From assembly GCA_902791335.1 (NCBI GenBank), contig CADAVL010000003.1, positions 1-40,363 of the forward strand: a stretch of DNA of 40,363 nucleotides, read 5' to 3'. Below are positions 1 to 40,363 of the stretch, in pieces. Under the pieces are notes generated by a model, which saw nothing but the letters and a program-made list of their open reading frames with translations, made no database searches and was not told where the DNA came from. The first letter of the stretch is position 1. Every line of letters begins with the position of its first letter. This stretch comes from Oscillospiraceae bacterium (lineage in GTDB: Bacteria > Bacillota > Clostridia > Oscillospirales > Acutalibacteraceae). The translations under genes and the position numbers were made by a program.

Positions 1-196
1 CACCACGCCAGCAGGATTTTTAGGTCAGGTGATCTTCGGCATTGGGTGCGGCTTCTTTACGGTAGTGATCCGCTTGTTTGCCACCTTGCCGGAGGGCGTT
101 TCCTATTCTATTTTGCTGATGAACCTGCTCACGCCGCTCATTGAGCGCGTTACGGTGAGAAAACCGTTTGGATGGGAGGCGCGTAAAAATGGCTAA
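1..196 (+). CDS. rnfD: RnfD, C-terminal end (partial)
   Basis: This is the last 64 codons of a membrane subunit of the Rnf ferredoxin:NAD oxidoreductase; the open frame enters at base 2 and the gene begins outside the window. The visible part reads as one hydrophobic segment, the stretch SYSILLMNLLTPLIER and a basic tail ending at TAA 194-196, which fits the end of RnfD. RnfD carries a covalently bound FMN in the family, but that site lies upstream of this window. The stop overlaps the ATG of rnfG, so translation is probably coupled. Identity rests mainly on position directly before rnfG, in the clostridial order C-D-G-E-A-B. Confidence 0.85.
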   Translation, partial: TTPAGFLGQVIFGIGCGFFTVVIRLFATLPEGVSYSILLMNLLTPLIERVTVRKPFGWEARKNG

Positions 197-755
197 ACCT
201 ACGCCCCAAAATATTCTTCTGCCGTCGGCGGTTCTTTTGGCAATTTGTCTTTTGATCTCCGCGGCGCTCGGTTTTACAAATGAGATCACCAAAAAGCGCA
301 TTGCCGAGATCGACCGGCAAAACAATATTGCCGCCATGGCGGAGATCTTTACCGAGAAAAATACAGAATTCAAGGATAAAACGCTGACGTATCAAAGCGC
401 AGACTACGCTTATACGGAGGTATCCGAGAGCGGAAAGCTGCTCGGCTATGTCTTTACATCCTCCAATACCGGCTACGGCGGCGCTGTCAGTGCAATGACG
501 GGTATTAATGCTGACGGCACGGTGCGTTCGGTCAAAATCACCGCGGTGGACAACGAAACACCGGGACTGGGCCAAAGCGCCAAAGGGAACACGGCATTTT
601 TAAAGCAATTTGAAGGAAAATCCAAACAGATTTCCACCGAAAAGAACGCCGAGATCGACGCGCTGACCGGTGCAACGATTACCACAAAGGCGGTTATTAA
701 CGATGTCAACACCGCTTTAAAGCTTTTTGAACAGGTGAAGGGAGGGCAGAAGTGA
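189..755 (+). CDS. rnfG: RnfG, electron transport complex subunit G
   Basis: RnfG is the periplasm-facing flavoprotein subunit of Rnf, which passes electrons between ferredoxin and NAD while pumping Na+ or H+. The 188-residue product has an N-terminal membrane anchor (about residues 9-28), the family motif ETPGLG, and TGAT at 160-163. In the family the last Thr of this motif (T163 here) carries FMN through a phosphoester bond. I chose ATG 189 rather than the upstream in-frame start because GGGAGG lies 9 bases before it and it overlaps the rnfD stop. The stop overlaps the start of rnfE. Confidence 0.95.
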   Translation: MAKPTPQNILLPSAVLLAICLLISAALGFTNEITKKRIAEIDRQNNIAAMAEIFTEKNTEFKDKTLTYQSADYAYTEVSESGKLLGYVFTSSNTGYGGAVSAMTGINADGTVRSVKITAVDNETPGLGQSAKGNTAFLKQFEGKSKQISTEKNAEIDALTGATITTKAVINDVNTALKLFEQVKGGQK

Positions 756-1432
756 TGTCTGACAACATGAAGGTTTTGACCAACGGCATTGTGAAAGAAA
801 ACCCCACGCTGCGCTTGGTACTCGGCACCTGCCCGACGCTGGCAGTCACCACCTCTGCACTCAACGGTATCGGTATGGGGGTGGCCGCAACACTGGTGCT
901 GATCTGCTCAAATCTTACCATTTCACTTTTAAGAAAGGTGATACCCGACCGTGTACGCATTCCGGCGTTTATCACCGTTATCGCCGGCTTTGTTACGGTG
1001 GTTCAAATGCTTGTAAAAGCGTTTGCGCCGGCGCTCAACAATTCACTGGGCATTTATCTTCCCTTGATCGTGGTGAACTGCATTATTTTGGCAAGAGCCG
1101 AAATGTTTGCCAGTAAAAACCGCGTGTGGCCCTCGGTGCTGGACGCAGTGGGCATGGGCATCGGTTTTACGATTGCGCTGTTTTTAATGGGCTTTATCCG
1201 TGAACTGATCGGCGGCGGCACCGTTTTGGCCGGTACGCCCTTGAGCTTCACGGTAACCAAGACCCCCATGCTTGTGATGCTATTGCCGCCCGGCGGATTC
1301 TTTGTGTTCGGTATTTTGGTGGCGATCTCCAACAAAATTTCAAAGCGCATGGGTAAAAAGCCGGTGGAAAAGCTCGGCTGTGAGGGCTGTCACGGAGATT
1401 GTGCCGCCTGTGGGGAAGGAGAGAGGACTTAA
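755..1432 (+). CDS. rnfE: RnfE, electron transport complex subunit E
   Basis: Integral membrane subunit of Rnf, paired with RnfA (the two are homologous, inverted-topology proteins). The 225-residue product has about six hydrophobic segments and the typical NPTLRLVLGTCPTLAVT start region. The ATG at 755 overlaps the rnfG TGA, with GGAGGG 8 bases upstream; a GTG one codon earlier is possible. The last 20 or so residues form a cysteine-rich cytoplasmic tail (CEGCHGDCAACGEGE) that could bind metal; I cannot say how widely this tail is conserved. The stop overlaps the rnfA start by one base. Confidence 0.95.
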   Translation: MSDNMKVLTNGIVKENPTLRLVLGTCPTLAVTTSALNGIGMGVAATLVLICSNLTISLLRKVIPDRVRIPAFITVIAGFVTVVQMLVKAFAPALNNSLGIYLPLIVVNCIILARAEMFASKNRVWPSVLDAVGMGIGFTIALFLMGFIRELIGGGTVLAGTPLSFTVTKTPMLVMLLPPGGFFVFGILVAISNKISKRMGKKPVEKLGCEGCHGDCAACGEGERT

Positions 1433-2019
1433 TGGATATTGGTAAAATTTTAACCATTTTGCTTGCCGGTATCACTACCGACAATATGGTTCTTTCCAAA
1501 TTTATGGGAATCTGCCCGTTTTTGGGCGTTTCCAAAAAGATCAATACCGCGCTTTCCATGAGCGTTGCGGTCATCTTTGTTATGCTGATGGCCACGGCCG
1601 CTACCTATCCCATTTATTCGGGGCTTTTGGAGCCGAACGGACTTGGTTATTTACAGACCGTGGTGTTTATTCTGATCATTGCGGCGCTGGTGCAATTGGT
1701 GGAGATCGTTTTAAAGCGATTTATTCCGCCGCTTTATTCAGCACTGGGCATTTATCTGCCGCTGATTACCACCAACTGCGCGGTGCTGGGTATTACACTT
1801 TTGAATTTCACCGATGCACGGATCACAAACTACGGCGAAGCGCTTTTTAACGCGCTTGGTTCCGGTCTTGGTTTTTTGATTGCCATGGTGCTGTTTGCCG
1901 GCGTGCGCGGCCGACTGGAGGAAAGCAGTATTCCCGAAAGTCTGCAAGGGCTGCCGATCACGCTGATCTCCGCGGCGATCGTTTCACTTTCGTTCCTCGG
2001 CTTTGCCGGCATTGTATAA
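1432..2019 (+). CDS. rnfA: RnfA, electron transport complex subunit A
   Basis: Integral membrane subunit of Rnf, 195 residues, with six predicted hydrophobic segments. The motifs NMVLSKFMGICPFLGVS and LGIYLPLITTNCAVLG are typical of RnfA/NqrE; the cysteines in them belong to an intramembrane iron-sulfur site shared with RnfE in the family. An upstream in-frame start at 1399 would lie inside rnfE, whereas ATG 1432 follows GGAAGGAGAGAGG and overlaps the rnfE TAA by one base, so it is preferred. Part of the same tightly coupled operon. Confidence 0.95.
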   Translation: MDIGKILTILLAGITTDNMVLSKFMGICPFLGVSKKINTALSMSVAVIFVMLMATAATYPIYSGLLEPNGLGYLQTVVFILIIAALVQLVEIVLKRFIPPLYSALGIYLPLITTNCAVLGITLLNFTDARITNYGEALFNALGSGLGFLIAMVLFAGVRGRLEESSIPESLQGLPITLISAAIVSLSFLGFAGIV

Positions 2020-2037
2020 AGGGGGCGGACTGATTTT

Positions 2038-2841
2038 ATGAATTCAATCGTTCTTGCAATTCTCATTGTTTCGGCCATTGGCGTGATTGCCGGTATCGGA
2101 CTTTCGCTGGCCTCGGTGGCACTGGAGGTGCCGGTGGACGAAAAGCAGGTTGCCGTTCGCGAGTTGTTGCCGGGCGCAAACTGCGGCGGCTGCGGCTATT
2201 CCGGCTGTGATGCTTACGCCGAAGCCGTGGCAAAAGGAGAGGCCGAACCCGGTCTTTGTGCGCCGGGCGGCGCCGAAACGGCCGAGAAAATTTCCGCACT
2301 GATGGGCGTCAGCGGCGGAGCGTTTGTGCCGCACGCGGCGTATGTGCGTTGCTTTGGCGGCTGCGCGCATACAAAAAAGGTGTTTTCTTATCGCGGTACA
2401 GAAACCTGCGCCGGCGTGAACACCCTGTTTTCCGGCGACAACAGCTGTAATTATGGCTGCCTTGGCCGCGGCGACTGCGCGGCGGTTTGCCCCACCGGCG
2501 CGATCTCGGTAAATTCGAACGGTGTGGCCGAGGTGGATGACATTCTTTGTACCGGCTGCGGAAAATGCGTGAAGATCTGCCCCAAAGGCATTATTGATCT
2601 GCGTCCTTTGAATCGGCCGGAGCATTTAGAGGTTACCTGCAGCAATAAGGACAAAGGTCCGCTGGCGAAAAAGGCTTGCAGTGTTGCTTGCATCGGCTGC
2701 GGTCTTTGCGTGAAAGCCTGTGAATTTGACGCGGTTCATGTAACCGATCATTTGGCGGCCATTGACCCGGGAAAATGCACGCGCTGCGGCAAATGCGCCG
2801 AGAAATGCCCGGAAAAGTGTATTTTGGTGTTTGATCATTAA
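2038..2841 (+). CDS. rnfB: RnfB, iron-sulfur subunit of Rnf
   Basis: Ferredoxin-docking subunit of Rnf. The 267 residues comprise an N-terminal membrane helix (about 3-25), the Fes domain starting at C49 (CGGCGYSGC then a Cys about 16 residues on), and a polyferredoxin part with CxxCxxC-type sets in NYGCLGRGDCAAVCP, CTGCGKCVKICP, CIGCGLCVKAC and CTRCGKCAEKCP. This implies several 4Fe-4S clusters that carry electrons from ferredoxin. It starts 18 bases after rnfA behind a GGGGGCGG Shine-Dalgarno sequence and closes the operon: a strong terminator follows at 2880. RnfC would lie upstream of the window. Confidence 0.95.
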   Translation: MNSIVLAILIVSAIGVIAGIGLSLASVALEVPVDEKQVAVRELLPGANCGGCGYSGCDAYAEAVAKGEAEPGLCAPGGAETAEKISALMGVSGGAFVPHAAYVRCFGGCAHTKKVFSYRGTETCAGVNTLFSGDNSCNYGCLGRGDCAAVCPTGAISVNSNGVAEVDDILCTGCGKCVKICPKGIIDLRPLNRPEHLEVTCSNKDKGPLAKKACSVACIGCGLCVKACEFDAVHVTDHLAAIDPGKCTRCGKCAEKCPEKCILVFDH

Positions 2842-2879
2842 AAAACTTCCCGGAATGAATTTTCAATGAAAAAATTTTT

Positions 2880-2926
2880 AAACAGGCCTTGCAAAACGCG
2901 TTTTTGCAAGGCCTGTTTATTTTTTG
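2880..2926 (+). terminator. Intrinsic terminator of the rnf operon
   Basis: A 17-bp perfect stem (2880-2896 with 2902-2918, arms AAACAGGCCTTGCAAAA and its complement) with a CGCGT loop, followed by ATTTTTT. It begins 39 bases after the rnfB stop. Confidence 0.95.
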
Positions 2927-2932
2927 CAAAAA

Positions 2933-3194
2933 CCGTCCGCAAAAAAACTCAAAAAAGCCAAACCGACAAAGTTTTTTCGCGGCGCGCCCTGTCGCCCCAC
3001 AAGTGGGGCGACAGCAAAGCCCCCGAATTTGCAAAAGGCTTAAAAGCAGCGGTTTTTCACAATAAAATAAAAAGGACAGCCGCGGCGGTTTTTTAAGGGG
3101 GCTTTGCCCAATTTTGAAACCGCAGGTTTTAAAATCGGGCGCGCCGCAAAGCGCATGAAAGTTCTGGCTTTTTTGAGGTTTTTTCGGCGGACAG
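2933..3194. repeat. Palindromic cloverleaf element, copy A
   Basis: About 260 bp. The ends are long imperfect inverted repeats: 2935-2960 (GTCCGC...GCCA) pairs with 3165-3192 (TGGC...GCGGAC). Further in, GCGGCGCGCCC at 2979-2989 pairs perfectly with 3137-3147. Inside are three arms: CTGTCGCCCCAC/GTGGGGCGACAG at 2989-3014; AAAGCCCCC 3016-3024 with GGGGGCTTT 3097-3105, enclosing an A/T-rich loop; and a wobble-rich arm at 3107-3139. It shares the outer-stem core and the GTCGCC arm with the copies at 11327, 21895 and 29121, but here the core stem is written in the opposite sense. Function unknown. Confidence 0.75.
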
Positions 3195-3302
3195 TTGTCT
3201 CTTACTCCCCGAATATCCGGCGAGCTAGCCACGGCAAACCGTTTATAATACAGTTCATACAAAAAACCAAGAAATAACGAAAACAAATTTTCAAAAATAT
3301 AC

Positions 3303-3364
3303 AAAAATATAAGGCGCTATGTTAAAAATATCCAAAAATATAAGGCGCTATGTTAAAAATATCC
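3303..3364 (+). repeat. Perfect tandem 31-bp duplication before a promoter
   Basis: Two identical 31-bp units, 3303-3333 and 3334-3364, each starting AAAAATATAAGGCGCTATG and ending AAAAATATCC. The second ends one base before the -35 box of the glycosidase promoter. Position and identity suggest a duplicated regulator-binding site, but no regulator is known. Confidence 0.85.
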
Positions 3365-3365
3365 A

Positions 3366-3393
3366 TTGAACGAAATCTGATTTATGATACAAT
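3366..3393 (+). promoter_or_regulatory. Promoter of the glycosidase gene
   Basis: TTGAAC (3366-3371), 16-bp spacer with TATG before the -10, TACAAT (3388-3393). It lies directly after the tandem 31-bp repeats; the leader is only about 30 bases. Confidence 0.75.
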
Positions 3394-3430
3394 AAAGGCA
3401 ACTTTGAATTTGTAATGAAGGTGACAATTC

Positions 3431-6037
3431 ATGAAAGCAACAAATTTTAATCGCGACTGGCAAGGCGGCGACGCCGTTCCACATTTGGGATACAATATTC
3501 TTGAAGGACTTCGACCGAAGCTTTGCGACCTTGACGGCAACCCCATGGTGGTACATAACCGCAAAAATCACCCCGACGAAAACGCGATTTTGCAGATGAC
3601 CGCGCCGTATGAAACGGAAGAACACATTGATATTCGCGGTGAAAACTGCAAAATGACCTTTGACCTCGGCCGTTCGATCGGGATCGACCGCGTTTTTGTG
3701 TCGGGCTATTGGCACCCCACCCTTGACTGTATGCTGGCGGACTACGAGCTGTTTTTCTCAGATGATGAAAACAATCTGTTTTCTCCCGAAAATCGGCTTT
3801 GCCACGTAGATAATAACGGTCTTTGGCAAAAAGGCACACCGCGGCAGTCGGAACTGTTTATTGACGCCGAGGGCGTTACCGCGCGGTATTTCGGCATGCG
3901 CGTGAACAAGTCCTGCGCTTTTGACGATATTATCCGCATTGGTTGTCTGGCGCTTTATAGCAACTGTCTTGACCGGGAAATGCTGTTTATCCCGAAGCAT
4001 TTCGACCACAATATTTTAAAAGCGGACGACATTAAGATTTTGGGCCTTTCCGACGATTTTGCAAAACTTACAGACAGCGTTTGCTTTAGAAAAGACGAGG
4101 GCGTTCCCCTGCCGCAGGGCAAGCTGGTGCTGCACCCTCAAAAGAGCGTGAAAGCGCTCAATTTTATTGGACTTTTCGGTGATTACACCGTTTCTACCGC
4201 CGACTGCGAGGGAGATCTGTTTTTGAAAGCTGCCGACGGTACGAACGAAAGCCTTTCAACCGACGGTGCCGAGGAACGCGCGGACACCTTCATTTTTTCC
4301 GACGCTTCAAAAAAATATATCGGTGTTGCTTTTGACGGTGCCGACGCGCTGATTGAGCAAATCACCGCCCTTACGGAAGAACGCGAGGCGTTTGTGGATA
4401 CCGAAAAGATCCGCACAGAGGATTTCATCGGTATCGGCGCAAACGATCTTCCCATGGCGCGTATGCCGGAATCCCGTCAAAAGGGCTTCCGCGACGTTTA
4501 CTGGCCGGTGTACCGTCACCGTTTGATAAAATCTCAGCCGGCGGCTTTGCGCGTGTGGTTCCAGCTGGACTGGGTGGTGGACAACGAGGCCGATTATAAC
4601 TGCGGCAAGTGCAATTTTGAAAGCGATAAAATGCACGCCTTTTACCCCTATTTGGACGCTTACGAGGCCGCAGGAATTGAGGTTGAATTCAACTTCGGCT
4701 GGAAAGCCGGCACCACCATTCAGGAGTGGTTCAGCGTTCCGGAAACCAGCGTGCCCAAAGAGCACGGCGGCGGAGACGGCAGAGCCGCCTCTGCACCGCG
4801 CAATTTTGAAGGCTTTGCAAAGTGCTGTGCCGCCACGGTAAAGGAGCTTTGCGAAAGCCGCGGCTACACCTGCATTAAGCATTTGACTTTTTATAACGAG
4901 TCCAATTACGGCGACAGTTCGAGAGTTCACGGCGACTTTTTGGGTTATTACGGACATTCCAAAGAAATGTGGGAGAAAATGCTTCGCCTGGTGGACGCAG
5001 AGCTTCAGAAAAACGGCGCGAAAAAATATGTGGATTACTGGCTGGCCGAGGAATCCGGTTTGGACGAAATCGAGCTTGAGTGGATGCACTACATGAAGAC
5101 CCACTGCAAGGAGTTTTTATCGGTCAACACCTTCCACCGCTATTTCCGCAAGCACGACGACCGTTTGGATTATTTCGGAAAGATTCGCCGCGAGTGTGAG
5201 GATAAGCCGGCTGTGGCTTCGGAATTTGCGGTTTATCTGGATACGCCGCTGTGGAACATGAACAATATTGAATACGTCATGTCATTGTTGCATTCGGGCT
5301 TAAACGGTGGTCTTTACTGGATTCTACAGGGCGTTATGCTGACCGATCCTACCTGGCTTTATCTGCGCGGCAGCGATATTTCAAACTGGTGGCTGCCGGC
5401 TTACGAAAAAAATGGTATGACCACGGAAACGATACCTTACCATGAATTCAGCCTGTTTACCCACTATATGCCGCGTCATTCAAAGGTGCTTTGTGCCGAT
5501 ACTTCGGAAAAGGACCTGAGAATTGAGGCCATTGAAACCCCGGACGGCCATTATACTGTATTTTTGGAGTGTAACGATACCGCTTTCGACAAGGAAGTTA
5601 CCGTAAAATTCCCCAAAAATATCGGCAAGACCTTTTATAAGCACGTTTACCGCCGCGGTGTAAAGCGTGACGGCAACCTTGCTGTACCGGCGAGCGAAAA
5701 AGCGATTGCAGTGGCTGATACTTTAAAAGACAATGTCGGCAAGGACTACAGTTTGGTGGCTTATACCACCATGCCGGAGTTCTTACAGGTCAACATGGAA
5801 AAAACGCTGTATCAGGTAAAACCCGGCAGCAAGACACAGCTTTCAGCCGATATCGTGGGCACAGATGGCGCGCTTTTGTGGAAGATCGAAACCGAATCCG
5901 GCCCCCATTGCGAAATCTCGTCCGACGGTGTTTTTACGGCCTCCGAAAAATCTCAGGCCGGTGACCTTTATTGCGTCAGCGCCACGTTAAAGGACAATTC
6001 CGCAGCCTTCGGTGTTGCAATGATCGAAATAATATAG
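3431..6037 (+). CDS. Unassigned clan GH-A-like glycoside hydrolase
   Basis: An 868-residue protein without signal peptide, so probably cytoplasmic. Residues 1-180 look like a beta-sandwich. About 345-700 read as a TIM-barrel glycosidase: LTFYNESN puts a likely acid/base Glu at 490 and ASEFAVY a likely nucleophile Glu at 598, the Asn-Glu plus downstream-Glu pattern of retaining clan GH-A enzymes (GH39/GH79/GH30-like). Residues about 785-868 resemble a bacterial Ig-like (Big2) domain, ending in a SSDGVFTA-type motif. I cannot name the family or substrate. ATG 3431 follows GAAGGTG. It appears to be a single-gene unit, since a new promoter overlaps its stop codon. Confidence 0.7.
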   Translation: MKATNFNRDWQGGDAVPHLGYNILEGLRPKLCDLDGNPMVVHNRKNHPDENAILQMTAPYETEEHIDIRGENCKMTFDLGRSIGIDRVFVSGYWHPTLDCMLADYELFFSDDENNLFSPENRLCHVDNNGLWQKGTPRQSELFIDAEGVTARYFGMRVNKSCAFDDIIRIGCLALYSNCLDREMLFIPKHFDHNILKADDIKILGLSDDFAKLTDSVCFRKDEGVPLPQGKLVLHPQKSVKALNFIGLFGDYTVSTADCEGDLFLKAADGTNESLSTDGAEERADTFIFSDASKKYIGVAFDGADALIEQITALTEEREAFVDTEKIRTEDFIGIGANDLPMARMPESRQKGFRDVYWPVYRHRLIKSQPAALRVWFQLDWVVDNEADYNCGKCNFESDKMHAFYPYLDAYEAAGIEVEFNFGWKAGTTIQEWFSVPETSVPKEHGGGDGRAASAPRNFEGFAKCCAATVKELCESRGYTCIKHLTFYNESNYGDSSRVHGDFLGYYGHSKEMWEKMLRLVDAELQKNGAKKYVDYWLAEESGLDEIELEWMHYMKTHCKEFLSVNTFHRYFRKHDDRLDYFGKIRRECEDKPAVASEFAVYLDTPLWNMNNIEYVMSLLHSGLNGGLYWILQGVMLTDPTWLYLRGSDISNWWLPAYEKNGMTTETIPYHEFSLFTHYMPRHSKVLCADTSEKDLRIEAIETPDGHYTVFLECNDTAFDKEVTVKFPKNIGKTFYKHVYRRGVKRDGNLAVPASEKAIAVADTLKDNVGKDYSLVAYTTMPEFLQVNMEKTLYQVKPGSKTQLSADIVGTDGALLWKIETESGPHCEISSDGVFTASEKSQAGDLYCVSATLKDNSAAFGVAMIEII

Positions 6038-6043
6038 TATACT
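6015..6043 (+). promoter_or_regulatory. Promoter of the stomatin-family gene
   Basis: TTGCAA (6015-6020), 17-bp spacer, TATACT (6038-6043). The -10 box lies at the stop codon of the preceding gene. Confidence 0.75.
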
Positions 6044-6045
6044 AA

Positions 6046-6092
6046 TGGTGTGAAAACATTTTTACAGTTTCCCAAATAAAAAGATGTTTTCG
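6046..6092 (+). terminator. Hairpin in the stomatin leader, or terminator of the glycosidase gene
   Basis: GGTGTGAAAACATTTTT pairs with AAAAAGATGTTTTCGCACC, with two weak pairs, followed by ATTTTATATTT. It lies downstream of both the glycosidase stop and the 6015 promoter, so it may end the first transcript, form part of the second leader, or both. The U-tract is interrupted, so strength is uncertain. Confidence 0.6.
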
Positions 6093-6122
6093 CACCATTT
6101 TATATTTGGAGGTAAAAAATTT

Positions 6123-7097
6123 ATGGAGTATTTTCTGATCGGGTTGGGAATTTTGCTTGTGATTATCCTGTTTTCCAACATCCGTATTGTGCCGCAGGCA
6201 ACCGAATATGTCATTGAGCGGCTGGGTAAATACCGCGCCACCTGGAGCGCCGGTATCCATGTAAAAATCCCGATTATTGATAAAATTTCAAAGAAGGTTA
6301 CCTTAAAGGAGCAGGTTCTGGACTCTCCGCCGCAGCCGGTGATTACAAAGGATAATGTTACCATGCAGATCGACACGGTGGTATATTTCCGCATTTTTGA
6401 CGCCAAGACCTACACCTACGGCGTGGTCAATCCCATTAACGCGCTGTCGAACCTCACCGCCACCACACTGCGTAATATCGTGGGTGAGCTGGAGCTGGAC
6501 GGCACGCTGACTTCACGCGATACCATTAACGGCAGAATGACCACCATTTTGGACGAGGCGACCGACCAGTGGGGCATTAAGGTGACCCGTGTAGAGCTGA
6601 AAAACATTATTCCGCCGGCGGAAATTCAAAACGCCATGGAAAAGCAAATGAAAGCCGAACGCGACCGCAGACAGACATTGTTGCAGGCCGAGGGTCACAA
6701 AGCCGCGGCTATCACCAGAGCCGAGGGCGACAAGCAGGCTATGATTCTGGCCGCCGAGGGTGAGCGCGACGCACGCATTGCCCGCGCCGAGGGTGAAGCC
6801 CGCGCGATCTTTCTTTCAAAACAGGCGGAAGCCGACGGTCTGCGCTTATTAAAAGATGTTGGCGTGGATCTGGGCGTTTTGGAACTAAAAAAATACGAGG
6901 CACTGGTGAAAATGTCCGACGGCACGGCCGCAAAGCTGATTATTCCCACCGACGCTGTAAAAGCGGTGACAAACAATGTGTTGTTCAGCGAAACCACCGG
7001 CCTTGGAAACGATACAAAATCGAGTTCCAAAAAGGCGCCCCAAAAGCCGGCGGACGCTTGCTGCGAGCGCTTTGAAAACGACGAGGACGACGAATAA
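6123..7097 (+). CDS. Stomatin/prohibitin (SPFH) family membrane protein
   Basis: 324 residues of the QmcA/YbbK type: one N-terminal membrane helix (about 2-20), an SPFH domain starting RIVPQATEYVIERLGKY, then a long Ala/Glu/Arg-rich coiled coil with repeated RAEGE units, and an acidic tail. Such proteins form oligomeric scaffolds in membrane microdomains and are linked to membrane protease quality control. The start was moved from an upstream in-frame codon to ATG 6123 because TTTGGAGG precedes it by 10 bases and the earlier start adds residues before the membrane helix. The NfeD-type partner often found beside such genes is absent. Confidence 0.9.
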   Translation: MEYFLIGLGILLVIILFSNIRIVPQATEYVIERLGKYRATWSAGIHVKIPIIDKISKKVTLKEQVLDSPPQPVITKDNVTMQIDTVVYFRIFDAKTYTYGVVNPINALSNLTATTLRNIVGELELDGTLTSRDTINGRMTTILDEATDQWGIKVTRVELKNIIPPAEIQNAMEKQMKAERDRRQTLLQAEGHKAAAITRAEGDKQAMILAAEGERDARIARAEGEARAIFLSKQAEADGLRLLKDVGVDLGVLELKKYEALVKMSDGTAAKLIIPTDAVKAVTNNVLFSETTGLGNDTKSSSKKAPQKPADACCERFENDEDDE

Positions 7098-7183
7098 GTA
7101 TAGAAACGAATAATTCTAAAGCAATAATTCTTGAAAAATAAAATCCGGCCGGAATGGACAAAAATAAATCCGGCTGCAAGTGC

Positions 7184-7237
7184 AAAAGTGCCGAACCCTT
7201 GAGGAACAAACCAAAGGGGTTCGGCACTTTTTCTTTT
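7184..7237 (+). terminator. Terminator shared by the stomatin and nhaC genes
   Basis: AAAAGTGCCGAACCC and GGGGTTCGGCACTTTT form a long stem with one bulge around a 13-base loop, flanked by A-runs on the left and TTTTTCTTTT on the right. It lies between convergent genes and could work in both directions. Confidence 0.9.
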
Positions 7238-7368
7238 GTTCTACGATTTTATAAAGAGCCACTTTTCAGTGTATTGGCTTTTGAGCGGCTGGGGGTTGGC
7301 TTGGTAAAGGCCGCAAAATGAAACGTATTTTGCGGCAACATTCGCAAAGCGACGAAGATCGTTCGGTG

Positions 7369-9126
7369 TTATTTTGCTTTCTTCACCGTTACGGCACGAA
7401 TGACGAACAGGGCCAGAAGCATGAGCACAATGGCAACGCCGAGGGAGATAAACACGTTTTGTACAAACGCCGCTATAAGGTAGGAAACCAGCGATACGCC
7501 GGCCACGGTAATGGCGTAGGGCAGCTGGGTGGAAACGTGGTTGATGTGGTTGCACTGTGCGCCGGCAGAGGACATAATGGTGGTGTCCGAAATGGGGGAG
7601 CAGTGGTCACCGCAGACCGCACCTGCAAGGCAGGCAGACATACCAATGATCATCAGCTTGGAATCGGCCGGGAAAATAGCGGTAACAATGGGAATGAGAA
7701 TGCCGAAGGTGCCCCACGAGGTGCCGGTGGCAAAGGAAAGACCGCAGGCAACCAAGAAGATGATGGCAGGCAGGAAGTTGAAAAGTCCTGCCGCGGCGTT
7801 GTTCATTAAGTCGGCCACAAATACCTTTGCGCCCAAAACGCCGGTCAGATTTTTCAGCGAGGTTGCAAGGGTGAGAATCAAAATAGCCGGAACCATGGCT
7901 TTAAAGCCTTTCGGAATGCACTCCATGGCTTCTTTAAAGGTCATCACGCGGCGGGCGATCATGTAAACAACCGTGACAGCCAGCACGATCAGTGCGCCCC
8001 AGGGCAGACCTACGGCGGCGTCGGTGTTGGAAAAGGCTTCAACAATGTTCATGCCTTTGAAGGTGTTGCCGTTGCCGACGTAAACCAGCGCGATCACGCA
8101 AACAACAATTAAAAGAAGAATCGGAAGCACGAGATCGAACACGCGGCCTTTTGAGGAACCGGCTTCTTCCTCCTCGTCAACAGTGCTTTCACCGCTTGTA
8201 AAGAGATCGCCTTTTTCAATGGCATTCTTTTCATGCAGGCGCATGGGGCCGTAGTCGAACTTCATTAAGGTGATGGCAATGATGAATACAAAGGTTAAGA
8301 TGGAATAGAAATTATAAGGAATGGCGCGGATAAACAGGGAAAGACCCTGACCCTCCTCCGCGTAAGAGGAAACAGCGGCGGCCCAGGAGGAAATCGGTGC
8401 AATCATGCAGACCGGCGCAGCGGTGGCGTCGATCAGATAAGCCAGCTTTGCGCGGGAAATATTCTGCTTGTCGGTGACCGGACGCATGACCGAGCCAACG
8501 GTCAGGCAGTTGAAATAGTCGTCGATAAAGATGAGCACGCCGAGCAAAAATGTGGCCAGCATGGAGCCAACGCGGGAATGAATGTGCTTGGCCGCCCAGT
8601 TACCAAAGGCTCTGGAGCCGCCGGCACGGTTGACCAGCGCAACCAAAGCACCCAAGATCACTAAGAACATGAAAATACCGGCCGTGTCGGAAATTGCGGA
8701 GATAAAGCCGTTGTTGATCACGGTGTCCATGGTTTTGGTAAAATTGAAATTGGTAGCCAATAAGCCGCCGAATAAAATACCAATGAAGAGCGAAGAATAA
8801 ACCTCTTTGGTAATTAAGGCCAGCGCAATGGCGATGATCGGCGGCACAAGCGCCCAGAAGGTGGCATATTTGGAAAGATTTTTCCGCACGACCTCCAGTG
8901 AGGACGCAAGGTGTTCTTTAAAATTAGCGTCTTCCTTTAAGTTGGTGGCGTAATCGTCCAAATAAGCGTGGGCGGCCTCCTCTTCTGTGATACTGTCCGA
9001 AACGGCGGCTTCGGGCGCGGCCGCAGCGTCTGCGGCGGAATCGTCGGCAAATACGGTTATACTCAGCGAAAAAACGGTCAGTATAACGCAGAAGAGCACC
9101 GACAAAAGCTTTGCGGTCTTTTTCAT
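7369..9126 (-). CDS. nhaC: NhaC-family Na+/H+ antiporter
   Basis: A 585-residue polytopic membrane protein. The family motifs are clear: FIDDYFNCLTVGSVMRPVTD, ATAAPVCMIAPISSWAA, SFATGTSWGTFGILIP and GDHCSPISDTTIMSSAGA. Such proteins exchange Na+ for H+ or an organic substrate; the substrate here is not certain. It begins with a signal-like segment (about 1-31, ending VFADD) and an Ala/Glu-rich stretch of about 40 residues before the first transport helix, which is longer than usual. The frame is open upstream to 9381, but GGAGG at 9135-9139 fixes ATG 9126. A sodium antiporter would fit a cell whose Rnf pump makes an ion gradient. Confidence 0.9.
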   Translation of the reverse strand: MKKTAKLLSVLFCVILTVFSLSITVFADDSAADAAAAPEAAVSDSITEEEAAHAYLDDYATNLKEDANFKEHLASSLEVVRKNLSKYATFWALVPPIIAIALALITKEVYSSLFIGILFGGLLATNFNFTKTMDTVINNGFISAISDTAGIFMFLVILGALVALVNRAGGSRAFGNWAAKHIHSRVGSMLATFLLGVLIFIDDYFNCLTVGSVMRPVTDKQNISRAKLAYLIDATAAPVCMIAPISSWAAAVSSYAEEGQGLSLFIRAIPYNFYSILTFVFIIAITLMKFDYGPMRLHEKNAIEKGDLFTSGESTVDEEEEAGSSKGRVFDLVLPILLLIVVCVIALVYVGNGNTFKGMNIVEAFSNTDAAVGLPWGALIVLAVTVVYMIARRVMTFKEAMECIPKGFKAMVPAILILTLATSLKNLTGVLGAKVFVADLMNNAAAGLFNFLPAIIFLVACGLSFATGTSWGTFGILIPIVTAIFPADSKLMIIGMSACLAGAVCGDHCSPISDTTIMSSAGAQCNHINHVSTQLPYAITVAGVSLVSYLIAAFVQNVFISLGVAIVLMLLALFVIRAVTVKKAK

Positions 9127-9145
9127 GAAACAAACCTCCAGTAAG

Positions 9146-9183
9146 AATAAAAAATCACGGAGCGCCGCAAAAACGCACCGTGA
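9146..9183 (-). promoter_or_regulatory. Terminator-like hairpin ending the nhaC leader (candidate riboswitch platform)
   Basis: On the minus strand TCACGG-T-GCG pairs with CGC-T-CCGTGA (bases 9155-9183, one mismatch), followed at once by a T-run (9146-9154) and then the Shine-Dalgarno sequence. An intrinsic terminator between promoter and start codon is the usual layout of transcription attenuation. Further up the leader, ACAGAGG/CCTCTGT (9320-9326 with 9353-9359) and GTGCGC/GCGCAC form more stems. Ligand unknown; antiporter genes are known to carry Li+ and Na+ riboswitches, but I could not match a consensus. Confidence 0.6.
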
Positions 9184-9414
9184 CGAAAAAAGAAAAGTCG
9201 GAGTTGTCGCCCCCTGTGCGCTTTTTCGGAGCATGACAGCGCACAAAAAGCCATTAAAATCCAGCCTTGCTACCCACAAAAGCCGTTTAAAAAAAGAAAA
9301 TTCCAAAAACGTCGAAGCAACAGAGGTTCCATGAAAAAAAGCAAAAATCAGCCCTCTGTCATCATTCAGAACGCTTTTCATTTATTGTGCCGCTTGTCGA
9401 TCCAATTCTCGCTT

Positions 9415-9444
9415 AGTATAGCACCAAAAGCACCCCACTGTCAA
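9415..9444 (-). promoter_or_regulatory. nhaC promoter
   Basis: On the minus strand TTGACA (9439-9444), 18-bp spacer, TATACT (9415-9420). The start site is near 9408, giving a 280-base leader. Confidence 0.85.
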
Positions 9445-9542
9445 TAGTTGGCGGCGAAAAAAGAGAAAAACTGTAAAATGTGCAAAGGTTCCGGAAAATT
9501 TAACCGACGGAAGGCGATTGATCGTCACGTTGCAAAAAATGC

Positions 9543-9571
9543 TTGTAAAAAATAGGTAGCTGTGGTATGAT
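9543..9571 (+). promoter_or_regulatory. Promoter of the NlpC/P60-like gene
   Basis: TTGTAA (9543-9548), 17-bp spacer, TATGAT (9566-9571). The leader is about 145 bases. Confidence 0.7.
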
Positions 9572-9724
9572 AGAAAATATTGTAAAAAATATGTCCTTAA
9601 ATGTTTTTTTGTCACGGCTTTTTGATGGGAAAGTGCGCCTTTTTTTGAAGGGTACTTTTCGTCGGCGTGGCTGCGGCTCGCTTTTTTTGAAGATGAATTC
9701 TTTAAGGGCAGAATGGGGTAGGAA

Positions 9725-11278
9725 ATGAAAATATCCAAAAGAGTGCTTTCGTTTATTATGGTGTTTGTGCTTCTGTTTTCGGCAACGGTCTTTTCCGGCT
9801 TTACCGCGGGACCCGAAAATGCCGGCGGCACAAAAAAGGTAACGCCGAAAAGCTATCAGCTGACTGCCACCACCGCCGTATATAATGGCAAGGCGCAAAA
9901 GCCTCAGGTGAAGGTTTATGAAAAAAACGGCAAAAAAATTGCGGCAAAGCATTATACCGTGACTTATAAAAACAATGTAAAACCCGGCAAGGCAACCGCT
10001 AATGTGCGCATGAAAAACAATTACGAGGGTTCAAAAACGCTCGGCTTTAAAATTCTGCCGAAGAAGGCTTCAAAGCCGACACTTTCAACCAAAAAGCAAA
10101 AACAGCTTACCGTAAAATTAAAGGAAGACACCACCGTTTCGGGGCATCAGATACGGTACAGCACCTCGAAGAAATTCAAAAACGCCAAAACACTGCACCA
10201 TACGAACAGCGCAGGACTTCACAAAACGATTTCAAAGCTGAAAAATGACACGACTTATTATGTGGCAGTCAGGGGCTATAAATATATCGACGGTAAAAAG
10301 CACTACGGCGCCTGGAGCGGCACACAAAAGGTCAGGGTATCGTCGGCCGCCGCGCACCCGAACCTACCCGACGAAATGCTGGACAGCTATGTTATGGATG
10401 CCATGAAATATGTGGGTTACAAGGCGGACAAGCAGGCCAAGGCCGGTACGCTTTTGCAGGACTGCGGCAGCGGACCGCGCACGCCCATGCGTTTCCGTTC
10501 CGGTATTCGCTACGGCGGCGGACCGCTCGGCACCGAGACGGTGAAGGACAAAAAATCCCCCACCGGCAAAAAACCGGATATTTCGCGCTTTAAGCAAAAC
10601 GGCATGGTTTGCTCCAGCTTTGTGACCTATTATTATTTGAATTATCTGCCCAATGTGGCTGGTGTGAATACGAATGATATCCGATCCGCCATGAAAAAGA
10701 GCGGCGTGAAATTCAACAACTGCAATTCCTGGGGCTATGCCGCGGAATACCTTGTAAAGCGCGGCAAAGCGACGTTGGTGGATTCGGTTAAAAAGGGGCG
10801 CTCGCTGCCGGCGGCGCATTTGAGCCGGCTCAAGATTGGGGACTTAATTACCTTTAGAATTCCAAATGAGGGACTCGAATGGGGGCACGTTGCCGTTTAT
10901 GCCGGCACGAATAACGAGGGCGATCATTTTGTGGCGCACGTCGGTAGTGACGAGGGTCCGGTCTTTCAAACGCTGGAGCGCTTTGAAAATGTTGTGAACG
11001 ATCACGACGGCTGTGCGTATAAAAATGTTTACCGTTTTAAAAATCTGCCCTCCTCAAAGTATCAGTACACCGTGAAAACAAAATCGGTTTCCTATAAATA
11101 TACAGGAAAAGCCGTGAAGCCCACCGTTTTGGCAAAGGACGCAATCGGCAAGACGATCTCACCCAAAAATTACACGCTTTATTATTCAAACAATGTCAAG
11201 CGCGGCACGGCTACGGTGAAGGCCGTCTTTAAAGGAAAGTATGTCGGTGTGAAATCTGCGACCTTTAAAATAAAATAG
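9725..11278 (+). CDS. Secreted NlpC/P60-like hydrolase with Ig-like and FnIII domains
   Basis: 517 residues with a signal peptide (about 1-28). Residues 42-112 form a small beta domain (AVYNGKAQKP...YTVTYKNNVKPGKATANV); a second copy closes the protein at about 448-517 (YKYTGKAVKP...YTLYYSNNVKRGTATVKA). Between lie a fibronectin III-like domain (116-207) and a papain-like NlpC/P60 domain with candidate catalytic C296 (GMVCSSF), H388 (WGHVAVY) and third residue H405 (VAHVGS). It probably cuts peptidoglycan peptides or related bonds outside the cell; substrate not shown. The protein is very lysine-rich, which suits wall binding. Start chosen by GGGGTAGG just before ATG. It has its own promoter. 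Confidence 0.8.
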   Translation: MKISKRVLSFIMVFVLLFSATVFSGFTAGPENAGGTKKVTPKSYQLTATTAVYNGKAQKPQVKVYEKNGKKIAAKHYTVTYKNNVKPGKATANVRMKNNYEGSKTLGFKILPKKASKPTLSTKKQKQLTVKLKEDTTVSGHQIRYSTSKKFKNAKTLHHTNSAGLHKTISKLKNDTTYYVAVRGYKYIDGKKHYGAWSGTQKVRVSSAAAHPNLPDEMLDSYVMDAMKYVGYKADKQAKAGTLLQDCGSGPRTPMRFRSGIRYGGGPLGTETVKDKKSPTGKKPDISRFKQNGMVCSSFVTYYYLNYLPNVAGVNTNDIRSAMKKSGVKFNNCNSWGYAAEYLVKRGKATLVDSVKKGRSLPAAHLSRLKIGDLITFRIPNEGLEWGHVAVYAGTNNEGDHFVAHVGSDEGPVFQTLERFENVVNDHDGCAYKNVYRFKNLPSSKYQYTVKTKSVSYKYTGKAVKPTVLAKDAIGKTISPKNYTLYYSNNVKRGTATVKAVFKGKYVGVKSATFKIK

Positions 11279-11326
11279 AATAAATTCAAAGTGAATTTCA
11301 AAAAATTCGGCGCTTTTGCGTCTTAC

Positions 11327-11517
11327 GTCCGTCGGTTTCATCGCTGCCGGAAAAGACGCGCGCCGCCGGGCGACGGAGTGCAAAAGCACTCCGACGCCCG
11401 AAGAACCCCCGAGCAATTCACGGCCGCACAAAACGCGGCCGTGAATTGCTCGGGGGTTTGTCGCCTTTTGAGGCGACGCGGCGCGCAGATCTTTCGGCGG
11501 CGATGGAACCGGCGGAC
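11327..11517. repeat. Palindromic cloverleaf element, copy C
   Basis: The cleanest copy, 191 bp. The outer arms 11327-11366 and 11478-11517 are imperfect inverted repeats of about 40 bases (ends GTCCG/CGGAC) with a perfect GCGCGCCGC/GCGGCGCGC core. Between them lie three hairpins almost without spacer bases: 11367-11400 (CGGGCG-A-CGGAGTGC, AAAA loop), 11404-11458 (24-bp perfect stem, 7-base loop) and 11460-11477 (GTCGCCT-TTTG-AGGCGAC). The fold is a four-way junction. No terminator-like T-run follows. Confidence 0.85.
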
Positions 11518-11693
11518 AACGGCACAAACGGATCACTCGCCGGCCGTTTGCAGCAAGGCGATCTTTTTATTGCTTTGTTGAAGCCGGCCAAGCGGCCGTT
11601 TCGTTCGTTTTGGCAAAGTTTTTTAAAACGGGTAAAGCAGCCAAAACTTTAAAAAAACGGATAAAACGAAAAAGGAATCTCAAAAATTCCCTC

Positions 11694-11744
11694 TTTACAA
11701 GCCGCCTTTCATGGAGTATACTAAATATATAAGAACAAATGTTC
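11694..11744 (+). promoter_or_regulatory. dinB promoter with LexA (SOS) box
   Basis: TTTACA (11694-11699), 17-bp spacer, TATACT (11717-11722). GAACAAATGTTC at 11733-11744 fits the Firmicutes LexA operator GAAC-N4-GTTC and lies just past the -10, over the expected start site. A second overlapping half-site (GTTCTCAGAAC) follows. Confidence 0.9.
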
Positions 11745-11820
11745 TCAGAACAATATCGAGCTTTCGGACGAATTTTCGGCCGCACGTTCACGGCAGCAAT
11801 AAAAGAAAAAGGGGAATTTC

Positions 11821-13050
11821 ATGGAACGCATTATACTGCACTGCGATCTGAATAATTTTTATGCGTCGGTTGCGTGCCACGATCACCCCGAACTGCGTAA
11901 TCGCGCTGTAGCAGTCTGCGGCAGTGTGGAGGATCGCCACGGTATTGTATTGGCCAAAAATATGGCGGCCAAAAAAGCCGGCGTGAAAACCGGCGAGGCA
12001 ATCTGGCAGGCCAAAAATAAGTGTCCGTACCTTGTCACGGTGCCGCCGGACTTTCACCGTTATCACGAATTTTCCGAGCGCGCGCTGAATATTTACCGTG
12101 AGTTCAGCGATCTTGTGGAGCCGTTCGGGCCGGACGAGGCCTGGCTCGATGTCAGCGGCAGTACCATTCTTTTCGGCACCGGCGCGCAAATGGCCGACAG
12201 TATCCGCAAAAAAATACGCGAACAATTGGGGCTTACCGTGTCGGTTGGCGTGAGCTTTAACAAAACCTTTGCAAAGCTTGGCTCTGATCTTAAAAAGCCG
12301 GACGCCACAAACCTTGTAACCAAGGAAATTTTCAGGGAGGTTGTTTGGCCGCTTCCTGTCGAAGCAATGATCGGTATTGGCCCGGCTGTAAAACAACGGC
12401 TGAACAGCTGCGGCATTTACACGCTCGGGGAACTGGCGAATGCACCCGAACCGCTGCTTTTGAGAAATTTTGGCAAAAACGGAAAGATGCTCAGAGCGCT
12501 CGCTCGTGGGGAAGACACCGCCAGAGTGGCGCCGCAAAGCTATGTTCACATGCCGAAAAGCATTGGCCGCTCCACCACGTTTAAACGAAATCTTGAAACA
12601 GAAGACGACGTTTGGCAGCTGCTTTTAAAGCTTTCGGAGGAGGTTGCTTCGGAGCTCCGGCGGCATCGGCTCACCGCCACCGGCGTGCAGCTGCATCTAA
12701 GGACGGATCAGCTTGTCATCACCGAGCCGCAAACAAGGCTTGAAGCGCCGTGCCAGCTCGGTATTGAACTTGCAAAAGCCGGTTTTCGCCTTTTTAAGGA
12801 GGAATACGATTTTTCAAGGCCGCTGCGGTCTATCGGTATTCGGGCCATCGGCACGCAACCGGAGGCTGAGGGCGGCGGTCAGCTGTTGTTGTTCGGCGAT
12901 AACGAGGAGGAACAGCATTTGCAGGTGATCGAACGGCAAATGGATTCTCTGCGTACCCGTTTTGGAAAATCCTGCATTCAGCGCGGACGGCTTGTATATA
13001 CGGATATCGCGGCTTCGGCGCACCGTCCGTTCTCGACTTTGTATAAGTAG
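11821..13050 (+). CDS. dinB: DNA polymerase IV (Y-family, DinB)
   Basis: A 409-residue translesion polymerase. The catalytic metal ligands are visible: D9 in HCDLNNFYAS and D105-E106 in FGPDEAWLDV, with the palm motif SVGVSFNKTFAKLGSDLKKPDA. Finger and thumb (helix-hairpin-helix IGPAVKQRLNSCGIYTLGEL) and a C-terminal little-finger domain follow. It copies damaged DNA with low fidelity and is induced in the SOS response, which agrees with the LexA box over its promoter. Preceded by AAAGGGG. There is no clear beta-clamp pentapeptide beyond a QLLLFG stretch near residue 355, which could serve as one. Single-gene unit. Confidence 0.95.
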   Translation: MERIILHCDLNNFYASVACHDHPELRNRAVAVCGSVEDRHGIVLAKNMAAKKAGVKTGEAIWQAKNKCPYLVTVPPDFHRYHEFSERALNIYREFSDLVEPFGPDEAWLDVSGSTILFGTGAQMADSIRKKIREQLGLTVSVGVSFNKTFAKLGSDLKKPDATNLVTKEIFREVVWPLPVEAMIGIGPAVKQRLNSCGIYTLGELANAPEPLLLRNFGKNGKMLRALARGEDTARVAPQSYVHMPKSIGRSTTFKRNLETEDDVWQLLLKLSEEVASELRRHRLTATGVQLHLRTDQLVITEPQTRLEAPCQLGIELAKAGFRLFKEEYDFSRPLRSIGIRAIGTQPEAEGGGQLLLFGDNEEEQHLQVIERQMDSLRTRFGKSCIQRGRLVYTDIAASAHRPFSTLYK

Positions 13051-13153
13051 CTTTTTAAAAAGGCTTTTATTTGGTGCAAAGCTTTTCGGCGCAAAGTCTT
13101 AATAGAAAGGCAACTTTTAAACGGTTTCTTTTTGGGGAGAAAAGGGAAAACCC

Positions 13154-13323
13154 GGCAGGGGGCAGCTTTTGTGCTTTTTCGCGCGCCGCGTGACAAAAAG
13201 CGGAACGCTTTTTTTGTCACGGCCGCCAATGAAGGCCAAGCGCGACGGCGCTTGGTCTTCATTGGCGGCCGCAAAGCCCTTCGGGCTTTCGCGGCGCGCG
13301 ACCCGACCTTTTTGCTCCCTGCC
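13154..13323. repeat. Palindromic cloverleaf element, copy B
   Basis: 170 bp. Ends GGCAGGGGGCA (13154-13164) and TGCTCCCTGCC (13313-13323) pair with one mismatch; the core stem CGCGCGCCGCG (13180-13190) pairs perfectly with 13290-13300. Three hairpins lie between: 13191-13219 (TGACAAAAAGCG, GAA loop), 13221-13270 (14-bp GGCCGCCAATGAAG stem extended past one bulge, 50 bases in all) and 13272-13290 (AAAGCCC-TTC-GGGCTTT). The GTCGCC arm is replaced by a GTGAC one. The GCGGAACGC hairpin tip is shared with copy E. Confidence 0.8.
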
Positions 13324-13469
13324 GAAGCTTCATTTTTTTGAAAGCCAAAACAAAACCACTAAAAGAAAGCCTTTTTGAAAAAAGCATTTTTGCGGCTTTC
13401 AAAGAAATTAAAAAACATCAAAAGAGCAAAAACAAAGAATCGCAAAGCGGAAGCTTTCAAAAAAGATGT

Positions 13470-13498
13470 TTGCTTTTAAAGCGGAATTTTGCTATAAT
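13470..13498 (+). promoter_or_regulatory. Promoter of the AraC-type regulator gene
   Basis: TTGCTT (13470-13475), 17-bp spacer, consensus TATAAT (13493-13498). Confidence 0.75.
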
Positions 13499-13553
13499 AA
13501 ACCTAAAACGACCAGCCCGATGTTTTTAGTGCTTTTTTAAGGAGGATTACCGC

Positions 13554-14342
13554 GTGTTTTTATCGGCGATCATTGTAAATAAACAGTACGACGGCATCAA
13601 TCCGATCCAGTTCGGCATGGAGGACTGCGCGCCGGATTACGGCTACGGCCCTGCGGTGCGGACGTTTTGGATTCTCCATTTTGTTCGGTCTGGGCACGGT
13701 ATTTTTCGCCGCGGCGGTCGGGAATACAAGCTCGGCGCCGGTGATATCTTTGTAATACCGCCCCTGGAGGAAACATATTACGTCGCCGACCACGACGACC
13801 CGTGGCATTATGAATGGGTGGGGTTTTCCACCACTAAAGAGGTGCCGTATTTGTTAAACCGTCCGGTGATTCATTGCCCGGCGGCGGGGCATCTTTATGA
13901 GAAAATGTCGCGGTGCATGAATTACGAAAACGGCCGCAGCGCTTATTTGTGCGGCTGTATCTGGGAGCTTTTGGCACTTTTTATGGAGGAAGAAGGCCCG
14001 CGCGATGATTATATCCGGCAGATCATCAGCTGTATGCAGTCGGAATACAGCTATGGCATCACCGTGCAGGAAATCGCCCGTCGGCTGAACCTCGACCGCA
14101 GTTATTTATCCACGCTGTTCCGCTCCAAGGTCGGTATTTCGCCGCAGCAGTATCTTCGGGACCTTCGCATGAAAAAGGCCGCGGAATTAATGACGCTTCA
14201 GGGCTTAAAGCCCTCGGCGGCCGCCACCTCGACTGGCTATTCCGATCTATATAACTTTTCAAAAATGTTCAAGCAGTATTACGGCGTTTCGCCGAGAGCG
14301 TATATTGCACGCTTCCGCAGAGAGTCTGCAGAAGAAAAGTAA
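13554..14342 (+). CDS. AraC-family transcriptional regulator
   Basis: 262 residues: an N-terminal cupin-like sugar-sensing domain (about 10-130, with ILHFVRSGHGIF and GAGDIFVIPP) and a C-terminal pair of helix-turn-helix motifs (about 150-255, ITVQEIARRLNLDRSYLSTLF and the AraC signature AATSTGYSDLYNFSKMFKQYYGVSPRAY). GTG start with AAGGAGG 8 bases upstream. It faces the GH106-like gene across a shared terminator, and regulators of this type commonly control neighbouring glycosidase genes; that link is inference, and its operator was not identified. Confidence 0.9.
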   Translation: MFLSAIIVNKQYDGINPIQFGMEDCAPDYGYGPAVRTFWILHFVRSGHGIFRRGGREYKLGAGDIFVIPPLEETYYVADHDDPWHYEWVGFSTTKEVPYLLNRPVIHCPAAGHLYEKMSRCMNYENGRSAYLCGCIWELLALFMEEEGPRDDYIRQIISCMQSEYSYGITVQEIARRLNLDRSYLSTLFRSKVGISPQQYLRDLRMKKAAELMTLQGLKPSAAATSTGYSDLYNFSKMFKQYYGVSPRAYIARFRRESAEEK

Positions 14343-14424
14343 CGCTCGGCGGGACCTTTTCGCACCGCACTGTCTTTGAATGCAGTCCGGCGGTATAAAC
14401 TGAACATTTAAATGTTGAAACAAT

Positions 14425-14476
14425 AAAATCCACCGTAACCGAAGCAAAAGTGTCGTCGGTTGCGGTGGATTTTCGT
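14425..14476. terminator. Bidirectional terminator between araC-type and GH106-like genes
   Basis: AAAATCCACCGTAACCGA pairs with TCGGTTGCGGTGGATTTT (one mismatch) around a 13-base loop. A-run on the left, T-run on the right, as expected between convergent genes. Confidence 0.9.
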
Positions 14477-14520
14477 TTGTTTTTATTGCTTTTTTGGCAC
14501 CCGTGTTTTATAGCTTGCCG

Positions 14521-17500
14521 TCAATCCTTTAAAAGCTTCGGTGTAGACAGTACGCCGAGGGGGCGCAGGTGGTATTCGTAGCTCCAGCAGTCGTCCTCGG
14601 TGCGCCAGCAGTCGGGGCCTAACCAGCGCATAGACTCGTTCGCGCAGTGAACGTGACCAAACGCGTTATAGCGGTTGCCGAACAGCGTCAGCTTTAGAAT
14701 CGCGTGATCGGTCTTTGTGCAAACGGCCGCGTTATACGGCGGAATCATAATATTCTGCCGCCCACAGTCGTCCGCTACACTGAGAATACCGCCGCGGTAG
14801 TGCGGCACGTGCAGGGTGTAACGTCCGGCACGTTTTACGGGAATCTCATAGGTGATATTGCCGCCGTAGAAGGGCAATCCCTGGCTTACAATATCGCCGA
14901 AATATAATTTTTCCGGAAGTTTTGTGATCCGCTTGCCCTGACCGAATACCCGAACGCCGAAATCGCCGACAAGGTAGCACCATTCAAGGCCGACGCGCTC
15001 GCTCAGTGGCAGGGTGACCTCCAGCGTGTTTTGTCCGGCGTTTATCATCGGCAATAAAACGGTTTTGATCGCGCGGTCTACATAGTAGCCGTCGGTGCGG
15101 TTGTCCACCAAAACGCCGTTTAGCTTGATTTCAGCCTTTTCGGCATCCTCCAGTGCAAGGTGCGCGTCGGGAACACTGATTTCGCTGTCCACGGTAAAGC
15201 GGAGCGTTACTTTGTGCTTTTCCGGGTGATCCGGCACGACCCACGGCTGTGCCACGGCGGCGCAGCGGCGCGGCAGCCCGATCTTGTCACGTACAAGGTT
15301 GTCAATTCTTAAAATTTCTTCTTCGGGCCCGAACGGCGCGCCGTCGATACTGAATTCCGCCAGATCCAAAAGTAGGGCGTTCGGTTCCGAAAGGGTGTAG
15401 TTTACGGCGCACGGCAGACTCAGCAGGTTTTCGCTCTCCGCTGTTTGCGCACACGCGCAGCCTTTCATCGGAGTTTCTTCGCGGTCGCAGTTCTTCAAAG
15501 AATCCGCCGCGCACGCTTCTTGGGCGCTCGGTTCGTATTTTAAAAGCAGACTGCCGTAATCATAAAGCTCCTGCCGAATTACCGTAAAGCCGTTTTGAAG
15601 CTTTTGGGGCAACTTTTCGGTTTCACCCGTCATGGTGTTGTAAAGCGTTACGCTGTACGCGCCCTTTAAGGCAATATCCAACGTGTATTTGTTGGCCACA
15701 AAGGCGCTTTCAGGATCAACACATTGCGCTAAGAACAGCCAGGTGCAGTCGTTGTCCTGCCTTAACTGGTGGCAGTAGCGCTCCGCCGGTTTTCCGTCCG
15801 AAAAACGAACGCTTAAAATGCGGTCATCGCTCAGAGCTTCCAGCAGTGCGTTTTTGGTGAAATCAATTTTTTCTGAACGGTCGTATAAAGCTTTGGCGCG
15901 CGCGGAGGGCTTTGCGTCGCAAAGGGTGGGCGCAGACCCCATAAAGATGAGCTTGCCGCCGGCATTTTGAAACTGCTCTAAGCGGTCAAGCGTGGTGCCG
16001 CGCAGGGTTTCGCACCCCGGCACGATCACGGTGTCGTACTGCATTTGACCCACCGTCAGCGGCGCACCGCCTACATTGCATTGCTCCGGCAGTAAGGATT
16101 CGCAAATAAAATCGAAGTCAACAAGTCCGCGCGTGAGCCAACCGGTGAAGTCAATAAAATTGCGGTTCAGTGCGTCAAGCCTTGCGCCCTCGCGGTCGTT
16201 CGGCCCCCAGTGAAGCCAACTGCTTTCGATGGGGTGGATCACGCCAACCTTTACAAGCGGCTTACCGCGCGTTAAAGCGGTGTTGACCCGTGCAAAATGA
16301 TCCTCCACCGCGCGGTATTCCGTGTACCACGGCGACTGATAACTGATCGACGCCGGATAATCGCGCTTGGCTTCCCCTTTCATGGAAACCCATGAGAGAT
16401 GCTGAACGCGGAGCGTTACACCCAACGCCGCCTGCCAGTCACCGTGCAGCTTGTGAGAACGCAGGTCAAAATCCCAGCCGGTCACGCCGTAAAGCTCGGA
16501 AAGCATGGCCTCCTTGCCGTACTGATGCACGGCCGACTGCGCCTGCTTTGCCGTGGTGAATTCGCGGTTGCCGCAAAGCATATCAATGCCGGGCAGCTGA
16601 AAACTGCGGTAGTTGCGCATGGCTTCGCCGTGGGCGCGGGTCTGTGAGATGAGATCCTGCTCCTCCATCATGTGACCGGTCAGCATTAAATTGTGTTCTT
16701 GGCACCAGCGGCCGCAGTTATCGGCAAAGGCCGCCACAAACCGCGCCGCGACGTGGTCGTGATAATGATAGCGCGAAGTGGAAATTTTACCGTTCGGCAA
16801 TTCCCAAAAAAGCTCCGGAATGGCCTTGATAATGTCCTCGCCGTAGGTTTCTTTATAGGTTTTTTCAAAGTCCGTTGTCCAGGGAATGGTAGCGTCTTTT
16901 AAATCGGTGGAATATTCCAACCGCTCCTTAAAGGACACCTGCGGTTCGTCGGTAAAAATAGACGGCACGACCTTGCCGAAATCTTCGCCGCAGGTTTTTA
17001 AGTAAGCGTTGTAGGTAATATCAATAAAGCGATCCATGGCCGGTTTTGAAAGGGTGTCAATATAGGACTGATTGTTGAACCAGGCGGATTTTTCGCCCAG
17101 CTCCAAATAGGCGTACCAGCGCGTACCCTCTACAGGATCGGTTTCGCCGACCTCGCGGTAGCTTTTCAAGCAGCCGTTTTCGTCCAGCACAATGTCAAAG
17201 CAGGTTAAAAGCGAGCCCTCCTCGGTGCGATTGTTGCTGTCGCCGTAGTCAAGGAACGGGGAATGCTCCGCTTCTTTGTCCGAATAGGGAACGGCGGTGA
17301 TCCGCAGACGTTTTTTGCGGTATTCGTCGCTTTCGGCGGTGACATAGCCGCCGGCCGTGCCGGACGGCCAACGATCCTCGTCGTAAAGGTAGGCAAGCAT
17401 GTTATTTGATTTTGCCTTTTCAACGCATTCTTTGATATAGCCCAAGAATTCGTCGCTTAAATATTCGGTTTCCATGCCGGTGCGAACGTGCATGTGAAAG

Positions 17501-17661
17501 CCGCCCAAGCCCATCTCTTTGAAAATGTCGATCTGGCGGAGCAGTTCTTTTGGTTCCAGCTTGCAGTTCCATGCCCAAAAGGGCGCGCCGCGGTATTCGG
17601 CGGTGGGGTCGCGGAACAGCTCGTCGGAAAGCTTTTCGGCTTTGTTTTTTTCGTAATACAT
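14521..17661 (-). CDS. GH106-like alpha-L-rhamnosidase
   Basis: A 1046-residue protein of the GH106 rhamnosidase type: N-terminal barrel with RGAPFWAWNCKLEPKELLRQI and MGLGGFHMHVRTGMETEYLSDEF, then LYDEDRWPSGTAGG, FTDEPQVS, MLTGHMMEEQ and MLSELYGVTGWDF, and C-terminal beta-sandwich carbohydrate-binding-like regions. Enzymes of this family remove terminal rhamnose from pectin (rhamnogalacturonan) or plant glycosides by inversion. No signal peptide, so it would act on imported oligosaccharides. ATG 17661 is preferred to one 33 bases upstream because AGAGGTG lies before it. Substrate is inferred from the family only. Confidence 0.8.
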   Translation of the reverse strand: MYYEKNKAEKLSDELFRDPTAEYRGAPFWAWNCKLEPKELLRQIDIFKEMGLGGFHMHVRTGMETEYLSDEFLGYIKECVEKAKSNNMLAYLYDEDRWPSGTAGGYVTAESDEYRKKRLRITAVPYSDKEAEHSPFLDYGDSNNRTEEGSLLTCFDIVLDENGCLKSYREVGETDPVEGTRWYAYLELGEKSAWFNNQSYIDTLSKPAMDRFIDITYNAYLKTCGEDFGKVVPSIFTDEPQVSFKERLEYSTDLKDATIPWTTDFEKTYKETYGEDIIKAIPELFWELPNGKISTSRYHYHDHVAARFVAAFADNCGRWCQEHNLMLTGHMMEEQDLISQTRAHGEAMRNYRSFQLPGIDMLCGNREFTTAKQAQSAVHQYGKEAMLSELYGVTGWDFDLRSHKLHGDWQAALGVTLRVQHLSWVSMKGEAKRDYPASISYQSPWYTEYRAVEDHFARVNTALTRGKPLVKVGVIHPIESSWLHWGPNDREGARLDALNRNFIDFTGWLTRGLVDFDFICESLLPEQCNVGGAPLTVGQMQYDTVIVPGCETLRGTTLDRLEQFQNAGGKLIFMGSAPTLCDAKPSARAKALYDRSEKIDFTKNALLEALSDDRILSVRFSDGKPAERYCHQLRQDNDCTWLFLAQCVDPESAFVANKYTLDIALKGAYSVTLYNTMTGETEKLPQKLQNGFTVIRQELYDYGSLLLKYEPSAQEACAADSLKNCDREETPMKGCACAQTAESENLLSLPCAVNYTLSEPNALLLDLAEFSIDGAPFGPEEEILRIDNLVRDKIGLPRRCAAVAQPWVVPDHPEKHKVTLRFTVDSEISVPDAHLALEDAEKAEIKLNGVLVDNRTDGYYVDRAIKTVLLPMINAGQNTLEVTLPLSERVGLEWCYLVGDFGVRVFGQGKRITKLPEKLYFGDIVSQGLPFYGGNITYEIPVKRAGRYTLHVPHYRGGILSVADDCGRQNIMIPPYNAAVCTKTDHAILKLTLFGNRYNAFGHVHCANESMRWLGPDCWRTEDDCWSYEYHLRPLGVLSTPKLLKD

Positions 17662-17786
17662 TGTGGGGACACCTCTTTTAAAATGTTTAAGCATTTTTTG
17701 TGGCAGTAAAGCCGGGTTCTTGCAGCAGTGAAGCTGATTTTTGCGGCAAGCAGGGGTTTTACACGGCGGTAAGGACGGTTTTGCGT

Positions 17787-17824
17787 CTGTCCGGCCGCCG
17801 ATGTGAAATCCGGCCGGCCGACAG
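17787..17824 (-). promoter_or_regulatory. GC-rich hairpin in the GH106-like leader
   Basis: CTGTCCGGCCG (17787-17797) pairs with CGGCCGGCCGACAG (17811-17824) with small bulges. It lies in the middle of a 190-base leader and has no T-run, so it is not a terminator. Role unknown. Confidence 0.5.
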
Positions 17825-17855
17825 GCTTTTGTGCCGAAGCACTTTTACAGGTTTC

Positions 17856-17884
17856 ATTATAAAATATCCGCTTTTTAAAATCAA
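17856..17884 (-). promoter_or_regulatory. Promoter of the GH106-like gene
   Basis: On the minus strand TTGATT (17879-17884), 17-bp spacer, consensus TATAAT (17856-17861). Confidence 0.8.
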
Positions 17885-17964
17885 CGGTTTAGAAAAAAAG
17901 CTAAATATCGCCGTCCGTGGGTACAAATTTTCATCATTTTCGGCGCATAATCCGGACAAAATCA

Positions 17965-18012
17965 GGAGCAAAAAAAGGCTGCAAAAAGCAATTGCTTCCT
18001 GCAGCCTTTTTT
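17965..18012 (-). terminator. ileS terminator
   Basis: On the minus strand AAAAAAGGCTGCA pairs with TGCAGCCTTTTTT around an inner GCAATTGC palindrome, about 55 bases after the ileS stop, with a T-run. Confidence 0.9.
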
Positions 18013-18068
18013 GATGTTATTCAATAGCCCGGCTCATGGGCGTTCTCACACGGCCGAGGAAAGATTCG

Positions 18069-21000
18069 TCAAACCTTTTCAATCCCGATCGTCACCGGCT
18101 CACCGTTAATATCCCAGTCCTTTTTGAAGCCTACGGGTTCGGCCACCGCGATCGAATCACCCAGCGTGTCGCCGGTGATCTCTTTCGGCATCTTTTCAAC
18201 AAGCGCCATGATCTTTTCACTGCCGGACACGGTGATTCTAATGTGATCCATCACATTGAAATCGGCGTCTTTTCGCATGGTCTGAATTTTGGAAACCAGC
18301 TCGCGCACAAAGCCTTCGTCAATCAGCTCCGGCGTCAACACGGTGTCGATCGCCACGGTCACGCCGCGGTCGGAAAGGGTGTAATAACCTTCCTTTTGCT
18401 CGGTGCTGATGAGAAGATCCTCCGCACCCAGTACAACATCGCCGCCGGGCAGTGCCAGCTTAATACTGCCGTCGCGGTCCAGTTCGTCCTTGGCGGCAGA
18501 GGGCAGTTTGGCCAAAGCTTCGCGGATCTCGCCGAGCTGCTTGCCGTATTTCGGGCCGACCGTTTTGAGCTGTGGCTTAAATACATAGCTTACAAAGTCC
18601 TTTAAAGAATCCTTAAATTCTACGTTTTTCACATTCAGCTCATCTTTGATAATGTCGGTAAAATCGTTGCCGAGCGCGTGATCGCTTTCAATAAACATGG
18701 TGCGGAGTGGCTGACGGTTCTTTCTGGAAGCGCCGTTTCTTGCGGCACGGCCGAGCACCACGACCTCCAAAACCTTTTCCATGTTGTATTCAAGGTCTTT
18801 GTCGATCTCCTGCTCGTTGACCTCCGGGAAGCTGCACAGATGCACGCTTTCGGGGGCGGTGGCGTCTACGCTGCATACAAGATTTCTGTAAATGCTTTCC
18901 GCCATGAATGGAATCATCGGCGCGGCGGCCTTGGCCGTGGTGACCAGTGCACGGTAAAGGGTCATATAAGCCGCGATCTTGTCGTCGGTCAGACCTTCTA
19001 CCCAATAGCGCTCTCTGCCGCGGCGGACATACCAGTTGGAAAGCTCGTCAACAAAATCCTGCAAAGCGCGCGCAGCCTCCGGAATGCGGTAAGCGCAAAG
19101 GTTTTCGTCCACGGATTTTACCATGCTGTTTAAGCGCGAAATGAGCCACTTATCCATCACTGTCATGGCTTTCGGGTCTAATTTGTGGGCGGTGGGGTCA
19201 AATTCATCAATATTTGCATAAAGCACATAAAACGCGTAGGTGTTCCAAAGGGTATTCATGAATTTGCGCTGTCCCTCCACCACGGCTTTTCCGTGAAAAC
19301 GGTTTGGCAGCCACGGTGCGGAATTTGTATAGAAATACCAACGGATCGCGTCGGCGCCGTAGGTGTTGAGCGCCTCCATGGGATCCACGGCGTTGCCCTT
19401 GGATTTGGACATTTTCTGGCCGTTTTCATCCTGCACGTGACCCAGAACAATGACGTTTTTAAAGGGCGCTTTGTTGAAAATGAGGGTGGAGATCGCCAAA
19501 AGGGAATAGAACCAACCGCGGGTCTGATCCACCGCTTCGGAAATGAAGTCGGCCGGATACTGCGACTCGAAAAGCTCCTTGTTTTCAAACGGATAGTGAT
19601 GCTGGGCAAAGGGCATGGAGCCGGAGTCAAACCAGCAGTCAATGACCTCCGGTACACGCTTCATTTCGCCGCCGCATTTTGGGCAGCGAAGCGTGACCGC
19701 GTCAATATACGGGCGGTGCAGTTCAATATCGTCGGGGCAGTTTTCCGACATACTTTTCAGTTCTTCAATACTGCCGACGGCGTGACGGTGACCGCAGGAG
19801 CATTCCCAAATATTTAAAGGCGTTCCCCAATAACGGTTTCTGGAAATACCCCAGTCCTGCACGTTGGCCAGCCAGTCGCCGAAACGGCCCTTGCCGATGC
19901 TTTCGGGGATCCAGTTGATGGTGTTATTGTTGCGAATGAGATCGTCCTTGACGGCGGTCATTTTAATAAACCACGATTCGCGCGCATAGTAAATGAGTGG
20001 TGTGTCGCAGCGCCAGCAGTGCGGATAATCATGCTCAAACTTCGGTGCGTCAAACAAAAGACCCTTTTCCCGGAGATCCTTTAAAACCAGCGGATCGGCT
20101 TTTTTCACAAAGACACCGGCGTAGGGGGTTTCGGCGGTCAGGTTGCCCTTGCCGTCCACAAACTGCACAAAGGGCAAATCGTATTTTCTGCCGACTCTTG
20201 CGTCGTCCTCACCGAATGCAGGAGCCGTGTGAACAATGCCGGTACCGTCGGTCATGGTGACATAGGTGTCGCAGGTGATATAATGGCCCTTTTTGTGCTG
20301 CTTTTCGCAGACAGGAATCTGACAGTCGTATAAAGGCGTATATTCGCGGTATTCAAGATCGGCGCCTTTCATGGTTTCAAGCACTTCGTATGCCGGGGTT
20401 TCTTCGGTAGCAAGCTTGCCGAGAACGCGGTCAAGCAGTGCCGAGGCCATATAGTAAACGCAGCCGTCGGCGGCTTTTACCTTGGCGTATTCCTCGTTGG
20501 GGTTTACGCAAAGCGCCACGTTGGAGGGCAGGGTCCAGGGGGTCGTCGTCCAGGCTAAGAAATAGGCGTTCTCTCCCTTCACCGGGAAACGCACCACGGC
20601 CGAGCGCTCTTTCACGCATTTATAGCCCTGCGCTACCTCGTGAGAGGAAAGCGGTGTGCCGCAACGGGGGCAGTAGGGTACAATTTTAAAGCCTTTATAA
20701 AGAAGCCCTTTGTCATAGATCTTTTTCAGCGCCCACCATTCCGACTCAATAAAGCTGTTGTGATAGGTCACATAAGGGTTGTCCATGTCGGCCCAAAAGC
20801 CAACGGCTTTGGAAAAGTCTTCCCACATACCTTTATATTTCCAAACGCTTTCCTTGCAGTGGTCAATAAATGGTGCAATGCCGTATTTTTCAATCTGATC
20901 CTTACCGTCGAGCCCCAGGGTCTTTTCAACCTCCAGCTCCACTGGCAGGCCGTGGGTGTCCCAACCGGCTTTTCTCGGAACCATACAGCCTTTCATGGTG

Positions 21001-21215
21001 CGATAGCGCGGGATCATGTCTTTGATCACGCGGGTAAGAACATGGCCAATGTGCGGCTTGCCGTTTGCGGTCGGAGGTCCGTCGTAAAAAACATACGGCG
21101 TGCCTTTGGCGTGGGAATCAATGCTCTTTTTGAAAATTTGTTCCTTTTCCCAAAAGTCGGCGATCTCCTTTTCCTGTTCAACAAAATTGACATTCGGCGA
21201 GATACTTTTGTACAT
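18069..21215 (-). CDS. ileS: Isoleucyl-tRNA synthetase
   Basis: 1048 residues, class I synthetase that charges tRNA-Ile in the cytoplasm. Signature HIGH at 55-58 (NGKPHIGHVL) and KMSKS at 601-605 (GQKMSKSKGN). The catalytic core is interrupted by the editing (CP1) domain with its GWDTHG/TTTPWTLPSN-type motifs, then an anticodon-binding helical part and a long C-terminal extension. Length and the eukaryote-like C-terminal part suggest the type 2 IleRS group, which in other bacteria tolerates mupirocin; I infer that from layout only. ATG has GGAG 7 bases upstream. Controlled by the T-box at 21391-21704. Confidence 0.97.
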   Translation of the reverse strand: MYKSISPNVNFVEQEKEIADFWEKEQIFKKSIDSHAKGTPYVFYDGPPTANGKPHIGHVLTRVIKDMIPRYRTMKGCMVPRKAGWDTHGLPVELEVEKTLGLDGKDQIEKYGIAPFIDHCKESVWKYKGMWEDFSKAVGFWADMDNPYVTYHNSFIESEWWALKKIYDKGLLYKGFKIVPYCPRCGTPLSSHEVAQGYKCVKERSAVVRFPVKGENAYFLAWTTTPWTLPSNVALCVNPNEEYAKVKAADGCVYYMASALLDRVLGKLATEETPAYEVLETMKGADLEYREYTPLYDCQIPVCEKQHKKGHYITCDTYVTMTDGTGIVHTAPAFGEDDARVGRKYDLPFVQFVDGKGNLTAETPYAGVFVKKADPLVLKDLREKGLLFDAPKFEHDYPHCWRCDTPLIYYARESWFIKMTAVKDDLIRNNNTINWIPESIGKGRFGDWLANVQDWGISRNRYWGTPLNIWECSCGHRHAVGSIEELKSMSENCPDDIELHRPYIDAVTLRCPKCGGEMKRVPEVIDCWFDSGSMPFAQHHYPFENKELFESQYPADFISEAVDQTRGWFYSLLAISTLIFNKAPFKNVIVLGHVQDENGQKMSKSKGNAVDPMEALNTYGADAIRWYFYTNSAPWLPNRFHGKAVVEGQRKFMNTLWNTYAFYVLYANIDEFDPTAHKLDPKAMTVMDKWLISRLNSMVKSVDENLCAYRIPEAARALQDFVDELSNWYVRRGRERYWVEGLTDDKIAAYMTLYRALVTTAKAAAPMIPFMAESIYRNLVCSVDATAPESVHLCSFPEVNEQEIDKDLEYNMEKVLEVVVLGRAARNGASRKNRQPLRTMFIESDHALGNDFTDIIKDELNVKNVEFKDSLKDFVSYVFKPQLKTVGPKYGKQLGEIREALAKLPSAAKDELDRDGSIKLALPGGDVVLGAEDLLISTEQKEGYYTLSDRGVTVAIDTVLTPELIDEGFVRELVSKIQTMRKDADFNVMDHIRITVSGSEKIMALVEKMPKEITGDTLGDSIAVAEPVGFKKDWDINGEPVTIGIEKV

Positions 21216-21390
21216 AAAAAGGCTCCATTCTGCCGCCGTTTTTTAAAAGCTTTTTTAAGTCACATTTTTACTGTGGTTTAAAAAAGCGTTCGCGGTGCGC
21301 CAAACTTCGGCGGCGTTTTTTTGATATCGGCGCGGTACGCGGATTTTAAAAAGAAAAAAACAATCATATAAAAGGAGGGCAAAAGAAAAC

Positions 21391-21704
21391 AAAAAAAACG
21401 GCCTGATCGCCCATAACAGGACGAAAGCCGTTTTAAAAAATCAGTCTTTCATAACCACCCATTACAGCATACCAACATATGCGATCCGAATAACGGCGGA
21501 AAACCGGCGAAATCTACTGAAACCAAGCCTTCAAAGGAAACCGAAGCTTTTTAAAAGATGTTTTTTCAACTTGCAACTACGGAGTGATCTTCGCCCGACG
21601 CTACTTGTACCGAACTTCCACTGTCATCGGCTCGCTGCCCGACCGGTTACTTAAAAGTCATCGGCCGGAACTTTCACGCTTCGGGGTACTCTCTCCATCA
21701 TCGT
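21391..21704 (-). ncRNA. T-box riboswitch (Ile) controlling ileS
   Basis: On the minus strand the leader opens with GATGGAGAGAGTAC (stem I base), has the distal-loop motif AGCGAGCC, then GAAGATCACTCC, in which ATC is the expected Ile specifier codon. Near 21451-21460 is the T-box core TGGGTGGTTATGAAA; UGGU can pair with the ACCA end of uncharged tRNA-Ile. A terminator follows (21391-21435, AAAACGGC...GCCGTTTTTTTT). Uncharged tRNA-Ile should favour the antiterminator and raise ileS expression. Boundaries are approximate. Confidence 0.9.
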
Positions 21705-21723
21705 TTTTATCTTTCTAATCTAT

Positions 21724-21752
21724 ATTTTAGCACATTATTTTTATAAAAGCAA
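21724..21752 (-). promoter_or_regulatory. Promoter of the T-box-ileS transcript
   Basis: On the minus strand TTGCTT (21747-21752), 17-bp spacer, TAAAAT (21724-21729). Confidence 0.75.
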
Positions 21753-21894
21753 CTGTTATTTTTTCAAAATGCGGCGGTGAAAAAGCTGTTGCCGCCAAAG
21801 CGTGGAAAAAGCACCGGTGCCGAAAAATCGGTTCGGATTCGGCACAGGAACATAGGACCCGGGGGCGGGGGAAAGTGCTGTCAGCTTTGATGAC

Positions 21895-22051
21895 GGCCGC
21901 GCGCCGCCGCGGTTTTTTCGGGCCGAAAGGCCAAAAAACCGCGGGCAAGCTTTATTCGGGAAAAGGCTTTGCGCCCAAGAAGGGCGGCGCAAAGCCTTTT
22001 CCCAAATGAAGCTTTTCGCTGTCGCCCCGAAGGGCGACGCGGCGCGCGGCC
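21895..22051. repeat. Palindromic cloverleaf element, copy D
   Basis: 157 bp. Outer stem GGCCGCGCGCCGC (21895-21907) pairs perfectly with 22039-22051. Three arms fill the space: 21908-21943 (CGCGGTTTTTT stem, then GGCC-GAAA-GGCC), 21947-22014 (18-bp perfect stem GGGAAAAGGCTTTGCGCC at 21958-21975 with 21986-22003, extended by AAGCTT ends) and 22021-22038 (GTCGCCC-CGAA-GGGCGAC). The junction GGGCGACGCGGCGCGCGGC is repeated in inverted sense in copy E. Unlike the others it lacks long outer flanking arms. Confidence 0.85.
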
Positions 22052-22203
22052 TTTGCAGGAATCGTTGTACTCTGATTGCTTTGTCTACAGCACCAACAAA
22101 AAGAGACCGTCCCTTTGAAATTACAAACATTCAAAAGAACGGTTTCGATTACAGTATTGTTTTTTCGCTTTTGGCAAAGGTCTGCCGGCGTCAGTAAAAG
22201 CCC

Positions 22204-23697
22204 TTACCGGTTCAAAGTGTCCGTAAACCGCAAAAATGCCGCTTTGCCCTCCGGCGTTCTTTTAAACACACCGGCGTGCTGCAACACCGTCTTGAACACC
22301 TCGCCGATCTCTTTTTTCAAGATCTCCTCGCAGTTGTCCGCCGTAAAGGTGTATCGGCCGCGAAGCTCTTCTACCCAGTCGGCATGTTTTTCCAAAGTTG
22401 GATCGCTTTTTATATCCCGGTTTTCCAAAATCGCGGTTTTTAAAAGCGCCATTTCGTGATCCAGTCGCGCCGGAAGCACTGCCAGACCCATTACTTCGAT
22501 CAATCCGATGTTTTCCTTTTTAATATGGTGCAGTTCCTTGTGCGGGTGATAAACGCCCAATGGGTGTTCTTCTGTGGTAATATTGTTCCGCAGCACCAGA
22601 TCCAGCTCGAATTTATCGCCGCTTTTGCGGGCGATCGGGGTGATCGTATTGTGCGGCTCGCCATTTGTTTCGGCAAAGATGAAAGCTTTTTCGTCGGTAT
22701 AGCTGCGCCATGCTTTTAAAATTTTGTCGGCAAGCGCAATGATGCGGTCGGTATTGTCGGCGCGCAGTCTTAAAACCGACATCGGCCATTTGACAATGCC
22801 GCTTTCAATATCCTCAAATCCCTGAAACGGTACCGCCGTTTCAATGGGCGCTTTTGCCATGGCAAAGGTGTAGTGACCGCCCTGAAAATGATCATGGCTC
22901 AAAATGGAACCGCCCACAATGGGCAGGTCGGCATTGGAGCCCACAAAATAGTGCGGAAACAGCTTTACAAAGTCGAAAAGCTTTTGAAAGGTCGCGCGGT
23001 TAATCGCCATGGGTGTATGCTTTGCGCACAGCACAATGCAGTGTTCGTTGTAATAAACATAAGGCGAATATTGCAGCAGCCAATCGCTGTTATTAATTGT
23101 CAGCGGAATAACGCGGTGGTTTTGCCGCGCCGGGAAATTGCTCCGTCCGGCGTAGCCCTCGCTTTCGCGGCAAAGCGCACACTTCGGATAACCGCACTGC
23201 ACCGCATTTCGGGCGGCGGCAATGGCTTTGGGGTCTTTTTCCGGTTTGGATAAATTAATGGTGATGTCAAGATCGCCGTATTCGGTTGGAACTTTCCACT
23301 TTTTATCGCGGGAAATACGGTCGCGGCGGATATAATTGGTATCGCCGCTGAAACGGTAGTAATCATCGGTCGCGGCCTTTGGGCTTTCCTTATAAAGCTG
23401 CCAGAATTTTTGGGAGACCTCGGAGGGTCTGGGAGTCAGAAGTCCCATCAGCTTGGTATCGAACAAATCGCGCGCGGTGATGCTGTCCTCAATCAGACCC
23501 GATTGCACGGCGTAGTCCAAAAGCGGTGCCAAGATCTTTTCAAGCGACGGCAGTGCGCCGAGATCGTTCGGTTCTTCGTATTCGTCCAACCGCAAAGCCT
23601 CTAAAATGCGGTTGATCGCCCAAACGCGGTCGTCCTTTGAAATCAGTCCTTTTGAAATGGCGTAATTCACAAGCGCCGCAATACTTTTGTTGATCAT
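22204..23697 (-). CDS. galT: Galactose-1-phosphate uridylyltransferase, class II
   Basis: 497 residues, the long Firmicutes-type GalT. It swaps galactose-1-phosphate and UDP-glucose to give UDP-galactose and glucose-1-phosphate in the Leloir pathway. Visible class II features: CALCRESEGYAGRSNFPARQNHR, the active-site region GGSILSHDHFQGGHYTF, and the late GVYHPHKELHHIKKENIGLIEVMGLA. The frame is open to 23724 but the codon there is TTG; ATG 23697 with AGGATG 6-8 bases upstream is preferred. It has its own promoter and galK/galE are not adjacent. The sugar kinase 23853-24782 lies upstream on the same strand. Confidence 0.93.
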   Translation of the reverse strand: MINKSIAALVNYAISKGLISKDDRVWAINRILEALRLDEYEEPNDLGALPSLEKILAPLLDYAVQSGLIEDSITARDLFDTKLMGLLTPRPSEVSQKFWQLYKESPKAATDDYYRFSGDTNYIRRDRISRDKKWKVPTEYGDLDITINLSKPEKDPKAIAAARNAVQCGYPKCALCRESEGYAGRSNFPARQNHRVIPLTINNSDWLLQYSPYVYYNEHCIVLCAKHTPMAINRATFQKLFDFVKLFPHYFVGSNADLPIVGGSILSHDHFQGGHYTFAMAKAPIETAVPFQGFEDIESGIVKWPMSVLRLRADNTDRIIALADKILKAWRSYTDEKAFIFAETNGEPHNTITPIARKSGDKFELDLVLRNNITTEEHPLGVYHPHKELHHIKKENIGLIEVMGLAVLPARLDHEMALLKTAILENRDIKSDPTLEKHADWVEELRGRYTFTADNCEEILKKEIGEVFKTVLQHAGVFKRTPEGKAAFLRFTDTLNR

Positions 23698-23779
23698 AAA
23701 AAACATCCTGTTCTGTTCTGCCAAACCGTTTTGACAGAGAATTCACGCCGTAAAACCGGCACGCTTTTTCATTAGTTTC

Positions 23780-23808
23780 ATTATATCGCCGAGAGAAGAA
23801 AAATTCAA
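23780..23808 (-). promoter_or_regulatory. galT promoter
   Basis: On the minus strand TTGAAT (23803-23808), 17-bp spacer, consensus TATAAT (23780-23785). Confidence 0.85.
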
Positions 23809-23852
23809 TAACAATCGGTCGTCGATCTTAAAATTTCACAAATTATTTACAG

Positions 23853-24782
23853 TTACAAAGAAGCCTTTTGTGCGCGCGGCGTTGACAAAGCCTGATACAG
23901 CGCGTCGGCGGCCGGCTTTTCTGCAAGCCACACAGCATAGGCGGTGGCACTACCGGCGGCCACAGCGTATTTTAAGGCCTTTTCATAGTCCGAAAAGCTT
24001 GTAAATCCATATAAAAATCCGGCGATCATGGAATCTCCTGCACCAACAGTGTTTTTGCATTCACCCTTTGGTACGTCTGCGTGGTAGCTTTCGCCGCCCT
24101 CGGTCAGAAGCAAAGCGCCGTCCGCACCCATGGAGATCAGCACGTTTTGTGCGCCCATACTTTGCAGTTTTTTTGCATAAAAAAGAATGTCCTCTAAAGT
24201 TTCAATCGGCTCGCGGAACAGGTCGCGCAGCTCGTCGATGTTCGGTTTTATTAAAAACGGTCGGCATTCCAGCGCGCTTGCAAGCGGCTCGCCGCAGGTG
24301 TCCAGCACAACGGTAACGCCCTTGGGCGCGCTCAAGATCAGTTGCTTGTAAATATCGCGGTCTGCGCCGTTCGGAATACTGCCCGAAAGCACCAGCGTAT
24401 CGGTTTTTTGAAGCTTTGAAATGCGGTTTTTCAAAGCGTCCAGATCGTCCTCGTCCAACGTGATACCACTGCCGTTAAACTCGGTGACTTCCTCTGACAC
24501 CAGCTTTACATTAATACGCGTAAAGCCGTTTTTCGCCTCAATAAAATCGCAGCTGCAATCAAGATCTTTCAAAAGCCGTAAAAGCTCTTTGCCCGTAAAA
24601 CCGGCCGCAAACCCAAGCGCGGTGGTGGGCAGGCCCAGCCTTGATAGCATTACGGAAACATTCAGCCCTTTGCCGCCGGGGACGATATATTCATTTTTGG
24701 TGCGGTTGGTCTTGCCGAAATTCATGGTGGCCGCGGCGGCCGTATAGTCCAAAGAGGGGTTCAGCGTTACAGTGTAGATCAT
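23853..24782 (-). CDS. PfkB-family hexose phosphate kinase (1-phosphofructokinase or tagatose-6-phosphate kinase type)
   Basis: 309 residues of the ribokinase/PfkB family. Substrate-side motif PGGKGLNVS at 35-43 and ATP-side motif NTVGAGDSMIAGF with catalytic D250. The start MIYTVTLNPSLDYT is typical of FruK/LacC, which make fructose-1,6- or tagatose-1,6-bisphosphate. No PTS or fru/lac genes are next to it, so the substrate is open; tagatose-6-phosphate would connect to galactose use, as would the neighbouring galT. Start ATG 24782 is preceded by AAAGGAA. Own promoter at 24822-24850. Confidence 0.88.
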   Translation of the reverse strand: MIYTVTLNPSLDYTAAAATMNFGKTNRTKNEYIVPGGKGLNVSVMLSRLGLPTTALGFAAGFTGKELLRLLKDLDCSCDFIEAKNGFTRINVKLVSEEVTEFNGSGITLDEDDLDALKNRISKLQKTDTLVLSGSIPNGADRDIYKQLILSAPKGVTVVLDTCGEPLASALECRPFLIKPNIDELRDLFREPIETLEDILFYAKKLQSMGAQNVLISMGADGALLLTEGGESYHADVPKGECKNTVGAGDSMIAGFLYGFTSFSDYEKALKYAVAAGSATAYAVWLAEKPAADALYQALSTPRAQKASL

Positions 24783-24821
24783 TCTAAATTGGTTCCTTTT
24801 TTGAAGATTTTCGTTTTTCTT

Positions 24822-24850
24822 ATTATAACGCCTTAAAAGGATTTTATCAA
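24822..24850 (-). promoter_or_regulatory. Promoter of the PfkB-family gene
   Basis: On the minus strand TTGATA (24845-24850), 17-bp spacer, consensus TATAAT (24822-24827). Confidence 0.85.
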
Positions 24851-24949
24851 TAGAAGATAGGCGCCAAAAGCCTTTCTTCGTGTTTTGCGGTTTGCCTTGG
24901 GCAAACGCAAGCTTTAAAAAGAGGTTTCAATCAAAGACATTTTCCGCCC

Positions 24950-24978
24950 TTGATTTTTGCGAATGGGTGCTTTATACT
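24950..24978 (+). promoter_or_regulatory. Promoter of the histidine phosphatase gene
   Basis: TTGATT (24950-24955), 17-bp spacer, TATACT (24973-24978), diverging from the PfkB-family promoter. A small hairpin (GCGGTTTGCC/GGCAAACGC type) lies between the two. Confidence 0.75.
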
Positions 24979-25045
24979 CATAGATAAGAATTTATACGCC
25001 GTGTAGCAGATCTCCATGCGGCACGGATTGAAAGCGAAGAATTTT

Positions 25046-25687
25046 ATGACACAAATTTATTTAGTACGGCACTGCGAATCCATGGCAAACCGACTTTGCT
25101 CCTTTGCCGGTCGCACCGATGTTGACATCAGCGCGAAAGGCCGCTTGCAGCTTGACTGTCTTTCGGAATATTTTAAGGATATTTCCATAGATAAGGTTTA
25201 TACAAGTTCATTGAAACGGGCTTATAAAACGGCCGAGGCCATCAATTTCTATCACAGCGCCCCCATTCTGATTGACGACCGCTTTATTGAAATGAATTTA
25301 GGCGAGCTGGACGGCAAACCGGTGAGCGCAATGAGCGACGAACAGCAGCGCTGCTGGAATCTGGCACCGCATTTATTCAATGTTGCCGGCGGCGAAAGCA
25401 TGCAGGAGGTTGCCGACCGCGCTTATGGGGGACTTTGTGCGCTGGTGGCGGATAACCCCGGAAAAACCATTGCAATCGCCACGCACGGCGGCGTGATCCG
25501 GAATCTTATGCGAATCATCAAGGGCTACGCACCGGCAGGACTCAAAGAGGTGGACTGGTGTGACAACACCGGCGTCAACCACATCATTGCCGACGATCAC
25601 GGCGACTTTTTTGTAGACTTTGAAAACAGCACCGTGCATTTGTCCGAGGAGGCCGCGGCCACGCCGGTTTCCGCCTGGACGGAGTAG
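25046..25687 (+). CDS. Histidine phosphatase (phosphoglycerate mutase-like) family protein
   Basis: 213 residues. The phosphohistidine motif LVRHCES has R8-H9, and the second catalytic His is in ATHGGVIRNLM. A Glu-bearing segment DDRFIEMNLGELDG matches the acid region of cofactor-independent-of-3PGA phosphatases (CobC/PhoE/GpmB type) rather than true mutase. Substrate unknown. The frame opens at ATG 25016, but MTQIYLVRH at 25046 places the catalytic His at the usual distance from the N-terminus; the Shine-Dalgarno sequence (GCGAAG) is weak at either site. It has its own promoter, and ruvX follows after 133 bases, possibly in the same transcript. Confidence 0.85.
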   Translation: MTQIYLVRHCESMANRLCSFAGRTDVDISAKGRLQLDCLSEYFKDISIDKVYTSSLKRAYKTAEAINFYHSAPILIDDRFIEMNLGELDGKPVSAMSDEQQRCWNLAPHLFNVAGGESMQEVADRAYGGLCALVADNPGKTIAIATHGGVIRNLMRIIKGYAPAGLKEVDWCDNTGVNHIIADDHGDFFVDFENSTVHLSEEAAATPVSAWTE

Positions 25688-25820
25688 GCAAACGACACGG
25701 ATTTTTCAAGAAGGCGCACCCGTTTGTCGGCGTTTTTCGCCGGGGAAACTGAGAAAACGGCGTTTTGCGCTTTGCTTTTTTTAGATGAGTGGCTTGCAAA
25801 GAAGAAATGAGGTTTAATAA

Positions 25821-26255
25821 ATGATTATTTTGGGCGTCGATCTCGGCAAAACCAGAACCGGACTTGCCGTTTGCGACAAAGGCGAAAGCTTTGCTTTTCC
25901 GCGCGGCATTATCAAGGAATATAACCGCGAAAAGCTGTTCTCAAAAATTGCGGCCGAGGCGCAAAAAGAGGGAGCCGAGCTGATCGTGGTGGGTCTGCCG
26001 CGAAACATGGACGGCTCCGAGGGCTTTAAGGCGGAGGAAAGCCGTGAGGCGGCCGAGAAATTGAAAGCTTTGAGCGGCTTGCCGGTGGCGCTTTGGGACG
26101 AGCGCTGTACCACGGTCTTGGCGCACCAAAGCCTGCATTTGAACGGCAAAAACGCAAAAAACAGCAAAGATGTGGTGGATACCGTGGCGGCAACGCTGAT
26201 TTTGGAGGATTACCTGCGCTATCGCAAGCGCGAGCAAAGCCGCGAACAGGATTAA
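25821..26255 (+). CDS. ruvX: RuvX/YqgF Holliday junction resolvase-like nuclease
   Basis: 144 residues, RNase H-fold family. Motifs: GVDLGKTRTGLAV with D7, VVGLPRNMDGSEG, WDERCTT at 92-98, and the last acidic helix DVVDTVAATLILEDYL. In the family this nuclease is required for 16S rRNA 5-prime maturation and has been linked to Holliday junction resolution. The usual DERLTT/DERFTT reads DERCTT here. Preceded by TGAGG. Its common neighbours (alaS, DUF965 gene) are not present. Confidence 0.92.
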   Translation: MIILGVDLGKTRTGLAVCDKGESFAFPRGIIKEYNREKLFSKIAAEAQKEGAELIVVGLPRNMDGSEGFKAEESREAAEKLKALSGLPVALWDERCTTVLAHQSLHLNGKNAKNSKDVVDTVAATLILEDYLRYRKREQSREQD

Positions 26256-26330
26256 AAAGCAATCGGCGAACAAAACCGCAAGCAGATTTAAAAAACGATC
26301 AATAAATATTTTTGAGGAGTGTTTGTTAAA

Positions 26331-26957
26331 ATGAGCGAATTTGACAAAATTCACAGTGGAGAGATCTACGATCCCGGCGACGCGGATATTATGGAATTTC
26401 AGCTGAAATGTCTTGAAAAAATGTATGACTTCAATGCTACCAGGCCGTCGGAAATGGAAAAACGCCGGCAGCTGATGAAAGAGATGTTTGCCGAAATTGG
26501 GGACGACTGCTATATTGAGCCGCCGTTTTTTGCAAACTGGGGCGGTCGGCACGTTCACATAGGACACCATGTTTATTTCAATTTCTCGGCAACTTTGGTG
26601 GACGACACGCACATTTATATCGGTGACTACACCATGCTTGCACCCAATGTTACAATTGCCACGGCAGGACACCCAATCTTACCGGAGCTTCGCGAGTGTG
26701 CCATTCAGTATAATATGCCGGTGCACATCGGCAAAAACTGCTGGATCGGTGCAGGCGCAATCATTCTGCCCGGCGTTACTGTCGGCGACGGTACGGTTAT
26801 CGGTGCCGGCAGCGTGGTGACAAAGGATATTCCGAAAAATGTGGTTGCCGTGGGCAACCCCTGCCGCGTGGTGCGGGAGATTTCGGAACATGACCGGCAG
26901 TATTATTACAAAGACCGCAAAATATCTTCCGAAGATCTTTTAAAATATACGAAGTAG
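26331..26957 (+). CDS. Maltose/galactoside O-acetyltransferase (hexapeptide repeat)
   Basis: 208 residues. N-terminal cap (about 5-60) typical of Maa/LacA, then a left-handed beta-helix of hexapeptide repeats (VHIGHHV, IYIGDYT, VHIGKNCWIGAGAIILPGV, IGAGSVV). Catalytic His is H114 in ATAGHP. It transfers acetyl from acetyl-CoA to a sugar 6-hydroxyl; the true acceptor is usually unknown. ATG 26331 with GAGGAG upstream is preferred over an earlier GTG. Follows ruvX by 75 bases and may share its transcript. Confidence 0.92.
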   Translation: MSEFDKIHSGEIYDPGDADIMEFQLKCLEKMYDFNATRPSEMEKRRQLMKEMFAEIGDDCYIEPPFFANWGGRHVHIGHHVYFNFSATLVDDTHIYIGDYTMLAPNVTIATAGHPILPELRECAIQYNMPVHIGKNCWIGAGAIILPGVTVGDGTVIGAGSVVTKDIPKNVVAVGNPCRVVREISEHDRQYYYKDRKISSEDLLKYTK

Positions 26958-27002
26958 GCTTTTTTAAAAGCAGCCTGATTTGGCCTTCCTGCATTTCAAA
27001 CG

Positions 27003-27089
27003 GTTACAAGTCCGTTAAACGTCGTTACAAACCGTTATAAAACTGTAACTGCATTGTTCCTTGTTTTCTGTGCTTTTGCGGCATAAAAT
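27003..27089 (+). promoter_or_regulatory. Promoter with a Pho-box-like array of direct repeats
   Basis: Promoter TTGTTT (27061-27066), 17-bp spacer, TAAAAT (27084-27089). Upstream are four direct repeats with TTACAA, TTAAAC, TTACAA and TTATAA starting near 27004, 27015, 27025 and 27035, a 10-11 bp helical period, then CTGTAAC. This closely resembles the TT(A/C/T)ACA tandem boxes bound by PhoP in Firmicutes upstream of phosphate-starvation promoters. The regulator assignment is inference. Confidence 0.65.
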
Positions 27090-27128
27090 GGAAGCAGAAA
27101 ACAAAAGAACAAAAGGAGTTGCCGTTTT

Positions 27129-27767
27129 ATGACCCTTGCGCGTTTCATTACAAAAGGCTCGCAGTCCATTCGTCGTCACAGACTGATTTTTATTGTTTGC
27201 TTTACGTCATTTTTGGGGCTTCTTTTTCTTGCCGGTATTTTTGCGTCAAGGGTGGGAATTTCGGCCGACGGATATAACGCCACGGAGCGTCAGCTTCTGG
27301 CGGTTTTAAATGACAAGGCGGTTTTTAAGCCGCAAAAGGGCGAACCTCAAAAGCTTTCTCAATATACCGTTTCCGGTGCGGCTTTAAAGGTTTCGCAATA
27401 TCTGTTCATCGACCTTGACGCCGACGGCGAAAACGAGCTTTTGGTGCGGTTCTCGAACCCGAACGACGGCACGTTGGTCTTGCACCAAAGCGGAAATACG
27501 GTTTTCGGCTTTCAGTTTGCAAAAGAGGCGCTTTTAAAGCTGAAACAGGACGGCAGTTTTCTGCAAAAGGACAAAAACGGCGGCTATTTGTATGCACAAA
27601 TGACCTTTAATAACCGCGGTTTTAAAATTAATGAATCGGCCTATATCGACCACCAAAGGCATCTTTATCGGCGCGCTTATATTGAAAAGCCTTCAAAGGA
27701 AGTAAAGGACTATGTAAAAAGGTGGGAACAAAAAGAAGACGCCGTTTGGAAGGATCTTCTTGGCTGA
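27129..27767 (+). CDS. Membrane-anchored protein of unknown function
   Basis: 212 residues that I do not recognise. A basic N-terminus with an RRHR cluster is followed by one strong hydrophobic segment (about 17-40), so it is probably anchored with the rest outside. The outer part contains FIDLDADGENELLVRF at about 92-107, an acidic Asp/Asn-rich loop of the kind that binds calcium in EF-hand-like or FG-GAP repeats, then a beta-rich region and a basic C-terminus. AAAGGAG lies 10 bases before ATG. It is a single-gene unit behind a Pho-box-like array, so a role in phosphate shortage is a guess. Confidence 0.75.
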   Translation: MTLARFITKGSQSIRRHRLIFIVCFTSFLGLLFLAGIFASRVGISADGYNATERQLLAVLNDKAVFKPQKGEPQKLSQYTVSGAALKVSQYLFIDLDADGENELLVRFSNPNDGTLVLHQSGNTVFGFQFAKEALLKLKQDGSFLQKDKNGGYLYAQMTFNNRGFKINESAYIDHQRHLYRRAYIEKPSKEVKDYVKRWEQKEDAVWKDLLG

Positions 27768-27803
27768 CAGCAGGTATCCTTTAGAAAAAGGCAGGGCAGA
27801 AAG

Positions 27804-27871
27804 CCGAAATCGAAAAAACACCAAAATCGACAGAATACCGAAATCGAAAAAACACCAAAATCGGCAGAATA
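27804..27871 (+). repeat. Tandem 34-bp duplication
   Basis: Units 27804-27837 and 27838-27871 begin CCGAAATCGAAAAAACACC and differ at one base (CGACAG versus CGGCAG). They lie between the unknown membrane gene and its terminator. No function visible. Confidence 0.85.
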
Positions 27872-27889
27872 GCTTTAAAAAATAAAGAG

Positions 27890-27938
27890 AGCCATGCACG
27901 CAAAGAAGGCAGGATTTGATGTGTGCATGGCTTTTTTG
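27890..27938 (+). terminator. Terminator after the unknown membrane protein gene
   Basis: AGCCATGCAC (27890-27899) pairs with GTGCATGGCT (27923-27932) across a 23-base loop, followed by TTTTTTG. An A-rich left flank could allow weaker use by the convergent gene. Confidence 0.8.
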
Positions 27939-28046
27939 TTGTTTTTTAACTGCAATTCATTATGATTGGCTTTTTTGAAGGCAGAAGATTTTAAAATTTG
28001 AGATTTTGTGACGGGGATCTATGCAATCGGTTCATTGCCTGAACGC

Positions 28047-28856
28047 TTAATCGTCACAGCCGCACCCACAGCCGCAGGAATTATCGCACTGCGGCGGGAA
28101 GAAATCGTCGGTGGGAAATTTGATCTTTGAAAATACATCGCACGGACGGTCGGTCGAGTCCTCGCACTGCTTTTCGGGAATGCAGAAGTCGTAGACCGGC
28201 ACTAACATTTGCACGTTGCGAATCAGCTGAACAATAGAGAACAGCCCCAAGGTTACCAAAACGGTGGGGGTGCCCAGCTCCTGACACATATTTACAGAGC
28301 CGCCGAGTGCATCGCAGACACCCGAGGGAACGCAGCAGCTGTTTTCCGTCATGCTGCGAAGCTCGCACAGTCTTGCGGAAAGCGCAATGGGATCCACTGT
28401 CTGCACAATGCAGCGCGGCGTGTTGGACGAGGGGAATGCCTGCGGATCGTTACCGTCGCGGGTGGCCGCATTGGAGAAAATGCGGACATTGCCCTCACTT
28501 CCGTAAAGAATGACCTTCTTTTCATAGAAACAAAAGCCTTTGACGCACTGCGGTTTTGTACCCTGCTTTGTAATAACATCAAAATCCACAAGGAAGAAGA
28601 AATTTAAACTGCAGGAATAATAGCCGCGGTTAAAGGTGACCGGTTCAACGTCGATATAAACATTAAAAACTTCCGCGTTTTTGGCTCGTATGTTCAAAGC
28701 CTGATCTATAATGCTTTGACCTTCGGCCGTAAAATAACAGCGAAGATCTTCCAGACAGTCGCGGTCGCAGCAGGAGTCGTAGACTCTCCCTGCGTCTATA
28801 CAGACCGCTTCTTTAAAAGCGCCCGACGCCGCCTGGCAGTTTTTGTTATCCGCCAT
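28047..28856 (-). CDS. Cysteine-rich conserved clostridial protein of unknown function
   Basis: 269 residues with about 25 cysteines. The N-terminal part reads KEAVCIDAGRVYDSCCDRDCLEDLRCYFTAEGQ, a pattern I recall from many uncharacterised clostridial proteins; a central beta-rich region (VYIDVEPVTFNRGYYSCSLNFFF) follows, and a short hydrophobic stretch near 205-230. It ends in CDNSCGCGCGCDD, which could bind metal or form disulfides. No signal peptide. Spore-coat or sporulation-related function is possible but not shown. ATG 28856 with TTAGGAGG 11 bases upstream is preferred over an in-frame ATG at 28904. A TATACT (28909-28914, minus) may be its -10. Confidence 0.75.
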   Translation of the reverse strand: MADNKNCQAASGAFKEAVCIDAGRVYDSCCDRDCLEDLRCYFTAEGQSIIDQALNIRAKNAEVFNVYIDVEPVTFNRGYYSCSLNFFFLVDFDVITKQGTKPQCVKGFCFYEKKVILYGSEGNVRIFSNAATRDGNDPQAFPSSNTPRCIVQTVDPIALSARLCELRSMTENSCCVPSGVCDALGGSVNMCQELGTPTVLVTLGLFSIVQLIRNVQMLVPVYDFCIPEKQCEDSTDRPCDVFSKIKFPTDDFFPPQCDNSCGCGCGCDD

Positions 28857-29120
28857 ATAAGTTAAGCCTCCTAACGCAATATTTAAAGCACAAACGCGCT
28901 TCATGGATAGTATATTCTAAGGGTGCGCGATTTGTTACAGGGGCGTTTGTGGGGAAACGCGGTGCTTTCAAAGCCGGGGTTTTGTCGGGGTGTTCGGCGC
29001 GGCCACGCGGTAAAAAACGGTTGGAGGAAAAGGAAAACGCCCGAATTTTTGAAGGGTACATTGTTGGCTTTGAGGGAAAGCTCAAAAGAAAGCTTTTCGG
29101 GCTCGAGCGCAGAGAGGGGG

Positions 29121-29286
29121 TTGCCGTCCGGGTGTTTTTCGCTCGTCCTGCCGCGCGCCGCGTCGCCCGCAAGGGCGACCGCCCGCGCCGAGCGGAACGC
29201 TCGGCGCGGGCGCACAAACTAAAAAGCAGCGCTTTTTAGTTTGCGGCGGCGCGCGGCAGGACGAGCGAAAAAACACCGGCCGGCAA
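29121..29286. repeat. Palindromic cloverleaf element, copy E
   Basis: Outer arms 29132-29161 and 29246-29276 match over 30 bases with only one inserted A (GTGTTTTTCGC... to GCGGCGCGC...), extended outward by TTGCCGTCCGG/CCGGCCGGCAA. Three arms lie between: 29162-29179 (GTCGCCC-GCAA-GGGCGAC), 29180-29212 (15-bp stem CGCCCGCGCCGAGCG with a GAA loop) and 29215-29243 (CAAACTAAAAAGC-AGC-complement). It is in the opposite sense to copies C and D: the GTCGCC arm comes first. All stems are perfect, suggesting a recent copy or strong constraint. Confidence 0.88.
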
Positions 29287-29455
29287 AAGGGGAAAGCCCC
29301 AAAACGGGCAAAAAATCCACAGACCTTCCCTTTGTCCGCTTTTAGAAACCCTCGTCCAAACCGTAAAAATCAATCCGCCAAACGAAAAAGAGCTTCCTTT
29401 TTTCGGTGGCCGATATTTTAAAGAAACTTTAGATATGAAACCGGTATATTTTCCC

Positions 29456-29484
29456 TTTACGCGCCGTATAAAATATGGTACAAT
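29456..29484 (+). promoter_or_regulatory. uppP promoter
   Basis: TTTACG (29456-29461), 17-bp spacer, TACAAT (29479-29484). The leader is about 155 bases and I see no strong structure in it. Confidence 0.7.
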
Positions 29485-29645
29485 ATACAAACGGAAGATA
29501 CGGCATTTATAATCATTCGACGCGTATTTTCACAAAACCGACCGACGTTCCGACGTTTCAATATTCCGTCGCGTGGCTTTTTGCAAGCTTTTGCCCGGCA
29601 CGGTTTTACATTTTTAAAAAGCCTTTTTATATGGGGGAACATTTT

Positions 29646-30569
29646 ATGATCGAGATTATTAAGGCGATTTTTTACGGCATTATTGAGGGCGTTACCGAAT
29701 GGCTGCCGATCAGCAGTACCGGACACCTGATCCTGTTTGAAAACTTTTGGCGCTTCAATTCGGACGAGGCCTTTATTGAGATGTACCGCGTTGTCATTCA
29801 GCTTGGCGCGATTCTCGCGGTCGTTGTCATGTTCTGGCCGAAAATCTGGCCGTTCGGCATTCACAGCAAGTATAAGCACGGCGGCGGTTACGCGCTAAAA
29901 CCGCAGGATAAGCTTTTCTTTGGAAGCTGTGTTTTTAAATGGGATATTTTCACCCTTTGGCTCAAAATTCTGGTTGCCTGCATTCCCACCGTGATCTACG
30001 GCGTTTTGTTTGACGACGCCGTGAGCGGCTTTTTCCAAAAGAATTTTGCCGGCACCGATATTAAAATTGAATTCCTGGTTGTTACGGTGATGCTGCTTTT
30101 GGTGGGCGCACTGTTCATTGTGATTGAAAACCGCAACAAGCACCGCACCCCTACCGTCACAGCTACGGCGGATATCAGCTACAAAGCGGCGCTTATCATC
30201 GGCGCTTTTCAGGTAGTTGCGGCGGCACTGCCCGGCACCTCGCGCTCCGGCGCTACCATACTCGGCGCGTTGATCATCGGCATTGCCCGTCCGGCGGCGG
30301 CCGAATTCACCTTTTATCTTGCCATTCCGGTCATGTTCGGTGCCAGCCTTTTAAAGGGGCTTAAATATGTAGCCTCCGGCGCTGTTATCAGCTCCACGGA
30401 GATCGCCGTTTTGGCAGTCGGTTGTATCGTGGCGTTCTTGGTGTCGATATTTGTCATCAAGTTCTTAATGAGCTATATCAAAAAGCATGATTTCAAGGCG
30501 TTCGGTTGGTATCGCATCGTGCTTTCGGCCGTGTTGATCGCTTATCTTCTGTTCACGGTTCTGGCATAA
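29646..30569 (+). CDS. uppP: Undecaprenyl-diphosphate phosphatase (UppP/BacA)
   Basis: 307 residues, polytopic membrane enzyme that removes a phosphate from undecaprenyl diphosphate so that the lipid carrier can be reused in peptidoglycan synthesis; extra copies give bacitracin tolerance in other bacteria. Motifs EGVTEWLPISSTGHLIL (about 13-29) and PGTSRSGATILGALIIG are diagnostic. The open frame extends to 29475, but ATG 29646 with GGGGGA upstream starts exactly at the family N-terminus MIEIIKAIFYGIIEG. A region around residues 75-95 (HSKYKHGGGYALKPQDK) is a hydrophilic loop typical of the longer Firmicutes form. A terminator follows. Confidence 0.95.
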   Translation: MIEIIKAIFYGIIEGVTEWLPISSTGHLILFENFWRFNSDEAFIEMYRVVIQLGAILAVVVMFWPKIWPFGIHSKYKHGGGYALKPQDKLFFGSCVFKWDIFTLWLKILVACIPTVIYGVLFDDAVSGFFQKNFAGTDIKIEFLVVTVMLLLVGALFIVIENRNKHRTPTVTATADISYKAALIIGAFQVVAAALPGTSRSGATILGALIIGIARPAAAEFTFYLAIPVMFGASLLKGLKYVASGAVISSTEIAVLAVGCIVAFLVSIFVIKFLMSYIKKHDFKAFGWYRIVLSAVLIAYLLFTVLA

Positions 30570-30601
30570 TTTTTTAAAAAGGTTAAAAACCCAAAAAAAT
30601 C

Positions 30602-30637
30602 GGCGGCAGTGTTTTTCGCACGGCCGCCCTTTCTTTT
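30602..30637 (+). terminator. uppP terminator
   Basis: GGCGGC-A-GTG pairs with CGC/CAC-G-GCCGCC (30602-30628, one mismatch) followed by CTTTCTTTT. Confidence 0.75.
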
Positions 30638-30723
30638 GGACGGTTCGGCGGACAAACACCCAAACGATCGGACAAATCGGCACCGAAACGGTCAAACAGG
30701 AACGAACTTTTTTACTTTCAAGG

Positions 30724-30752
30724 TTTACAGAACCTTTAAAATGTTGTATAAT
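30724..30752 (+). promoter_or_regulatory. Promoter of the FHA-SEDS/PBP operon
   Basis: TTTACA (30724-30729), 17-bp spacer, consensus TATAAT (30747-30752). Confidence 0.85.
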
Positions 30753-30831
30753 AAACTGTAAAATTTTATTTGAAAACCAACGACAACAGATCTTAAAACG
30801 GTTTGAATCCATAAAAAGGCGGTGAAGCGGC

Positions 30832-32481
30832 TTGCAGCAGCTGGAGCTTATTTATTTCAGTGCGGTTCGGTTTATTTTGCCGGCATTGACGGTTTTAATG
30901 CTGATTATTTCCGTAAAAACGGTTTTGCACCATTTAAAACGCAAGACCTTAGCGCGGTTTGCCATAGAAAATTATGAAAACGTGGTTGAGATCAAAAGCG
31001 CGGAATGCATGATCGGGCGCAGTATTCTGTGCGATGTCCGCTTGAAAAATCCCACTGTGCAAAAGGAGCACGCCGTTCTTACATTAACGGACGACGGCTT
31101 TAAGCTTACACCCGCAAGCCGTCAGGCCGAAGTGTTTGTGAACAATTATAAAGTGGACGACGAAGCCTATTTGCAGTCGGGCGACCGTATTCGGGTTGGC
31201 GGCAGTACGCTTCAGATCGCCGTCAATCCGGCCATTAATATGAAAGCAAGCTATAAAGCCGATCACGCGCAAAAACAGTGCCGCGCCTGCAACGCCGTCT
31301 TGCTCACGCTGTTTCAGCTTTTAACCGTTATTTGCTATATTTTACATAGTCCCAAAACGGCGCTCACCACCATGGCGGTGTTCGGTGCTATTATGGCTTT
31401 GGAGTGGATCTATCTGCCCATTCGCGGCTTTAAAAGCAACGTCGGGGTGGAAATTATGGCCTTTTTCCTCACCACGGTGGGGCTGTGCGTTTCCGCAAGC
31501 AAAAGCAGCGAGCTTTTGATCAAGCAGGGCATCTTTTTTGCCGCCGGCCTTTTGGCGTTCATTTTTATGGGTCTGCTGCTTTCTCATCTGAATGCTGTGG
31601 ATAAGCTGAGAATTCCCGTGATGGTGCTGGCGCTTTTACTGTTTTTCTATAACTGCTTTTTCGGCACGGTCGTTTATGGTGCCAAAAACTGGGTCAGCGT
31701 ATTCGGCTTCCTTTTTCAGCCCTCGGAATTTATTAAGGTTGCCCTTGTATTCGTCAGCGCATCGGCGCTTGATAAAATGCTGAAAATGAAAAACCTCATT
31801 ACCTTTTTGGGCTTTGTATTTATTTGCTTATTGTGCTTGGCCTATATCCGCGATTTCGGCGCGGCGGCCATCTATTTTGCCGCCATGATGGTGATTTTGT
31901 GTTTAAGACTTTGCGACCTTAAAATCGTCCTGGGTCTCGGCGGTGCGGCGCTGGCCGGCTGCCTTTTTATCATTCGGTTTATTCCTTATATCACCGACCG
32001 CTTTGCCACCTATTTGCACGCCTGGGACTATGCAAGCTCCGGTGGCTATCAGCAAACGCAAACCATGATGTCCATCGCTTCGGGCGGCCTTTTCGGCTTA
32101 GGCCCCGGCAACGGCAATTTAAACCGTGTTTTTGCGGCGGATACCGACCTTGTCTTCGGCGTGATCTCCGAAGAATTCGGCCTTTTATTTTCGCTTTGCG
32201 TGGTGCTGTGCTTTGTACTTTATGTGGTCTATGCGTCGGTTTCCATTCCGCGGACACGCTCGATCTATTACGCGGTCACAGCCTCGGCGGCGTCCGCAAT
32301 CTTTCTTTTTCAAACCACGTTAAACCTGTTCGGCTCGGTCGATCTTTTGCCGCTCACGGGCGTTACCATGCCCTTTGTCAGCAACGGCGGATCTTCCATG
32401 ATCGCCGCATGGATGCTGTTGGCTTTTATTAAGCTCGGCGGCAGTCAGTATGTGGTTTTACGGTCAAAGGAGGCGTCTTGA
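30832..32481 (+). CDS. FtsW/RodA/SpoVE-family SEDS glycosyltransferase with FHA domain
   Basis: 549 residues. One N-terminal membrane helix (about 10-32), then a cytoplasmic FHA phosphothreonine-binding domain (about 50-132) with G62-R63-S64, H80 and N105 in the expected order, then a SEDS core of about ten helices with GAKNWVSVFGFLFQPSEFIKVAL, RDFGAAAIYFAAM and GGLFGLGPGNG. SEDS proteins polymerise lipid II with a partner class B PBP, which is encoded directly downstream. The FHA part suggests control by a Ser/Thr kinase, as in actinobacterial rodA-pbpA clusters; no kinase gene is in view. TTG start behind AGGCGGTG. Stop overlaps the PBP start. Confidence 0.9.
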   Translation: MQQLELIYFSAVRFILPALTVLMLIISVKTVLHHLKRKTLARFAIENYENVVEIKSAECMIGRSILCDVRLKNPTVQKEHAVLTLTDDGFKLTPASRQAEVFVNNYKVDDEAYLQSGDRIRVGGSTLQIAVNPAINMKASYKADHAQKQCRACNAVLLTLFQLLTVICYILHSPKTALTTMAVFGAIMALEWIYLPIRGFKSNVGVEIMAFFLTTVGLCVSASKSSELLIKQGIFFAAGLLAFIFMGLLLSHLNAVDKLRIPVMVLALLLFFYNCFFGTVVYGAKNWVSVFGFLFQPSEFIKVALVFVSASALDKMLKMKNLITFLGFVFICLLCLAYIRDFGAAAIYFAAMMVILCLRLCDLKIVLGLGGAALAGCLFIIRFIPYITDRFATYLHAWDYASSGGYQQTQTMMSIASGGLFGLGPGNGNLNRVFAADTDLVFGVISEEFGLLFSLCVVLCFVLYVVYASVSIPRTRSIYYAVTASAASAIFLFQTTLNLFGSVDLLPLTGVTMPFVSNGGSSMIAAWMLLAFIKLGGSQYVVLRSKEAS

Positions 32482-33857
32482 TGAAACGACTGTCTTTGCG
32501 TGCCGGTGTCATGCTGGCACTGGCGGCGATTTTTATGCTGGGGCTGACCTTTTTTTTGGTGCTCTATGTTTCCAACGCCAACAGCTGGGCCATGCACGCC
32601 GGCAATACCCATATTTACACAAACGGCGAATTCACCGGCGGCGGCGACGTTTTGGATCGCAATGGCAAGGTGCTTGCCACCACAAAGAAAAATAAGCGTG
32701 TTTTCAATTCGGATACCACCATAAGACTTTCCACCCTGCACGCGGTGGGGGACGCAAACGGCTTTATCAGCACCGGTGTGCAGACCGCTTTCCGTGACAA
32801 GCTTTCCGGCTATAATCTCATTACCGGACTGTTTTCCAGCACCAGCGGTTTTAATGATGTTACCTTAACGATCGACAGCAATATCTGCGCCGCGGCGTAT
32901 CAGGCGCTCGGCGGCTATAAAGGCACGGTGGGGCTTTGTAATTATAAGACCGGCGAGCTTCTTTGCATGGTCAGTACGCCAAGCTACGATGTAAACAGCA
33001 AAAGCGACCTGAAACGCGCCAAGGACGGCGAGCTCGAAGGCGTTTTTATGAACCGTTTTCTTTCGGCGACCTATGCGCCGGGTTCCACCTTTAAAATTGT
33101 TACCGCAATGGCGGCCATTGAAAATTTTGACGACGCGTATACGAGAACCTACAACTGCAAAGGCGGCGGCGAGATCGGCGGCGAAACCGTAAAATGCACC
33201 GGTTATCACGGCGATATTTCTTTGGAGCAGGCGTTTGCTGTGAGCTGTAACAGCTATTTTTCACAGCTGGCTGTGGATCTCGGCGCAAAAACCATGACCG
33301 AATACGCCGAAAAGTTCGGCTTTAACAAAAAATACGACCTCGACGGCATTTCTGCCAAAACCTCCAGCTTCAACGTGGACAAAGCGCGGAAGATCGAGCT
33401 TGGCTGGGCCGGTATCGGGCAGTATAATGATATGCAAAATCCGCTGCAATATTTAACCAGCGTCACTGGGATCGCCAACGGCGGTACGCCGATCAAGCCG
33501 TATCTTATCAAATCGGTCAAAAATTCCTGGGGCTTTACGCTGAAAAGCGGCAGTGCCAAAAAAGGCCGCCGCATTTGCTCCGGAGACACCGCCGAAAAGG
33601 TTGCAAAGCTGATGGACGGCGCCGTGCGGATTACTTATTATAAAAGCTCTTTTCCGGGGCTCGATGTTTACGGCAAGACCGGCACGGCCGAAGTAGACGG
33701 CAAAACGCCCCACGCGGAATTTATCGGATACTGCAAGGACGACGATTATCCGTTTGCCTTTGTGGTGGTGGTAGAAGAAGGCGGCAGCGGCAACTATTTA
33801 GCCAAAAATGTAGCCAATCAGGTCTTGCAGGCGGCAAAGCAAAGCTATCAGAAATAA
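32481..33857 (+). CDS. Penicillin-binding protein, class B transpeptidase (PbpA-like)
   Basis: 458 residues with one N-terminal membrane helix (about 7-30) and a short N-terminal module (GGGDVLDRNGKVLAT). The transpeptidase domain has all three active-site motifs: STFK with S202 and K205, SCN 255-257 and KTGT 399-402. It crosslinks peptidoglycan on the outer face as partner of the SEDS protein. It is shorter than PBP2/PBP3 and resembles the actinobacterial PbpA group. ATG overlaps the upstream TGA (ATGA) with AAAGGAGG 7 bases before, so the two are translationally coupled. Confidence 0.93.
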   Translation: MKRLSLRAGVMLALAAIFMLGLTFFLVLYVSNANSWAMHAGNTHIYTNGEFTGGGDVLDRNGKVLATTKKNKRVFNSDTTIRLSTLHAVGDANGFISTGVQTAFRDKLSGYNLITGLFSSTSGFNDVTLTIDSNICAAAYQALGGYKGTVGLCNYKTGELLCMVSTPSYDVNSKSDLKRAKDGELEGVFMNRFLSATYAPGSTFKIVTAMAAIENFDDAYTRTYNCKGGGEIGGETVKCTGYHGDISLEQAFAVSCNSYFSQLAVDLGAKTMTEYAEKFGFNKKYDLDGISAKTSSFNVDKARKIELGWAGIGQYNDMQNPLQYLTSVTGIANGGTPIKPYLIKSVKNSWGFTLKSGSAKKGRRICSGDTAEKVAKLMDGAVRITYYKSSFPGLDVYGKTGTAEVDGKTPHAEFIGYCKDDDYPFAFVVVVEEGGSGNYLAKNVANQVLQAAKQSYQK

Positions 33858-33974
33858 CGCTTTCAAAAATCTTTGCGATAAACGCGCAGAACCGCCGGAA
33901 CTTAGAAAAACCGGATATTTATAAATTCGGAATCCGGAAAGATGATTAATTATTAAAAAATGGGGTGACGCAAA

Positions 33975-34625
33975 GTGCCGCGAAAAACGAAAAAAGAAAC
34001 AAACGCGCTTTTGGCGGTGGAGGCTTTAAAACAGCTGTATCCAAACGCAAAATGCTCTTTAAACGCAAAAACGCCGTTTCAGCTTTTGGTGGCAACAAGG
34101 CTTTCCGCACAGTGTACCGACGCGCGCGTGAACCTGGTAACACCGGCACTTTTTGAAAGGCTTCCCGATGCAGAAAGCTTTCAAAACGCCCAAATTGAGG
34201 AAATTGAAGCACTGATCAAAAGCTGCGGATTATATAAAACCAAAGCGCGCGATCTTAAAAGACTGTCGGAAGTGCTTGTGGAACAGTATTCGGGAGAGCT
34301 GCCGAAAACTCTGGAGGAGCTTGTAAAGCTTCCCGGCGTCGGCCGAAAGACGGCGAATCTTATTTGCGGCGATGTTTACGGTCTGCCGGCCGTGGTGGCC
34401 GATACGCATTGTATCCGTATTTCCAACCGACTGGGACTGGCGAACAGCCGTGACCCTAAAAAGGTTGAAATGCAGTTAAAAGCACTGCTGCCGCCAAAGG
34501 AGTCCAACGCATTTTGTCACCGTCTTGTGCTGTTCGGCAGGGAGATCTGCGCGGCAAGAGCACCGAAATGCGAAGGTTGTCCCATGAACACCTTTTGCAA
34601 GGAATACAAAAGCGCAAAGAAGTAA
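33975..34625 (+). CDS. nth: Endonuclease III (DNA glycosylase/AP lyase)
   Basis: 216 residues. It removes oxidised pyrimidines and nicks the abasic site in base excision repair. Helix-hairpin-helix LPGVGRKTAN (119-128) has catalytic K125, and VVADTH supplies D143. The 4Fe-4S ligands C192-x6-C199-x2-C202-x5-C208 match the family spacing exactly. GTG start with GGGGTGA about 6 bases upstream. It lies 117 bases after the PBP gene; I see no clear terminator between them, so co-transcription is possible. Confidence 0.95.
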   Translation: MPRKTKKETNALLAVEALKQLYPNAKCSLNAKTPFQLLVATRLSAQCTDARVNLVTPALFERLPDAESFQNAQIEEIEALIKSCGLYKTKARDLKRLSEVLVEQYSGELPKTLEELVKLPGVGRKTANLICGDVYGLPAVVADTHCIRISNRLGLANSRDPKKVEMQLKALLPPKESNAFCHRLVLFGREICAARAPKCEGCPMNTFCKEYKSAKK

Positions 34626-34733
34626 AACGGCAAAGGAATAAAACGGGCGAACACCAAAAAACGGACAAAAGCCAAAAGACGAACGACACAAAAAAAGAAA
34701 AATTTATTTTTTAAAACAACGGTCGCGCCGCTC

Positions 34734-34830
34734 CTCAAAAAAAGGGAACGTCTATGCCGCACCTCAAAATAACGTCAACGGCTGCACTGTAACTCAAAAT
34801 AATCAGGCTATGACTGCACTGTGCCTAAAA
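34734..34830 (+). repeat. Degenerate tandem repeats of about 30 bp
   Basis: CTCAAAA(A/T)AA recurs at 34734, 34763 and 34793 with a weaker CTAAAAG at about 34825; TGCACTGT follows two of the units. They lie between nth and ymdB. No promoter is clear nearby. Confidence 0.55.
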
Positions 34831-34896
34831 GTTATGCAATGGCCACGCGCGCTGCAAAAAACGGGCAGAGGGTCAAATATCAATCGGAGAATGATC

Positions 34897-35673
34897 ATGA
34901 ATATTTTATGTATTGGCGACGTTGTCGGTACAAACGGCTGTGAATTTTTGCGCCGAAAGCTACCGACACTAAAAAAAGAACACAAAGTGGAGCTTTGCAT
35001 TGTAAACGGTGAAAATTCCGCCGAGGGCAACGGCATTCTGCCATCGAGTGCCGAGCATGTTTTTGCAAGCGGCGCCGACGTGATCACCGGCGGCAATCAC
35101 ACGCTTCGCCGACGGGAAATCTATCCGGAGCTGGAAGAAAACGATCGACTTCTTCGGCCTGCAAATCTGCCCGACAGCGTACCCGGCAAGGGCTATTGCG
35201 TAGTCGATCTCGGCTATACCTCGGTGGGGGTTATCAACCTTTTGGGCACGGTTTATATGGAAAGCATGGCATCGCCTTTTGAAACGCTCGATCGACAGAT
35301 AGAAAAGGTAAAATTGCTTGGTGCAAAGATTATTTTGGTGGATTTCCATGCCGAGGCAACCTCGGAAAAGCGGGCGATGGGACTTTGCTTTGATTCAAAG
35401 GTCACTGCACTGTTCGGCACGCACACGCACGTACAAACCAACGATTCGCAGATCTTACCCGGGCGCACCGCTTATTTGACCGATCTCGGCATGACAGGGC
35501 CGAAGCAGTCGGTGCTTGGCGTAAAGCCGGAGATTGCGATTATGAAAATGCGCGATAAATTACCGGCACGGTTTTATAACGCCGCAGGGGAGTCAATTTT
35601 AAACGGTTGGCTTTTAAATGTTGATACCGCCTCCGGCTTTGTTACAAAAGCGGAGCTTATTTCGATTGGCTGA
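34897..35673 (+). CDS. ymdB: YmdB-type metallophosphoesterase (2',3'-cAMP phosphodiesterase family)
   Basis: 258 residues. Metal-binding motifs of the family: GDVVGTNG near the start, IVNGENSAEGNG, ITGGNHTLRR, LVDFHAEATSEK and FGTHTHVQTND, and the closing TDLGMTGPKQSVLGV. In Bacillus, YmdB is a phosphodiesterase that affects biofilm and motility choice. The open frame begins at 34810, but MNILCIGDVVG at ATG 34897 with GGAGA 6 bases upstream matches the family N-terminus. In many Firmicutes it follows rny; here it follows nth instead. Confidence 0.92.
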   Translation: MNILCIGDVVGTNGCEFLRRKLPTLKKEHKVELCIVNGENSAEGNGILPSSAEHVFASGADVITGGNHTLRRREIYPELEENDRLLRPANLPDSVPGKGYCVVDLGYTSVGVINLLGTVYMESMASPFETLDRQIEKVKLLGAKIILVDFHAEATSEKRAMGLCFDSKVTALFGTHTHVQTNDSQILPGRTAYLTDLGMTGPKQSVLGVKPEIAIMKMRDKLPARFYNAAGESILNGWLLNVDTASGFVTKAELISIG

Positions 35674-35851
35674 TGTCCGACTTCGATTGATGCGCAAAAC
35701 GGCCAAAAAATAAAACCGACAAAAGCAAAGCCGACAGAAGCAAGGCGTTCGAAAAAGATCGTTAAAAGAGCAGCGCCGCCGTGGCTTTGGTCGGCATGGG
35801 CTTAATACAAACACCGGTCGGCCGCAAAATTTTAAAAGGGGAATTTATTAT

Positions 35852-37540
35852 ATGCTTACAATGCGTAAAACCGCCGCATGGCTTCTTTTGGTCGTATTAT
35901 TATTTTTGACCGGCTGCAGCGGCAAGATAGCAAAAGGCAGTACTTCGGCAAATTCCGTCGCAGCGTCCAAAAATACCGCGTCGGACAGTTCCAAAGCTTC
36001 GACTACGGTCGGAGTGTCGTTGGCGTGCAGTATTACCGACAGCTTCAACCCTTATTCAGCGCAGACCATGATCAATCGGAATTTAAGTCCTTTGCTTTAT
36101 GATTCTTTGGTGACTTTGCGCAATGATTTTACACCGCAGAATAAGCTCGCGCAAAAGATCACGGTGGACGGCACGATCGTGACGGTGACGCTGAAAAGTG
36201 TTTCCTTTTCCGACGGTTCGTCTTTAACGGCGGATGACGTGGTTTATTGCGCGAACAAAGCCATGGATTCCGGCACGCGCTATTCTTACGGGCTGCGCAG
36301 TGTTTGGAGCGTCAACGCAGCTGACGCCGGGACGGTAGTCTTTAAGCTGAAAAAGGAAGATCCTTATTTTGAAAATGTACTGGATTTTCCAATATATAAA
36401 CAGAATTCCGATAAAAAGATCAGCTCGGATAATATTGCAATACCGCCGATCGGTTGCGGCCGGTATATTATCAGCGACGATAAATCCTCTTTGGTGGCAA
36501 ACAAGGGATATTACGAGGGCACGCCGAAGATCAAGAAAATTACGCTGGTGAACACGCCCGACGACGAGGCGCTTTCCCACAATTTAGAGGTTGGCAACAT
36601 CACTTATTATTATTCCGATCTTTCCGACTGTACCTTGCCGCAGGTGCGCGGACACTATAAAACTGTTACCTTGAATAACCTGGTATATCTCGGCGTGAAT
36701 ATGAAATCCGTCTTTATGAAAAACACCGAAATGCGGCAGGCCGTTTCCGCGGCCATTGACCGTGCCGCCATTGCCGAAAACGCTTATTATGGCAACGCCG
36801 TGGCCGCCACCGGAATATACAATCCGAAGTGGGTCAGGAGCAATTCTTTCATGCAAACAACCGAAACCAAAATTAATGAGAAGGTTTATCTTGCACAATT
36901 AAAGAAAATAGGCTATAATAAGAAAGATAGTAGCGGATACTATGTAAATTCTTCCGGCGAGCGGCTCACCTTAAAGCTTGTCTGCAATAAGGAAAACAGT
37001 TGGCGCGGTGCCGCGGCCGAACTTGTCCGCGCACAGTTAAAGGACGCCGGCATTCGCGTCACGGTGGAGAGTCTTAGCTGGAGCGCTTATAAAAGCGCCT
37101 TAAAAAACGGCTACTTTGATCTTTACCTCGGCGAGGTTCGCATTGGCAACAATATGGATATTGGCGAGCTTGTTAAAAAAGACGGCAGTGCCGCTTACGG
37201 CATTACCTACGGCGCTTCATCGAGATCCGCCTCTGCAAGCGCTTCCGACGGAACTTCTTCTGCCGCAAGCAGTACCAATACCGCATCGGGCACCGGCAAA
37301 ACGTCTTCCGCCGGCAGTGCTTCCTCATCTTCTTCCGAGCCGGATTATGCCGGTTCCACAGCCAGCGCGGTGTCAAAATTTTACCGCGGCAAGGCCACGG
37401 CCGGAGAAGTCGCGTCGGCCTTTGCTACCGAACTGCCCATCATTCCGATCTGCTATCGCACCGGCATTGTCAGCTACAGTGCGGCGCTCAACAACATTGA
37501 ACCGTCATACAGTGACCCGTATTTCGGGTTGGAAAAATAA
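35852..37540 (+). CDS. Solute-binding lipoprotein, family 5 (peptide/nickel type)
   Basis: 562 residues. Lipoprotein signal with lipobox LTGC (C22), then a Ser/Ala/Thr-rich linker and a family 5 binding fold: SLACSITDSFNPYSA, LVTLRNDFTPQNKLA, FSDGSSLTADDVVYC, PPIGCGRYIISD, FMKNTEMRQAVSAAIDRAAIA. Such proteins deliver peptides or similar solutes to an ABC importer, but no permease or ATPase gene is adjacent. Residues about 453-500 are an unusual Ser/Ala/Thr-rich low-complexity insert inside the C-terminal lobe. Start ATG 35852 is behind AAAGGGG; an ATG three codons later is also possible. Confidence 0.88.
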   Translation: MLTMRKTAAWLLLVVLLFLTGCSGKIAKGSTSANSVAASKNTASDSSKASTTVGVSLACSITDSFNPYSAQTMINRNLSPLLYDSLVTLRNDFTPQNKLAQKITVDGTIVTVTLKSVSFSDGSSLTADDVVYCANKAMDSGTRYSYGLRSVWSVNAADAGTVVFKLKKEDPYFENVLDFPIYKQNSDKKISSDNIAIPPIGCGRYIISDDKSSLVANKGYYEGTPKIKKITLVNTPDDEALSHNLEVGNITYYYSDLSDCTLPQVRGHYKTVTLNNLVYLGVNMKSVFMKNTEMRQAVSAAIDRAAIAENAYYGNAVAATGIYNPKWVRSNSFMQTTETKINEKVYLAQLKKIGYNKKDSSGYYVNSSGERLTLKLVCNKENSWRGAAAELVRAQLKDAGIRVTVESLSWSAYKSALKNGYFDLYLGEVRIGNNMDIGELVKKDGSAAYGITYGASSRSASASASDGTSSAASSTNTASGTGKTSSAGSASSSSSEPDYAGSTASAVSKFYRGKATAGEVASAFATELPIIPICYRTGIVSYSAALNNIEPSYSDPYFGLEK

Positions 37541-37578
37541 ATTTTTTATATCTTTCATTCTTTAAGGAGGATACCTAT

Positions 37579-37929
37579 ATGATTTCATACGAAACGATGA
37601 ACGGCACAGTTTGCTTTTCCACTGAATATCTCGAAAAGCTCATTGGCGCTGCGGTGCAGAACTGCTACGGCGTTGTAAAAATGGTTCCCAGCCGTAAGCA
37701 AAAAATTTTCAACATATTTAAACGTGACGGCTATCTTGAACAGGGAATTGCCGTTCGGGGGAATATCAGCACCGTGAGTGTGGATCTTCACATTGCGGTG
37801 ATTTACGGCGTCAATATCAATACCATTGCCAACAGCATTACAGAAGCGGTTAAATACACCGTTAAAAGGGCTACAGGCATTAATGTTTCCAAGGTGATCG
37901 TCCGCATTGACGGCATTATCACGGAATAG
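37579..37929 (+). CDS. yloU: Asp23/Gls24-family envelope stress protein (YloU)
   Basis: 116 residues of the Asp23/DUF322 family. VCFSTEYLEKLIGAAVQNCYGVVKM and the later VDLHIAVIYGVNINTIANSITEAVKYTV match the family; in staphylococci Asp23 is a membrane-associated alkaline-shock protein. AAGGAGG lies 8 bases before ATG. It sits 23 bases before fakA, an arrangement conserved in Firmicutes, and is probably co-transcribed with it. Confidence 0.92.
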   Translation: MISYETMNGTVCFSTEYLEKLIGAAVQNCYGVVKMVPSRKQKIFNIFKRDGYLEQGIAVRGNISTVSVDLHIAVIYGVNINTIANSITEAVKYTVKRATGINVSKVIVRIDGIITE

Positions 37930-37952
37930 TCAGCCTAAAGGAGTGTTCAATT

Positions 37953-39620
37953 TTGATTACAGGTAATATCTTGCGCGATGCAGTGATCTCCGCGGCAAAT
38001 AATATTTCAAATAACCGCCACGCTGTTGATGAACTGAATGTTTTCCCGGTGCCGGACGGCGATACCGGAACGAATATGTCTATGACCATTGCCAATGCGT
38101 CAAAGGAAGTGACGCACTTGGAGGGTCAGCCGGCAAGCGTGGTTGCCAAAACGGTTGCGTCGGCGCTTTTGCGCGGCGCGCGCGGCAACTCCGGCGTAAT
38201 TCTTTCACTGATCTTCCGCGGCTTTTCCAAAGGCTTTAAGGACTGCGAGGAGGCCGGCGCCGAGGAGGTTGCCAAGGCGTTTGAGCTTGGCACCGAGGCC
38301 GCTTACAAGGCTGTAATGAAGCCCACTGAGGGCACCATTTTAACCGTGGTACGCGTGGCGTCGGAATATGCAAGACTGGCCGCAAACGACGGTGAGGACG
38401 AATTAAAAACCTTTGCCGCCGCCATTGACGGTGCCAAAAGGGCGTTGGCCGAAACACCCGAAATTTTGCCCGTACTGAAAAAAGCCGGCGTTGTGGACGC
38501 AGGCGGCCGCGGTTTGGTGGTTATTTTAGAGGGTATGTATACCGTGCTTTCGGGCGGAGCGATCATTGAGGGCGAGCAAAAGACCGCCGAAGCACCGAAA
38601 AATCAGGGCGAGGGCGTGAATGCTGCCGGCGAGTTTGACGGAGATATTACCTTTACCTATTGCACGGAGTTTATTGTAAAGCGCCAAAAGGACTCGGCCG
38701 ATCCGTCCGAGCTGCGCGCTTACTTAGAAAGCATCGGAGACTGCGTGGTTGTGGTGGACGATGAGGATATTATTAAGGTCCACGTTCACACCGACCACCC
38801 CGGCAATGCCTTTGAAAAGGGTTTGACCTTTGGCCAGCTTGTGAACATGAAAATTGAAAATATGCGCGATCAGCACGAGCGCGCAAAGCACGACGCACAC
38901 GAGCCGAAACCCACAGAGAACCTTGAAAAGACTGAGGTCTACACCCCGGCGGCACAGGAGAATCCTTACGGCTTTGTGGCGATCAGTGCAGGAAAGGGAT
39001 TGGAGGAGCTGTTCCACGACATTGGCGTTGATATTGTTGTCAGCGGCGGCCAGACCATGAACCCCAGTACCGACGATATTTTAAAGGCGATCGAGCTGAC
39101 GCCGGCCAAAACGGTGTTTGTTTTGCCGAACAATAAAAATATAATTATGGCGGCCGAGCAGGCGGTACCGCTGGCGACAAGACGGGTTGTGGTATTGCAG
39201 ACGAGAACCGTTCCGCAAGGAATATCCGCCATGTTGGCGTTTGATCCCGAAACCGATTATGAAACCAACGCGATCAATATGCGTGCGGCTTATGAAAGAG
39301 TCGGCACCGGCCAGATCACCTACGCCGCGCGTGACAGCGAGTTTGACGGCTTCAAGATTAAAAAAGGCGAGCTTTTGGCCATGGCAAACGGCAAGATCAC
39401 CTTTACCGATATTAATCTTGAAAAAACCGTTGTAAAGCTCACAAAATCGCTTGTAAAGAAAGATACCGGTTATGTCACGCTGATCTTTGGCGAAGACGTT
39501 TCCGAAGAAAAGGCCGAGGCGATCCGCGACGCAGTTGCGGCGAAGCTCAGCGCTGATATTGATGTAACGCTGATCAACGGCGGCCAACCGGTCTACTACT
39601 TTGTGATCTCTGTGGAATAA
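37953..39620 (+). CDS. fakA: Fatty acid kinase catalytic subunit FakA-like (DAK2 domain, YloV)
   Basis: 555 residues. N-terminal DAK2 ATP-binding domain (about 1-200) with LNVFPVPDGDTGTNM, whose Asp residues hold Mg-ATP, and LLRGARGNSGVILS. A middle and C-terminal domain (about 230-555) includes YCTEFIVKR, KVHVHTDHPG and VSGGQTMNPSTDDIL. In staphylococci FakA with a lipid-binding FakB phosphorylates exogenous fatty acids for phospholipid synthesis; no fakB (DegV-like) gene is in this window. Start is TTG 37953 behind AAAGGAG; no suitable ATG precedes the conserved DAK2 start. recG follows. Confidence 0.93.
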   Translation: MITGNILRDAVISAANNISNNRHAVDELNVFPVPDGDTGTNMSMTIANASKEVTHLEGQPASVVAKTVASALLRGARGNSGVILSLIFRGFSKGFKDCEEAGAEEVAKAFELGTEAAYKAVMKPTEGTILTVVRVASEYARLAANDGEDELKTFAAAIDGAKRALAETPEILPVLKKAGVVDAGGRGLVVILEGMYTVLSGGAIIEGEQKTAEAPKNQGEGVNAAGEFDGDITFTYCTEFIVKRQKDSADPSELRAYLESIGDCVVVVDDEDIIKVHVHTDHPGNAFEKGLTFGQLVNMKIENMRDQHERAKHDAHEPKPTENLEKTEVYTPAAQENPYGFVAISAGKGLEELFHDIGVDIVVSGGQTMNPSTDDILKAIELTPAKTVFVLPNNKNIIMAAEQAVPLATRRVVVLQTRTVPQGISAMLAFDPETDYETNAINMRAAYERVGTGQITYAARDSEFDGFKIKKGELLAMANGKITFTDINLEKTVVKLTKSLVKKDTGYVTLIFGEDVSEEKAEAIRDAVAAKLSADIDVTLINGGQPVYYFVISVE

Positions 39621-39623
39621 AAC

Positions 39624-39705
39624 GGCAGCATTTTACCGGTGAAATTGAAGTCTTGCGTTCTTGTTTTGATGCACAGAACGCGGTTCTTTCCGGTATTTAT
39701 GCCGC
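39624..39705 (+). other. Nested inverted repeat between fakA and recG
   Basis: CGGCAGCATTTTACCGG (39624-39640) pairs imperfectly with CCGGTATTTATGCCG (39691-39705), enclosing GCGTTCT/AGAACGC (39656-39662 with 39676-39682). Only a weak T-rich run (AATTTTT, about 39714-39720) follows, so it may be a partial terminator or an mRNA-processing or stabilising structure. Confidence 0.5.
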
Positions 39706-39743
39706 TTTGGATTAATTTTTAAGAATGCAAACGGAGGTGCCGC

Positions 39744-40363
39744 ATGGCATCACTGGATATTAAATATATCAAGGGTATAGGCGAACAGCGTGCCAAGCTT
39801 TTTCATAAGCTTGGCATTCACTCCGCCTGTGCCCTTTTGCGTTATTACCCGCGCGACTATCGGGATTATTCGGATATTCGGGAGATCTATTCCGCCGAAA
39901 AAGACCGCATGGTTACGGTTAAGGCACGGCTTTTAAGCCTGCCGAAGGAGCATTTTGTACGCGCCAATATGGTGCTGTATAAATTTCCCGTAACCGATCA
40001 GTCGGCTGTGCTGGAAATAACGCTTTACAATAATAAACATCTTGCAAATTCTCTAAAGCTTGACTGCGATTATATTTTCTACGGCAAAATTTCCGGAAAT
40101 ATCGGCCCAAACCGCACAATGTCCTCGCCCGAAGTTCTGCCGGCAAGTCGGGCGGTCATCACGCCAGTTTATCCCACCACGGCGGGTCTTTATCAGGGGA
40201 ATATACGAAAAAGTGTATTGGACGCCATGGAAAAAGCAATGCCGCGCGACCCACTGCCGCAAAGCATTTTGGAAAGATACGACCTTTGCGACCTTAACTT
40301 TGCCATTCGCAACATTCATTTTCCAAAAAATGAGGAAAGTATGTTGGCTGCAAGAAAGCGACT
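39744..40363 (+). CDS. recG: ATP-dependent DNA helicase RecG, N-terminal part
   Basis: 206 codons are visible and the frame runs off the window end. The N-terminal wedge region is clear: IKYIKGIGEQRAKLFHKLGI (helix-hairpin-helix), LLRYYPRDYRDYS, then an OB-fold (VTVKARLLSL...LEITLYNNKHLANSL...YIFYGKISG) and TPVYPTTAGL, which precedes the helicase domains in RecG. RecG remodels stalled forks and branched DNA. GGAGGTG lies 4 bases before ATG 39744. The order yloU-fakA-recG is conserved in Firmicutes. Confidence 0.93.
   Translation, partial: MASLDIKYIKGIGEQRAKLFHKLGIHSACALLRYYPRDYRDYSDIREIYSAEKDRMVTVKARLLSLPKEHFVRANMVLYKFPVTDQSAVLEITLYNNKHLANSLKLDCDYIFYGKISGNIGPNRTMSSPEVLPASRAVITPVYPTTAGLYQGNIRKSVLDAMEKAMPRDPLPQSILERYDLCDLNFAIRNIHFPKNEESMLAARKR

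Follow-up and report, generated by a model that had tools for sequence, protein, structure and literature searches.

A lineage-restricted family of intergenic cloverleaf repeats in an Oscillospiraceae genome, with signs of renewal by template switching

A four-helix cloverleaf at 11327-11517

The 191 bases at 11327-11517 (plus strand) of the analysed DNA, a stretch of 40,363 nt hereafter called the window, fold into a four-helix cloverleaf consisting of an outer stem, P1, and three hairpins, H1, H2 and H3. This repeat is referred to below as copy C, and its parts are as follows:

11327-11366, plus strand: 5' arm of the outer stem P1 (DNA and RNA folding; covariance model R1, described below, matches 11327-11517)
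11358-11366, plus strand: junction-proximal P1 core, 5' side, GCGCGCCGC
11367-11400, plus strand: hairpin H1 (folding)
about 11403-11459, plus strand: hairpin H2 with a 24-bp perfect stem (folding, repeat search)
11460-11477, plus strand: hairpin H3, GTCGCC..GGCGAC, the most widely shared hairpin (folding)
11478-11517, plus strand: 3' arm of P1, with the core GCGGCGCGC at 11478-11486 (folding, model R1)

A four-way junction had been proposed here in the initial annotation; its arms and three hairpins were reproduced to within a base or two, and the perfect 24-bp middle stem is indeed present. The cloverleaf was the minimum-energy fold in every case (DNA, plus-strand RNA and minus-strand RNA), at energies far below those of shuffled sequences. 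For DNA the minimum was -104.6 kcal/mol against -45.6 +/- 3.2 for dinucleotide shuffles (z -18.6), for plus-strand RNA -164.4 kcal/mol against -79.7 +/- 4.4 (z -19.4) and for minus-strand RNA -154.2 kcal/mol; zero shuffles matched the folding energy of copy C. About two bases are left unpaired at its junction, and the non-Watson-Crick pairs in its stems, read on the plus strand, are four G-T and no A-C.

Altogether the window holds five cloverleafs, named A to E, with fold z values between -8 and -17 across the five. The other four are:

2947-3180, minus strand: copy E, divergent, found by structural scan (z -8.2; R1 match marginal, E 0.47), with a long H2 (96 nt), core GGCGCGCCC/GGGCGCGCC and junction at 2989-3137
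13150-13327, plus strand: copy D, 3' of a DinB-type polymerase gene (R1 E 2.8e-5; z -12.4), with P1 core 13181-13189/13291-13299, H1 13191-13219, H2 13220-13271 (24-bp), H3 13273-13289 and a decayed outer P1
21894-22052, plus strand: copy B, with only about 14 bp of P1 paired (z -8.7); H1 21908-21943, H2 21944-22020, H3 22021-22038
29122-29285, minus strand: copy A, between divergent genes, P1 of 40 bp (R1 E 3e-14; z -13.7); H1 29245-29213, H2 29212-29180, H3 29179-29162, zero unpaired bases at the junction

Two tandem repeats were also seen in the window. A 31-bp duplication (AAAAATATACAAAAATATAAGGCGCTATGTT, two copies 97% alike) at 3293-3354 lies directly upstream of an 868-aa open reading frame, and a short array of about four degenerate copies of a 17-base unit (AAAACACCAAAATCGA-like) occupies 27797-27864.

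Copy number in the genome

Direct repeats tied the last hairpin of copy C to two further sites in the window. Of six genomic occurrences of the pattern GTCGCC..GGCGACGCGGCGCG, three fall inside the window, and the same four-helix plan surrounds nearly all of the six. The 9-mer P1 core GCGCGCCGC has many more sites, arranged as facing pairs about 80-160 nt apart, and loci with such facing cores yielded 26 folded copies, including a sequence-similar subfamily of a dozen. Covariance model R1 was built from these twelve subfamily copies, all of them outside the window. It gave 116 matches in the genome, both strands of one copy being counted separately; 79 matches are full-length, measure 136-242 bp and contain 49-70% GC. 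Run unfiltered on the window, R1 recovered copy A, exactly 11327-11517 as copy C (E 7e-13), and copy D, despite these copies having almost no hairpin sequence in common with the others. A scan for structure only, made on the stretches around copies, found 88 strong cloverleafs; four of them were later set aside as doubtful or overlapping, and the statistics below refer to the remaining 84 copies.

We put the copy number at about 90. This is a lower bound, since the completeness of the draft is 81% and its contigs seem to end at such elements. Copies were observed at contig ends C2:41148, C20:20619, C26:1-70, C145:1 and C1:23. The assembly probably breaks at the repeats and so undercounts them.

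Architecture of the element

Over the 84 copies P1 measures about 40 bp, and the median sizes of the hairpins are 32 nt for H1, 40 nt for H2 and 15 nt for H3. H3 lies at one end, is usually the shortest and is GC-rich, and the orientation of each element was assigned from this position and shortness. The conserved sequence is located at the junction: the P1 core GCGCGCCGC is exact in 45 of the 84 copies, and GCC..GGC is present in H3 of 80. Other subfamilies have different P1 cores (CTCGCGCGC, CCGCGCGCC, GCGCGGCGC) and retain the pairing, and in most of the divergent copies the H1 and H2 stems pair almost perfectly although their sequences are unrelated. One reduced element, at 2075-2120 of stretch L034 (C14:9074-9119), lacks H1 and H2, so that P1 closes directly on H3.

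The tight abutment of helices in copy C had been likened to a Holliday junction. Flush contacts are indeed a family trait (P1/H1 in 65 and H3/P1 in 67 of the 84 copies), but one or two unpaired bases lie at the H1/H2 boundary in most copies and only 7/84 have no unpaired junction base anywhere. A perfect Holliday-like junction is thus not the conserved feature of the family.

Ends, insertion sites and genomic context

The 79 full-length matches have sharp ends, AACC..GGTT, with information falling from about 0.5 to about 0.2 bit at both ends of P1. This approximately 40-bp P1 corresponds to the terminal inverted repeat expected of a bacterial MITE. Among the same matches, direct repeats of 3-9 bp were not in excess at end shifts from -4 to +6, which gives no sign of target duplication, and neither TA termini nor A+T richness was observed. 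Neither an empty site nor a gene interrupted by an element was found, so that mobility, which we consider probable, is argued from copy number and sharp ends.

The elements are intergenic: 28 lie between convergent, 30 between codirectional and 7 between divergent genes; for the remainder, the end of the contig or of the analysed stretch was too close for classification. Genes were taken from a simple call of open reading frames, in which frames overlapping elements were treated as spurious. Elements lie at a median of about 150 nt from gene 3' ends. Orientation relative to codirectional genes (17:13) has no link to gene strand, and orientation relative to the GC-skew strand (40:39) gives no replication or strand bias.

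The genome has one gene for an IS200-type Y1 transposase, with no cloverleaf detected next to it. In this 81% complete genome, all exact matches of the subfamily end motif fall within known copies or directly at them, and no unassigned gene has one next to it. A 2-kb unit at C14:7158-9114, suspected of being an autonomous element, turned out to be a gene beside a copy without H1 and H2; judging by eye from its sequence, we take this gene to be glutamate dehydrogenase-like.

Another dispersed repeat, about 280 nt long (starting CGTCAGCCTAGGCAA..AATAATCCGAA) and with copies 77-98% alike, adjoins roughly ten cloverleafs and has a long branched fold of its own. Its sites include C24 ~5020-5320, C48 ~5756-6042 and C14 ~2340-2640, as well as sites on C60, C110, C13, C82, C153 and C154. 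Separately, the elements at C75:6054-6212 and C75:9450-9605 have 94% of a 124-nt right flank in common, which suggests duplication or recombination between copies.

Distribution outside the genome

R1 had no matches in 60 related genomes, among which there was no other genome of the genus. A scan of 394 genomes from the same order, shallow in that 7 candidates were scored per genome, also gave none, and neither did a structural scan for four-way cloverleafs in 277 kb from ten genera; the reversed-window control for the latter was invalid because reversal preserves palindromes. Exact-pattern matches, counted by pattern alone, occurred singly in 20 genomes of mostly GC-rich taxa and were taken as chance rather than spread. 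No blastn match was obtained in the phage or plasmid collection, and two pattern matches in viral contigs do not fold as cloverleafs. No Rfam family reached its gathering score, the best permissive matches being to miRNA-type long hairpins. The best reading of these searches is that the family is lineage-restricted.

Coupled arm changes and mismatches

In the alignment of twelve copies, 25 of 67 pairs are changed on both sides, compared with 8.6 after shuffling, and 96.2% of cells are paired, compared with 43-51% when partners are slid by one column. The outer P1 of the subfamily has 179 coupled changes, 65 of them transversions, against about 30 expected if the arms changed independently (about six times); these were counted on the sequence alignment, not on a tree, and some of them reflect shared ancestry. 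In divergent members, the similarity between the two arms of one copy far exceeds their similarity to any other copy, median P1 arm identity over 79 copies being 0.88 within a copy and 0.60 between copies. Arms of copy A are 0.93 identical to each other and 0.66 identical to those of the nearest relative, and the values for copy C are 0.83 and 0.62; in copy D the outer arms stand at 0.58 within the copy and 0.59 between copies. Such coupling could come from selection for pairing or from a mutational process that rewrites arms.

Mismatches amount to about 4.5% of the tested stem pairs across the 84 copies. G-T and A-C mismatches number 72:49 with one strand folded and 58:52 with the other, at most a weak bias, and 43 mismatches are of the transversion type. 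The 4:0 ratio of copy C is thus not typical of the family. Similar G-T and A-C rates are as expected for decay of DNA palindromes, and in this respect the suggestion of an ageing palindrome holds; but the palindromes are also renewed, judging by the excess of coupled changes. On average, folding is slightly more favourable for the element strand than for its complement (56 of the 84 copies, p 3e-4).

Inversion of loops and interiors

Template switching is known to leave a footprint of arm homogenisation together with spacer inversion (PMC8604942, PMC8794818). Both were found in the cloverleaf family, the latter in modest numbers. H2 loops exist in both orientations (GAA/TTC, AAC/GTT, AAA/TTT), and hairpin tips occur both as GCCAAAGGC and GCCTTTGGC and as GCCAACGGC and GCCGTTGGC. 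With homopolymers excluded, there were 13 reverse-complement loop couples against 7 reversed and 7 complemented controls, small counts obtained with short, A/T-rich loops. At a larger scale, the two-element units C11:14762-15133 and C14:2655-3035 are paralogous, sharing the spacer (83%) and the first element, while the interior of the second element is inverted between the paralogues.

Origin and maintenance of the fold

We favour, at a probability of about 0.55, a lineage-restricted MITE-like repeat whose fold is maintained mainly by replication template switching. The family comprises short (about 136-242 bp) non-coding repeats, each with three internal palindromes inside an outer inverted repeat of roughly 40 bp, so that either strand folds into the cloverleaf. 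Its copies would have spread to intergenic sites along a route that is probably non-autonomous and produces no target duplication that could be detected. During replication a strand may fold back so that one arm templates the other; this would remove mismatches, convert a single mutation into a matching change in both arms and at times invert a loop or the whole interior. Under such renewal, sequence turns over while structure persists. Template switching would thus account for the coupled arms, and homogenised arms combined with inverted spacers are best read as its signature rather than as that of a selected RNA. The cloverleaf RNA itself probably has no strong host function. Several observations speak against template switching or against strictly neutral renewal. 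The folding preference of the element strand is not predicted by template switching, the arms of copy D match no better within than between copies, junction-proximal P1 and H3 are conserved beyond the needs of folding, and intergenic placement is not neutral. The strand preference, the junction core and the scarcity near promoters may mean that something beyond neutral renewal acts, which may be the elimination of harmful insertions, an enzyme that recognises the element or a slight effect of the RNA.

Alternatively, the cloverleaf DNA may itself be the working form: a structure-specific recombinase or transposase would act on a folded single strand or an extruded cruciform, with pairing selected for recognition of the four-way junction. 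Clustering of the conserved parts at the junction, lack of target duplication (as in single-strand transposition of the IS200/IS605 kind) and the C11/C14 interior inversion suit this idea, which we nevertheless consider unlikely, given that the lone Y1 transposase gene has no cloverleaf beside it, the end motif leads to no unassigned gene, orientation is unbiased relative to the GC-skew strand and junction linkers vary. Somewhat less probable is a mobile element of a new class that is recognised through its shape, in which the folded cloverleaf with its nearly gap-free four-way junction would be the intermediate that is cut and inserted; only the junction core would then be conserved, the arms would be free to change if paired, and each movement would reset them to perfection.

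A structured non-coding RNA family selected for its fold would explain the strong covariation in the twelve-copy alignment, the exclusively G-T mismatches on the plus strand of copy C and the slightly lower mean folding energy of the element strand. A selected RNA fold should spare G-U over A-C, so the near-even family ratio counts against it, as do the absence of an Rfam family at gathering score, unrelated H1 and H2 sequences between most of the divergent copies, the 17:13 orientation and the failure to find the family in the searched relatives; we regard this reading as quite improbable. An ordinary MITE of a DDE transposase, its internal palindromes incidental and young, is more doubtful still. 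Such an element would be short, non-coding, intergenic, abundant and bounded by terminal inverted repeats, as these are, but there is no 3-9 bp target duplication at any tested end shift, the ends lack TA, the elements are GC-rich, and copying from a master would not give H1 and H2 that differ completely between divergent copies and yet remain paired. Finally, bidirectional terminators or RNase III processing sites would fit the frequent placement between convergent and after codirectional genes and its rarity between divergent ones. This seems very improbable, as gene 3' ends lie at a median of about 150 nt, a single hairpin would suffice and copy A sits between divergent genes.

Relation to known repeats and significance

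Like NEMIS/Correia, RUP, ERIC/IRU, RPE, YPAL and CIR (PMC2229807), the cloverleaf repeats are short, non-coding, intergenic and present in many copies, with terminal inverted repeats and strongly foldable transcripts. They agree with bacterial MITEs in size, copy number and terminal repeats and depart from them in target duplication, TA ends and A+T richness, which those miniature elements usually have (PMC2229807). The latter mostly form one long stem-loop or two arms rather than four helices, and, unlike them, divergent cloverleaf copies no longer share hairpin sequence. The stem-loop families surveyed in 40 bacterial genomes are likewise foldable intergenic repeats; the parts of that survey consulted describe single or double hairpins, some 'complex', and mention no cloverleaf or four-way family (PMC2267715). 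Homogenised arms and inverted loops are shared with inverted repeats shaped by template switching (PMC8604942, PMC8794818), which are reported for single hairpins in genes, miRNAs and rRNA, whereas here the helices belong to a dispersed multi-hairpin family. LIMP, the organelle palindromic repeats of Lobosphaera, are likewise dispersed intergenic palindromes linked to rearrangement but are single-hairpin pentanucleotide repeats with an invariant loop (PMC4524435). We found no bacterial cloverleaf family with turned-over arms in the open-licence literature.

With about 90 copies of four helices apiece, the family would offer an extensive record, within one genome, of palindrome renewal by template switching. 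Such a record would allow 'compensatory' changes that arise by mutation to be told apart from those due to selection, an issue for covariation-based claims of RNA structure generally. If the fold is what a recombinase reads, the family would instead be a shape-recognised mobile element.
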